This document shows, one piece after another, positions 1-40,913 of a stretch of DNA of 40,913 nt. Each line of letters opens with the position of its first letter. The stretch's first letter is position 1. The notes under the pieces are model-generated. The model saw only the letters and a list, made by a program, of their open reading frames with translations, was not told the origin of the DNA and ran no database searches. The stretch spans positions 1-40,913 of IMG/VR virus record IMGVR_UViG_3300020162_001664; one strand, written 5' to 3'. Position numbers and translations under genes: made by a program. The DNA comes from a virus.

Positions 1-128
1 AGCTGCTGTCTTAGGAGCTTCTGTCTTAGGAGCTGTTGTCTTAGGAGCTTCAGTTTTAGGAGCTGCTGTCTTAGGAGCTTCTGTCTTAGGAGCTGTTGTT
101 TTAGGAGCTGTTGTCTTAGGAGCTTCTT
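1..128 (-). repeat. 15-bp tandem repeat coding for APKT pentapeptides
   Basis: About eight units of 15 bp are seen on the minus strand, each coding [E/T/A]APKT, and they continue to the window edge. Units differ mainly at the first codon. The Pro/Lys/Ala/Thr content suggests an extended, disordered linker. The array probably changes length easily by slippage or recombination. Confidence 0.9.
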
Positions 129-519
129 TCTTAGGTGATTCAACCTTCTTGGTTGGTTTACTAGCTTTGGCTTTTTTCTCAGCTTCTTTTTCTCTACGAA
201 TAACTCGTTTAGGTTTTGGTTTTCTACGTAAAGTCAGAGCCTTAATAATTTCTTGGTGTTGTCTTTGTTCTTCAGAATCACTCTCTTCTTTTATATTTTG
301 TTCTCTCTCATATTCCAATCTTCTCTCTTCATCAGAATCAACCATCAATTGATATATTGATCCAAGATACTGTGTATTGGACATACTGCCAGAGGTTTCA
401 CTCATGGCAGGCTCAATTTTGTTTGATTTAAATACTGAACTTAATTTCGATAATCCACGGCCGAGACCACCAGTAATTTTACCAGCTGTCTCTTTTAAAC
501 TTTTTGTTATTTCGGCCAT
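1..519 (-). CDS. Partial large structural protein, candidate tail tape measure (N-terminal part)
   Basis: This gene starts at 519 on the minus strand and runs off the left edge, leaving about 173 residues. The start (MAEITKSLKETAGK) lies 3 bases after the stop of the small ORF upstream. Residues 1-35 are Lys/Gly/Ser-rich. Residues 70-125 are strongly charged and probably helical (DSDEERRLEYEREQ). From about residue 130 the chain becomes tandem pentapeptides of the form [E/T/A]APKT. I do not recognise a family from this fragment. Its place directly after the gp26/gp51-like chaperone genes is where contractile and long flexible-tailed phages carry the tape-measure gene, so that role is inferred from position only. 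A different hub or tail protein with a disordered linker is equally possible. Confidence 0.6.
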   Translation of the reverse strand, partial: MAEITKSLKETAGKITGGLGRGLSKLSSVFKSNKIEPAMSETSGSMSNTQYLGSIYQLMVDSDEERRLEYEREQNIKEESDSEEQRQHQEIIKALTLRRKPKPKRVIRREKEAEKKAKASKPTKKVESPKKEAPKTTAPKTTAPKTEAPKTAAPKTEAPKTTAPKTEAPKTAA

Positions 520-522
520 CTA

Positions 523-654
523 TTATTTTCTCATGCGTTCTTTTAATTTCTGATTCTCTTCTTCCAAATATTGAATTAGCATGGCGACATAGATATCTCG
601 TTCCCAAGGTATCATATTCTCAAGTTCAGTAAGACTATACTTATGGTGTTGCAT
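523..654 (-). CDS. Small gp51-position protein, also the predicted C-terminal extension of gp26
   Basis: A 43-residue reading frame starts at ATG 654-652 (MQHHKYSLTELENMIPWERD) and ends at 523, three bases before the next gene. It contains a PWERD/E motif followed by a charged helix (EEENQKLKERMRK). I recall similar short proteins after gene 26 in other T4-like phages, annotated as hypothetical or gp51-like. The open frame continues upstream without a stop into the end of gp26 (CYDDLKNYFKTNFSL precedes the Met), but has no ATG or GTG there. A TTG lies directly before the ATG. The coding-like extension suggests that it is translated mainly by -1 frameshift from gp26, adding 62 residues. Independent initiation at 654 cannot be excluded. 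Confidence 0.65.
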   Translation of the reverse strand: MQHHKYSLTELENMIPWERDIYVAMLIQYLEEENQKLKERMRK

Positions 655-704
655 CAAAGAAAAGTTAGTCTTAAAGTAATTTTTTAAATCATCATAACAA
701 AGTA

Positions 705-1433
705 TTAAACGAAAAAACTTTCGAGTCCCTCCACATCCAACTTATGTGGAAAACCACATTTTGAACATGTGATATCAACCGACTTTCTTAACTTTGGAAT
801 ACTATTGAAAAAGTTTTCCAATTTCTCAAATTGTTCTTGGCTTAATTGTTCGATAAATTCAACCAATTCTTGTGTTGTCTGTTCTTTTGCATAATGAAAC
901 TGTTCACCATCATATATGTGTTCTATAGACTGAGCCAACATGTTGAAGGTAACATCCGTGATGTTGTCAATATCAACCGAGTCTTTTATTAACTTGAATG
1001 GTGGATAACGCATCTTAATAACAATTTTGTCAGTCAATTGAATTTCAGGATCAATATGTTCCTGATATTCAGGCTTAATTTCCATCAAATTAATCTTTAC
1101 TTCCATAACATTGCCGCATGTCTTACCATCTTCGACTTCATTATTGCAACGATATTTTGTTTCTGAAATTTCACCAACAGACTTTGCTCTCAGATGAATA
1201 AAGTAATACTCAACATCAACTATCGAAAGTTCATCGATATCAAAATCTTTGGATAGTGTACACACATCCAAGATTTCTCGTACATTGTGTTGTATGCTGT
1301 GTGCATCACCAGATTCCATCGCCATCAAAAGAGCTTTCTGCTCCTTTACTAGAAACGGTCTGTATTTTATCTTCTTCTTAGAAAGCGGTAATTCCAGTTC
1401 ATAAGTTGGCACTTCAAGTTTTGGTAAAGCCAT
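705..1433 (-). CDS. 26: Baseplate hub / tail assembly protein gp26 family
   Basis: This 242-residue protein begins MALPKLEVPTYELELPLSKK and continues KIKYRPFLVKEQKALLMAME, the typical opening of the T4 gp26 (T4 baseplate protein) family in marine T4-like phages. There is a CNN...CGN pair near residues 97-108 and a CSKCGFPH motif at the C-terminus, so a small metal-binding ribbon is plausible. T4 gp26 is listed as a hub component or assembly factor; T4's protein is about 208 residues. It follows the tube-family gene after 9 bases and precedes a small ORF and a large gene. A slippery heptamer two codons before the stop suggests a longer frameshifted form of about 303 residues, as in lambda G/GT chaperones. 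The family call is firm; the chaperone role is inference. Confidence 0.85.
   Translation of the reverse strand: MALPKLEVPTYELELPLSKKKIKYRPFLVKEQKALLMAMESGDAHSIQHNVREILDVCTLSKDFDIDELSIVDVEYYFIHLRAKSVGEISETKYRCNNEVEDGKTCGNVMEVKINLMEIKPEYQEHIDPEIQLTDKIVIKMRYPPFKLIKDSVDIDNITDVTFNMLAQSIEHIYDGEQFHYAKEQTTQELVEFIEQLSQEQFEKLENFFNSIPKLRKSVDITCSKCGFPHKLDVEGLESFFV
711..717 (-). other. Predicted -1 ribosomal slippery site TTTTTTC at the end of gp26
   Basis: On the minus strand gp26 ends AGT TTT TTC GTT TAA. The heptamer T TTT TTC fits the X XXY YYZ rule in the zero frame. Slipping back one base after TTC gives CGT TTA ATA CTT and enters the 62-codon frame that ends at 523. The site lies two codons before the gp26 stop. 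I did not identify a convincing downstream stimulatory structure by eye. Confidence 0.55.
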
Positions 1434-1442
1434 AATATCTCC

Positions 1443-2117
1443 TTAATTATTTTCAATTTTAACGGTCGACTCCAGTGATTGTGCAATTGAGTTGAAACCT
1501 ATTCCGATGCCGCCAGATGCGCCGCCACCAAGTCCACCTACACTTGTGGCCACCGAGTTCAAACCAGCATCGATCAGTTCCATACCTAATGCTTGCAACG
1601 AATTGTTTTTCCAATAAGTATACGCAAAAGTTACCGACAGTTTATGGTAACCATCTGCGTTCCAATCTAAGTCCAGTTGGTTCATGGAAATAGGGAATGC
1701 ATCATATAAATTCACAGAATACGACAGTTTGTTTCCAACATCATATTGGTTGACTGTGATCGTTGTTGCATAATTTTCTTTATATCTCATATTGTAATTA
1801 AACATTGGATTAATATAGTTTAACCATGCATCAAAAAACACTTTTGATTCCATGTTGTCATCAATTATAAAAGTCAAATCTATGTCAGCATATGTAGTGA
1901 GATATGGATGTTTCTCAACTGGTCCATAAGTTTTTTGTTCAGTTGTTGCAAATGTTCTACCTGGAAGTTGTGCGTTTTCACATCTGTATGTAAGAGCTCT
2001 TGCTGTTGAGATGTACGGAATCAATGTCACTGGTATAGGAATGTTTACATCAAATCTATTTGGTCTGGCCAAATCACCTGAAAAACTTGATTTAAAATCA
2101 CTGATTGATCTAGGCAT
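1443..2117 (-). CDS. Tail tube-fold protein, gp19/gp54 family
   Basis: This 224-residue protein opens MPRSISDFKSSFSGDLARPN followed by RFDVNIPIP. That, and the segment around ENAQLPGRTFATTEQKTYGP with YADIDLTFIIDD, is characteristic of the T4 gp19-like tube family (phage_T4_gp19). Members polymerise into the inner tail tube or, as gp54, initiate it on the baseplate. At 224 residues it is longer than T4 gp19 (163) and shorter than gp54 (320). The last ~35 residues are Gly/Ser-rich (GGLGGGASGGIGIG). Its partner gp48, the tube cap, is encoded divergently 1.2 kb away, so the initiator role of gp54 is favoured over the bulk tube subunit. The start directly abuts the preceding stop at 2118. Confidence 0.75.
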   Translation of the reverse strand: MPRSISDFKSSFSGDLARPNRFDVNIPIPVTLIPYISTARALTYRCENAQLPGRTFATTEQKTYGPVEKHPYLTTYADIDLTFIIDDNMESKVFFDAWLNYINPMFNYNMRYKENYATTITVNQYDVGNKLSYSVNLYDAFPISMNQLDLDWNADGYHKLSVTFAYTYWKNNSLQALGMELIDAGLNSVATSVGGLGGGASGGIGIGFNSIAQSLESTVKIENN

Positions 2118-2735
2118 TTAATTGTTCCTTATTTCTTCTAGTGAATCTTTCCAGACTTCTTTTGGTTGTGCTTTTTTGAACTGGTGTACTGGCAAATATG
2201 TTGCAACATCCCATTCTTCTGGTTCAACAGCAAGAATCCTGGATTTTATGTGACTGTACAGGTACTTCTTCAGGCAAGGTCTAAACTCTTTTAGTCTAGA
2301 TGACGCATCCAACATAGGATAAGTCACCCTGACTCGTTTAATTTCATCCTCGTCATTATATAAAGCAAAACTCAACAACTTCTTTAGGAAGATTACACGG
2401 TATCTAAGTGGTAAGTAATGTATGTTTAAACCAATGAATCCATCAGATTGCCGTTTTAGTGGTATCACCAAAGGGAATCTATCATAGTAAGGCAAGTCAT
2501 CTTTGGTTTTAGGATCATACACAAAGTAATACATACCACCCATCAAGAATTTTTGTCTATCGGCCGGTCTTGTCCATCTTTCCTTTTCTTTTGTGATAGG
2601 AACAGACAATCGACCTGGATTTCTCAGGCCTGCAATTTTTTGCATCAACCATTTCAAAGACTGGCTGCTCATCGTTGGATGTTCAGCTGCGATCTTCTGT
2701 TCGGTCAGTGTGGTTAGTATGGATTTTGTTATCAT
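2118..2735 (-). CDS. Conserved T4-like phage protein of unknown role, between gp4 and the tube gene
   Basis: This 205-residue basic protein carries a conserved-looking core: MGGMYYFVYDPKTKDDLPYY, then FPLVIPLKR, DGFIGLNIHYLPLRYRVIF, and a Lys/Arg-rich C-terminal half. I have a memory of this core in many T4-like phages of aquatic bacteria, usually as a hypothetical protein, but cannot assign a function. In T4, gene 4 is flanked by gene 2 (DNA end protector), with gene 3 (tail completion) just beyond, so a virion-completion or DNA-end role is conceivable. I see no motif that proves it. There is no signal peptide and no membrane segment. The gene starts 11 bases after gp4 and its stop abuts the next start, so it is clearly translated in the same operon. 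Confidence 0.75.
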   Translation of the reverse strand: MITKSILTTLTEQKIAAEHPTMSSQSLKWLMQKIAGLRNPGRLSVPITKEKERWTRPADRQKFLMGGMYYFVYDPKTKDDLPYYDRFPLVIPLKRQSDGFIGLNIHYLPLRYRVIFLKKLLSFALYNDEDEIKRVRVTYPMLDASSRLKEFRPCLKKYLYSHIKSRILAVEPEEWDVATYLPVHQFKKAQPKEVWKDSLEEIRNN

Positions 2736-2746
2736 TGGATATTTAG

Positions 2747-3181
2747 TTACAGTCCAAGGTCATCTTCTGTAATAATCTGGAAGGCCCAGCCCCTATCTTG
2801 ACAATATTCATTAGCTGCTTTCCATTTAGCACTGTTAACACCCCATGTAGTGACTTCATTTATGTACTGTTTAGTGACACGCTTTTGTTTTTTAGGTTCC
2901 TGTGTCTGTTTTTTAGGTTTAACCTCAATCATCAATGTCTTTAGTTTACCCTCTTTGGTGCGTACTTTGACTAAGAAATCTGGATAATAACGATGAAACT
3001 TATTATCCACTGGAGATTTGTAAGGAACTATCAACTCTTCTGATGCCCACGATATGATATTTGGATTTTTATCGAGCCAGTGCATCACTCTACACTCCCA
3101 ACTCGAGCGATATATGATATTTTTGTGGTCACCCATGTATTTTTGTGGGTTTGTTGGTTTAAATGTGCCGGAATATGCCAT
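2747..3181 (-). CDS. 4: Head completion protein gp4 (gp50-type nuclease fold)
   Basis: This 144-residue protein matches the T4 gp4 family: MAYSGTFKPTNPQKYMGDHK, then IIYRSSWE, SEELIVPYKSPVDNK, YYPDFLVKV, MIEVKPKKQT and a C-terminal WKAANEYCQDRGWAF. The YPDF...IEVKPKK pattern (D about 78, E and K about 98-100) resembles the PD-(D/E)xK nuclease core seen in this family. In T4 gp4 acts after DNA packaging to finish heads so that tails can join. It is the first gene of the leftward operon, transcribed away from gp48 across a 131-base divergent gap. T4 gp4 is about 150 residues, so it is full length. A start further upstream (3294) would be in another frame and is not supported. Confidence 0.93.
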   Translation of the reverse strand: MAYSGTFKPTNPQKYMGDHKNIIYRSSWECRVMHWLDKNPNIISWASEELIVPYKSPVDNKFHRYYPDFLVKVRTKEGKLKTLMIEVKPKKQTQEPKKQKRVTKQYINEVTTWGVNSAKWKAANEYCQDRGWAFQIITEDDLGL

Positions 3182-3272
3182 AGTTCATAAATAATTGTGT
3201 ATATACCAATCCGACGCCGGTGTGGAACGTCAGTTATGAATATATATGCGATTTCTTTTTGTGGATATGATA

Positions 3273-3280
3273 CATAAATA
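3273..3280 (+). promoter_or_regulatory. Late-promoter-like CATAAATA before gp48
   Basis: CATAAATA matches the T4-type late -10 element TATAAATA at seven of eight positions. It lies 33 bases before the gp48 ATG, leaving room for a short leader. A second plus-oriented CATAAATA is at 3186-3193. The site heads the rightward baseplate operon in the divergent gap. For the leftward operon the minus strand has TATAAAAT (3282-3289), a weaker candidate. Confidence 0.5.
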
Positions 3281-3312
3281 GATTTTATACACACTCTTTT
3301 CTAAGAAAAACA

Positions 3313-4311
3313 ATGGCACTCATCACAATACCAACATCTATAGGTGGTTTAAACATTCCCGCAGGAATATTTGGCGGACCTTTGGGGTCACTATATCGAA
3401 AAGGTGGACTGGAATATGTACAATATCCGAGAGATTTGGGTAGTGCAACAAAGTCACACTCGATTTTGTTTACGATAGAAGAGATACAAGAAACAAAATT
3501 TCAGGACGTTTTAAATAAGATTGAATCTTTGTTCAAATCCAAGTCTGATCCAATTCCTGAAGGTGCAGCCACAGTTGATGAACAAAATGCAATAAATGAG
3601 GCCTTGGCTGACCAACGAGCTGGCACCACAGATAGAAGCTTTGTACAGAGTGCTGGTGATATGCTGAACTCCGGTTTAAATTCTCTTGGTGAATCCGTAA
3701 AAGAATTTAATAGTAGAAAAGGTGTACCAGTAGGTTATATTGCGCTCTATATGCCGGAAAATTTTAACATCACATCAAATATGTCATATGATGACACTAC
3801 AACAATAGCCTCGGCAGCTGGTGCATTACCATTAATTGGTAGTGTAGTTAGTAAAGTAACTGACAAACTTCAGAATAATGACGCTGCTAAACTTGCTTTA
3901 AACAGAGCCGGTTATGTTTTTAATCCACAAAAACAAATGTTGTTTCAGGGTATTGAGTTTAGAGAATTCAATCTATCTTTCACTTTCACACCATATTCAC
4001 AAAGGGAAGCGGAAGATGTTAAGAAAATTATCAAAATGTTTAGGATGTGGTCGGCACCAAAAACATCTTCGGCTGGAGCTGGTATGTTCTTTGTTCCGCC
4101 TGCGTTATTTGGTGTGGAATTTCAGTTTCAAGGTAAACTAAATCCAAATTTACCAAAGTTAGAAAGATGTGTTGTAGAATCGGTTGATGTTAATTATGCA
4201 CCAAACGGATGGGCTGCACACAGTGATGGTGCACCGATACAAACGACTATGGCAATTCAATTGAAGGAAATCGTACTGATTGACCGTGCAAAAGTGAATG
4301 CTGGATACTAA
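3313..4311 (+). CDS. 48: Baseplate tail tube cap gp48
   Basis: This 332-residue protein belongs to the T4 gp48 tail-cap family, the ring that joins the hub to the first tube layer. Recognisable parts are the N-terminus (IPAGIFGGPLGSLYRKGGLE, YPRDLG), the central GVPVGYIALYMPENF at about 138-152, and the C-terminal half FREFNLSFTFTPYSQREAED followed by MFRMWSAP, FFVPPALFGVEFQ and VDVNYAPNGWAAHSDGAP. The C-terminal half is the tube-like beta fold. T4 gp48 is 364 residues, so it is full length. It is the first rightward gene, opposite gp4, and its end overlaps or nearly touches gp53. The leader has no strong Shine-Dalgarno sequence (only CTAAGAAAA). Confidence 0.92.
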   Translation: MALITIPTSIGGLNIPAGIFGGPLGSLYRKGGLEYVQYPRDLGSATKSHSILFTIEEIQETKFQDVLNKIESLFKSKSDPIPEGAATVDEQNAINEALADQRAGTTDRSFVQSAGDMLNSGLNSLGESVKEFNSRKGVPVGYIALYMPENFNITSNMSYDDTTTIASAAGALPLIGSVVSKVTDKLQNNDAAKLALNRAGYVFNPQKQMLFQGIEFREFNLSFTFTPYSQREAEDVKKIIKMFRMWSAPKTSSAGAGMFFVPPALFGVEFQFQGKLNPNLPKLERCVVESVDVNYAPNGWAAHSDGAPIQTTMAIQLKEIVLIDRAKVNAGY

Positions 4312-4312
4312 A

Positions 4313-4933
4313 ATGCAATACTTTAATTCTTTACCTAAAGTTCAATATACCAATAAAAATGGTGTATCTACAGTGTACACCAACTTATTGGCTAGAGCAA
4401 GCATAATTCCAAGTCTGTTGAACAATACATTAAATTTTTATGATTATGACATACAAGACGGTGACACACCGGAAATTGTAGCATACAAATATTATGGTGA
4501 TTCTTATAGATATTGGGTGGTACTATATGTGAATCAAATAAATGATGCACAATGGGATTGGCCATTAAATGATAGAAATTTTCGTGAGTATATGAATGAA
4601 AAATATGCCGGTAATACCGCGGAGAATGTTCACCATTATGAAAAGACTATTACACAAACAAATAGAACATCTGGTACAGACTACGATATAAAAACCACAA
4701 CAAATAGCTTTTCGATTACAGAAGAAGAATACACCGAACTGCAAAATGCAGGTGGAATAGAAACAAATACATATGTTCTGCCAACCGGTTCAGTTGATGT
4801 TACAATAGAATCAAGAATAGTTACAAATTATACATATGAGCTTGAACTGAATGAAGCTAAAAGAAGTATAAAATTGTTAAACAAAGCATTTATTGACCAA
4901 TTTGAAAAAGATTTTATGGATTTAATGAAATAA
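4313..4933 (+). CDS. 53: Baseplate wedge protein gp53
   Basis: The gp53 wedge subunit sits at the joint between hub and wedges. Signature: FYDYDIQDGDTPEIVAYKYY, YWVVLYVNQINDAQWDWPLN, the LysM-like domain of gp53 (about residues 35-85), then FREYMNEKYAG and a helical C-terminus (LNEAKRSIKLLNKAFIDQFE). I prefer ATG 4313, giving MQYFNSLPKVQY (206 residues), because related phage gp53 proteins begin MxYFxxFPK. An in-frame ATG at 4298 would add MLDTK and overlap gp48 by 14 bases. Length fits T4 gp53 (196). Confidence 0.9.
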   Translation: MQYFNSLPKVQYTNKNGVSTVYTNLLARASIIPSLLNNTLNFYDYDIQDGDTPEIVAYKYYGDSYRYWVVLYVNQINDAQWDWPLNDRNFREYMNEKYAGNTAENVHHYEKTITQTNRTSGTDYDIKTTTNSFSITEEEYTELQNAGGIETNTYVLPTGSVDVTIESRIVTNYTYELELNEAKRSIKLLNKAFIDQFEKDFMDLMK

Positions 4934-4934
4934 T

Positions 4935-6296
4935 ATGGAAGATACAGATGCACCAAATGGTGGTTTTTATTATCCACAAGATTTTAGTTTAGAAGCTGTA
5001 GACATAACTACAGATTCCGGAAATGTATATAAATTAAAATATCTTGTTGTTGAATTGTCTTTCTTTGAAGACATATACGCTTTTGCGTGTTCGGGCAATG
5101 TGGTGTTGCGTGATGCTGTTGGTTTAATTGAAAAACTTAAATTGGATGGTTCCGAAATAATTGAAATTACTTATGGTAAATCAAGCTCACAAAAAAAATC
5201 TGAAAAGAATTCTAGAAAATATAGACTGTATAAGATTGGTAACAGAAAGCCGTTAGGCAATAAAACAACAGAATTTTTCACAATGTATTTCTGTTCAGAA
5301 GAATTGTTTTTATCTGAACAAATAAAAATATCCAAATCTTTTAAGGGCCAAACGATATCTAAAATTGTTGATAGTATATTATTAGATACTAACAACGGTC
5401 TAAAAGTAAACAAATCAAAAATACAAAAAATTGAAAATACTTATGGTGTTTATGATTTCGTTATACCAAAATTAAAACCATTTGAAGCTATTAGTTGGTT
5501 ATCTACATATGCTAGGCCAGAACGCCGAAGCGGTGCAGATTCAGGTGCAGACATGTTGTTTTATGAAACTAATGATGGATTTTATTTCCAGTCATTACAA
5601 TCTATGTTTACTGCGGCACCATATGCAACTTACAAATACCAACCATCCGATTTAGATTTCAAAAATAGTTACGAGAATAATTTTAATATTATAGACTATG
5701 AATTTATCAAAACTTATGACACACTTGATGCAACAGCTTCTGGTATATACGCAAACAGATTGATAAGTATTGATCCTTTGTTGAGAAAAAAAACTATTAC
5801 CGATTTCAATAAAGACAAATTGACTGGTTACTCAAACTCTGGATCACCAAGTAATAGGTTTGGTAAAAAATTAACAGATATGTATGATAGTTCGTTAAAA
5901 CTTGCGTTTAGTAATTCCAATCAAATTAACAGGCCATATATAAAGCAAGGCGAAAGTCAAGTCGGAAAAGATATTTTTATAGAAACTTCTGTGCCAAATA
6001 GGTCAGCACAAATTGCTTTGTCTAACTACACAGTGATGAAAGCAATAATACCTGGTGATAGTACCATAACAGCAGGAAGAACTGTTAATATTTTACTTTA
6101 CTCATTACAATTTGGTGGCGATGCAGAGAATGCAACCCGAGCGCTCGATACATATTTTTCTGGCATATATTTGGTGACAGCTGTTCGACACATCATACAA
6201 ACACAAGGTGTATATCAAACAGTTTTGGAATTGGCAAAAGAAAGTTTGAAATCTAGTTATGATACACAGGGAAATTCAGGAAGATTAAATGAATAA
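4935..6296 (+). CDS. Baseplate hub protein, gp27-like
   Basis: This 453-residue protein begins MEDTDAPNGGFYYPQDFSLE, with beta-rich segments (YLVVELSFFEDIYAFACSGN, FFTMYFCSEE) and the motif FKGQTISKIVDSIL at about 133-146. Then come IPKLKPFEAISWLSTYARP at about 178-196 and a C-terminal beta domain (AIIPGDSTITAGRTVNI, YFSGIYLVTAVRHIIQ). This is the pattern of the gp27/VgrG-N type hub of T4-like phages: two tube-like barrels with an SxxI helix and a PF.AI.WLS segment. The hub trimer would hold the spike coded just downstream. Position between gp53 and the gp5 OB gene supports it. T4 gp27 is 391 residues. Assignment is by pattern and position, not by close identity. Confidence 0.75.
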   Translation: MEDTDAPNGGFYYPQDFSLEAVDITTDSGNVYKLKYLVVELSFFEDIYAFACSGNVVLRDAVGLIEKLKLDGSEIIEITYGKSSSQKKSEKNSRKYRLYKIGNRKPLGNKTTEFFTMYFCSEELFLSEQIKISKSFKGQTISKIVDSILLDTNNGLKVNKSKIQKIENTYGVYDFVIPKLKPFEAISWLSTYARPERRSGADSGADMLFYETNDGFYFQSLQSMFTAAPYATYKYQPSDLDFKNSYENNFNIIDYEFIKTYDTLDATASGIYANRLISIDPLLRKKTITDFNKDKLTGYSNSGSPSNRFGKKLTDMYDSSLKLAFSNSNQINRPYIKQGESQVGKDIFIETSVPNRSAQIALSNYTVMKAIIPGDSTITAGRTVNILLYSLQFGGDAENATRALDTYFSGIYLVTAVRHIIQTQGVYQTVLELAKESLKSSYDTQGNSGRLNE

Positions 6297-6582
6297 TTTT
6301 ATTGGTAAAGATGGATTTATTTGGTGGGTTGGCGTTGTTGAAGACAGAGCAGACACACTGGCTTTAGGTAGGTGTAAGGTCCGCATATTCGGTTGGCATA
6401 CAGACAATGTTATGGATTTACCGACTGGTGATTTACCTTGGGCTCTACCAATATATCCAATAAATAATTCAAAATCGTTTTCAGCACCAAGAATTGGTGA
6501 CTGGATAGTTGGTTTCTTTATGGATGGAGAATCCGCACAAGCACCTGTTATGATGGGTGTTCTACCTGGAATACAAGCATAA
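6289..6582 (+). CDS. gp5 N-terminal OB-domain protein (spike base)
   Basis: A 97-residue protein equivalent to the OB-fold domain of T4 gp5 only. Visible pattern: WWVGVVEDRADTLALGRCKV, FGWHTD, LPWALPIYP, IGDWIVGFFMDGESAQAPVM, MGVLPGI. In T4 this domain binds the gp27 trimer and is followed in the same chain by the lysozyme and the needle. Here the reading frame stops right after the OB fold, and the needle is in a separate gene at 7386. The start overlaps the hub gene by 8 bases, and the stop overlaps the next ATG (TAATG), so expression is translationally coupled. Confidence 0.85.
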   Translation: MNNFIGKDGFIWWVGVVEDRADTLALGRCKVRIFGWHTDNVMDLPTGDLPWALPIYPINNSKSFSAPRIGDWIVGFFMDGESAQAPVMMGVLPGIQA

Positions 6583-7382
6583 TGGCAACACATAGTTTAC
6601 CTCGGACTAGTAATCAAAATCTGAGACCATTATTTACTAATGATGGTCCAACATCTGGCAATCCAACAATACCAGCATTAGCTCGAGGCGTTCTTGCAGA
6701 CACGATGATTGCGTTTTCAAATAAAAACCTATCTCATGTTTGTGATTTTGTTGATGAGATGCGTAAAAATGTTGAATTGAAAAAGTTTCTTAAAGCTGTT
6801 GCGGATAAATTAAGAGAAGGTATACGTAAAATTATGGCGGCTTTAGGAGTAAGTGATCTTTCTGGTATGCTCGCTAAATATGTGGATCAACTGAAAACAG
6901 CAACCAGATGGTTGAAGCGTGTGCAAAAAGAAATATTGCAACCAATTTTAGATTTTCAAAAATATGTACTAGCTTATATCACAAACATACGTGCAATAAT
7001 TCAATGGATTCTTGGACTACCTGCAAAATTTTTGGCTGTATTAAAAGACTGTTTGAGTAGATTACTAATATTAGTAAAAAATGTGTTTAGTGATTTTTTT
7101 GAAGTGTTGTTTGATGGTGTTGATACGGGTTTAGGTGATGCGATTAGTGCAGCTAAAGAATTTGCTGAAGAAGCTTACCGAACTGTTAATCTGACTGCAC
7201 AAATTGCGGTTGGCGCTGTTACTATTGTTAGTGCAGTTACAGTTGGTCTTTTAAATCCTGTAAGTGAAGCTGAGTTAATAGACGCAAACAGAACAATTGA
7301 TACATATGCAAGTACACTACCAACCGCAGAAAGTGTTGCTGCATCTACAGCACCAGAAGATCAAAAGAAATCGGCACCTTAA
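6582..7382 (+). CDS. Helical protein of unknown role, between the two gp5 parts
   Basis: A 266-residue protein that I cannot assign. The opening (NDGPTSGNPTIPALARGVLA) looks flexible. Residues 45-180 are predicted by eye as long amphipathic helices (FVDEMRKNVELKKFLKAVAD, RWLKRVQKEILQPILDF, FLAVLKDCLSRLLILVKNVF), followed by an Ala/Val-rich stretch near 200-225 (IAVGAVTIVSAVTVGLLNP) that could be a membrane or buried segment. The C-terminus is Ala/Glu/Pro-rich. No lysozyme catalytic pattern is visible. Sitting exactly where T4 gp5 has its lysozyme domain, it may be a hub-associated, membrane-active or ejected protein; that is inference from position and composition. Confidence 0.7.
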   Translation: MATHSLPRTSNQNLRPLFTNDGPTSGNPTIPALARGVLADTMIAFSNKNLSHVCDFVDEMRKNVELKKFLKAVADKLREGIRKIMAALGVSDLSGMLAKYVDQLKTATRWLKRVQKEILQPILDFQKYVLAYITNIRAIIQWILGLPAKFLAVLKDCLSRLLILVKNVFSDFFEVLFDGVDTGLGDAISAAKEFAEEAYRTVNLTAQIAVGAVTIVSAVTVGLLNPVSEAELIDANRTIDTYASTLPTAESVAASTAPEDQKKSAP

Positions 7383-7385
7383 AAT

Positions 7386-8252
7386 ATGAGTGATATAAAA
7401 TTACCCCCAGCAGGTCAACAATGGACAGAACCGGAGTCTGCGGCCAATACAGATTATCAGCCAACTTATCCATACAATAGTGTGACACAAACGGAATCGG
7501 GTCATACATTTGAGATGGATGACACACCGACACGCGAACGCATACGATTGAACCATCGATCCGGAACATTTATTGAAATGCATCCGGATGGCGATGAAGT
7601 GCATAAAGTTTATGGTGATGGTTACGAAATCATTGTAAAAAACAAAAATGTAAGAATTGTAGGAACCTGTAATCTATCTATAGAGGGTAACTACAATATT
7701 GATGTAAAAGGTGACATGAATGTACAGGTTGGTGGTGATTACACATCTCTTGTAAAAGGTAGAACAAATATGCGTTCACGCGGAGACCTTTCCATTTCGG
7801 GTGATGATGATGTTTCAATTAGTGCAAATGAAAATTTTGGAGGTGCTTTACGATTATCTGCATGTGACCACTTTCATTTAGCTTCAGATTTGGTAGTTTC
7901 AGGTTCAATTAGTGCAGATATTATAACTTCTAAAACAAGGGTGGATGCTCTGGTGGGTATGTCTGCTGGGTATGCAGGTTTTGTGTCGAGTACAGGAGGT
8001 TTATCCTTAGGTATTCCTTCTCCGGCCACACCTATCGCAGTTCCTGGTTGCATTAATACTGTTGGTACAATTACATCGTTGGCCGCAGTGAATGCACCAC
8101 TGGCCAACTTCGGATTGGCAAAAATTGGTATTATGGATGCAGTTTTAATGACAGATGTTATAAATTCAGCAGTTTTTAATGGCCACATACATCAATCTAC
8201 GGGTCCTTATTCACCAACCACACCTTCACTAATTCAATTTTTGAGTTTATAA
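7386..8252 (+). CDS. 5: gp5 C-terminal spike / VgrG-like needle
   Basis: A 288-residue protein. Residues 1-60 hold a gp5/VgrG-type entry segment (TFEMDDTPTRERIRLNHRSG, TFIEMHPDGDEV). From about 65 to 145 come short beta repeats of the needle type (VRIVGTCNLSIEGNYNIDVK, GDMNVQVGGDYTSL, GDLSISGDDDVSISA), as in the triple-stranded beta-prism of T4 gp5C. The end has HIHQSTGPYSPTTPS. The protein would trimerise and pierce the outer membrane at the tail tip. The T4 lysozyme domain is missing; the OB base is a separate gene at 6289. Whether a sharpening PAAR-like cap exists elsewhere is not visible here. Confidence 0.85.
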   Translation: MSDIKLPPAGQQWTEPESAANTDYQPTYPYNSVTQTESGHTFEMDDTPTRERIRLNHRSGTFIEMHPDGDEVHKVYGDGYEIIVKNKNVRIVGTCNLSIEGNYNIDVKGDMNVQVGGDYTSLVKGRTNMRSRGDLSISGDDDVSISANENFGGALRLSACDHFHLASDLVVSGSISADIITSKTRVDALVGMSAGYAGFVSSTGGLSLGIPSPATPIAVPGCINTVGTITSLAAVNAPLANFGLAKIGIMDAVLMTDVINSAVFNGHIHQSTGPYSPTTPSLIQFLSL

Positions 8253-8253
8253 T

Positions 8254-9057
8254 ATGACAACTGTAAATAATGCTTCCGGAATTTATGCATCTTTGGGTTA
8301 CAACTTTGATGATCCCAATGATGCTATAACCACACTTTCAGCCGACACGCAAGCCCACTTGAATACTATGCCGGCCTTTATCACCACATGGCAGGCACAA
8401 GACATTGCTAACAATGATGTTGGTGGTTATTATCAGAATCCGATGCAGACTAGTGCAATGTTGGTGAGAACAGCAGCAATAGAGTTATTTACTTTAGCGA
8501 ATGGTGTGATAAATTTAGCAAATGTGGCTAATACTTCATGGGCACTATCAAATACCGCAAATTCATTCCTAGCACATACTAATAGAATTTCGGGTGTAAC
8601 AGCATTTGCAGGTGACAATACAGTACCACATTTAGATATGGCTATGAGTGCTGGTAAAACTGCACTGTATATTACAAATCAAACTGATGGCATAATTGAC
8701 ACCTCTCCAATTTTAGGAAGTTTCACCAGCCTTTTTATTAAACCACAATTGGATGCAAATACACAAACATTGATACAAATCATATCAAATTTGAATATAG
8801 CGAACACAATCTCAAACACACAACCATACACATCGAATCTGGCCGGCTCGCTTGCACAGAACGTAAATTCTTTTATGGCTCAAATCAATACTTTTATGAC
8901 TTATAGACAAACTAGTGATGTATCATACTATCAAAACTTGACGGCATTCATTGAAAAGTACAATCAAACGAAGAAGTTCAATAGTATGGGTCAGTCGGAG
9001 AACTATCTTGTGATGAATTACATCGGTACCGACAAACTAAAGACTAGAATCTCATAA
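8254..9057 (+). CDS. Unknown structural protein between spike and gp25
   Basis: A 267-residue protein, rich in Asn, Thr, Ala and Ser, with no recognised family. Its composition (LANGVINLANVANTSWALSN, AQNVNSFMAQINTFMTYRQT) resembles other virion proteins of this window and suggests helices with repeated A/N/T faces. There is no signal peptide or clear membrane segment. It begins one base after the spike stop and is the last gene before a 97-base gap, so it closes the hub block. A hub or tail-tip accessory role is a guess from position. Confidence 0.6.
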   Translation: MTTVNNASGIYASLGYNFDDPNDAITTLSADTQAHLNTMPAFITTWQAQDIANNDVGGYYQNPMQTSAMLVRTAAIELFTLANGVINLANVANTSWALSNTANSFLAHTNRISGVTAFAGDNTVPHLDMAMSAGKTALYITNQTDGIIDTSPILGSFTSLFIKPQLDANTQTLIQIISNLNIANTISNTQPYTSNLAGSLAQNVNSFMAQINTFMTYRQTSDVSYYQNLTAFIEKYNQTKKFNSMGQSENYLVMNYIGTDKLKTRIS

Positions 9058-9122
9058 TTGCCGAAATTTTCGAAATTTTCGTTCCGGCCTAAGAATTTTT
9101 TGCGAGAGCTTCAAAAGTTCAA

Positions 9123-9134
9123 TAAAGCGCTTTA
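9123..9134. repeat. Perfect 12-bp palindrome TAAAGCGCTTTA
   Basis: The 97-base gap 9058-9154 is the longest between plus-strand genes. It holds two tandem copies of CGAAATTTT (9062-9079) in a loose inverted context and this perfect palindrome, 21 bases before gp25. It could be an operator, a weak stem, or a processing site. No classical stem followed by a T-run is obvious on the plus strand. Confidence 0.45.
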
Positions 9135-9142
9135 CTCCTACA

Positions 9143-9150
9143 CATAAATA
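9143..9150 (+). promoter_or_regulatory. Late-promoter-like CATAAATA just before gp25
   Basis: The octamer matches the T4-type late element at seven of eight bases, but ends only four bases before the gp25 ATG. Normal late initiation would then begin at or inside the start codon, so it would serve a leaderless transcript, downstream genes, or act otherwise. The same spacing recurs at gp8 (15702-15709). Confidence 0.4.
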
Positions 9151-9154
9151 AAAG

Positions 9155-9547
9155 ATGGCAACATTACAAAAGATTTATTCGGACATAGATTTCACACTCG
9201 CAAAGAGACCTGCGGTGGGTGATATTGCTTTGAGTTATGATTCCCAAGCAATTATACGTTCAATAAGAAATATATTACTCACAAAGAGGTATGAAAAGTT
9301 GTTCGATCCACAGTTTGGGTCAAATATAGACGCTTTGTTGTTTGAAAACATATCTAGCATTACAGCTTCTGCTTTAGAAAAAGAAATTTCTTTTGCACTG
9401 ACGAATTATGAACCTAGGGTGAGTATTCAAAGTGTTGTTGTTTCGTCTTTTCCAGAAAAAAATGGTTACAGTGTGACTTTAACTTTTTACCTGATAAATG
9501 CAACGCAACCAACTACAGTAACAGTCTTTTTAGAGAGAAACAGATAA
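9155..9547 (+). CDS. 25: Baseplate wedge protein gp25
   Basis: A 130-residue protein with the gp25-like (GPW/gp25) pattern: MATLQKIYSDIDFTLAKRP, IRSIRNILLTKRYEKLFDPQ, FGSNIDALLFENISS, and FALTNYEPRVSIQSVVV, which contains the conserved EPR motif. In T4 gp25 links the hub ring to the gp6 wedge and starts the sheath; it is conserved in all contractile injection systems. Length matches T4 gp25 (132). No Shine-Dalgarno sequence is visible upstream; AATAAAAG precedes the ATG. It is followed by gp6 after one base. Confidence 0.95.
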   Translation: MATLQKIYSDIDFTLAKRPAVGDIALSYDSQAIIRSIRNILLTKRYEKLFDPQFGSNIDALLFENISSITASALEKEISFALTNYEPRVSIQSVVVSSFPEKNGYSVTLTFYLINATQPTTVTVFLERNR

Positions 9548-9548
9548 A

Positions 9549-11627
9549 ATGGCAGGTGCTAATTCAAATTTCAACATAACCGAACTTGATTTTAATAATA
9601 TTAAAACCAGTTTGAAGAATTATATGAAGGACAATGGCGTTCTTCAAGACTATAATTATGAAGGCTCTGCAATATCCACACTGTTGGATGTTTTGGCGTA
9701 CAATACTCAATACAATGCTTACTATTTAAATATGGTGGCTAATGAGATGTTTTTGGACACCGCACTACAAAGAAATTCTGTGGTTTCACAAGCAAAACTG
9801 TTGAATTACATACCAAAATCTGCACTTGCACCATCTGCAAGCATCAATATAAGAGTAAATGGAGTTACAGATACATCTCTGACATTACCAAAATATACAA
9901 ACTTTTTATCTGAAGCCATCGATGGTGTGAATTATAATTTTGTTAACACAGACGCAACTACAGTGAATGTTGTAAACGGTGTTGCAAATTTTACAGACAT
10001 AACACTAAAAGAAGGTGCGGCCAGTAACTATTCTTATTTGGTTGATGGTGGAAACACTACACAAAAATTTAAATTACCTGAACTGAATGTAGATACAACC
10101 ACATTGTTGGTTTCTGTACAAGAATCAACTTCAAACAATTACACCAGAACATTCAACTCAGCAACAAATTATCTCACATTAAATAACTCTTCTGAAGTAT
10201 ATTTTCTACAAGAGGGTATGAATGGTTACTATGAAATATACTTTGGTAACAATATTATAGGTAAAAAATTAAATGACGGTAACATCGTAAGAGTTTCGTA
10301 CATTACAACCGGAGGAACAAACGCATCTGGTGCAAACAATTTCGTATTGATGGATACAATAAATGGTTATTCAAATACGGTTTTGACACCTATAACCTCT
10401 GCTTCTCAAGGTGCATTAAGAGAAACACTGGATTCTATTCGTTTCCAGGCACCAAAATCATATTCAGCACAAGGTCGTGCTGTTACTAAAGATGATTATG
10501 TTACCGCAATTCAACAGAATAATTTAGGTTATTCATTCGATGCGGTAAATGTTTGGGGTGGGCAAGAGAATGATCCTCCAGTTTACGGGCAAGTGTTTGT
10601 GAGTATGAAACCAACCGGTGCATACACAATGACACAAAACCAGAAAGTTAAATTAATCAAAGATGTTCTTAAACCAATATCTATGATGACAATAGAACCA
10701 ACTATTGTTGATCCAGACTATACATACATTCAAATAACTGCAAATGTGTTATATGATCCTAAAAAGACAACATCAACTGCAGCACAAATTAAATCTGCGG
10801 TAAGAACAACCATCAATAACTTTGCAAAAACAACTCTGAATACATTCAACTCAACATTTAAGTCTTCGGAGTTTAACAACAGAATTAATTTGGTAGATTC
10901 ATCTATCATAACAAATGAAATTTCTATACGCCTACAAAAGAAATTTTATCCAAATCTAAGTACACCAACAACATACAAACTATATTACGGCGCACCTTTG
11001 GCCAAAGGTATGTTTTTAAGTGGTATATTAAGTTCTCCAACCATTGTGTATAGAAATCCACTAAACTTGGCACAAACTATTGAAGGTTTGTACATTGAAG
11101 AAGTTCCTTCCTCAACAGGCGGCATTGAAAGTATCACTATCACTAATCCTGGTTACGGTTATCAGTATCCACCAACAATTGAAATATTAGGTGATGGTAC
11201 TGGTGCAACGGCAGAGGCAGTGATTACAACCAATGGTGTTATTAGGTCAATAAATGTATTAACTCCAGGTAAAAACTACACATCAGCTATCATCAAGATT
11301 ACAAATTCAAGCGGAGACACCACAGGTTCTCTTGCGGCTGCGACTGCATCACTTGAAGGTCGTTATGGTACACTAAGAACATACTTCAACGACACACTAA
11401 ATGTGAAAACTATTTTCAATAGTAATGTAGGTACAGTTGACTATAACTTGGGTGTAGTCACACTGAATGCACTCTCTCCAATAAATGTTGATAATGAATT
11501 AGGACAATTAACTCTGTCTGCTAATCCAACATCAACAATTGTGTCATCATCTTTCAACAGAATAATTACAGTTGATGAGTTTGATCCACAGGCTATCATT
11601 GTAAATGTAACTGCTAAAACAACATGA
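9549..11627 (+). CDS. 6: Baseplate wedge protein gp6 (baseplate J-like)
   Basis: A 692-residue protein that forms the wedge ring in T4 (660 residues there). The N-terminus (FNITELDFNNIKTSLKNYMK, YEGSAISTLLDVLAYNTQYN, AYYLNMVANEMFLDTALQRN) is the typical gp6/baseplate J start. The middle has the J-family segment YSAQGRAVTKDDYVTAIQQN at about 315-334, where a new amino acid register of the sheet begins. Residues about 524-590 are a Gly-rich beta insertion (ITNPGYGYQYPPTIEILGDG) that also occurs in the neighbouring wedge proteins. The stop overlaps the next ATG (ATGA), indicating coupling. Confidence 0.92.
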   Translation: MAGANSNFNITELDFNNIKTSLKNYMKDNGVLQDYNYEGSAISTLLDVLAYNTQYNAYYLNMVANEMFLDTALQRNSVVSQAKLLNYIPKSALAPSASINIRVNGVTDTSLTLPKYTNFLSEAIDGVNYNFVNTDATTVNVVNGVANFTDITLKEGAASNYSYLVDGGNTTQKFKLPELNVDTTTLLVSVQESTSNNYTRTFNSATNYLTLNNSSEVYFLQEGMNGYYEIYFGNNIIGKKLNDGNIVRVSYITTGGTNASGANNFVLMDTINGYSNTVLTPITSASQGALRETLDSIRFQAPKSYSAQGRAVTKDDYVTAIQQNNLGYSFDAVNVWGGQENDPPVYGQVFVSMKPTGAYTMTQNQKVKLIKDVLKPISMMTIEPTIVDPDYTYIQITANVLYDPKKTTSTAAQIKSAVRTTINNFAKTTLNTFNSTFKSSEFNNRINLVDSSIITNEISIRLQKKFYPNLSTPTTYKLYYGAPLAKGMFLSGILSSPTIVYRNPLNLAQTIEGLYIEEVPSSTGGIESITITNPGYGYQYPPTIEILGDGTGATAEAVITTNGVIRSINVLTPGKNYTSAIIKITNSSGDTTGSLAAATASLEGRYGTLRTYFNDTLNVKTIFNSNVGTVDYNLGVVTLNALSPINVDNELGQLTLSANPTSTIVSSSFNRIITVDEFDPQAIIVNVTAKTT

Positions 11628-14600
11628 TAGAAACCGGACACTTAACCTCCGCACTGGTGCAGAATCAGTTACCGGAACACATTCGGGATAATCCGGAGTA
11701 CAGTAATTTCCATGAGTTCCTACAAGCATATTACCAATGGATGGAACAAACAGGTAAGGTTTCGGATAGGTCACAAAATTTATTAAATTATAAAGACATT
11801 GATTCTACAACGAATGAATTTCTGGACTATTTTACAAACGAATTTCTGCCATTTTTTCCAAAAGATACTCTATTAAGTAAACAGGAATCTATTAAAGTTG
11901 CAAGACAATTGTACCAAACAAAGGGTACACCAGCATCTTATGAGTTTCTCTTTCGTATACTATTCAACTCCGAGTTTGAAGTTTTCAATACAAAAGATGC
12001 GGTGTTTAAGGCCTCAGCTGGAACATGGTACATTGCCAAAAGTTTAAAGTTAGCTTCAAGTAACAGAAAATTCTTAGATACACAAAATCTAAGAGTCTTT
12101 GGTGAAGAATCTAAATCAATCGCAACGATTGAAAGTTGTGTATTATCTGGCGAGAAAACCGAAATCTTCATTTCAAATATCGAAAGACTATTTGAGTCTG
12201 GTGAATTTGTTCGTATTGTTGACAGCAATAACCAAGATGTTTTATTTGACGGTGAAGTACTGAGAGCTAAAGTTGTTGGACAAATTAGTCAGATTAAAAT
12301 TGATACTGTTCGTAGAGGTTCACTATACCAACCAGGTGATCCTGTTGTTGTTTATGGTGGCATAGAAGATCCTGTAAATGGTATTGGCGCATCAGCTATT
12401 GTTCGTGATACAACCAAAGGATCAATACAGCGTATCAATGTTGTTGAGGGTGGTTTTGGTTATAGTTTAAAACCAAATACAACGATAAGTATATTGAATG
12501 CTAGTGGTGCTAAGGCCAATGTTGGTTCTCTGGCATATTTCCTACCTCCATCATACAGAATTGTCAGTGCCGGCCAAGGTTATAAAATAAATGATAGAAT
12601 AAATTATGATGATGCAGCATTCGCATATGTTTCTGGTGTAAGTGCTAATGGATCAATCACAAGTATAAAATATGTTCCTTCCGTAAATGCACAAGCGATT
12701 GTTGGACTCACTGGTGTTGTAGTATCTTCAAATGCTTTGGCATCAGGTGCTGTTATAACAACATCATCAGCTGTAGGTAATGCAAGGTCTAATGTGAGTT
12801 TTCTACCAACGGATGTTATTGGTTTTAAAAGTAATACTATACTAAGCAATGCTAATTTCTTTTTTGCCAATTTAGCCAGTGCAAATGCAAACACAAGACT
12901 CATTGAGGCTTTCTCTTTCAGAACACTTGAAACCGCACCAATCTTTAACATAGTTGTAGAGAATGGCGGCGGCGGATTAGCAACTATACCAGAGATTGAA
13001 GTCACATCAACATATTACACCGAAGATGTAAATAATCTGTATGAAGCTTCAAACTCAGACATTGCGCCGTTAGGTATATTAGCTCCAGTGCAGGTAATCC
13101 GAAGTGGTGGTGGATATGCAGCCAATGATAAGATTGTGTTTACTGGTGGATCTGGCACAGGTGCATTTGCAAATGTGACCTCGGTTGGTTCCAATGGTGC
13201 CATCACCGGTATAACCTATGTGTTTAATTCATTGGATCAGTTTGCAAAAACGCCACTAGGTGGTATGGGTTATAAGAATGAATATCTACCAACGGCAACT
13301 GTAGTTTCATCAAATGCTTCTGCATCTGGAGCAGTACTATCGGTACCAGGTATATTAGGAACCGGTGCAACATTCTCCTTGGTTGTTGATAGAGTTGGTT
13401 CTATCACAACAATCGAGGTTTTAAATTATGGTGAAGATTATGAAGCTAAACCACAAGTTTCGTTGCAAGTACAGGACATAGTAGTTTCAAATGTTGCAAT
13501 TCAAAACTTGCCAATTAAAGGTGAATACATCTATCAGGGTCCTACTATCAATCTGTCTTCATATACAGCTGTAGTTAATTCTGTTTCTCTTTTGGCACCT
13601 GATGCAAACACACAGTTATCATTATACAATCTTCAAGTGTTTAATTATAATGCAAATCCGAATCCAGATTTACAACTGAAAATTTTGGGTGACGATAGAA
13701 ACATCAACTTGAAGATGGCCAACACGGCTTTCCCACAATTCCAAAAATCGTATCGATATTTTGATTCATTGGGCAATCAAACAATTTTTACAAGAGACTA
13801 TAACAAACAAGGTTACATCTCTTATGGTGATGGTTCAGCCAAGGCAAATGCAACCTTCTTAAATGGTCTTGTGATTGGTGATGGTCAATATCTAACGACT
13901 CAGGGACAACCAAGTTCGTTTGACATTATGCAGGACAAAAGATTCAACAACTTCACATACTTGATTACTGTTGAGAAAGAAATTGCAAAGTATAAAGATG
14001 TTCTACTAGGACTATTGCACCCATTAGGCACAAATGTCTTAGGTCGTTATGGTTTAAAATCGAATAATAGTGTAGATTACCATACATATTCAGCACTAAA
14101 TGATGGAAGAAACTTATCTTATCACCTTGGCGGAGATGTTTCTAATGCTGTGAGCATTGTGACAACATTTACAAATAGAAGCAACAACATAATTAAATTC
14201 AACAATTTGTTGGGTGCAAACCTGGCGAACATATTCACTGCAAATGTGAGTTCGATTCAAATTTCCACAAAAAATGGTCCGAATGTTTACTCTGAGGTTG
14301 TTTCTGTTAGTACTGCTGCAAACACAATCACTCTTGCGAGTAATGTATGGTTGACATATTCAAATGTTGCCACAGTTACAGGCAATACTGGTTCCAATAC
14401 ACTAAATATTACATCGTTAACAGGTCTATATGACTTGATGAACAACGGACAATATACAGATGCAGATTATCCAATAAGAGATATTGTTTTTGTGGGTGAC
14501 TCGGTTCTAGTTGATAATAATACAAGCAAAATTGTTAACCAGATTGATTATGTGAATGGTAAAATATACTTAACAGCCAATTTATCATCAACTACAAATT

Positions 14601-14761
14601 CGTATCTACAAGTTATCAGAAACTTTATTGCAAACAGTTCAACATCATCAAGTCAAATTAAGGTATATGGATCGGTTGGTCTATCATATATACCAGAACT
14701 CATCACACAGTCCGGACAAACTTTAAAAACAGAAGACGGAAAACTAATCCTATTGGGGTAA
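11624..14761 (+). CDS. Large baseplate wedge-type protein in the gp7 position
   Basis: A 1045-residue protein between gp6 and gp8, like T4 gp7 (1032 residues). The first ~130 residues (IRDNPEYSNFHEFLQAYYQW, FLPFFPKDTLLSKQESIKVA, YQTKGTPASYEFLFRILFN) form a helical head. This is followed by many beta repeats with GxGY motifs (GGFGYSLKPNTTI about 275, GQGYKINDRINYDD about 315, GGGYAANDKIVFTGG about 492, YGEDYEAKPQVSL about 600). A later segment (DIMQDKRFNNFTYLITVEKE, LLGLLHPLGTNVLGRYGL, about 765-810) looks like a conserved wedge domain. Identity with T4 gp7 is not obvious, so the name rests on order and length. It overlaps gp6 by four bases. Confidence 0.75.
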   Translation: MIETGHLTSALVQNQLPEHIRDNPEYSNFHEFLQAYYQWMEQTGKVSDRSQNLLNYKDIDSTTNEFLDYFTNEFLPFFPKDTLLSKQESIKVARQLYQTKGTPASYEFLFRILFNSEFEVFNTKDAVFKASAGTWYIAKSLKLASSNRKFLDTQNLRVFGEESKSIATIESCVLSGEKTEIFISNIERLFESGEFVRIVDSNNQDVLFDGEVLRAKVVGQISQIKIDTVRRGSLYQPGDPVVVYGGIEDPVNGIGASAIVRDTTKGSIQRINVVEGGFGYSLKPNTTISILNASGAKANVGSLAYFLPPSYRIVSAGQGYKINDRINYDDAAFAYVSGVSANGSITSIKYVPSVNAQAIVGLTGVVVSSNALASGAVITTSSAVGNARSNVSFLPTDVIGFKSNTILSNANFFFANLASANANTRLIEAFSFRTLETAPIFNIVVENGGGGLATIPEIEVTSTYYTEDVNNLYEASNSDIAPLGILAPVQVIRSGGGYAANDKIVFTGGSGTGAFANVTSVGSNGAITGITYVFNSLDQFAKTPLGGMGYKNEYLPTATVVSSNASASGAVLSVPGILGTGATFSLVVDRVGSITTIEVLNYGEDYEAKPQVSLQVQDIVVSNVAIQNLPIKGEYIYQGPTINLSSYTAVVNSVSLLAPDANTQLSLYNLQVFNYNANPNPDLQLKILGDDRNINLKMANTAFPQFQKSYRYFDSLGNQTIFTRDYNKQGYISYGDGSAKANATFLNGLVIGDGQYLTTQGQPSSFDIMQDKRFNNFTYLITVEKEIAKYKDVLLGLLHPLGTNVLGRYGLKSNNSVDYHTYSALNDGRNLSYHLGGDVSNAVSIVTTFTNRSNNIIKFNNLLGANLANIFTANVSSIQISTKNGPNVYSEVVSVSTAANTITLASNVWLTYSNVATVTGNTGSNTLNITSLTGLYDLMNNGQYTDADYPIRDIVFVGDSVLVDNNTSKIVNQIDYVNGKIYLTANLSSTTNSYLQVIRNFIANSSTSSSQIKVYGSVGLSYIPELITQSGQTLKTEDGKLILLG

Positions 14762-14764
14762 ACA

Positions 14765-15703
14765 ATGTCAACAGTAAAAATTTCGCAACTACCAAATCTA
14801 ATTAACTTAGATGCAAACACATCAAATACAATATTGATTGGTGTGAATGTTTCATCTTGTGTCACCTCACAATTTACCATACAAACCTTATCAGCAAGGC
14901 TCTATGCCAACAACACATTAAATGTTGGTAATATTATCTTTACTGACGGCACTTCCCAAAATACTTCTTCACTATCAGCTCGGGTGTATGCAAATGGTGC
15001 TTTCATTCAGTCTAATGCTGCATTCTTACAGGCAAATACCACATCAGGTGTTGCAAACTCAGCCGCATTGTATGCCAACGCAGCATTCTTACAAGCCAAT
15101 ACACCATCGTCAACAGCAAACTCAGCAGCACTCTATGCCAATAGTGCATTCATTAAAGCCAATACACCACCAGCAATTGCAAATTCAGCCGCACTATATG
15201 CGAATGCCGCTTTCATACAAGCTAATACACCACCAGCAATAGCAAACTCTGCGGCATTGTATGCCAATGGTTCATTTATACAGGCCAATGCAGCATTTAT
15301 TAAAGCAAACAATGCATTAGCAAATACAACAGGTCTGCTTGCTGGTAATCTAACTATCACCGGTACTACTACTGCACAAAAAGGTTTTGTATACGCAACA
15401 AAAGTATTTCCTGGCGCACAGACTGCTATAACCATCGATATAACAAATGATTCGGTGGTGAGAGCACAAACCGCAGCAGGTTTAACAGTAACAGTATCGA
15501 ATTTATTATCCGGTAAAGAAGTTTCTCTCTGGATAACAAACACATCAGGTAGTAATCAAACATTTACACACGGTTTACCAGCAATACAATCAACCGCCAA
15601 CGCAACAACATATGCTATTCCATCCACATCAACAATCTGTGCAAAATATATGTGTTTTGATGAAACATCTCAGAATAGTTTCGTATCCATTATACGCGCA
15701 TAA
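14765..15703 (+). CDS. Fibre-like repeat protein inserted between the gp7-position gene and gp8
   Basis: A 312-residue protein in three parts. Residues 1-75 are beta-rich (STVKISQLPNLINLDANTSN, as in fibre attachment heads). Residues 76-190 are tandem A/N/Y-rich repeats of 21 residues (ANSAALYANAAFLQANTP). Residues 195-312 are a beta domain (GFVYATKVFPGAQTAITIDI, ending FVSIIRA) with a Trp-containing LWITNTSG strand. The repeat is the same class as the YANAAF repeats of the fibre genes at 33312 and 38830. Its place inside the wedge gene block is unusual and suggests a baseplate-fixed short fibre or fibre socket. Function is inferred. Confidence 0.7.
   Translation: MSTVKISQLPNLINLDANTSNTILIGVNVSSCVTSQFTIQTLSARLYANNTLNVGNIIFTDGTSQNTSSLSARVYANGAFIQSNAAFLQANTTSGVANSAALYANAAFLQANTPSSTANSAALYANSAFIKANTPPAIANSAALYANAAFIQANTPPAIANSAALYANGSFIQANAAFIKANNALANTTGLLAGNLTITGTTTAQKGFVYATKVFPGAQTAITIDITNDSVVRAQTAAGLTVTVSNLLSGKEVSLWITNTSGSNQTFTHGLPAIQSTANATTYAIPSTSTICAKYMCFDETSQNSFVSIIRA
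15053..15304 (+). repeat. Four tandem 63-bp repeats (ANSAALYANAAFxxANTPxxx)
   Basis: Units begin at 15053, 15116, 15179 and 15242, each 21 codons, with synonymous variation between copies (for example different Ala and Asn codons). The third and fourth share the PPAI spacer. This is an in-frame array inside the fibre-like gene. Confidence 0.85.
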
Positions 15704-15709
15704 TAAATA
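15702..15709 (+). promoter_or_regulatory. Late-promoter-like AATAAATA before gp8
   Basis: AATAAATA overlaps the stop of the preceding gene and ends four bases before the gp8 ATG, the same spacing as at gp25. It matches the T4-type late element at seven of eight bases. The tight spacing makes promoter function for gp8 itself uncertain. Confidence 0.35.
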
Positions 15710-15713
15710 AACC

Positions 15714-17081
15714 ATGGCAAATAAAAACATACTCACAAATAACGCAAAAGTCTCACAGATAGACTTGTTGTATTACGCACCAGTGGCCGTGGTGCCACCT
15801 GCAATTACAACACCTATCAATTCTTTCTATTGCTTTCTGTCTAAGCCAACACCTTGGGCAAACGATGCTGAACCAACAACACCCAGTGCCGATTTAAAAT
15901 CAATCAAACAAATCTACAAAAATATATTTGTTGCAAAGCAAATTAAAACAAGTGACATTTCTCCAATCATACAGCGCATTGACTGGACAGCAAATGAAAC
16001 TTATGATTATTTTCAAGATGACGTTGACATGACAGCAAAAGACGCTAATGGTTATTTGGTGAAACACTTCTATGTGAAGAACAAATACGACCAAATATTC
16101 AAATGTTTGTGGAATAACAAAGGTAATCCATCGACACGCGAACCATATTTTGAACCAGGAACATATTCAACAAACAGAATATTTCAAGGAGATGATGGTT
16201 ATAAATGGAAATTTATGTATACCATTGACACCGGATTAAAGTTGAAGTTTATGGACAGAGAATGGATTCCAGTACAGACTGGATCGAACACACCAAACCC
16301 ACTTATTACGACAGCTGGTGCAGGAAGTATTGATGTTATCAATGTAGAAAATGGTGGTAGTGGTTTCGACACCGTTAATGCTGTTGTGTATGTGACTATA
16401 ACAGGTGATGGCACCGGCGCATTGGCATCAGCTAATGTAAGTGCTAATGGTATTGTACAAGATATCATCGTCAACAGTCCAGGTGGCAATTACACATTTG
16501 CAAACGTATCTGTTACCTCCACAATTGGTGGTAATTGTGTAGTCTCAACTTCAACATCACCTGTTGGTGGCCACGGATTCGATCCAATATCAGAGTTGGG
16601 CTGTGGGCATGTTATGATGACAGCACAGTTTGATGGTGATGAAAACAATTTTGTACCGACCGATATTGATTATCATCAGGTTGGTATATTGGTCAACCCA
16701 ACAACAAGACAATACAATCCAAATCCAGCCAATGGAAGTATATACAGTGCAACCACAAATATTGTTGTTGCTCCCGGAACAGAAGGCTATGTACCGGACG
16801 AGTTTGTATATCAAGGATCGTTAAGTGATCCATCTTTTTATGCTACAGTTTTGAGTTTTAATACCGAGTCCAACCTAATTAGGTTGATAAATACAACGGG
16901 AACTCCGTCAAATAACAGTCCAATATTTGGACAAACATCCAAAACAACAAGAACACTATTGTCTTACAGTATACCAAACTTTGCAGTACACTCAGGTTAC
17001 ATGATCTATATTGAAAATCGTTCAGGTGTACAGAGAAGTGTTGATGGCATAGAACAATTCAGATTCGTATTAGGTTTCTAA
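15714..17081 (+). CDS. 8: Baseplate wedge protein gp8
   Basis: A 455-residue protein. The N-terminal ~200 residues match the gp8 wedge family: NSFYCFLSKPTPWANDAEPT, IKQIYKNIFVAKQIKTSDIS, IQRIDWTANETYDYFQDD, GYLVKHFYVKNKYDQIFKCL, FQGDDGYKWKFMYTID. The C-terminal part has FDPISELGCGHVMMTAQFDG, VDGIEQFRFVLGF. T4 gp8 is 334 residues; the excess is explained by a Gly-rich beta insertion at about 203-285 (NVENGGSGFDTVNAVVYVTI, VNSPGGNYTFANVSV) of the kind seen in gp6 and the gp7-position protein. In T4 the gp8 dimer joins gp7 and gp10 in the wedge. Confidence 0.9.
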   Translation: MANKNILTNNAKVSQIDLLYYAPVAVVPPAITTPINSFYCFLSKPTPWANDAEPTTPSADLKSIKQIYKNIFVAKQIKTSDISPIIQRIDWTANETYDYFQDDVDMTAKDANGYLVKHFYVKNKYDQIFKCLWNNKGNPSTREPYFEPGTYSTNRIFQGDDGYKWKFMYTIDTGLKLKFMDREWIPVQTGSNTPNPLITTAGAGSIDVINVENGGSGFDTVNAVVYVTITGDGTGALASANVSANGIVQDIIVNSPGGNYTFANVSVTSTIGGNCVVSTSTSPVGGHGFDPISELGCGHVMMTAQFDGDENNFVPTDIDYHQVGILVNPTTRQYNPNPANGSIYSATTNIVVAPGTEGYVPDEFVYQGSLSDPSFYATVLSFNTESNLIRLINTTGTPSNNSPIFGQTSKTTRTLLSYSIPNFAVHSGYMIYIENRSGVQRSVDGIEQFRFVLGF

Positions 17082-17090
17082 GGAAAAAAA

Positions 17091-20000
17091 ATGGCTTTAA
17101 ATTTTAATGTTGATCCTTATTATGATGACTTTGATGGAGCAAAAAACTTCCATCGAGTGTTATTTAAACCTGGTGTTGCGGTACAAGCAAGAGAATTGAC
17201 TCAAGCACAAACGATTTTACAAAATCAAATCACCAGTTTTGCGGACAACATATTCAAACAGAATTCTCCAGTTTCTGGAGGTCAAGTTACAACCGATTTT
17301 AATGTATATTATGTTAAAATACAACCCACATTTAACAGTGTCAACATTGATGTTGAACAATTACAAAATAAATTATTGCGTAATGCTGATGGAACAGTTG
17401 TTGCAAGAGTACTCACAACAGCTGTAGCAACAGGTACAGCCGGCGAAGGTGATCCACCAACACTAATCGTTACTTATAAAACAGGTACACAATTTGCAGA
17501 TAATGATGTTATCTATGATTCAAATTCAAACTTAACCTGTCAGGCAATACCTAGTGCGGCTACAGGATCATCTTCTGTCGTTTCAATTTCACAAGGTGTT
17601 TTCTACATCTTGGGTAATTTTGTACAAGTTTCACCACAAACAATCATACTAGACAAGTATGATAACACACCATCGAAGCGTGTTGGTTTGGAAATTACCG
17701 AAACAGTTTTTGATTATGCAAATGATAACTCATTATTAGATCCAGCTGTAGGTGCATCCAACTATCAGGCACCAGGTGCAGATCGTTATGTAATTAGCTT
17801 ACAACTCTCTTCAAGACCACTCTATTTTGGTGACGATGACCTATTCATTGAATTGGTTCGTGTTGAAGATGGCAGTGTATACAAAATGGTTGACGGCTCT
17901 GTCTATGCAACTATCGATGACTACTTTGCAAAAAGAGATTATGAAACCAATGGTGATTATGTTGTTGAAGATTTCAGATTCACGCCAAAAACTTATGCTG
18001 GAGAACCCAATAAGTATTTGATGAATGTTGGCCGAGGTTTGGCTTATGTTCGTGGGCACCGTGTGGAAAATCCATCACCAATCAACATCATTTCCAACAG
18101 AGCAAGAACATCAGCAACACAAAATAATGAACCAGCTTTCATAGATTTTGGTAGTTACTTTTTGGTAAGTAATGTTGCCGGTTCAGGAACATCAACCTTC
18201 CCAGTCACAACAGCCAACACCGTGGATTTCCATTGTGTTAGTCAATCGAACATCAATACAGCAAATGCAACCACATACAACTCAACATTAGTTGCTACTG
18301 CTTACATTCGTGGATTACAATTTGATAGCAGCCCAACAAATGGACAATCAAACACATACATCTACAAAGCTCAAGTATATGATATTCAAAACAAATCAAT
18401 AACCGCCAACGTAGCCTCAGCAAACTCAATATCAGTAACACTACCAATGGTTAATGGGCAAACATCATCTGTTGATGGTGCGTATGTTGGTGTTGACATT
18501 GTAATTACCAGAGGTACAAATGCTGGTGAGTCTAGAACAATTGCAACATATAATGGAACAACCAGAGTAGCAACACTCAATCAATCTTGGAGCATAACAC
18601 CAGACACAACTTCTGTGTATGTTTTAAATTTTGATACGCCAGATATTGAAACTATGGCATTTGTAAATAAAACTTCATACCCAGCTACAGTAATTGCTAG
18701 TGCAAAAATTGATACCACAGGTAAAGTTGGTAATGTTGTAGCGGGTGATACAATATTTCAAAATCCTAATGTGCCAGAGATGATTTACCCAATCGGTAAT
18801 CCATATGTTTCTAGTATATCTTCACCATCGTATACAACACACCAAGAAATAACAGGTGTGAACTTTAATGTTTCTGGTAGTACCCTATCAGCATCATTAG
18901 CTTACACCGGAAGTTATGCAGGCGTCATCAAGCATTTAGGTAATGAAGGCACAACACTTTCATCCGATGTTGTCGAACAGTGTTACACAATCATCGTTAC
19001 AGATAAACAATCTAATGCAAGTGTACAAGATGGCCAGATTATTCCTTGGACAATAAATTCAAGAAGTGTTTCATTAAATAATGATGGTTCAGTTGCAACA
19101 TTTAGTACAGCAACTTCTGACCTGTCAGCCTTCACTGCGACAATTATTGCCAAAGTGTTTGTTACAGATGCAACTAATACAAGTCACATTTTAAGAATAA
19201 AGAACTTGGTGGTTGCAAACTCAAACACAGCAATCAGTAACACTTCAGGTACACAAGTTAACACCAACACATTTGTTGATGATTCTGCAACATCTACAGG
19301 TCAAGTCTATATCAGAGCTGCAGGTGTGTTAACACCTGGACAAACACAATCTTTGTATCTATCCGATGTTAAACGCATTGTTAAAATTATAGACACCAAA
19401 GCGTCAGGCACTGTGCCTACGGTTGCAATGTTAACCAATAGTTCGTATGATGTTACAAACAGATACACGTTTGACAACGGACAAAGAGATAGTTATTACG
19501 ATCATGCTTCTATCACTTTGCGACCTGGTGCAACGAAACCTATTGGCAATTTACTTGTGTTATTAGATTACTACAAACACACCGGCGGCGATGGTTACTT
19601 TAGTAAAATGTCATACATAGATAACTCAAGCTCACCTGAAGATTACAAAGAAATTCCTTCACACACAAGTAAATATGGTGCCACATATGAATTGAGAGAT
19701 TGTCTCGACTTTAGACCTGCTCGATTGAATGCACAGACCAACTTCGTGTTTCGTTATTCTAATCCAGGATCCACCAGAATGGGTGTATTGCAACCAGTAG
19801 ATTTGAGCACCTTTGTTTGTGACTATTCTTTCTATCTTGGTCGTAAAGATAAATTGGTTCTAACTAAAGATAAGTCATTACAAATTGTTGAAGGTTCACC
19901 ATCAATTAATCCTCTTGCACCAAATGAACCTGATGGTTCTTTAGTATTGGCAAACATAACACATAGTCCATATACTGGTTACCTACCAACAGAGTTGCCA

Positions 20001-23000
20001 ACAGGATTATCTGATTTGTCCGTTGAAGCTAAACAACACCGTCGTTACACAATGTCGGATATTTCTGATTTGGATACCAGAATTAATCGTATTGAATATT
20101 ATACAGCACTAAATTCATTAGAACAGAATGCAAATTCACTACAAATTTCAGATGTTTATGGATTAAATCGTTTTAAAAATGGTATTATGGTTGATGACTT
20201 TTCAAGTTTTGCGGCCGCAGATGGTGGAGTTACGGATTTTAGTGCGTCTATCAATCGTAGAACAAAACAATTGACAGCAAGACAAACTGTCAATAATTTC
20301 CCATTAAAAAATCTGGCATTAGCTTATAACATGGGTAAACCTGCAGCTAGTACACTTTCTGGATTGAATTACTCCATAACTTCAGATGGATACACCAACT
20401 ATTTCTCACTGCCTTATACTCCAACGAATATTATTTCTCAGAGATTGGCAAGTAGAACTGTTAACATCAATCCGTTTTCAGTAACAAATTCAAAAGGTAT
20501 ATTGTCATTGTCACCAAATGTGGACAATTGGGTTGACACATCATATTCACCATCATTATTGATCGTGGATCCCAACTTACATGTATATCAGAGTTCTTCT
20601 GAGGTAACTACTTTACTGACTGGTGATTGGCAAGCTGTTTCAGGAACAACCACTTTAATTGGCCAAACCAGCTCTAGTACATTTTCTCAAAATAGGGTGG
20701 GTCGCCGCACTTTAGAAAATCTTACTACAACTACAATCACATCAACGTATGAGAACATATCAAATCAGACTCAGAACAATCTATTAGGACACTATAGCAA
20801 AATAGATAATACTTATTCGTTGAACAACGGTTACCTTACTGATATAAGTATTTTGCCATGGATGAGACCACAAGAAATTGTTGTTAGGTCTACAGGATTA
20901 TTGTTTAAAACGGAAATACATAATTTCTTTGACACGGTTAATGTTGATAATTTTGTACATAAAACAAACATAATTGAACTGAGTAATAGTGTTGGTGTAT
21001 TCAACCAAGGTGATATTATTGGATATTACAGTTCAGGACAATTTATCGCAACAGGTATTGTTATTGGTGTATATGATTATCCAGATTCAAACAACCTAAG
21101 ACTATATGTTGCTGGTGATGGTACAACAACAACATACAATAATGGTATCACTCTACAAAATGGTTTCTTTGATGCCGCAGGTGCATATCAAACAAGTACT
21201 GGTCAAGGTACCTTAGTTAGTACAGAACACTTCGGTGGTCTGGTACAATCTGTTCAAAACTCAACAACAATAACCTTGTCTTCACTGGCATCATCTTCAA
21301 ATACAGCATATGTTGGTAGTACACTATACATTAATGCAGGCACTGGCCAAGGACAATCCGCGGTTGTTTCAGCATACAATGGAGTGTTAAAACGGGTAAC
21401 ATTGACAACAGCAATAAGTTGTGCTGCAACAGATATATATTCTATAGGAACATTTCAAAGCAATGAAGAAGGTAGTTTCTATGGTGTCTTTATTGTTCCT
21501 GCAAATACATTCCACACAGGCACTAGAGTATTCCGCACAGACAACCGTTTCAACAACAATGAAGAAACGGTAACAACATTTGCGGAAGGATCCTTCTATG
21601 CATCTGGACTACAAACGAATAAACAAAATATTGATTTTGGTTCATCACCATCTGGAGCTAAAGACACATTCACACAAACTCTGAAGAGAGATGTTGTCAC
21701 AACAACGAATACAACAGAAACAAGACTTTCTAGATTTTTTACATCTTTTGATCCTGTTGCACAAACATTCATCATAGACCAGACAAACTTTCCTAATGGT
21801 GCATTTATTTCGTCAGTTAAATTATTTTTTGCTACGAAGCCTACGACCGATGTTTCACCTGTAACAATTTCAATTGTTGGTACACTGAATGGTTATCCAA
21901 ATGGTACTACATTAGATAACTCTATTGTTACACTACCAGCAAATCAGATAAAGGTTTCAGCAACACCGCAACACCTAGACTCAACAACATATACAGAGTT
22001 TGTGTTTAGTTCACCAGTCTATATTCAAACCAACACTTTATATTCTATTATAGCTAAAAGTTCATCGAATGAATATACTCTGTACACTGCTGCAAACGGT
22101 GATGTTGCTTTACCTTCCTCAGTAAAAAATCTTGCAACAGATCCATATCCAAGTTCTATTACCAAGATTTCTGCTGCGCCATATGTTGGTTCACTATTCA
22201 TATCACAGAACTCACAGACATGGACGGTTGACCAAAATCAAAGTCTAATGTTCTCGATAGACCGTTGTAAGTTTGACATAACACAAACACCAACAGTGCG
22301 AATGGTTGTGCCTAAGAAATTACCAAAGAGAACTTTGGTTACCAATGGTATTGAATATTTCAAAAATGCAAACACAATGAGTGATGTTGTATCAACAATT
22401 TCAAATGATGATGTGTTGGTTGATGCATTCAATGTAACTACCACAGATTTTATCCCATCATCAACCAATGTAAATTATACATATGATGCAACACTCTTAA
22501 ATGGAACAAACACAACTGAAGTGAATATAAATCCTGGTAAATATGGAACAACAATGTTTGACCACATTTATTTAAATGACAATAAAGGTGAACGTGTGTT
22601 GGTTGCAAACTCACAAACTTCTTTCTCACTTTACGGTTTATTATATTCAACAGACGATGCGGTTAGTCCTGTCATTTCTGATGCAGGCACTTCATTGTTT
22701 GCGGTTAAATATGATATTAATAATTGTGTAATGTCGAACAATTTAATTTCAATTACTTCTGGTGGTTCTGGTTATAATGTTACAACAACTGTTGTTACCA
22801 TTTCTGCACCAACAGGCAAGAATGGTGAACAAGCTTATGCAACGGCCAATGTGGCAAATGGTGTCATTGATGCAATAACAATTACAACACCGGGTGCAGG
22901 TTACATTGAAACACCAACAATTACAATCGTTGATGCAAATACAACACCTGGCACAGGTGCAACCGCAACAATATCAGGCGAAACTTCAATTGGTGGTGGT

Positions 23001-23429
23001 CCTGCGGCCGCTAGATATATAACCAAGAAGGTTGTTCTTGATGGTGGTTTTGATTCTGGAGACTTAAATGTATTTCTATCAGCTTACAGACCAGTCGGCA
23101 CCGATATCAATGTCTATTACAAAATTTTGAGTAGAAACGACACTCAAGGTTTTGATGATAGTTACTGGCAGTTAATGACAAAAACAAATAGTTGTGATGC
23201 ATTATATTCACTGACAAGAAATGATGTATATGAATACACTTTTTCACCAGGAATTTCTGGTAGAGAAACGGGTCAAGTGTCTTATCTGTCCAATAATGGT
23301 CAGACATACTACAACTTCAGCCAGTTCGCAATTAAGATTGTATTGACAACAACGGACAACACACTTGTTCCATATCTGTCAGACATGAGATGTATTGCAT
23401 TGCCTTCAAATGGTGTTGTTGCTGCTTAA
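17091..23429 (+). CDS. Giant DUF4815-like baseplate/tail protein, gp10 position
   Basis: A 2112-residue protein, the largest in the window. The N-terminus (MALNFNVDPYYDDFDGAKNF, HRVLFKPGVAVQARELTQAQ, TILQNQITSFADNIFKQ) is the DUF4815 pattern found at the start of large phage baseplate-periphery proteins. Around 790-900 there is a conserved-looking module (FDNGQRDSYYDHASITLRPG, YEIPS-like segment, LRDCLDFRPARLN). The C-terminal third contains beta domains (DPVAQTFIIDQTNFPNGAFI about 1550) and a GxGY insertion at about 1884-1965 (TSGGSGYNVTTTVVTI). It starts after a good Shine-Dalgarno sequence (TAAGGA). It follows gp8, where T4 has gp9-gp12, so attachment of fibres to wedges is a reasonable inference. 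Confidence 0.75.
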   Translation: MALNFNVDPYYDDFDGAKNFHRVLFKPGVAVQARELTQAQTILQNQITSFADNIFKQNSPVSGGQVTTDFNVYYVKIQPTFNSVNIDVEQLQNKLLRNADGTVVARVLTTAVATGTAGEGDPPTLIVTYKTGTQFADNDVIYDSNSNLTCQAIPSAATGSSSVVSISQGVFYILGNFVQVSPQTIILDKYDNTPSKRVGLEITETVFDYANDNSLLDPAVGASNYQAPGADRYVISLQLSSRPLYFGDDDLFIELVRVEDGSVYKMVDGSVYATIDDYFAKRDYETNGDYVVEDFRFTPKTYAGEPNKYLMNVGRGLAYVRGHRVENPSPINIISNRARTSATQNNEPAFIDFGSYFLVSNVAGSGTSTFPVTTANTVDFHCVSQSNINTANATTYNSTLVATAYIRGLQFDSSPTNGQSNTYIYKAQVYDIQNKSITANVASANSISVTLPMVNGQTSSVDGAYVGVDIVITRGTNAGESRTIATYNGTTRVATLNQSWSITPDTTSVYVLNFDTPDIETMAFVNKTSYPATVIASAKIDTTGKVGNVVAGDTIFQNPNVPEMIYPIGNPYVSSISSPSYTTHQEITGVNFNVSGSTLSASLAYTGSYAGVIKHLGNEGTTLSSDVVEQCYTIIVTDKQSNASVQDGQIIPWTINSRSVSLNNDGSVATFSTATSDLSAFTATIIAKVFVTDATNTSHILRIKNLVVANSNTAISNTSGTQVNTNTFVDDSATSTGQVYIRAAGVLTPGQTQSLYLSDVKRIVKIIDTKASGTVPTVAMLTNSSYDVTNRYTFDNGQRDSYYDHASITLRPGATKPIGNLLVLLDYYKHTGGDGYFSKMSYIDNSSSPEDYKEIPSHTSKYGATYELRDCLDFRPARLNAQTNFVFRYSNPGSTRMGVLQPVDLSTFVCDYSFYLGRKDKLVLTKDKSLQIVEGSPSINPLAPNEPDGSLVLANITHSPYTGYLPTELPTGLSDLSVEAKQHRRYTMSDISDLDTRINRIEYYTALNSLEQNANSLQISDVYGLNRFKNGIMVDDFSSFAAADGGVTDFSASINRRTKQLTARQTVNNFPLKNLALAYNMGKPAASTLSGLNYSITSDGYTNYFSLPYTPTNIISQRLASRTVNINPFSVTNSKGILSLSPNVDNWVDTSYSPSLLIVDPNLHVYQSSSEVTTLLTGDWQAVSGTTTLIGQTSSSTFSQNRVGRRTLENLTTTTITSTYENISNQTQNNLLGHYSKIDNTYSLNNGYLTDISILPWMRPQEIVVRSTGLLFKTEIHNFFDTVNVDNFVHKTNIIELSNSVGVFNQGDIIGYYSSGQFIATGIVIGVYDYPDSNNLRLYVAGDGTTTTYNNGITLQNGFFDAAGAYQTSTGQGTLVSTEHFGGLVQSVQNSTTITLSSLASSSNTAYVGSTLYINAGTGQGQSAVVSAYNGVLKRVTLTTAISCAATDIYSIGTFQSNEEGSFYGVFIVPANTFHTGTRVFRTDNRFNNNEETVTTFAEGSFYASGLQTNKQNIDFGSSPSGAKDTFTQTLKRDVVTTTNTTETRLSRFFTSFDPVAQTFIIDQTNFPNGAFISSVKLFFATKPTTDVSPVTISIVGTLNGYPNGTTLDNSIVTLPANQIKVSATPQHLDSTTYTEFVFSSPVYIQTNTLYSIIAKSSSNEYTLYTAANGDVALPSSVKNLATDPYPSSITKISAAPYVGSLFISQNSQTWTVDQNQSLMFSIDRCKFDITQTPTVRMVVPKKLPKRTLVTNGIEYFKNANTMSDVVSTISNDDVLVDAFNVTTTDFIPSSTNVNYTYDATLLNGTNTTEVNINPGKYGTTMFDHIYLNDNKGERVLVANSQTSFSLYGLLYSTDDAVSPVISDAGTSLFAVKYDINNCVMSNNLISITSGGSGYNVTTTVVTISAPTGKNGEQAYATANVANGVIDAITITTPGAGYIETPTITIVDANTTPGTGATATISGETSIGGGPAAARYITKKVVLDGGFDSGDLNVFLSAYRPVGTDINVYYKILSRNDTQGFDDSYWQLMTKTNSCDALYSLTRNDVYEYTFSPGISGRETGQVSYLSNNGQTYYNFSQFAIKIVLTTTDNTLVPYLSDMRCIALPSNGVVAA

Positions 23430-23431
23430 TC

Positions 23432-23653
23432 ATGGAATATCTGAAGGTTCAAGGAACTAAATTGGTGAGGGATCCACGCAGTGGTGCCATCATCAACCAG
23501 GACAAAAGTGGATTGGAAGAATATCTTGCCAAACGCCGTGTCCTGGAGTCTCAAAAAGAAGAAATAAATAAGGTCAAATCCGAAATGAAAAGTGTGAAAG
23601 ACGATTTGATAGAAATTAAAAGTTTGTTACTAAAACTATTAGAAAAAGGTTAA
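23432..23653 (+). CDS. Small conserved coiled-coil protein
   Basis: A 73-residue protein starting at ATG 23432 (MEYLKVQGTKLVRDPRSGAI). An earlier in-frame ATG at 23390 would begin inside the preceding gene with a Cys-rich leader and is rejected. The first 30 residues carry the motif LVRDPRSGAIIN, which I recall in short proteins at this place in other T4-like phages. Residues 33-73 form a charged coiled coil (VLESQKEEINKVKSEMKSVK, LLLKLLEKG). It lies two bases after the giant DUF4815 gene and two bases before a fibre gene, so it may help join or assemble them. Function unknown. Confidence 0.8.
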   Translation: MEYLKVQGTKLVRDPRSGAIINQDKSGLEEYLAKRRVLESQKEEINKVKSEMKSVKDDLIEIKSLLLKLLEKG

Positions 23654-23654
23654 A

Positions 23655-26600
23655 ATGGCTAATACAGTTACCTCTTTAAGTTATGCCAACACATTTGGCC
23701 AATGGCTAAATTCAACTGGTGCATTGATATCAGAAAATAATATATTGGCAACAGGCAACTATGTTAAGGATTCAGGTACACTGTTCTTGTCCGAATCAAC
23801 ACAAAATGCATTACAGGCCAACGGCAATATAATTGCACAAAAACAATTGTTAGTTCAAGGTGTAGGTTCTTCTGCAACCATTCAAAACAATTTAACGGTA
23901 CAGGGACAGGGCCTTTTCACAAATACAGGACTCAGCATCAGTACAACAGCGAATGCAAATATTGGTGGAGTATTAACCGTACTAGGATCAGGATTTGGAC
24001 TAGAGGTTGCAAATGATGCTAGAGTTGCTGGCGACTTGGTTATTGGTGGTGATCTGGAATTAAATGTATTAGAAGCCAGACTTCGTGTTAACACAGCAAA
24101 CATTTCAATTACAGGAACGACATACACAAACAGAGTGACTGCAAACGGACACATTTCTTCCGACAGTTTAGTAGCTAACACAAACATTTTTACAAGTCGA
24201 GTTCAGGCCAATACATCGATAACAACAACATCGTTACAGGCAAATACGATTATAAATGCAGCTGCCATCTCGGCAACAACCGGCATTTTTTCAAACACAA
24301 TACAAGCTAATACAAGTGTTAACACTGCAACAGCTTCTATAATGAATACATTGTTTGCAAATGTTGTACAAGCAAATACATCTACGAATACATCAAATGC
24401 ATCGGTAACTGGTACAGTATATACAAAACATTTGATAGCAAATAACACAATCACCGGTTTTGATATTTATGCCAGCGGAAATGTTTATAGTAATAATAAT
24501 CTAACCGTAACAGATTCTATTGATGTTTTTGGTAATGCTCGTATTACAAATAATGTGTCTAGTAACCTTATTTCTGCAAACACGGCAAGTGTACAAGGTA
24601 ATCTTACAGTTTTTAATACTACAACCACAACACAATTGGTGGTGGTTGAGAATGTAATAACCTCTAAAATTTATTCGACAACTAGTTATTCTGAATTATT
24701 TGAAGCGAATACTAATATAATAACGCCAACTATAACCGTTGAAGGTATAACATACACTCAAGCATTGCAGGCAAATTCATCAACAAATACTTCTAATGCG
24801 AGTGTAACAAACACATTATATGTAAAAGATTTGGTCGCAAATACTTCTGCAATAATTCCGGCCGTGTTCACATCCGGCATAACAACCACAGATGTGTTGC
24901 AAGCAAATTCAACTATCAATAGTCCATTTTCTACTATATCATCACTTTCAACAACAGGTAGTTTACAGGCAAATACATCGACAAATACATCGAACGCTTC
25001 AATCGTAAATACAACCTACACAAAATATTTGGTAGCAAATACTAGTGTTACTACACCAACAATAACGGTATCGGGTGCAACGGTCACCAGCACATTGCAA
25101 GCTAATGTGTCAGCAAATACACAGACATTGCGTGTTTCAGAATTAATTGACGGTAATAATGCTACAGCATTTATTAATAATGTAATTGTTGGAAATCAAT
25201 TGTCTGTTACTGGTGATTTTGTTATTGATGGTACAACTGTTTATAATTCTGATAGATTTACAATCAATGCCGGATCTAATATACCAGATATAGGTTACTT
25301 TGAAGTGAATCGTGGTACTGGAAGTACAAACGCAGCAATTAGATGGAATGAACCACAAAAATATTTTGATATCATTGATGTTTCATCGAATAGTTATTCT
25401 AAAATATTAACATCTAATTTAATTAGTGGTTCGTTAACGTCAACAAGTTCTTCTACTGTTGCGTCTTCAGCTGCAGCAAATACACTGAACAACACAATTA
25501 CAGCAGCAAATAATTTTCTACAGGCTGCTGTTGTTTCTTCAGGTTCATATGCAAATGCAGCATTCATTGCCGCAAATACAGCAGATACGAAAGCTGTTAA
25601 CTCTGGACTATATGCAAATGCAGCATTCTTACATGCTAATGCGGCTTTCATTTCAGCAAACAATGTTGCGCCACAAATTGAACCTGCATTTCGCCATGCT
25701 AATGCTGCGTTTGCAAAAGCAAATAGTGTTATTGCAAGTGTTACTGGTACATCAGGTTCAGTGACAGCTAGTGATGCAGGTGTTACACTTAGAAGTAACA
25801 ACGGCATAACTATTAATTCAACAAGTGCAAACACCTTAACAATTAGTACCGCGCAAGACATAAGAACAACTGCGACACCAACATTTGCTGGATTAACACT
25901 CACAACACCACTTGGTATTAGTCAAGGTGGTACTGGTGTAACATCAACGTCAGCAATTTTAAATGCAATACTGCCATCTGGTGCAACATCAGGTTATGTA
26001 TTGACAACAGGTGGTGCAGGTAATTATTATTGGGCTGCGGGTGGTACAGGTGGCGGCGGAGGTGCAACACCAGGTACCACAATAACATCTACAAGATTAA
26101 CATATTCTGGTGATAGTTCGAATACTAGATTCACAACACCAACTTTCAACAACTCAACACAACTGAGAGCATACATCAACGGTGTTCGTCAGTTGGAATC
26201 TGAGTACCATGCAAACACAGGCAATTCAAGAATCGTATTCTCAACAGCACCAGCTGTAGGAGATTCGATACTACTTGAAGTTGATGGTTATGCTGTGTAT
26301 GAATACTTTGCAAACAATATTGCTTATACAACAAATGAAAACTTAGGTGCAGCAAATACAATACAAAGTGCAATCGACACATTAACAACAAGCGCAGCAT
26401 TCGAAAGTGGTGCAACATTTGTGGGTAATGTTACTGGTCTGACAATGAATATTGCAGCTAGTAATACCTCATTTGCAACCACAGCATTTGTTAAAAATGT
26501 TTTAGGTAGCACGGCTACATATGCAATCAGTACAACCGGAAATGCTGGCACAGTAACCAATGGCGTTTACACTTCCGAATCATATGCAAATCCAGCGTTT

Positions 26601-27887
26601 ATAACCTCACTTGCAAATACCAAAATTACTGGAGTAATAACAGCTGGTCAACTGGCTAGTACAGCAGTTAGTGCATCGTCTGTTGGTTCAGCCAACCAGG
26701 TATCAAGATTTACTGTTGATGCACAGGGTCGATTGACTTCAGCAAATAGTGTTGCGATTTCAATTCCAATATCTCAAATATCTAACTTCCCAACACTAGT
26801 ATCATCAGCTACAACAGACACAACCAGTGCAACCAATATCACTTCTGGTACACTACCAGATGCAAGACTATCTTCGACTGGTGTAGTCGCTTCATCTTAT
26901 GGTGGTGCAAATAAAGTTGGCACATTTACAGTAGATGCAAAAGGCAGAATTACTGCTGCTGCGGATACACAAATCACAATCCAAAAATCTCAAGTATCCG
27001 ATTTTCCAACATTAGCTACATCAGCTACAACTGATACAAGTAATGCGACTAATATTTCATCTGGTACCTTGGCTGAAGCCAGATTGCCTGCGACATTTGC
27101 AAAACTCAGCGGTGCAGCATTCACGGGTGAGACCACTGTAACCGATGGTACTGGTAAAATTAGATTACTACCGAGTGGTGATATCTATGCATATAGAACC
27201 ACAGGAAGTGCAGGTACAGGTGTTCTATATTTAAATAGTACAGGAACAAGATATCTACTTAATGATGGAAATAATTACACACTCAACGGACAAGATTTGT
27301 TAATTAATGGTTCAAAAGCCGTAACGCAAAATACTGGTGGAACTATTATAGGAACTTATAACTTCCGATCAGCACTGTCTGTTGGAACAAATGGACAATC
27401 AGGAACATTGGTTGCATATGGTTCAGGCGCTATAGGCGACAGTGCTTCTATGTCTTTCCATAGACCAGGTACTTATGGAATTAACATGGGACTAGATACT
27501 ACAGACAATGCATTCAGATTAGGTGGATGGTCAAACGGTACCAATGTTTATAGATGGACTTCTGATGGTTCAGGCAACTTTGTTGCAAGTGGTAACGTTA
27601 CTGCTTACTCTGATGAGAGATTGAAAACAAACATCAAAACAATTGAAAATGCTTTAGACACCGTATCTAAAATGCGTGGTGTAACTTATGAAAGAATTGA
27701 CTCTGGCATCAAAGGTGTTGGTGTTATTGCACAAGAAATGAAAGAGGTTCTACCAGAAGTAGTTATGGAAGCGTTGAGTGATGATGAATATATGTCCGTT
27801 TCATATGGCAACATTGTTGGTGTTTTGATTGAAGCAATTAAAGAACTTAAAGCCGAGATTGAAGAATTAAAAGGACAGAATAAATGA
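23655..27887 (+). CDS. Long tail fibre with C-terminal Peptidase_S74 chaperone
   Basis: A 1410-residue fibre. Residues about 1-490 are degenerate A/N/T-rich repeats (LQANTSTNTSNAS, YTKHLIANN). At about 500-572 there is a module also found in two other fibres here (IPDIGYFEVNRGTGSTNAAI). YANAAF repeats follow near 625-690, then VTGTSGSV/QGGTGVTS fibre repeats, a 63-residue-domain relative (ARLTY-like, RAYINGVRQLESEYHAN about 840), and SGTLPDARL-type repeats to 1150. The C-terminus is a classic intramolecular chaperone: YSDERLKTNIKTIENALDTV, then GVGVIAQEMKEVLPEVV and LIEAIKELKAEIEELKGQ. The S1319 of SDERLK is the expected self-cleavage site, releasing about 92 residues after trimerisation. A receptor-binding fibre is the likely role. 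Confidence 0.88.
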   Translation: MANTVTSLSYANTFGQWLNSTGALISENNILATGNYVKDSGTLFLSESTQNALQANGNIIAQKQLLVQGVGSSATIQNNLTVQGQGLFTNTGLSISTTANANIGGVLTVLGSGFGLEVANDARVAGDLVIGGDLELNVLEARLRVNTANISITGTTYTNRVTANGHISSDSLVANTNIFTSRVQANTSITTTSLQANTIINAAAISATTGIFSNTIQANTSVNTATASIMNTLFANVVQANTSTNTSNASVTGTVYTKHLIANNTITGFDIYASGNVYSNNNLTVTDSIDVFGNARITNNVSSNLISANTASVQGNLTVFNTTTTTQLVVVENVITSKIYSTTSYSELFEANTNIITPTITVEGITYTQALQANSSTNTSNASVTNTLYVKDLVANTSAIIPAVFTSGITTTDVLQANSTINSPFSTISSLSTTGSLQANTSTNTSNASIVNTTYTKYLVANTSVTTPTITVSGATVTSTLQANVSANTQTLRVSELIDGNNATAFINNVIVGNQLSVTGDFVIDGTTVYNSDRFTINAGSNIPDIGYFEVNRGTGSTNAAIRWNEPQKYFDIIDVSSNSYSKILTSNLISGSLTSTSSSTVASSAAANTLNNTITAANNFLQAAVVSSGSYANAAFIAANTADTKAVNSGLYANAAFLHANAAFISANNVAPQIEPAFRHANAAFAKANSVIASVTGTSGSVTASDAGVTLRSNNGITINSTSANTLTISTAQDIRTTATPTFAGLTLTTPLGISQGGTGVTSTSAILNAILPSGATSGYVLTTGGAGNYYWAAGGTGGGGGATPGTTITSTRLTYSGDSSNTRFTTPTFNNSTQLRAYINGVRQLESEYHANTGNSRIVFSTAPAVGDSILLEVDGYAVYEYFANNIAYTTNENLGAANTIQSAIDTLTTSAAFESGATFVGNVTGLTMNIAASNTSFATTAFVKNVLGSTATYAISTTGNAGTVTNGVYTSESYANPAFITSLANTKITGVITAGQLASTAVSASSVGSANQVSRFTVDAQGRLTSANSVAISIPISQISNFPTLVSSATTDTTSATNITSGTLPDARLSSTGVVASSYGGANKVGTFTVDAKGRITAAADTQITIQKSQVSDFPTLATSATTDTSNATNISSGTLAEARLPATFAKLSGAAFTGETTVTDGTGKIRLLPSGDIYAYRTTGSAGTGVLYLNSTGTRYLLNDGNNYTLNGQDLLINGSKAVTQNTGGTIIGTYNFRSALSVGTNGQSGTLVAYGSGAIGDSASMSFHRPGTYGINMGLDTTDNAFRLGGWSNGTNVYRWTSDGSGNFVASGNVTAYSDERLKTNIKTIENALDTVSKMRGVTYERIDSGIKGVGVIAQEMKEVLPEVVMEALSDDEYMSVSYGNIVGVLIEAIKELKAEIEELKGQNK

Positions 27888-28852
27888 CAACAAAGATCAC
27901 GCCATCGGTACTGGCAAACACAGCAGTAAGTGCCGGATCCTATGGTAGTGCGACTGAAATGTCGGTCGTTACAATCGATGCACAAGGTAGAATCACTGCC
28001 GCTTCTGCGGCTGCAGCCAGTTTAAACACTTCACAAATTACAAGTGGTACATTAGCTGACGCAAGACTTCCAGATAAAGTAACAGCAACATCGGCAGGTT
28101 CAGCCACGCAAGTATCAAGGTTTACTGTTGATGCCAAGGGTAGAATCACCTCAGCAAACAGTGTTGCGATTGCAATTCCAAAATCACAAATAACAGACTT
28201 CCCAACACTAGTAACATCAGCTACAACAGACACAACCATTGCAAGTAACATCACTTCTGGAACATTACCAGATGCAAGACTGTCTGCAACTGGTGTGTCC
28301 GCGGCTTCTTATGGTAGAGTTGATTATGCGATTAGTCTGACTGTTGATGCCAAAGGTAGACTCACATCAGCAAACAGTGGACCTATTGCAATAACCTCTG
28401 CCGCAGTCTCTGGATTGTCACCCTCTGCCACCACAGATACAACAAATGCGGATAATATATCTACAGGTACATTGGCTGCAGGTCGTTTACCTGCGTCTGG
28501 TGTAGTTGCACAATCTTATGGTGGACAAGCTAGTGTTCCTAGGTTTACAATTGATGCTGCAGGAAGAATAACTAGAGCAAACAATATTGCAATTGGTATT
28601 TCAGCCGGCGCTGTTACAGGATTATCTGGAGTGGCAACATCTGGTTCTTATGTTGATCTGTCAAACAAACCAACCATACTCAGTAGAGTAGAAACATTGG
28701 AAGCAGTGTATCCTGTCGGCACAATTTACATGAATTATTCAAATAGTGAAACACCAAACACATTATTGGCCGTTGGAACATGGCAAGCTGTTTCAAATAG
28801 TAACTTTACACCAAGTATTTCTCCACTATATGTGTGGAAACGAATTTCCTAA
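27884..28852 (+). CDS. Second tail fibre with gp10_C-like tip
   Basis: A 322-residue protein that overlaps the preceding fibre by ATGA. Residues 1-235 are repeats of about 70 residues (SRFTVDAKGRITSANSVAIA, DFPTLVTSATTDTTIASNIT, SGTLPDARLSATGV). These are closely related to the segment at 26699-26885 in the upstream fibre, so the pair arose by duplication. Residues about 280-322 (VYPVGTIYMNYSNSETPNTL, LAVGTWQAV, LYVWKRIS) form a terminal domain of the type found at fibre and baseplate protein ends (PVGSIYMS...LYxWKR, gp10 C-terminal domain family). It may form a heteromeric or distal part of the same fibre. Confidence 0.8.
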   Translation: MTTKITPSVLANTAVSAGSYGSATEMSVVTIDAQGRITAASAAAASLNTSQITSGTLADARLPDKVTATSAGSATQVSRFTVDAKGRITSANSVAIAIPKSQITDFPTLVTSATTDTTIASNITSGTLPDARLSATGVSAASYGRVDYAISLTVDAKGRLTSANSGPIAITSAAVSGLSPSATTDTTNADNISTGTLAAGRLPASGVVAQSYGGQASVPRFTIDAAGRITRANNIAIGISAGAVTGLSGVATSGSYVDLSNKPTILSRVETLEAVYPVGTIYMNYSNSETPNTLLAVGTWQAVSNSNFTPSISPLYVWKRIS

Positions 28853-28855
28853 TGT

Positions 28856-28863
28856 GATAAATA
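28856..28863 (+). promoter_or_regulatory. Late-promoter-like GATAAATA before the 113-residue gene
   Basis: GATAAATA lies 21 bases before ATG 28884, followed by a Shine-Dalgarno AAGGGG at about 28871. Spacing allows a very short leader that still includes the ribosome binding site. It would start transcription of the small-fibre block. Confidence 0.5.
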
Positions 28864-28883
28864 CCTCCAAAAGGGGTTAACAA

Positions 28884-29225
28884 ATGCCAGCAGGTTATCA
28901 AGAACTATTTCTAGAGCAAGGCTCAAACTTTAACACATCGGTAGCCTTAGATCAGGCCGATGGAACACCGTTCTCTTTAACTGGCGCACAGATTAAAGCT
29001 GTTATGAAGAAGAGTTATTATTCTAGCAGCACTACGGCTCAGTTTGTCATCACTGTCAATGATCCAACAGAAGGTATACTTCTTTTATCTTTACCATATG
29101 CGAATACCGCAAACATTGCTGCAGGACGATATGTTTATGATGTTGTTATTAAAGATTCATCAAACACAGTGTCTAGAGTTTTGGAGGGAATTGTTAATGT
29201 TTTACCTCAAGTTACTGTATTTTAA
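28884..29225 (+). CDS. Small beta-sandwich protein (BppU-N-like)
   Basis: A 113-residue protein with the pattern of a phage baseplate/fibre beta sandwich: LEQGSNFNTSVALDQADGTP, FSLTGAQIKAVMKKSYYS, VNDPTEGILLLSLPYANTAN, IAAGRYVYDVVIKDSSNTVS, ending in RVLEGIVNVLPQVTVF. The order (a 'dG.p.dltG' strand, 'dp..G...l.l', 'G.YvYDv', 'rvl.G.v.v.p.VT') is that of BppU N-terminal-like domains, which attach fibres or receptor-binding proteins. It has a good Shine-Dalgarno sequence and stands alone between two fibre groups. I assign the fold with moderate confidence and the role by context. Confidence 0.75.
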   Translation: MPAGYQELFLEQGSNFNTSVALDQADGTPFSLTGAQIKAVMKKSYYSSSTTAQFVITVNDPTEGILLLSLPYANTANIAAGRYVYDVVIKDSSNTVSRVLEGIVNVLPQVTVF

Positions 29226-29234
29226 AGGAATAAC

Positions 29235-29768
29235 ATGCCAACAGTAACAGTTACACAACCAGCAACCATTAAGGTTCGCGTTGAGGGTCAAAAAACAAGA
29301 GTACAAACACTGACGTATGGTACCAAAACAATGAGAAGTCTAACCGACCTATCATTGGAAGGCGCGAATACGGGTGATGTAATTATTTACAACTCACAAA
29401 CAAAAACTTTTGCTGCAAAAGGTTTGGGTACAGACACGCCTGTACGCGGTAGTTTAATACCAACACAGTCCAGAACATTTGACTTAGGTAGTAGAACACA
29501 AAAATTTCGAAGTCTGTTTTTGAGTGGTAATACAATTGACTTGGATGGTACAGTTATTAAATCTGAAGCCACAACAGGTGCAATTTCTTTTGCAGCTGCA
29601 CCGACTGCTACCAATCCAAATCCTATTGCGATTGTTGTGTCGCCAGTAGGTGGTTTTGTTCCTGTTCAAACTGCAAACGGTGTAATTTCAGATGCAGCAA
29701 TTCAAAATGCTGTGGCTAACTCAATAACTTATCTGGCGTTCACAGGCGCTGATGCAGGCTTCTTTTAA
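29235..29768 (+). CDS. Small fibre protein
   Basis: A 177-residue protein preceded by AAAGGA. It shows two common fibre modules: SLTDLSLEGANTGDVIIYNS followed by TKTFAAKGL (residues about 36-63), and SRTFDLGSRTQKFRSLFLSG NTIDLDGTVIKS (about 78-108). The second is typical of T4-like phage fibres ('yDLGS...W..LyLsGnTI.l'). The C-terminus ends GADAGFF, a possible degenerate version of the DGGxF tails of its neighbours. The stop overlaps the next ATG (TAATG). It is probably a virion fibre or fibre-proximal component; the receptor is unknown. Confidence 0.75.
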   Translation: MPTVTVTQPATIKVRVEGQKTRVQTLTYGTKTMRSLTDLSLEGANTGDVIIYNSQTKTFAAKGLGTDTPVRGSLIPTQSRTFDLGSRTQKFRSLFLSGNTIDLDGTVIKSEATTGAISFAAAPTATNPNPIAIVVSPVGGFVPVQTANGVISDAAIQNAVANSITYLAFTGADAGFF

Positions 29769-29962
29769 TGGCAAATACAACCATACAGATCCTAAGATCG
29801 TATGCAAATACTCAACCTTCAACATTAGCTGATGGTGAGTTGGCTTATTCTTTTCTCTCAAACACTCTTTTTATTGGCGATCAAAGTAATAATGTTATAG
29901 GTATTGGTGGTCCCGATTTCGTGGCCAATGCAATTAGCATAATTGACGGTGGCAGTTTTTAA
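29768..29962 (+). CDS. 64-residue mini-fibre: N-terminal module plus DGGSF tail
   Basis: A 64-residue protein consisting almost entirely of a fibre N-terminal module (MANTTIQILRSYANTQPSTL, ADGELAYSFLSNTLFIGD) and a short end, SIIDGGSF. The N-terminal module is closely related to the start of the 591-residue fibre at 30007 (MANTSILIKRS, AAGEFAYSYQSNTLFLG). It resembles the Mtd_N-type modules that attach fibres ('GElAyn...lfiG'). The overlapping start and clear homology argue that this is a real gene. It could be a cap, a socket protein, or a fibre that lost its shaft. Confidence 0.78.
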   Translation: MANTTIQILRSYANTQPSTLADGELAYSFLSNTLFIGDQSNNVIGIGGPDFVANAISIIDGGSF

Positions 29963-29968
29963 TAAATA
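29961..29968 (+). promoter_or_regulatory. Late-promoter-like AATAAATA before the 591-residue fibre
   Basis: The octamer overlaps the preceding stop codon and lies 38 bases before ATG 30007, with a Shine-Dalgarno AAGGA at about 29994. The spacing is good for a late promoter with a short leader. Confidence 0.5.
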
Positions 29969-30006
29969 GAAGATAGTATTCAACCAAAATAACAAGGACA
30001 ATAATA

Positions 30007-31782
30007 ATGGCAAATACCTCAATTCTGATTAAACGTTCCACTACGACAGGAACACCAGCGAGTTTGGCTGCCGGTGAGTTTGCGTATTCTTATCAATCTA
30101 ATACATTGTTCCTTGGCTCACCAGCCGGTACAGGTGTAGTTAATGTTGGTGGACAATATTACACTTCACAGGTAGACAATGCAACATCTGCATCAACGGG
30201 TGGCACACTTGTTCGCCGTGATGCAAACGGTAACGCTGCGTTCGGTTACATCACAGCAACTAACATTGCCGGCTCAGTTTCTGGTAATGCAAATTCTGCA
30301 ACACAATTCCAGACAGATAGATTTATTAATATATCTGGTGGCGACATTACGGCAACAGCACAGTTATTTAACGGCACTGCAAATGCAACATTGAGTGCAT
30401 CTCTTAGTGCTGTGGCTGGACTTACTGCTGGTGTATACGGTGGTTCTACAACGGTACCTATCGTTACTGTTGCTGCAAACGGTCGAATCATGTCGATTGC
30501 CAATTCGGCAGCTATCTCAACATCTTTAGGTATTGCTGGTGACACCGGTACAGATACTGTTTCACTTGCTACAGACACACTGACATTCACTGGCGGTGTA
30601 GGTATTACATCAACAGTAACAGACAACACTGTAACTTTAGATGTTGACAATACTGTTGTTCGTTCAAACACTGCAAGCTTGAACCAGATCATTGACGGCA
30701 ATGTTCAGATTAGCGGTAACTTGAGTGTTTTAGGTACACAAACAGTTATCAACACAAGCGTATTAGAAGTTAAAGACCCATTAATCTATTTGGGTGGAAA
30801 CAATTATGTATCAGACATTGTTGATATTGGTTTTGTTGGTAACTATAATTCAGGTGCAGCGAACCTTCGCTCTGGTTTAATTCGCCATGCTGGCACAAAA
30901 GAATTCTACGCATTTGATAGTTACACCGGTAGCCTTGACAGCAATAGTATAGATGTTACAAGTGGTGGATTCAATACGGCCAATCTTGTACTCAATGTCG
31001 CTAAAGCAAATGTTATTGGTAATTATGTTAGAACATCAAGTGTTACAGCTCCAACTGGTAACCTAAGTGTTGGACCAGCTGCAAATGCAACAGTCTTCTA
31101 TTCGACAGGTAATGTTACTGTTCCAGGAAAAATTACTGCTAACGGCATAGACTTACAAGAATACATTGCAGGTGCTTACAATGTGGGTAATGCTGCAGTT
31201 ACATCAACCTCAACACTAACTTCTGGTGCAATCGTTATTGGTGCTGGTGGTAACAATGTAACTACACTATCAAACTCGACTTATACACTAACTGGTACTC
31301 TAGGTGCAGCCAAAACAATCACTTCACTTACTGTTGATGCATATGGCAGAGTGACAGCAGCGACTGCTGCCGATATTTCTGGACTAACAGTTGCTCAAGG
31401 TGGTACAGGTGCGGCAACATTCAGTAACGGTGGTCTACTGGTTGGTTCTGGTACAGGCGCAATTGGCGTACTTGCAAACTCAACCTACACACTAACAGGT
31501 ACTCTCGGCGCAGCCAAAACAATCACATCGTTGACTGTTGATGCTTACGGCCGTGTAACTGCTGCAACTGCCGGTGATATATCCGGTCTAACTGTTGCAC
31601 AAGGCGGTACAGGTGCTTCTACATTTACCTCAAAGGGTATCGTATACGGTGATGGCACAAACGCAATGGCAGTTACTGCTGCAGCAGGCACTTCAGATCA
31701 AACATTCTCTAATCAAATACTCACTGTCACAAATGCTGGTGTACCGGTATGGACAACCACTCTGGACGGAGGACAATTTTAA
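30007..31782 (+). CDS. Tail fibre, 591 residues, with tandem duplicated domain
   Basis: The N-terminal module (MANTSILIKRSTTTGTPASL, AAGEFAYSYQSNTLFLGS) is shared with 29768 and, more distantly, 32521. Then come fibre repeats (GTANATLSASLSAVAGLTAG, IAGDTGTDTVSLATDTLTFT). The module at about 228-304 (IDGNVQISGNLSVLGTQTVI, VSDIVDIGFVGNYNSGAANL) is a relative of those in the two giant fibres. Two tandem copies of a 68-residue unit follow (NSTYTLTGTLGAAKTITSLT, VDAYGRVTAATAADISGLTV, AQGGTG). The chain ends TTLDGGQF. A well placed AAGGA precedes the start. No enzymatic or chaperone domain is visible. It is likely a trimeric fibre whose maturation depends on other proteins. Confidence 0.85.
   Translation: MANTSILIKRSTTTGTPASLAAGEFAYSYQSNTLFLGSPAGTGVVNVGGQYYTSQVDNATSASTGGTLVRRDANGNAAFGYITATNIAGSVSGNANSATQFQTDRFINISGGDITATAQLFNGTANATLSASLSAVAGLTAGVYGGSTTVPIVTVAANGRIMSIANSAAISTSLGIAGDTGTDTVSLATDTLTFTGGVGITSTVTDNTVTLDVDNTVVRSNTASLNQIIDGNVQISGNLSVLGTQTVINTSVLEVKDPLIYLGGNNYVSDIVDIGFVGNYNSGAANLRSGLIRHAGTKEFYAFDSYTGSLDSNSIDVTSGGFNTANLVLNVAKANVIGNYVRTSSVTAPTGNLSVGPAANATVFYSTGNVTVPGKITANGIDLQEYIAGAYNVGNAAVTSTSTLTSGAIVIGAGGNNVTTLSNSTYTLTGTLGAAKTITSLTVDAYGRVTAATAADISGLTVAQGGTGAATFSNGGLLVGSGTGAIGVLANSTYTLTGTLGAAKTITSLTVDAYGRVTAATAGDISGLTVAQGGTGASTFTSKGIVYGDGTNAMAVTAAAGTSDQTFSNQILTVTNAGVPVWTTTLDGGQF
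31273..31680 (+). repeat. Tandem 204-bp duplication in the fibre gene
   Basis: Two 68-codon units start at 31273 and 31477. The first ~48 residues are almost identical in protein (NSTYTLTGTLGAAKTITSLT and so on) but differ at many third codon positions. That points to an older duplication kept under selection rather than a recent copy. Confidence 0.85.
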
Positions 31783-31826
31783 GTTGACTATATAATGTAT
31801 TATGTTTTTTATGATAGGAGTTTGAA

Positions 31827-32516
31827 ATGGGAAATGACAAGTATATAAATTATTACATTGAGACATTGACGGCCACCATGACCGATTGTGTGATTCGAAA
31901 TGTCTCAATGCAAGCTAATGCAAAAATTACCGATGAGGTTGTTAAGGAACAGATTGAGAAGATTGATGTTTTGACAAAATCAAATGATGAGTTAAAACAA
32001 GTTATTGAAGAGTTAAAACAAAATATTAATAAAGCTGATAATGAAACAATCCAAAACTTAAAAGTTAAGGTTGCGGAAAGTGAATTGAATGTATCCAATT
32101 TAACCAATCAACTCACAGAGCTTAACAACAAATATAGAGACTATGATAGTGTAAGGAATCAGGCAACGCATGTCGATACCTTTAAGTCAGAATTGATTAG
32201 AGCCAGAGAAGAAACGAATAAAACTCGCGGAGAACTGGAAGTAAAAATCAATTCTTTGATAAGTGAGAATAATGGTAAAATTGAAGCATTAAATGGTCAA
32301 CATGAAAAGAATATTAGTTTACTGATACAAAAGCATGAAACTGAAAAGAGTGTATTCAACTCAAAGGTTGAAGAACTTGTTTCAAAAATTGAATACTTAC
32401 AACTACCTCCTGCCAAAAGAAAAAAAATTGATGAGCTAAATAAAGAAGCAACACCAACCGTACTCACGGATTTGGTCGGTGTTGATGGCGTAATCAAAGA
32501 TGGTGGAACGTTCTAA
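31827..32516 (+). CDS. Long coiled-coil protein within the fibre cluster
   Basis: A 229-residue protein with a strong Shine-Dalgarno sequence (TAGGAG). Residues 1-35 form a small head (MGNDKYINYYIETLTATMTD). Residues 40-195 are highly charged and almost surely coiled coil (VKEQIEKIDVLTKSNDELKQ, ELNNKYRDYDSVRNQATHVD, KSVFNSKVEELVSKIEYLQL). The end is LPPAKRKKIDELNKEATP, then GVIKDGGTF. The DGGTF tail is shared with neighbouring fibres, while the rest is quite unlike them in composition. It may be a fibre-assembly chaperone, a scaffold, or a coiled-coil shaft. There is no known family that I can name. Confidence 0.75.
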   Translation: MGNDKYINYYIETLTATMTDCVIRNVSMQANAKITDEVVKEQIEKIDVLTKSNDELKQVIEELKQNINKADNETIQNLKVKVAESELNVSNLTNQLTELNNKYRDYDSVRNQATHVDTFKSELIRAREETNKTRGELEVKINSLISENNGKIEALNGQHEKNISLLIQKHETEKSVFNSKVEELVSKIEYLQLPPAKRKKIDELNKEATPTVLTDLVGVDGVIKDGGTF

Positions 32517-32520
32517 GTAA

Positions 32521-32952
32521 ATGTCAAACACAGCAATCCAGTTAAAAAAATCAGGCATAACAGGAAACACACCAAGTTCTTTATCGTTTGGTGAGGTTGC
32601 ACTTAACTATGCCGATGGAAAGCTGTTTTATAAAAATGGACTTGGTGGTACATCATTCATCACCAACCAATTTTCTTTTGATACAATCAATGCTAACAAC
32701 AGTTTGGTGTTGGCATCTGGTTATTCAGACACACTTTCGTTGGTTGCTGGTAATAATATTACCATCAGCACCAATACGACAACAAAAACAATCACATTCA
32801 ATGCAACCTCAGGTGGCGATGTTGCGCCAGCATTTGAAAAGGCTAATGCGGCTTATATTCATGCCAATGCGGCTTTTGCAAAGGCAAACACGGGTACAAC
32901 ATTATTGGATGTAGACTCTCAGATTGTTGCTTTCACTATCGCATTTAGTTGA
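32521..32952 (+). CDS. Short fibre with YANAAF-class repeats
   Basis: A 143-residue protein. The N-terminal module (MSNTAIQLKKSGITGNTPSS, LSFGEVALNYADGKLFYKNG) is of the same class as at 29768 and 30007. A beta segment follows (LSLVAGNNITISTNTTTKTI, TFNATSGGD), then a short A/N repeat (AFEKANAAYIHANAAFAKAN). It ends LDVDSQIVAFTIAFS. It starts 4 bases after the coiled-coil gene and precedes one of three paralogous ~110-residue proteins. It looks like the shortest copy of the fibre-plus-small-protein cassette that occurs at 33312-37787 and 38830-40250. A virion fibre is likely; the receptor is unknown. Confidence 0.75.
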   Translation: MSNTAIQLKKSGITGNTPSSLSFGEVALNYADGKLFYKNGLGGTSFITNQFSFDTINANNSLVLASGYSDTLSLVAGNNITISTNTTTKTITFNATSGGDVAPAFEKANAAYIHANAAFAKANTGTTLLDVDSQIVAFTIAFS

Positions 32953-32955
32953 CAC

Positions 32956-32963
32956 GATAAATA
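32956..32963 (+). promoter_or_regulatory. Late-promoter-like GATAAATA before the 108-residue gene
   Basis: GATAAATA begins 3 bases after the preceding stop and 28 bases before ATG 32984, with an AGGAAA ribosome-binding sequence at about 32973. It is well placed to drive the 108-residue gene and the giant repeat fibre that follows. Confidence 0.5.
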
Positions 32964-32983
32964 TACAATATCAGGAAATTTAA

Positions 32984-33310
32984 ATGGCAAATGTTTTTAA
33001 AAATCAACTTCAAGCTGCGGTAGGCACATCACCCGTAACAATATATACGGCAGGTGCCGGTGTTTCCACGACTGTCATTGGTATGACTATCGCAAACATA
33101 TTGAATGTACCTATAACAGCAAATGTTATTGTAACTTCTTCATCTTCAGATTACTATATGGTTAAGATGGCAACTATCGATCCGGGAAGTTCACTAATCA
33201 CAATTGGTGGTGAACAAAAGCTTGTTCTGGAAGCCACAGATTCACTTAAAGTATCTACAAGCAACGCATCGGCAGCTGATGTAATTCTAAGTCTGTTGGA
33301 AATAACGTAA
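32984..33310 (+). CDS. Small beta protein, paralogue 1 of a three-member set
   Basis: A 108-residue protein (MANVFKNQLQAAVGTSPVTI). It resembles 37431 and 39894 in architecture: an N-terminal Thr-rich segment, a strand (VIGMTIANILNVPITANVIV), a middle 'vp.gssl..i....klvleatDsL' strand pair, and a C-terminal strand (ADVILSLLEIT). It contains no enzyme motif. It is predicted by eye as a beta sandwich. In each case the gene follows a YANAAF-type fibre, so fibre tip, cap or fibre-linked receptor-binding roles are plausible. It ends one base before the 1369-residue fibre. Function unknown. Confidence 0.7.
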   Translation: MANVFKNQLQAAVGTSPVTIYTAGAGVSTTVIGMTIANILNVPITANVIVTSSSSDYYMVKMATIDPGSSLITIGGEQKLVLEATDSLKVSTSNASAADVILSLLEIT

Positions 33311-33311
33311 C

Positions 33312-36300
33312 ATGAAGTTCTCCTATATCGGCAACCAGGAAAACAAAGATGTAAGAATAGCGGGTTCGTATGCGAACTCTGCATTCTCACACGCTAATGC
33401 TGCTTTCCTTGCGGCCAACACTAGTGGTGGTGGTTCAGTAAGTGTTGGAACAATAGCAATAACTGTTGACAACTTTACATCAAACGGTAATACGACCACA
33501 TACACATTAAGTACAACACCAACAGCTGAGCAATATGTAACAGTTGGTGTTGATGGTTTAACTCAATTTCGTAATACATACAACACTTCCGGCAACATAA
33601 TAACATTTGATTCCGTATTCGAAAACGGAGCAAACATAGAAGTCACAACAATAACATCAGCTATTGCTGTAGAGACTTCTGCGAATACAACAAATGCGGC
33701 CTTTGCAGTTGCAAATAGTGCTGCACAATATGCTAATGCGGCTTTCGTACAAGCCAATGCTGCATTTGCAGTTGCTAATTCTGGTTCAGGTGCAGCATCA
33801 GCTGGGTTATATGCTAATGCGGCTTTCATTCAAGCGAACACAGCCATAGATAATGCTGCTAGTGCAAGTCTATATGCTAATGCTGCGTTCTTAGCAGCCA
33901 ATAATGCTGTTGATACTTGGGTTAGAGATGCTGCTAATGCTGCCAGTTCTTATGCAAACTCAGCGTATACACAGGCAAACACTGCAACTACAAATGCAGC
34001 AACAGCAGATAATAAAGCTGTAACATCTGGTTCATATGCTAATGCATCATTCTTACATGCCAATGCTGCCTTTGCTGTTGCTAATTCTGGTTCAGGTGCA
34101 GCGTCAGCTGGATCATACGCTAATGCGGCTTTCATACAAGCCAATAGTGCATATGAATTGGCAAATGCTGTTGCAGGTGGAGGCACACTACTAATTCAAA
34201 CTGACAATTTTACTGCAAACGGAAACACAACTACCTTTGGGTTAAGTGTAGTACCTGTTTCTGAAGCCTATGTAACAGTTGGTTTAAATGGTCTAACTCA
34301 ATTTCGTAATACATATACTATCACCGGTAATATAATAACCTTCGATTCCGTATTTGAAAACGGATCAAACCTGGAAATTACCACAATCTCTGGTGCTGGC
34401 ATTACAGTGTTGGCGTCAGCAAATAATACTAATGCTGCTTTCTTGCAAGCAAATGCGGCCTTCCTTGCGGCTAATAATGCAATAGATACATGGGTTAGAG
34501 GTGCTGCCAATTCAGCTGGTCAATACGCAAACTCAGCTTACACTCAGGCAAATACAGCAACTACTAATGCATCAACAGCCGATGGTAAGGCAGTAACTGC
34601 TGGTTCATATGCTAATGCGGCCTTCTTACAAGCAAACACAGCAACCAATGATGCAGCTAGTGCAAGTTTGTATGCCAATGCTGCGTTCTTAGCAGCCAAT
34701 AATGCTGTTGATACTTGGGTTAGAGATGCTGCTAATGCAGCCGGTTCATATGCCAATTCAGCATATACACAGGCAAACACCGCAACCACTAATGCATCAA
34801 TAGCTGATGGTAAAGCGGTAACATCCGGTGTGTATGCAAATTCGGCTTTCTTACATGCCAATGCTGCCTTTGCTATTGCAAATTCTGGTTCAGGCGCAGC
34901 TTCGGCTGGCACTTATGCGAATGCGGCTTTTATACAAGCCAACAGTTCATATGAATTGGCGAATACTATTGCGAGTGGTGGAACATTATATATTAATGTA
35001 GACAACTTTACATCAAACGGCAATACGACCACATATACTTTAGGTGTGACACCGGTAACCGAATCACATGTAACGGTTGGTGTTGATGGTCTTGTTCAAT
35101 TTCGCAACACATATTCAGTTGTTGGCAACATAATAACATTTGATTCCGTATTTGAAAACGGAGCAAATCTAGAAATTACGACATTATCTGGTACTGGTAT
35201 CACAGTATTAAATTCTGCAAATAATACCAATGCTGCTTTCCTGCAATCTAACGCCGCATTTATACACGCCAACGCGGCCTTCGCTGTTGCCAATTCTGGT
35301 TCAGGCGCAGCGTCAGCTGGTTCATATGCTAATGCGGCTTTCATACAAGCCAATACAGCAATATCAAATGCTGCTAGTGCAAGTCTATATGCTAATGCGG
35401 CTTTCATACAAGCCAATGCGGCCTTCACCGCAGCTAACAATGCAGTAGATACATGGGTTCGTGATGCTGCTAATGCAGCCAGTTCTTATGCAAATTCAGC
35501 TTATACACAGGCCAATACAGCAACAACGAATGCTGCTACAGCTGACAACAAAGCAGTTACATCTGGTTCATATGCTAATGCTGCCTTTTCCCAAGCAAAC
35601 ACTGCAACTACAAATGCAGCTACAGCAGATGATAAGGCAGTTACGGTTGGTTCATATGCTAACTCCGCATTCACTAGAGCCAACAACTCTTTAAACATTA
35701 CCACCGGTGGTACAGTTACTGGTGATATTGTTGTTACTGGTAACTTAACAATTCAAGGTCAACAGACCTATGCAAACACACAAACAGTATTAATTGCAGA
35801 TAATATTATTACTCTTAATGCCGCTATAGATCAAGCTTCGGCGCCGGCGTTTAATGCTGGTATTGAAGTTGACCGAGGTTCTTCTGCAAACACATCTTTA
35901 CTTTGGAACGAATCAACGGACAAATGGGTTGCGACCAATGACGGTACAAATTATTTTAATCTTGCTTCTGATGCTGCCGAATCTTATGCCAACTCCGCAT
36001 ACACTCAAGCGAATACAGCTACGACTAATGCTGCAACAGCTGATGGTAAAGCAGTAACATCTGGTTTGTATGCCAATGCAGCTTTCATTCAAGCAAACAC
36101 AGCCATAGATAATGCTGCTAGTGCAAGTCTATATGCAAATGCAGCATTTTTAAAAGCAAATAATGCTACTGATACATGGGTAAGAGATGCAGCCAATGCT
36201 GCTAGTTCTTACGCAAACTCTGCTTATAGTCAAGCGAATACGGCTACGACAAATGCGGCTACAGCTGACAACAAAGCTGTAACATCTGGAACATATGCTA

Positions 36301-37421
36301 ACTCGGCTTTCTTACATGCTAATGCGGCTTTTGCGGCCGCGAATGCCACTGGAGGTAGTGGAACATTATTAATACAAACCGACAACTTCACATCAAACGG
36401 TAATACAACAACCTACACTTTAGGTATAACACCGGCATCTGAAGCTCATGTAACGGTTGGTGTTGATGGTTTAACACAATTTCGTAATACATATAATATT
36501 GTTGGTAATATAATAACTTTTGATTCCGTGTTTGAGAACGGAGCAAATTTAGAAATTACCACATTGTCTGGTGCTGGCATTACAGTATTGGAATCTGCAA
36601 ACAATACCAACGCAGCATTTATACATGCTAATGCTGCCTTTGCAGTTGCCAATTCTGGTTCAGGTGCAGCATCAGCTGGGTTATATGCCAATGCTGCATT
36701 CTTGCAAGCGAATACGGCAACCACCAATGCTGCTGGAGCAAGTTTGTATGCCAATGCTGCATTCATACAAGCTAATGCAGCATTCACAGCAGCCAATAAT
36801 GCTGTTGATACTTGGGTAAGAGATGCTGCTAATGCTGCCAGTTCTTACGCTAACTCCGCTTTTCTTGCTGCAAATACAGCCGACTCAAAAGCAGTAACAG
36901 CTGGTTCATATGCTAACTCATCATACACACAAGCCAATACCGCTACAACCAATGCATCAATAGCCGATGGTAAGGCAGTAACTGCTGGTTCATATGCTAA
37001 TGCAGCATTTTTGCAAGCCAATGCGGCCTTCACTGCTGCTAATAATTCTACAGACACTTGGGTCCGAGGTGCTGCTAATGCAGCCAGTTCTTACGCGAAC
37101 TCTGCATATACTCAGGCCAATACTGCTACAATAAATGCATTAGCTGCATCCACTTATGCTAACTCGGCATACGCTAAGGCCAACTCAATTTCTTCCGGGA
37201 TTACATTTACAGCCAACTCTGGTGTTCCTGTTTATGCAAATGTTGGTGACCAGTGGTGGTCAACCACCGATGATATACTCTATGAATATATAAATGATGG
37301 TACTTCAAATGTTTGGGTTGATATGTCATCTTCTGCCATAACAAGTACATCTGTTGCTTCATCTTCATCTTCAATAAATAATGCAAGGACTATCATTAAT
37401 GCATATGTCTTTGGATCTTAA
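33312..37421 (+). CDS. Giant YANAAF-repeat fibre, 1369 residues
   Basis: The short N-terminus (MKFSYIGNQENKDVRIAGSY) is followed by four rounds of alternating A/N/T repeats (SYANAAFLQANTATTNAATA, DTWVRDAANAASSYANSAYT) and a 63-residue beta domain (VDNFTSNGNTTTYTL, TVGVDGLTQFRNTY, NIITFDSVFENGANLEITTL). The four copies start at residues about 52, 297, 563 and 1023. Between copies 3 and 4 lies a different module at about 802-872 (GDIVVTGNLTIQGQQTYANT, GIEVDRGSSANTSLLWNEST). The end is a Trp-containing segment (VYANVGDQWWSTTDDILYEY) plus a short Ser-rich tail. The architecture is of a long, flexible-looking shaft with spaced beta knobs. It is probably a long tail fibre. No catalytic or S74 domain is visible. 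Repeats raise the chance of length variation among relatives. Confidence 0.88.
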   Translation: MKFSYIGNQENKDVRIAGSYANSAFSHANAAFLAANTSGGGSVSVGTIAITVDNFTSNGNTTTYTLSTTPTAEQYVTVGVDGLTQFRNTYNTSGNIITFDSVFENGANIEVTTITSAIAVETSANTTNAAFAVANSAAQYANAAFVQANAAFAVANSGSGAASAGLYANAAFIQANTAIDNAASASLYANAAFLAANNAVDTWVRDAANAASSYANSAYTQANTATTNAATADNKAVTSGSYANASFLHANAAFAVANSGSGAASAGSYANAAFIQANSAYELANAVAGGGTLLIQTDNFTANGNTTTFGLSVVPVSEAYVTVGLNGLTQFRNTYTITGNIITFDSVFENGSNLEITTISGAGITVLASANNTNAAFLQANAAFLAANNAIDTWVRGAANSAGQYANSAYTQANTATTNASTADGKAVTAGSYANAAFLQANTATNDAASASLYANAAFLAANNAVDTWVRDAANAAGSYANSAYTQANTATTNASIADGKAVTSGVYANSAFLHANAAFAIANSGSGAASAGTYANAAFIQANSSYELANTIASGGTLYINVDNFTSNGNTTTYTLGVTPVTESHVTVGVDGLVQFRNTYSVVGNIITFDSVFENGANLEITTLSGTGITVLNSANNTNAAFLQSNAAFIHANAAFAVANSGSGAASAGSYANAAFIQANTAISNAASASLYANAAFIQANAAFTAANNAVDTWVRDAANAASSYANSAYTQANTATTNAATADNKAVTSGSYANAAFSQANTATTNAATADDKAVTVGSYANSAFTRANNSLNITTGGTVTGDIVVTGNLTIQGQQTYANTQTVLIADNIITLNAAIDQASAPAFNAGIEVDRGSSANTSLLWNESTDKWVATNDGTNYFNLASDAAESYANSAYTQANTATTNAATADGKAVTSGLYANAAFIQANTAIDNAASASLYANAAFLKANNATDTWVRDAANAASSYANSAYSQANTATTNAATADNKAVTSGTYANSAFLHANAAFAAANATGGSGTLLIQTDNFTSNGNTTTYTLGITPASEAHVTVGVDGLTQFRNTYNIVGNIITFDSVFENGANLEITTLSGAGITVLESANNTNAAFIHANAAFAVANSGSGAASAGLYANAAFLQANTATTNAAGASLYANAAFIQANAAFTAANNAVDTWVRDAANAASSYANSAFLAANTADSKAVTAGSYANSSYTQANTATTNASIADGKAVTAGSYANAAFLQANAAFTAANNSTDTWVRGAANAASSYANSAYTQANTATINALAASTYANSAYAKANSISSGITFTANSGVPVYANVGDQWWSTTDDILYEYINDGTSNVWVDMSSSAITSTSVASSSSSINNARTIINAYVFGS
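33465..33653 (+). repeat. 63-residue fibre domain, copy 1
   Basis: First of four in-frame 189-bp copies in this gene, starting VDNFTSNGNTTTYTLSTTPT and ending GANIEVTTI. It is followed by ITSAIAV rather than the SGAGITVL of the other copies. Confidence 0.85.
34200..34388 (+). repeat. 63-residue fibre domain, copy 2
   Basis: 189 bp, starting TDNFTANGNTTTFGLSVVPV; the most divergent of the four copies in this gene. It is followed by SGAGITVL. Confidence 0.85.
34998..35186 (+). repeat. 63-residue fibre domain, copy 3
   Basis: 189 bp, starting VDNFTSNGNTTTYTLGVTPV. It is followed by SGTGITVL and is very similar to copy 4, including long stretches at DNA level. Confidence 0.85.
36378..36566 (+). 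repeat. 63-residue fibre domain, copy 4
   Basis: 189 bp, starting TDNFTSNGNTTTYTLGITPA. It is followed by SGAGITVL. The central GVDGLTQFRNTY and FDSVFENGA motifs are identical to copy 1. Confidence 0.85.
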
Positions 37422-37430
37422 GGAATAAAC

Positions 37431-37787
37431 ATGGCATTAAATCTAGCCAATACAATAACAATAACGGCCAAAACGGCACTGGTTAATGTTACAACTGTTT
37501 CCGCAAATGTACTAAGTAACGCAACAAGTAGTGGACAGATTCACAAAATTAACACTATCATGTTTAATAATTATGGTGTTACGAATATCACTGCAAATCT
37601 TACAATTAATCGCAGCGCTGTTGGTGATTTTTATGTTGCTAGACTCATAACAGTTCCAGCTAGTTCTATTTTAACTGTTATTGCCAAAGACAATGCAATT
37701 TATTTGGAAGAAGGTGACACACTACAAGCACATGGTTCTGCAAATTCATCAATGCATTTGATCGTTGGTCACGAACTACTGAGTTAA
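37431..37787 (+). CDS. Small beta protein, paralogue 2 of a three-member set
   Basis: A 118-residue protein preceded by AAGGA. Its closest relative in the window is 39894: both have a Thr-rich N-terminus (MALNLANTITITAKTALVNV), then QIHKINTIMFNNYGVTNITA against QVRKINTIIIANINGV, then a 'vPA.S.l.vi.kd.aiYleEGd.lqa.gS.ns' region (LTVIAKDNAIYLEEGDTLQA). The KINTI motif and the YLEEGD/YITEGQE motif are shared. It lies 9 bases after the giant fibre and before the Gly-rich protein. Probably a virion beta-sandwich protein associated with the fibre; function not known. Confidence 0.72.
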   Translation: MALNLANTITITAKTALVNVTTVSANVLSNATSSGQIHKINTIMFNNYGVTNITANLTINRSAVGDFYVARLITVPASSILTVIAKDNAIYLEEGDTLQAHGSANSSMHLIVGHELLS

Positions 37788-37788
37788 C

Positions 37789-38820
37789 ATGAGAACAAGA
37801 TCAAATTATGGTGTAACCGGTTCAGCAGTAACACTTTCCGCAGCAAGCACCGGTGGTTTTTTTGGTTCGGAAGATTTGCGTTTAGGTAGATTGAATAGTG
37901 TTTGGCCAGAAATATTTATTCCTGTTGTGTCGGCGGTAGAGTATCTTGTAGTAGCTGGCGGCGGCGGCGGCGGTGGATGGATAGGCGGCGGAGGCGGGGC
38001 GGGTGGATTTAAAACCGCAACAGGATTTTCAGTAAGTGCTGGAACACCTATAACTATCACGGTTGGTGCCGGCGGCGGCGCGGGCACCGGAGCTCCCGGC
38101 GGACAAGGTAACCCTGGTATAGTGGGAAGCAATTCAGTATTTTCATCTATCACTAGCTTGGGTGGAGGATATGGAGCTTCTGCGATTGGTTCATCCGGTG
38201 GTACCGGTGGCTCAGGCGGCGGCGGGGCCGATTCTGGTAGTTCATCCGTTGCCGGCGGCGGCGGATTAGGAACAGCTGGCCAAGGTAATAACGGCGGCGG
38301 CGGAATCGATGGCTCTGGCGGCGCGGCTGGTGGCGGCGGGGGAGCCGGCGCAGCAGGCTCGATTGCTGTCGCTGCTACTTATCCTTCAGGTGCTAATGGT
38401 GGTATAGGTTTACAATCTTCAATATCAGGAACATCAACATATTATGCCGGCGGCGGAGGAGGAGGTACTTTTTCTGGACCAAGCACTACCGCCGGCAACG
38501 GTGGATCAGGTGGCGGTGGTGGAGGGAGTAGCCGTACAGGTTCATCTGGCGGCACAGGAGGTATCAACGGCGGCCAAAATGGTGGAATTGGTGTAGTTGC
38601 TGGTGCTGGTGGAATTAATTCTGGTGGTGGCGGTGGCGGCGGTAACGGCGCGGGTTCTTTTGTTACTGATAATGGAGGCGCCGGCGGTTCCGGTATAGTA
38701 ATATTGCGTTATCTTGATGCATATGCAGCAGCCACATCAACCACAGGTTCACCAACAATCACAACCGCTGGTGGTTATAGGATATATAAGTTTACTAGTT
38801 CTGGTTCGATAACCTTTTAA
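37789..38820 (+). CDS. Glycine-rich adhesin-like protein
   Basis: A 343-residue protein. The N-terminus (MRTRSNYGVTGSAVTLSAAS, LRLGRLNSVWPEIFIP) leads into VEYLVVAGGGGGGGWIGGGG and a ~230-residue Gly-rich region of runs separated by short hydrophobic pieces, as in polyglycine-helix sandwiches of phage adhesins such as the T-even gp38 class. The end has AGGSGIVILRYLDAYAA, then a terminal TAGGYRIYKFTSSGSITF, common in phage Gly-rich fibre proteins. GGC dominates the Gly codons in these runs, unlike the rest of the window. This is a good candidate for a host-recognition tip. It overlaps nothing and lies between two fibre cassettes. Homology to gp38 itself is not claimed. Confidence 0.82.
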   Translation: MRTRSNYGVTGSAVTLSAASTGGFFGSEDLRLGRLNSVWPEIFIPVVSAVEYLVVAGGGGGGGWIGGGGGAGGFKTATGFSVSAGTPITITVGAGGGAGTGAPGGQGNPGIVGSNSVFSSITSLGGGYGASAIGSSGGTGGSGGGGADSGSSSVAGGGGLGTAGQGNNGGGGIDGSGGAAGGGGGAGAAGSIAVAATYPSGANGGIGLQSSISGTSTYYAGGGGGGTFSGPSTTAGNGGSGGGGGGSSRTGSSGGTGGINGGQNGGIGVVAGAGGINSGGGGGGGNGAGSFVTDNGGAGGSGIVILRYLDAYAAATSTTGSPTITTAGGYRIYKFTSSGSITF

Positions 38821-38829
38821 GAAAAATAG

Positions 38830-39882
38830 ATGGCTTTTCCAACAACACCAACAAACGGACAAACAGCTTCTGTCAATGGTATTACATACCAATACAGTAC
38901 AACAAAGACTGCGTGGACTGTTGTACCAAATACATTGTTGGTACAAGCTAATGCGGCTTTTATACAAGCAAATGCAGCCTTCACACAGGCTAATACTGCA
39001 ACAAATAATGCTGCTGGAGCAAGCCTTTATGCCAATGCTGCATTCTTGGCAGCCAATAATTCGACAGATACCTGGGTAAGAGGTGCTGCTAATGCTGCCA
39101 GTTCTTATGCTAACTCTGCTTATACGCAGGCAAATACAGCAACCACTAATGCATCGGTGGCCGATGATAAAGCGGTATCTTCTGGAGTTTATGCCAACGC
39201 TGCTTTTATACAAGCTAATACAGGTACAACTAATGCTGCTGGTGCAAGTCTATATGCAAACGCAGCCTTCTTACAAGCCAATACGGCAACCAATAACGCT
39301 GCTGGAGCAAGTTTATATGCTAATGCTTCCTTTCTGCAAGCCAATACTGCTGCGACAAATGCAATAAGTGCTGGGCTATATGCTAATGCAGCATTCTTAG
39401 CAGCTAACAATGCAGTAGATACATGGGTTCGTGATGCTGCTAATGCAGCCAGTTCGTATGCGAACTCAGCATACACGCAGGCAAATACAGCAACAACGAA
39501 TGCTGCTACAGCTGACGGCAAAGCAGTAACATCTGGTTCATATGCAAACTCTGCATTCTTACATGCTAATGCTGCCTTTGAGGCAGCCAACACAGGTGGT
39601 GGTACACCAGTTAGTGTAACGACCAACAAGTTTACTGCGAATGGTTCAACAAGTACATTTAATTTAACTGTAACACCAGATAATGAAAATCTAGTTACTG
39701 CCGTTGTTGATGGTATTGTTCAACTTAGAGATACATATATACTATCAGGCAGCACCATTCAATTCGATTCAACAATTTATGCCAACGCAAATGTTGAAAT
39801 AACCACAATTAGTGGTGGTGGTGGAGGAGGCGGAGGTGCATCTTTTGGTCTAGGTTTAATAACATCTTTAATATTCAGATAA
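38830..39882 (+). CDS. YANAAF-repeat fibre, 350 residues
   Basis: The N-terminus (MAFPTTPTNGQTASVNGITY, QYSTTKTAWTVVPNTLLVQA) carries the common tail-fibre 'P.nG.....nG..Y.yd..k..W' module. Then come YANAAF repeats with two TWVR units (DTWVRGAANAASSYANSAYT, DTWVRDAANAASSYANSAYT). One 63-residue domain follows at 39622-39810 (TNKFTANGSTSTFNLTVTPD, FDSTIYANANVEITTI), and the end is a Gly run (GGGGGGGGASFGLG). It is a compact version of the 1369-residue fibre. It shares a 55-bp identical tract with it and is followed by paralogue 3 of the small beta proteins. Confidence 0.85.
   Translation: MAFPTTPTNGQTASVNGITYQYSTTKTAWTVVPNTLLVQANAAFIQANAAFTQANTATNNAAGASLYANAAFLAANNSTDTWVRGAANAASSYANSAYTQANTATTNASVADDKAVSSGVYANAAFIQANTGTTNAAGASLYANAAFLQANTATNNAAGASLYANASFLQANTAATNAISAGLYANAAFLAANNAVDTWVRDAANAASSYANSAYTQANTATTNAATADGKAVTSGSYANSAFLHANAAFEAANTGGGTPVSVTTNKFTANGSTSTFNLTVTPDNENLVTAVVDGIVQLRDTYILSGSTIQFDSTIYANANVEITTISGGGGGGGGASFGLGLITSLIFR
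39622..39810 (+). repeat. 63-residue fibre domain, fifth copy, in the 350-residue fibre
   Basis: It has exactly the same 189-bp length as the four copies in the neighbouring giant fibre, but is clearly diverged (IVQLRDTY and FDSTIYANANVEIT in place of LTQFRNTY and FDSVFENGANLEIT). Confidence 0.8.
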
Positions 39883-39893
39883 ACGGATAAAAA

Positions 39894-40250
39894 ATGGCAA
39901 ATCCAAATTTATACACTGCAACAACGATAACTGCTAATACATTGACTGCAGCATTAACGACAACATCAACCACACAAATATTGGCCGGTTCTGCAAATCA
40001 GGTTAGAAAAATAAATACGATTATCATTGCAAACATTAACGGTGTTAACTCTGCTAGTTGCAACGTAAGTTATTTTGATGGTACTAATGATCGTGCATTT
40101 GCCAGCCAAGTTTCTATTCCAGCAGGCGCATCTGTGGTTTTAATTGATAGAAACAGTGGTTTCTATATCACAGAAGGCCAAGAAATTAGGGGTGGAGCAA
40201 GTTTAAATAGTTATTTGACTGCGCTTGTAAGTTATGAAACACTTGGTTAA
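39894..40250 (+). CDS. Small beta protein, paralogue 3 of a three-member set
   Basis: A 118-residue protein (MANPNLYTATTITANTLTAA). It aligns with 37431 over most of its length: QVRKINTIIIANINGVNSAS, CNVSYFDGTN, VSIPAGASVVLIDRNSGFYI, TEGQEIRGGASLNSYLTALV, SYETLG. The shared 'iPAgaSvvlIdr.sgfYiTEGq' segment suggests a common beta fold. Placement after a YANAAF fibre matches the other two members. The ATG follows a weak ribosome-binding sequence (ACGGATAAAA). Function is unknown; virion association is inferred from context. Confidence 0.72.
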   Translation: MANPNLYTATTITANTLTAALTTTSTTQILAGSANQVRKINTIIIANINGVNSASCNVSYFDGTNDRAFASQVSIPAGASVVLIDRNSGFYITEGQEIRGGASLNSYLTALVSYETLG

Positions 40251-40259
40251 AGGTAAAAA

Positions 40260-40913
40260 ATGCCTAGAATAAATGGCGGAATTATTGGTAAATCAAATAG
40301 ACCCGAATTTTATAAATCTGGAGGCATCTGGACATTATCGGATGTTGAGTTATCAAGACGCATTGGACAGTGGCCGTTAGCTATTGGTAATATTTCTATT
40401 GGTGTAGCGCAAGGCACATCACCATATATACAAATATATCCATGGACCACCGGTACAGGATTTGGCGCTAAGTATGCGGATCCAGCTACATTACCCACTG
40501 GTGTTGGGAATGGAATAGATTTCAGTCCTAGTGGATCAGATGTTGGTGTTGCTCATACTACTACACCTTTTGTCTCTATATATCCATGGAGTAGTATTGG
40601 ATTTGGTACCAAGTATGCTAACCCAGTTACATTGCCGTCGAGCGCTGGCCAAGGAATAAATTTCAGTCCTAGTGGATCGGATGTTGGTGTTGCTCATACT
40701 ACTACACCTTTTGTGGCTATATATCCGTGGACCACTGGTACAGGATTTGGTACCAAGTATGCTAACCCATCTACATTGCCCGCCAGTCACGGCCAAGGAA
40801 TAAATTTCAGTCCTAGTGGAACAGATGTTGGTGTTGCACATCAGAGTTCACCTTATGTCTCCATATATCCATGGACCACTGGTACAGGATTTGGTACCAA
40901 GTATGCTAACCCA
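40260..40913 (+). CDS. Partial beta-propeller-like repeat protein (runs off right edge)
   Basis: The gene starts at ATG 40260 after AAAGG, and 218 residues are visible before the edge. Residues 1-47 form a head (MPRINGGIIGKSNRPEFYKS, GGIWTLSDVELSRR). Then come tandem units of 47-48 residues with GVAHTTTPFVSIYPWSS, GFGTKYANP and GINFSPSGSDV. The FSPSGxDVxVAH...IYPW cadence is that of WD40-like beta-propeller blades. Three full units and part of a fourth are visible, and more are expected to the right. A virion surface or receptor-binding propeller is likely, and it would close the adhesin block. It is not visible in full, so length and C-terminal domains are unknown. Confidence 0.82.
   Translation, partial: MPRINGGIIGKSNRPEFYKSGGIWTLSDVELSRRIGQWPLAIGNISIGVAQGTSPYIQIYPWTTGTGFGAKYADPATLPTGVGNGIDFSPSGSDVGVAHTTTPFVSIYPWSSIGFGTKYANPVTLPSSAGQGINFSPSGSDVGVAHTTTPFVAIYPWTTGTGFGTKYANPSTLPASHGQGINFSPSGTDVGVAHQSSPYVSIYPWTTGTGFGTKYANP
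40401..40913 (+). repeat. Tandem 141-144-bp repeats coding propeller-like blades
   Basis: Units start at 40401, 40545, 40686 and 40830 (48, 47, 48 and at least 28 residues). Copies 2 and 3 share long identical DNA runs around their starts, so recent homogenisation is likely. Confidence 0.85.

Follow-up and report, generated by a model that had tools for sequence, protein, structure and literature searches.

A predicted −1 frameshift joining gp26 to a gp51-like domain at the probable tail assembly chaperone locus of an uncultured T4-like phage

Introduction

Phage lambda makes proteins G and GT as a short form and a longer, −1 frameshifted form, encoded past the tail tube gene, and these proteins coat the tape measure and recruit tube subunits. 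Vladimirov, Gautam and Davidson, in an abstract of 2022, reportedly name T4 genes 26 and 51 and describe frameshifting in several T4-like groups. Passages in two papers rely on that study (Vladimirov, Gautam and Davidson 2022, Virology 566:9-15). One cites it for T4-like phages in which a short gene is accompanied by a fused longer gene and frameshifting is not used (PMC10885494), the other for poly-T slippery sequences in the TAC-N genes of T4-like phages, TAC being the tail assembly chaperone (PMC12846349).

Here we analyze a stretch of 40,913 nucleotides (the window) of the IMG/VR virus record IMGVR_UViG_3300020162_001664, for which a programmed −1 frameshift from gp26 into a small ORF had been predicted. 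It had been added that no established description of this existed for T4-like phages. That statement was mistaken, since PMC10885494 and PMC12846349 both cite Vladimirov et al. 2022 for it; on the strength of these citing passages the basic finding is already known, and the window is therefore a further member of a described class. As far as the same passages describe them, the phages of Vladimirov et al. share with the window the poly-T slippery sequence in TAC-N, some having the two-gene form, whereas the lineage of the window is uncultured and known here from IMG/VR contigs alone.

More distant systems offer further comparisons. Like lambda gpG/gpGT, the window encodes a short form and a predicted −1 long form past a tail tube gene, and the N-terminal part of its TAC-N weakly resembles the fold of the HK97 tail assembly chaperone (2ob9). 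Unlike lambda and HK97, the N-terminal protein of the window is larger, and its sequence found no meaningful match among solved structures. The TAC locus of the Vandenendeviridae (GTTTTT motif), in the passage devoted to it in PMC12846349, likewise has a T-rich −1 site near the end of TAC-N and an uninterrupted −1 frame, but these are different phage families from that of the window and the likeness seen here is one of layout.

Results

Layout of the locus

The locus comprises the following features, by position in the window.

1 to 519, minus strand: 5' part of an APKT-repeat gene, cut by the window end; weak, low-complexity match to a tape measure PHROG (7e-5)
523 to 717, minus strand: gp51-like reading frame of TAC-C (−1), running from the heptamer through its own stop codon, recognized by phrog_634 and pN/pS
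652 to 657, minus strand: TTG ATG, codons 21-22 of the −1 frame, the first possible ATG, GTG or TTG start in the window, read from the sequence
705 to 707, minus strand: zero-frame stop TAA of gp26, one codon (GTT, 710-708) past the heptamer
705 to 1433, minus strand: TAC-N, the gp26 homologue and short form, 242 aa, matching PF12322 (T4_baseplate) and phrog_150
711 to 717, minus strand: slippery heptamer T TTT TTC, zero frame, X XXY YYZ type, read from the sequence
727 to 732, minus strand: Shine-Dalgarno (SD)-like GGAGGG, a possible stimulator, ending 9 nt before the heptamer
1443 to 2117, minus strand: gene of the tail tube family (gp19/gp54-like), immediately preceding TAC-N; phrog_45 5e-46, PF23849 1.2e-07

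The gp26 homologue matches PF12322 at 1e-56 (192.5 bits against a curated cut-off of 24.5) and phrog_150, a baseplate hub family, at 4e-62. Its 3' end on the minus strand reads GGA CTC GAA AGT TTT TTC GTT TAA, and our re-reading agreed with the original prediction on this gene end and on the zero-frame heptamer at 717-711. The placement of the heptamer in zero frame near the stop also stood, whereas its distance from the stop, given as two codons, was off by about one. From the heptamer the −1 frame continues uninterrupted to a stop at 525-523 and adds 62 codons; the predicted products have 242 and 303 aa, the latter being 241 + 62. The −1 ORF matches phrog_634 (gp51, baseplate hub assembly catalyst) at 4.2e-29 over profile positions 56-116 of 121, as well as the phrog_150 profile at its C-terminal end (9e-7). 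Since no ATG occurs in the −1 frame until codon 22 (654-652), which has a TTG just before it, coding-like sequence precedes any ATG, as had been proposed. At the level of sequence layout, then, a short protein and a C-terminally extended form are predicted from the window.

Conservation of the heptamer and the −1 domain

Relatives of gp26 in IMG/VR were collected by scans from the window (best 80 of 591 loci), from gp26 of S-PM2, pf16, phiM9 and Ochrobactrum OC (80, 80, 60 and 7 loci), and from gp26 of Klebsiella phage phi1_146029 (18 loci, labelled Ackermannviridae). Three of the scans were limited to the best 80 of 591, of 276 and of 147 relatives, and the survey consequently covers nearest relatives. 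Five of the 325 loci had no intact 3' end (three in the pf16 set, two in the phiM9 set), leaving 302 of 307 non-Ackermannviridae loci intact. Seventeen cultured phages were picked from match lists; T4, Aes012 and Acj133 were left out of this set because genes 26 and 51 are separate there. The heptamer was sought in zero frame within 25 codons of the stop.

All 302 intact non-Ackermannviridae loci, which are nearest relatives, carry a zero-frame T TTT TT(C/T/G) heptamer. A gp51-like C domain was matched in 300 of these 302, always in the −1 frame and never in another, with the qualification that the window, 16 phages and 7 of the loci supplied the sequences for the survey profiles and so match by construction. 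The 302 loci represent 213 distinct contexts of 210 nt; identical contexts were merged for the distinct counts under slightly differing rules, which left 216 to 226. Among the loci nearest to the window (best 80 of 591), T TTT TTC together with a window-like −1 frame was found in 80 of 80, in nine of which the contig ends ahead of the −1 stop. The cultured phages had the heptamer in 16 of 17 cases and the −1 C domain in 17 of 17, the exception without a heptamer being phi1_146029.

Phe-Phe pairs elsewhere in these genes make up a heptamer of this kind in only 5 of 325 cases (loci not deduplicated). At the slip site the P-site codon is TTT and the preceding codon ends in T in all 226 distinct sequences, against shares of 0.63 and 0.70, respectively, expected from the genes' own codon usage, although these 226 sequences are related and far from independent. 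Because it recurs in all 302 loci, with the −1 domain in 300, the heptamer is not a chance occurrence. Conservation across T4-like relatives was the check that the original prediction had proposed, and absence of the heptamer from close relatives the outcome that it had named as contrary; the heptamer was kept in both the wider non-Ackermannviridae set and the nearest set.

Selection and start codons in the −1 frame

In 44 distinct close sequences (the group of the window), the 16 −1-frame codons that lie past the zero-frame stop and before codon 22 (5-20 when counted from zero) gave pS 0.67 and pN 0.085, a ratio of 0.13, compared with 1.40 and 0.98 in the other two frames; the ratios are approximate because pS is near saturation. 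Over the same stretch, stops occur in 0 of 44 sequences in the −1 frame and in 43 and 44 of 44 in the other frames. Past the usual first ATG the −1 ratio is 0.10 versus 1.19 and 4.90. In the close group, purifying selection thus acts on the −1 codons that precede the usual first ATG, and the second proposed check, conservation of the codons before the ATG, gave a positive answer.

These data bear on the alternative of an independent gp51 gene, in which translation of the small ORF would begin internally (at TTG codon 21 or ATG codon 22) or through re-initiation past the gp26 stop. We regard this as improbable. The first −1 ATG in the close group is codon 22 in 35 sequences, codon 21 in 5 and codon 35 in 4, so that 39 of 44 have no ATG in codons 1-21, and 4 of 44 none up to codon 34, yet the protein sequence of this stretch is conserved, as is the heptamer; in the window itself, codons 1-20 include neither ATG nor GTG nor TTG. 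Nevertheless, when ATG, GTG and TTG are all counted, only 1 of the 44 is free of start-like codons in codons 1-21. Moreover, two groups of relatives have an earlier first ATG, at codon 6 in 30 of 57 distinct sequences of one group and at codon 4 in 22 of 47 of the other. Since an ATG at −1 codons 4-6 is seen in many relatives, cyanophages among them, the C domain might be started separately in these phages.

Annotation also leans towards a separate gene: of eight phage records checked, five (P-TIM68, S-PM2, P-HM1, phiN3 and P-SSM2) list gp51 as an independent gene with a start shortly past the gp26 stop, and three omit it. The ACG-2014d, ACG-2014e and VH7D records (L082, L083 and L088) show no TAC-C ORF, and gene 51 is unannotated in the record of T4 strain 'wild' (L081, 2192-2941). 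Against a separate gp51 stands the domain structure of T4 gp51 itself, which carries an attached gp26-like domain.

The two-gene form of T4

T4 gp51 (249 aa) matches PF12322 over residues 1-201 at 7.7e-55, and the gp51 proteins of Aes012 and Acj133 do so at 2e-45 and 1.1e-47. A profile of the −1 C domain matches the ends of gp51, from residue ~200, at 5.9e-7, 1.9e-11 and 2.6e-8 in T4, Aes012 and Acj133, the best of 300 shuffled controls being 0.099. The TAC-N profile matched the three proteins weakly (9.8e-5, 3.3e-5 and 0.0018; best shuffled 0.17 among the matches listed), far more weakly than Pfam's model, which may itself hold gp51 sequences. With its gp26-like PF12322 domain and its C-domain match, gp51 is laid out like the predicted frameshift product. 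By these profile matches, T4 gp51 is a gp26-like domain plus a gp51-like C domain, paralogous to the predicted fusion, and T4 gp26 corresponds to the short form of the window.

T4, Aes012 and Acj133 differ from the window in having two separate, divergent genes and no T-rich heptamer, which is absent from the last 25 codons of their gp26. As for other zero-frame XXXYYYZ motifs in the gp26 end, T4 and Aes012 have none and Acj133 has one, A AAG GGA, 9 codons before the stop. Whole-record searches returned two PF12322 genes in each of these three phages and one in 12 other phages, 11 of which have the heptamer, phi1_146029 being the one that does not. Four near-relative records of 66 to 180 kb also have one PF12322 gene each.

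Predicted structures

The AlphaFold2 model of TAC-N has a mean pLDDT of 87.4 and a pTM of 0.80, and that of TAC-C consists of three helices (pLDDT 83.8). Foldseek against the PDB placed the HK97 chaperone 2ob9 first for TAC-N, at a non-significant E of 0.84 and a probability of 0.60. With VIA-align, run on Foldseek's 269 best chains, residues 1-95 of TAC-N gave Z scores of 7.7 for 3fgx, 7.5 for 3klu and 7.1 for 2ob9, followed by 4.6 and 2.2, where the tool warns that Z below 8 can reflect a common arrangement. We take 3fgx and 3klu to be tail assembly chaperone homologues. Among viral models the best named matches of TAC-N were baseplate hub proteins, and a sequence-profile search of solved structures gave three weak matches (E 0.35-0.55), none of them a phage chaperone. 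The gp26 model may thus be said to resemble the HK97 tail assembly chaperone weakly.

Possible stimulators and the Ackermannviridae-labelled lineage

A SD-like stimulator acts in dnaX at a spacing similar to that of GGAGGG. Within the 50 nt examined, predicted pairing with the 16S anti-SD is strongest at the GGAGGG position in the mean profiles of six of six groups. Compared with synonymous controls, the pairing energies were −7.8 vs −5.3 kcal/mol in the close group (n=45), −6.7 vs −5.3 in the S-PM2 group (n=57), −7.3 vs −5.8 in the phiM9 group (n=45), −7.1 vs −5.6 in cultured phages (n=16) and −5.2 vs −4.5 in the Ochrobactrum OC group (n=6), with no real excess in the pf16 group (n=47; −4.9 vs −4.7); these values come from related sequences and are suggestive only. 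GGAGGG may have a stimulating role. No strong RNA structure was predicted downstream (z −0.48; consensus energy −2.5 kcal/mol over 16 sequences), and Rfam gave no match at E<=1 for window 1-3300. A consensus helix between GGAGGG and the T run consisted mostly of G-U pairs with almost no covariation, and was given no weight. A title-level search returned no published title on a SD-like stimulator in a TAC-N gene, which does not show that it is undescribed.

We take L321-L338, as well as L095, the record of which names no family, to be Ackermannviridae. In the 18 Ackermannviridae-labelled loci L321-L338 the C domain lies in the −1 frame in 18 of 18 and the heptamer is found in 0 of 18; the junction reads GAR ATT TTC ATY TAA in all 18, with no XXXYYYZ, and an ATG overlaps the gp26 stop in 3. 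L095 likewise has its C domain in the −1 frame and no XXXYYYZ heptamer. For such a junction, too, a title-level search returned no title on the subject, which leaves room for an earlier description. It could tentatively be hypothesized that slippage in T4-like chaperone genes is driven mainly by internal SD-like pairing ~9 nt upstream and not by downstream RNA structure, and that the Ackermannviridae-labelled lineage keeps the −1 layout without a canonical heptamer, which would imply non-standard recoding or restart; we consider this combined proposal rather doubtful.

The downstream APKT gene

TAC-N is flanked by the tail tube family gene directly upstream and, downstream, by a gene with weak, low-complexity matches to tape measure PHROGs. 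In some cultured phages, genes downstream of TAC-C match tape measure PHROGs at 2.7e-7 to 0.0085, again in low-complexity sequence. The original prediction took the APKT gene to be the tape measure. Its position and the weak PHROG match agree with this, but the evidence from a relative, L001, in which the gene is complete (3915-5651; 578 aa), does not: this gene matched no tape measure PHROG at E<=0.01 and matched the endolysin family phrog_181 at 1.3e-26, and the 578-aa family showed no clear tie to T4 gp29 (E 0.055). Taken together, the data only weakly suggest that the APKT gene might encode the tape measure.

The 578-aa gene of L001 is followed by a 478-aa gene, and in L352 the order is gp4, gp2, tail tube, TAC-N, (TAC-C), 578-aa gene and 478-aa gene, with names given by likeness to the window's genes. 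The 478-aa family was tried as gp29 (probability 22, E 9e-4, reversed controls 0.1-0.6), but the alignment is gapped and of low complexity and we do not trust it; a tblastn search of phages with the 478-aa protein found nothing. The 578-aa protein of L001 also shows, below the cut-off, a weak likeness to GH19 chitinases in one patch (PF00182, 1e-4). By eye, the Lys/Pro-rich APKT part differs strongly between window 1-420 and L001 3915-4700, where gp26 is 99% identical. In S-PM2 the large gene past gp51 (L085, 3386-5713) has an ADP-ribosyltransferase-like N-terminal stretch (PF01129, 5e-6).

Discussion

The locus is very probably the tail assembly chaperone of a T4-like myovirus, with TAC-N as the short form and TAC-NC as the product of a predicted −1 frameshift. 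The following observations make gp26/gp51 most likely a TAC-N/TAC-NC pair: the conservation of the heptamer and the −1 frame, purifying selection, the layout of T4 gp51 and the weak HK97 resemblance. The analogy to lambda G/GT drawn in the original prediction is, by conservation and the gp51 layout, well supported.

Most ribosomes would end at the gp26 stop and yield TAC-N of 242 aa. A minority would slip back by one base on T TTT TTC, at the tandem Phe codons, and thereby bypass the stop one codon later. The slipped ribosomes would yield TAC-NC, 303 aa in length, whose gp51-like C domain is predicted to be helical. If the analogy with lambda G/GT holds, TAC-N and TAC-NC would then wrap the tape measure protein and bring in subunits of the tail tube. 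We infer frameshifting in vivo and its efficiency, stimulation by GGAGGG, the chaperone function and the tape measure partner alike.

The long form could in principle arise by transcriptional slippage on the T run instead of ribosomal frameshifting, and the T runs of some relatives, extended to 7 in 42 and to 8 in 39 of the 302 loci, would fit this. Yet the window and all 80 nearest loci (best 80 of 591) have only six T, and the zero-frame X XXY YYZ phase is kept in 302 of 302 loci. We consider this mechanism even less probable than a separate gp51 gene. An assembly artefact or gene decay is next to inconceivable as the origin of the −1 extension, given the same frame relation in 300 of 302 IMG/VR loci (213 distinct contexts) and in isolated phages, and the purifying selection on the −1 frame in the close group.

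In conclusion, the window is a well supported but expected case of the frameshift that, according to the papers citing Vladimirov et al. 2022, has already been described for T4 relatives. Separate tests support gp26 and gp51, named 'baseplate hub protein' and 'assembly catalyst' in databases, as a tail assembly chaperone pair. One lineage apart, the environmental relatives that were retrieved show the frameshift layout, whereas T4, Aes012 and Acj133 have a pair of genes in its place. The phage records that give gp51 its own start or omit it (five and three of eight) could be corrected.
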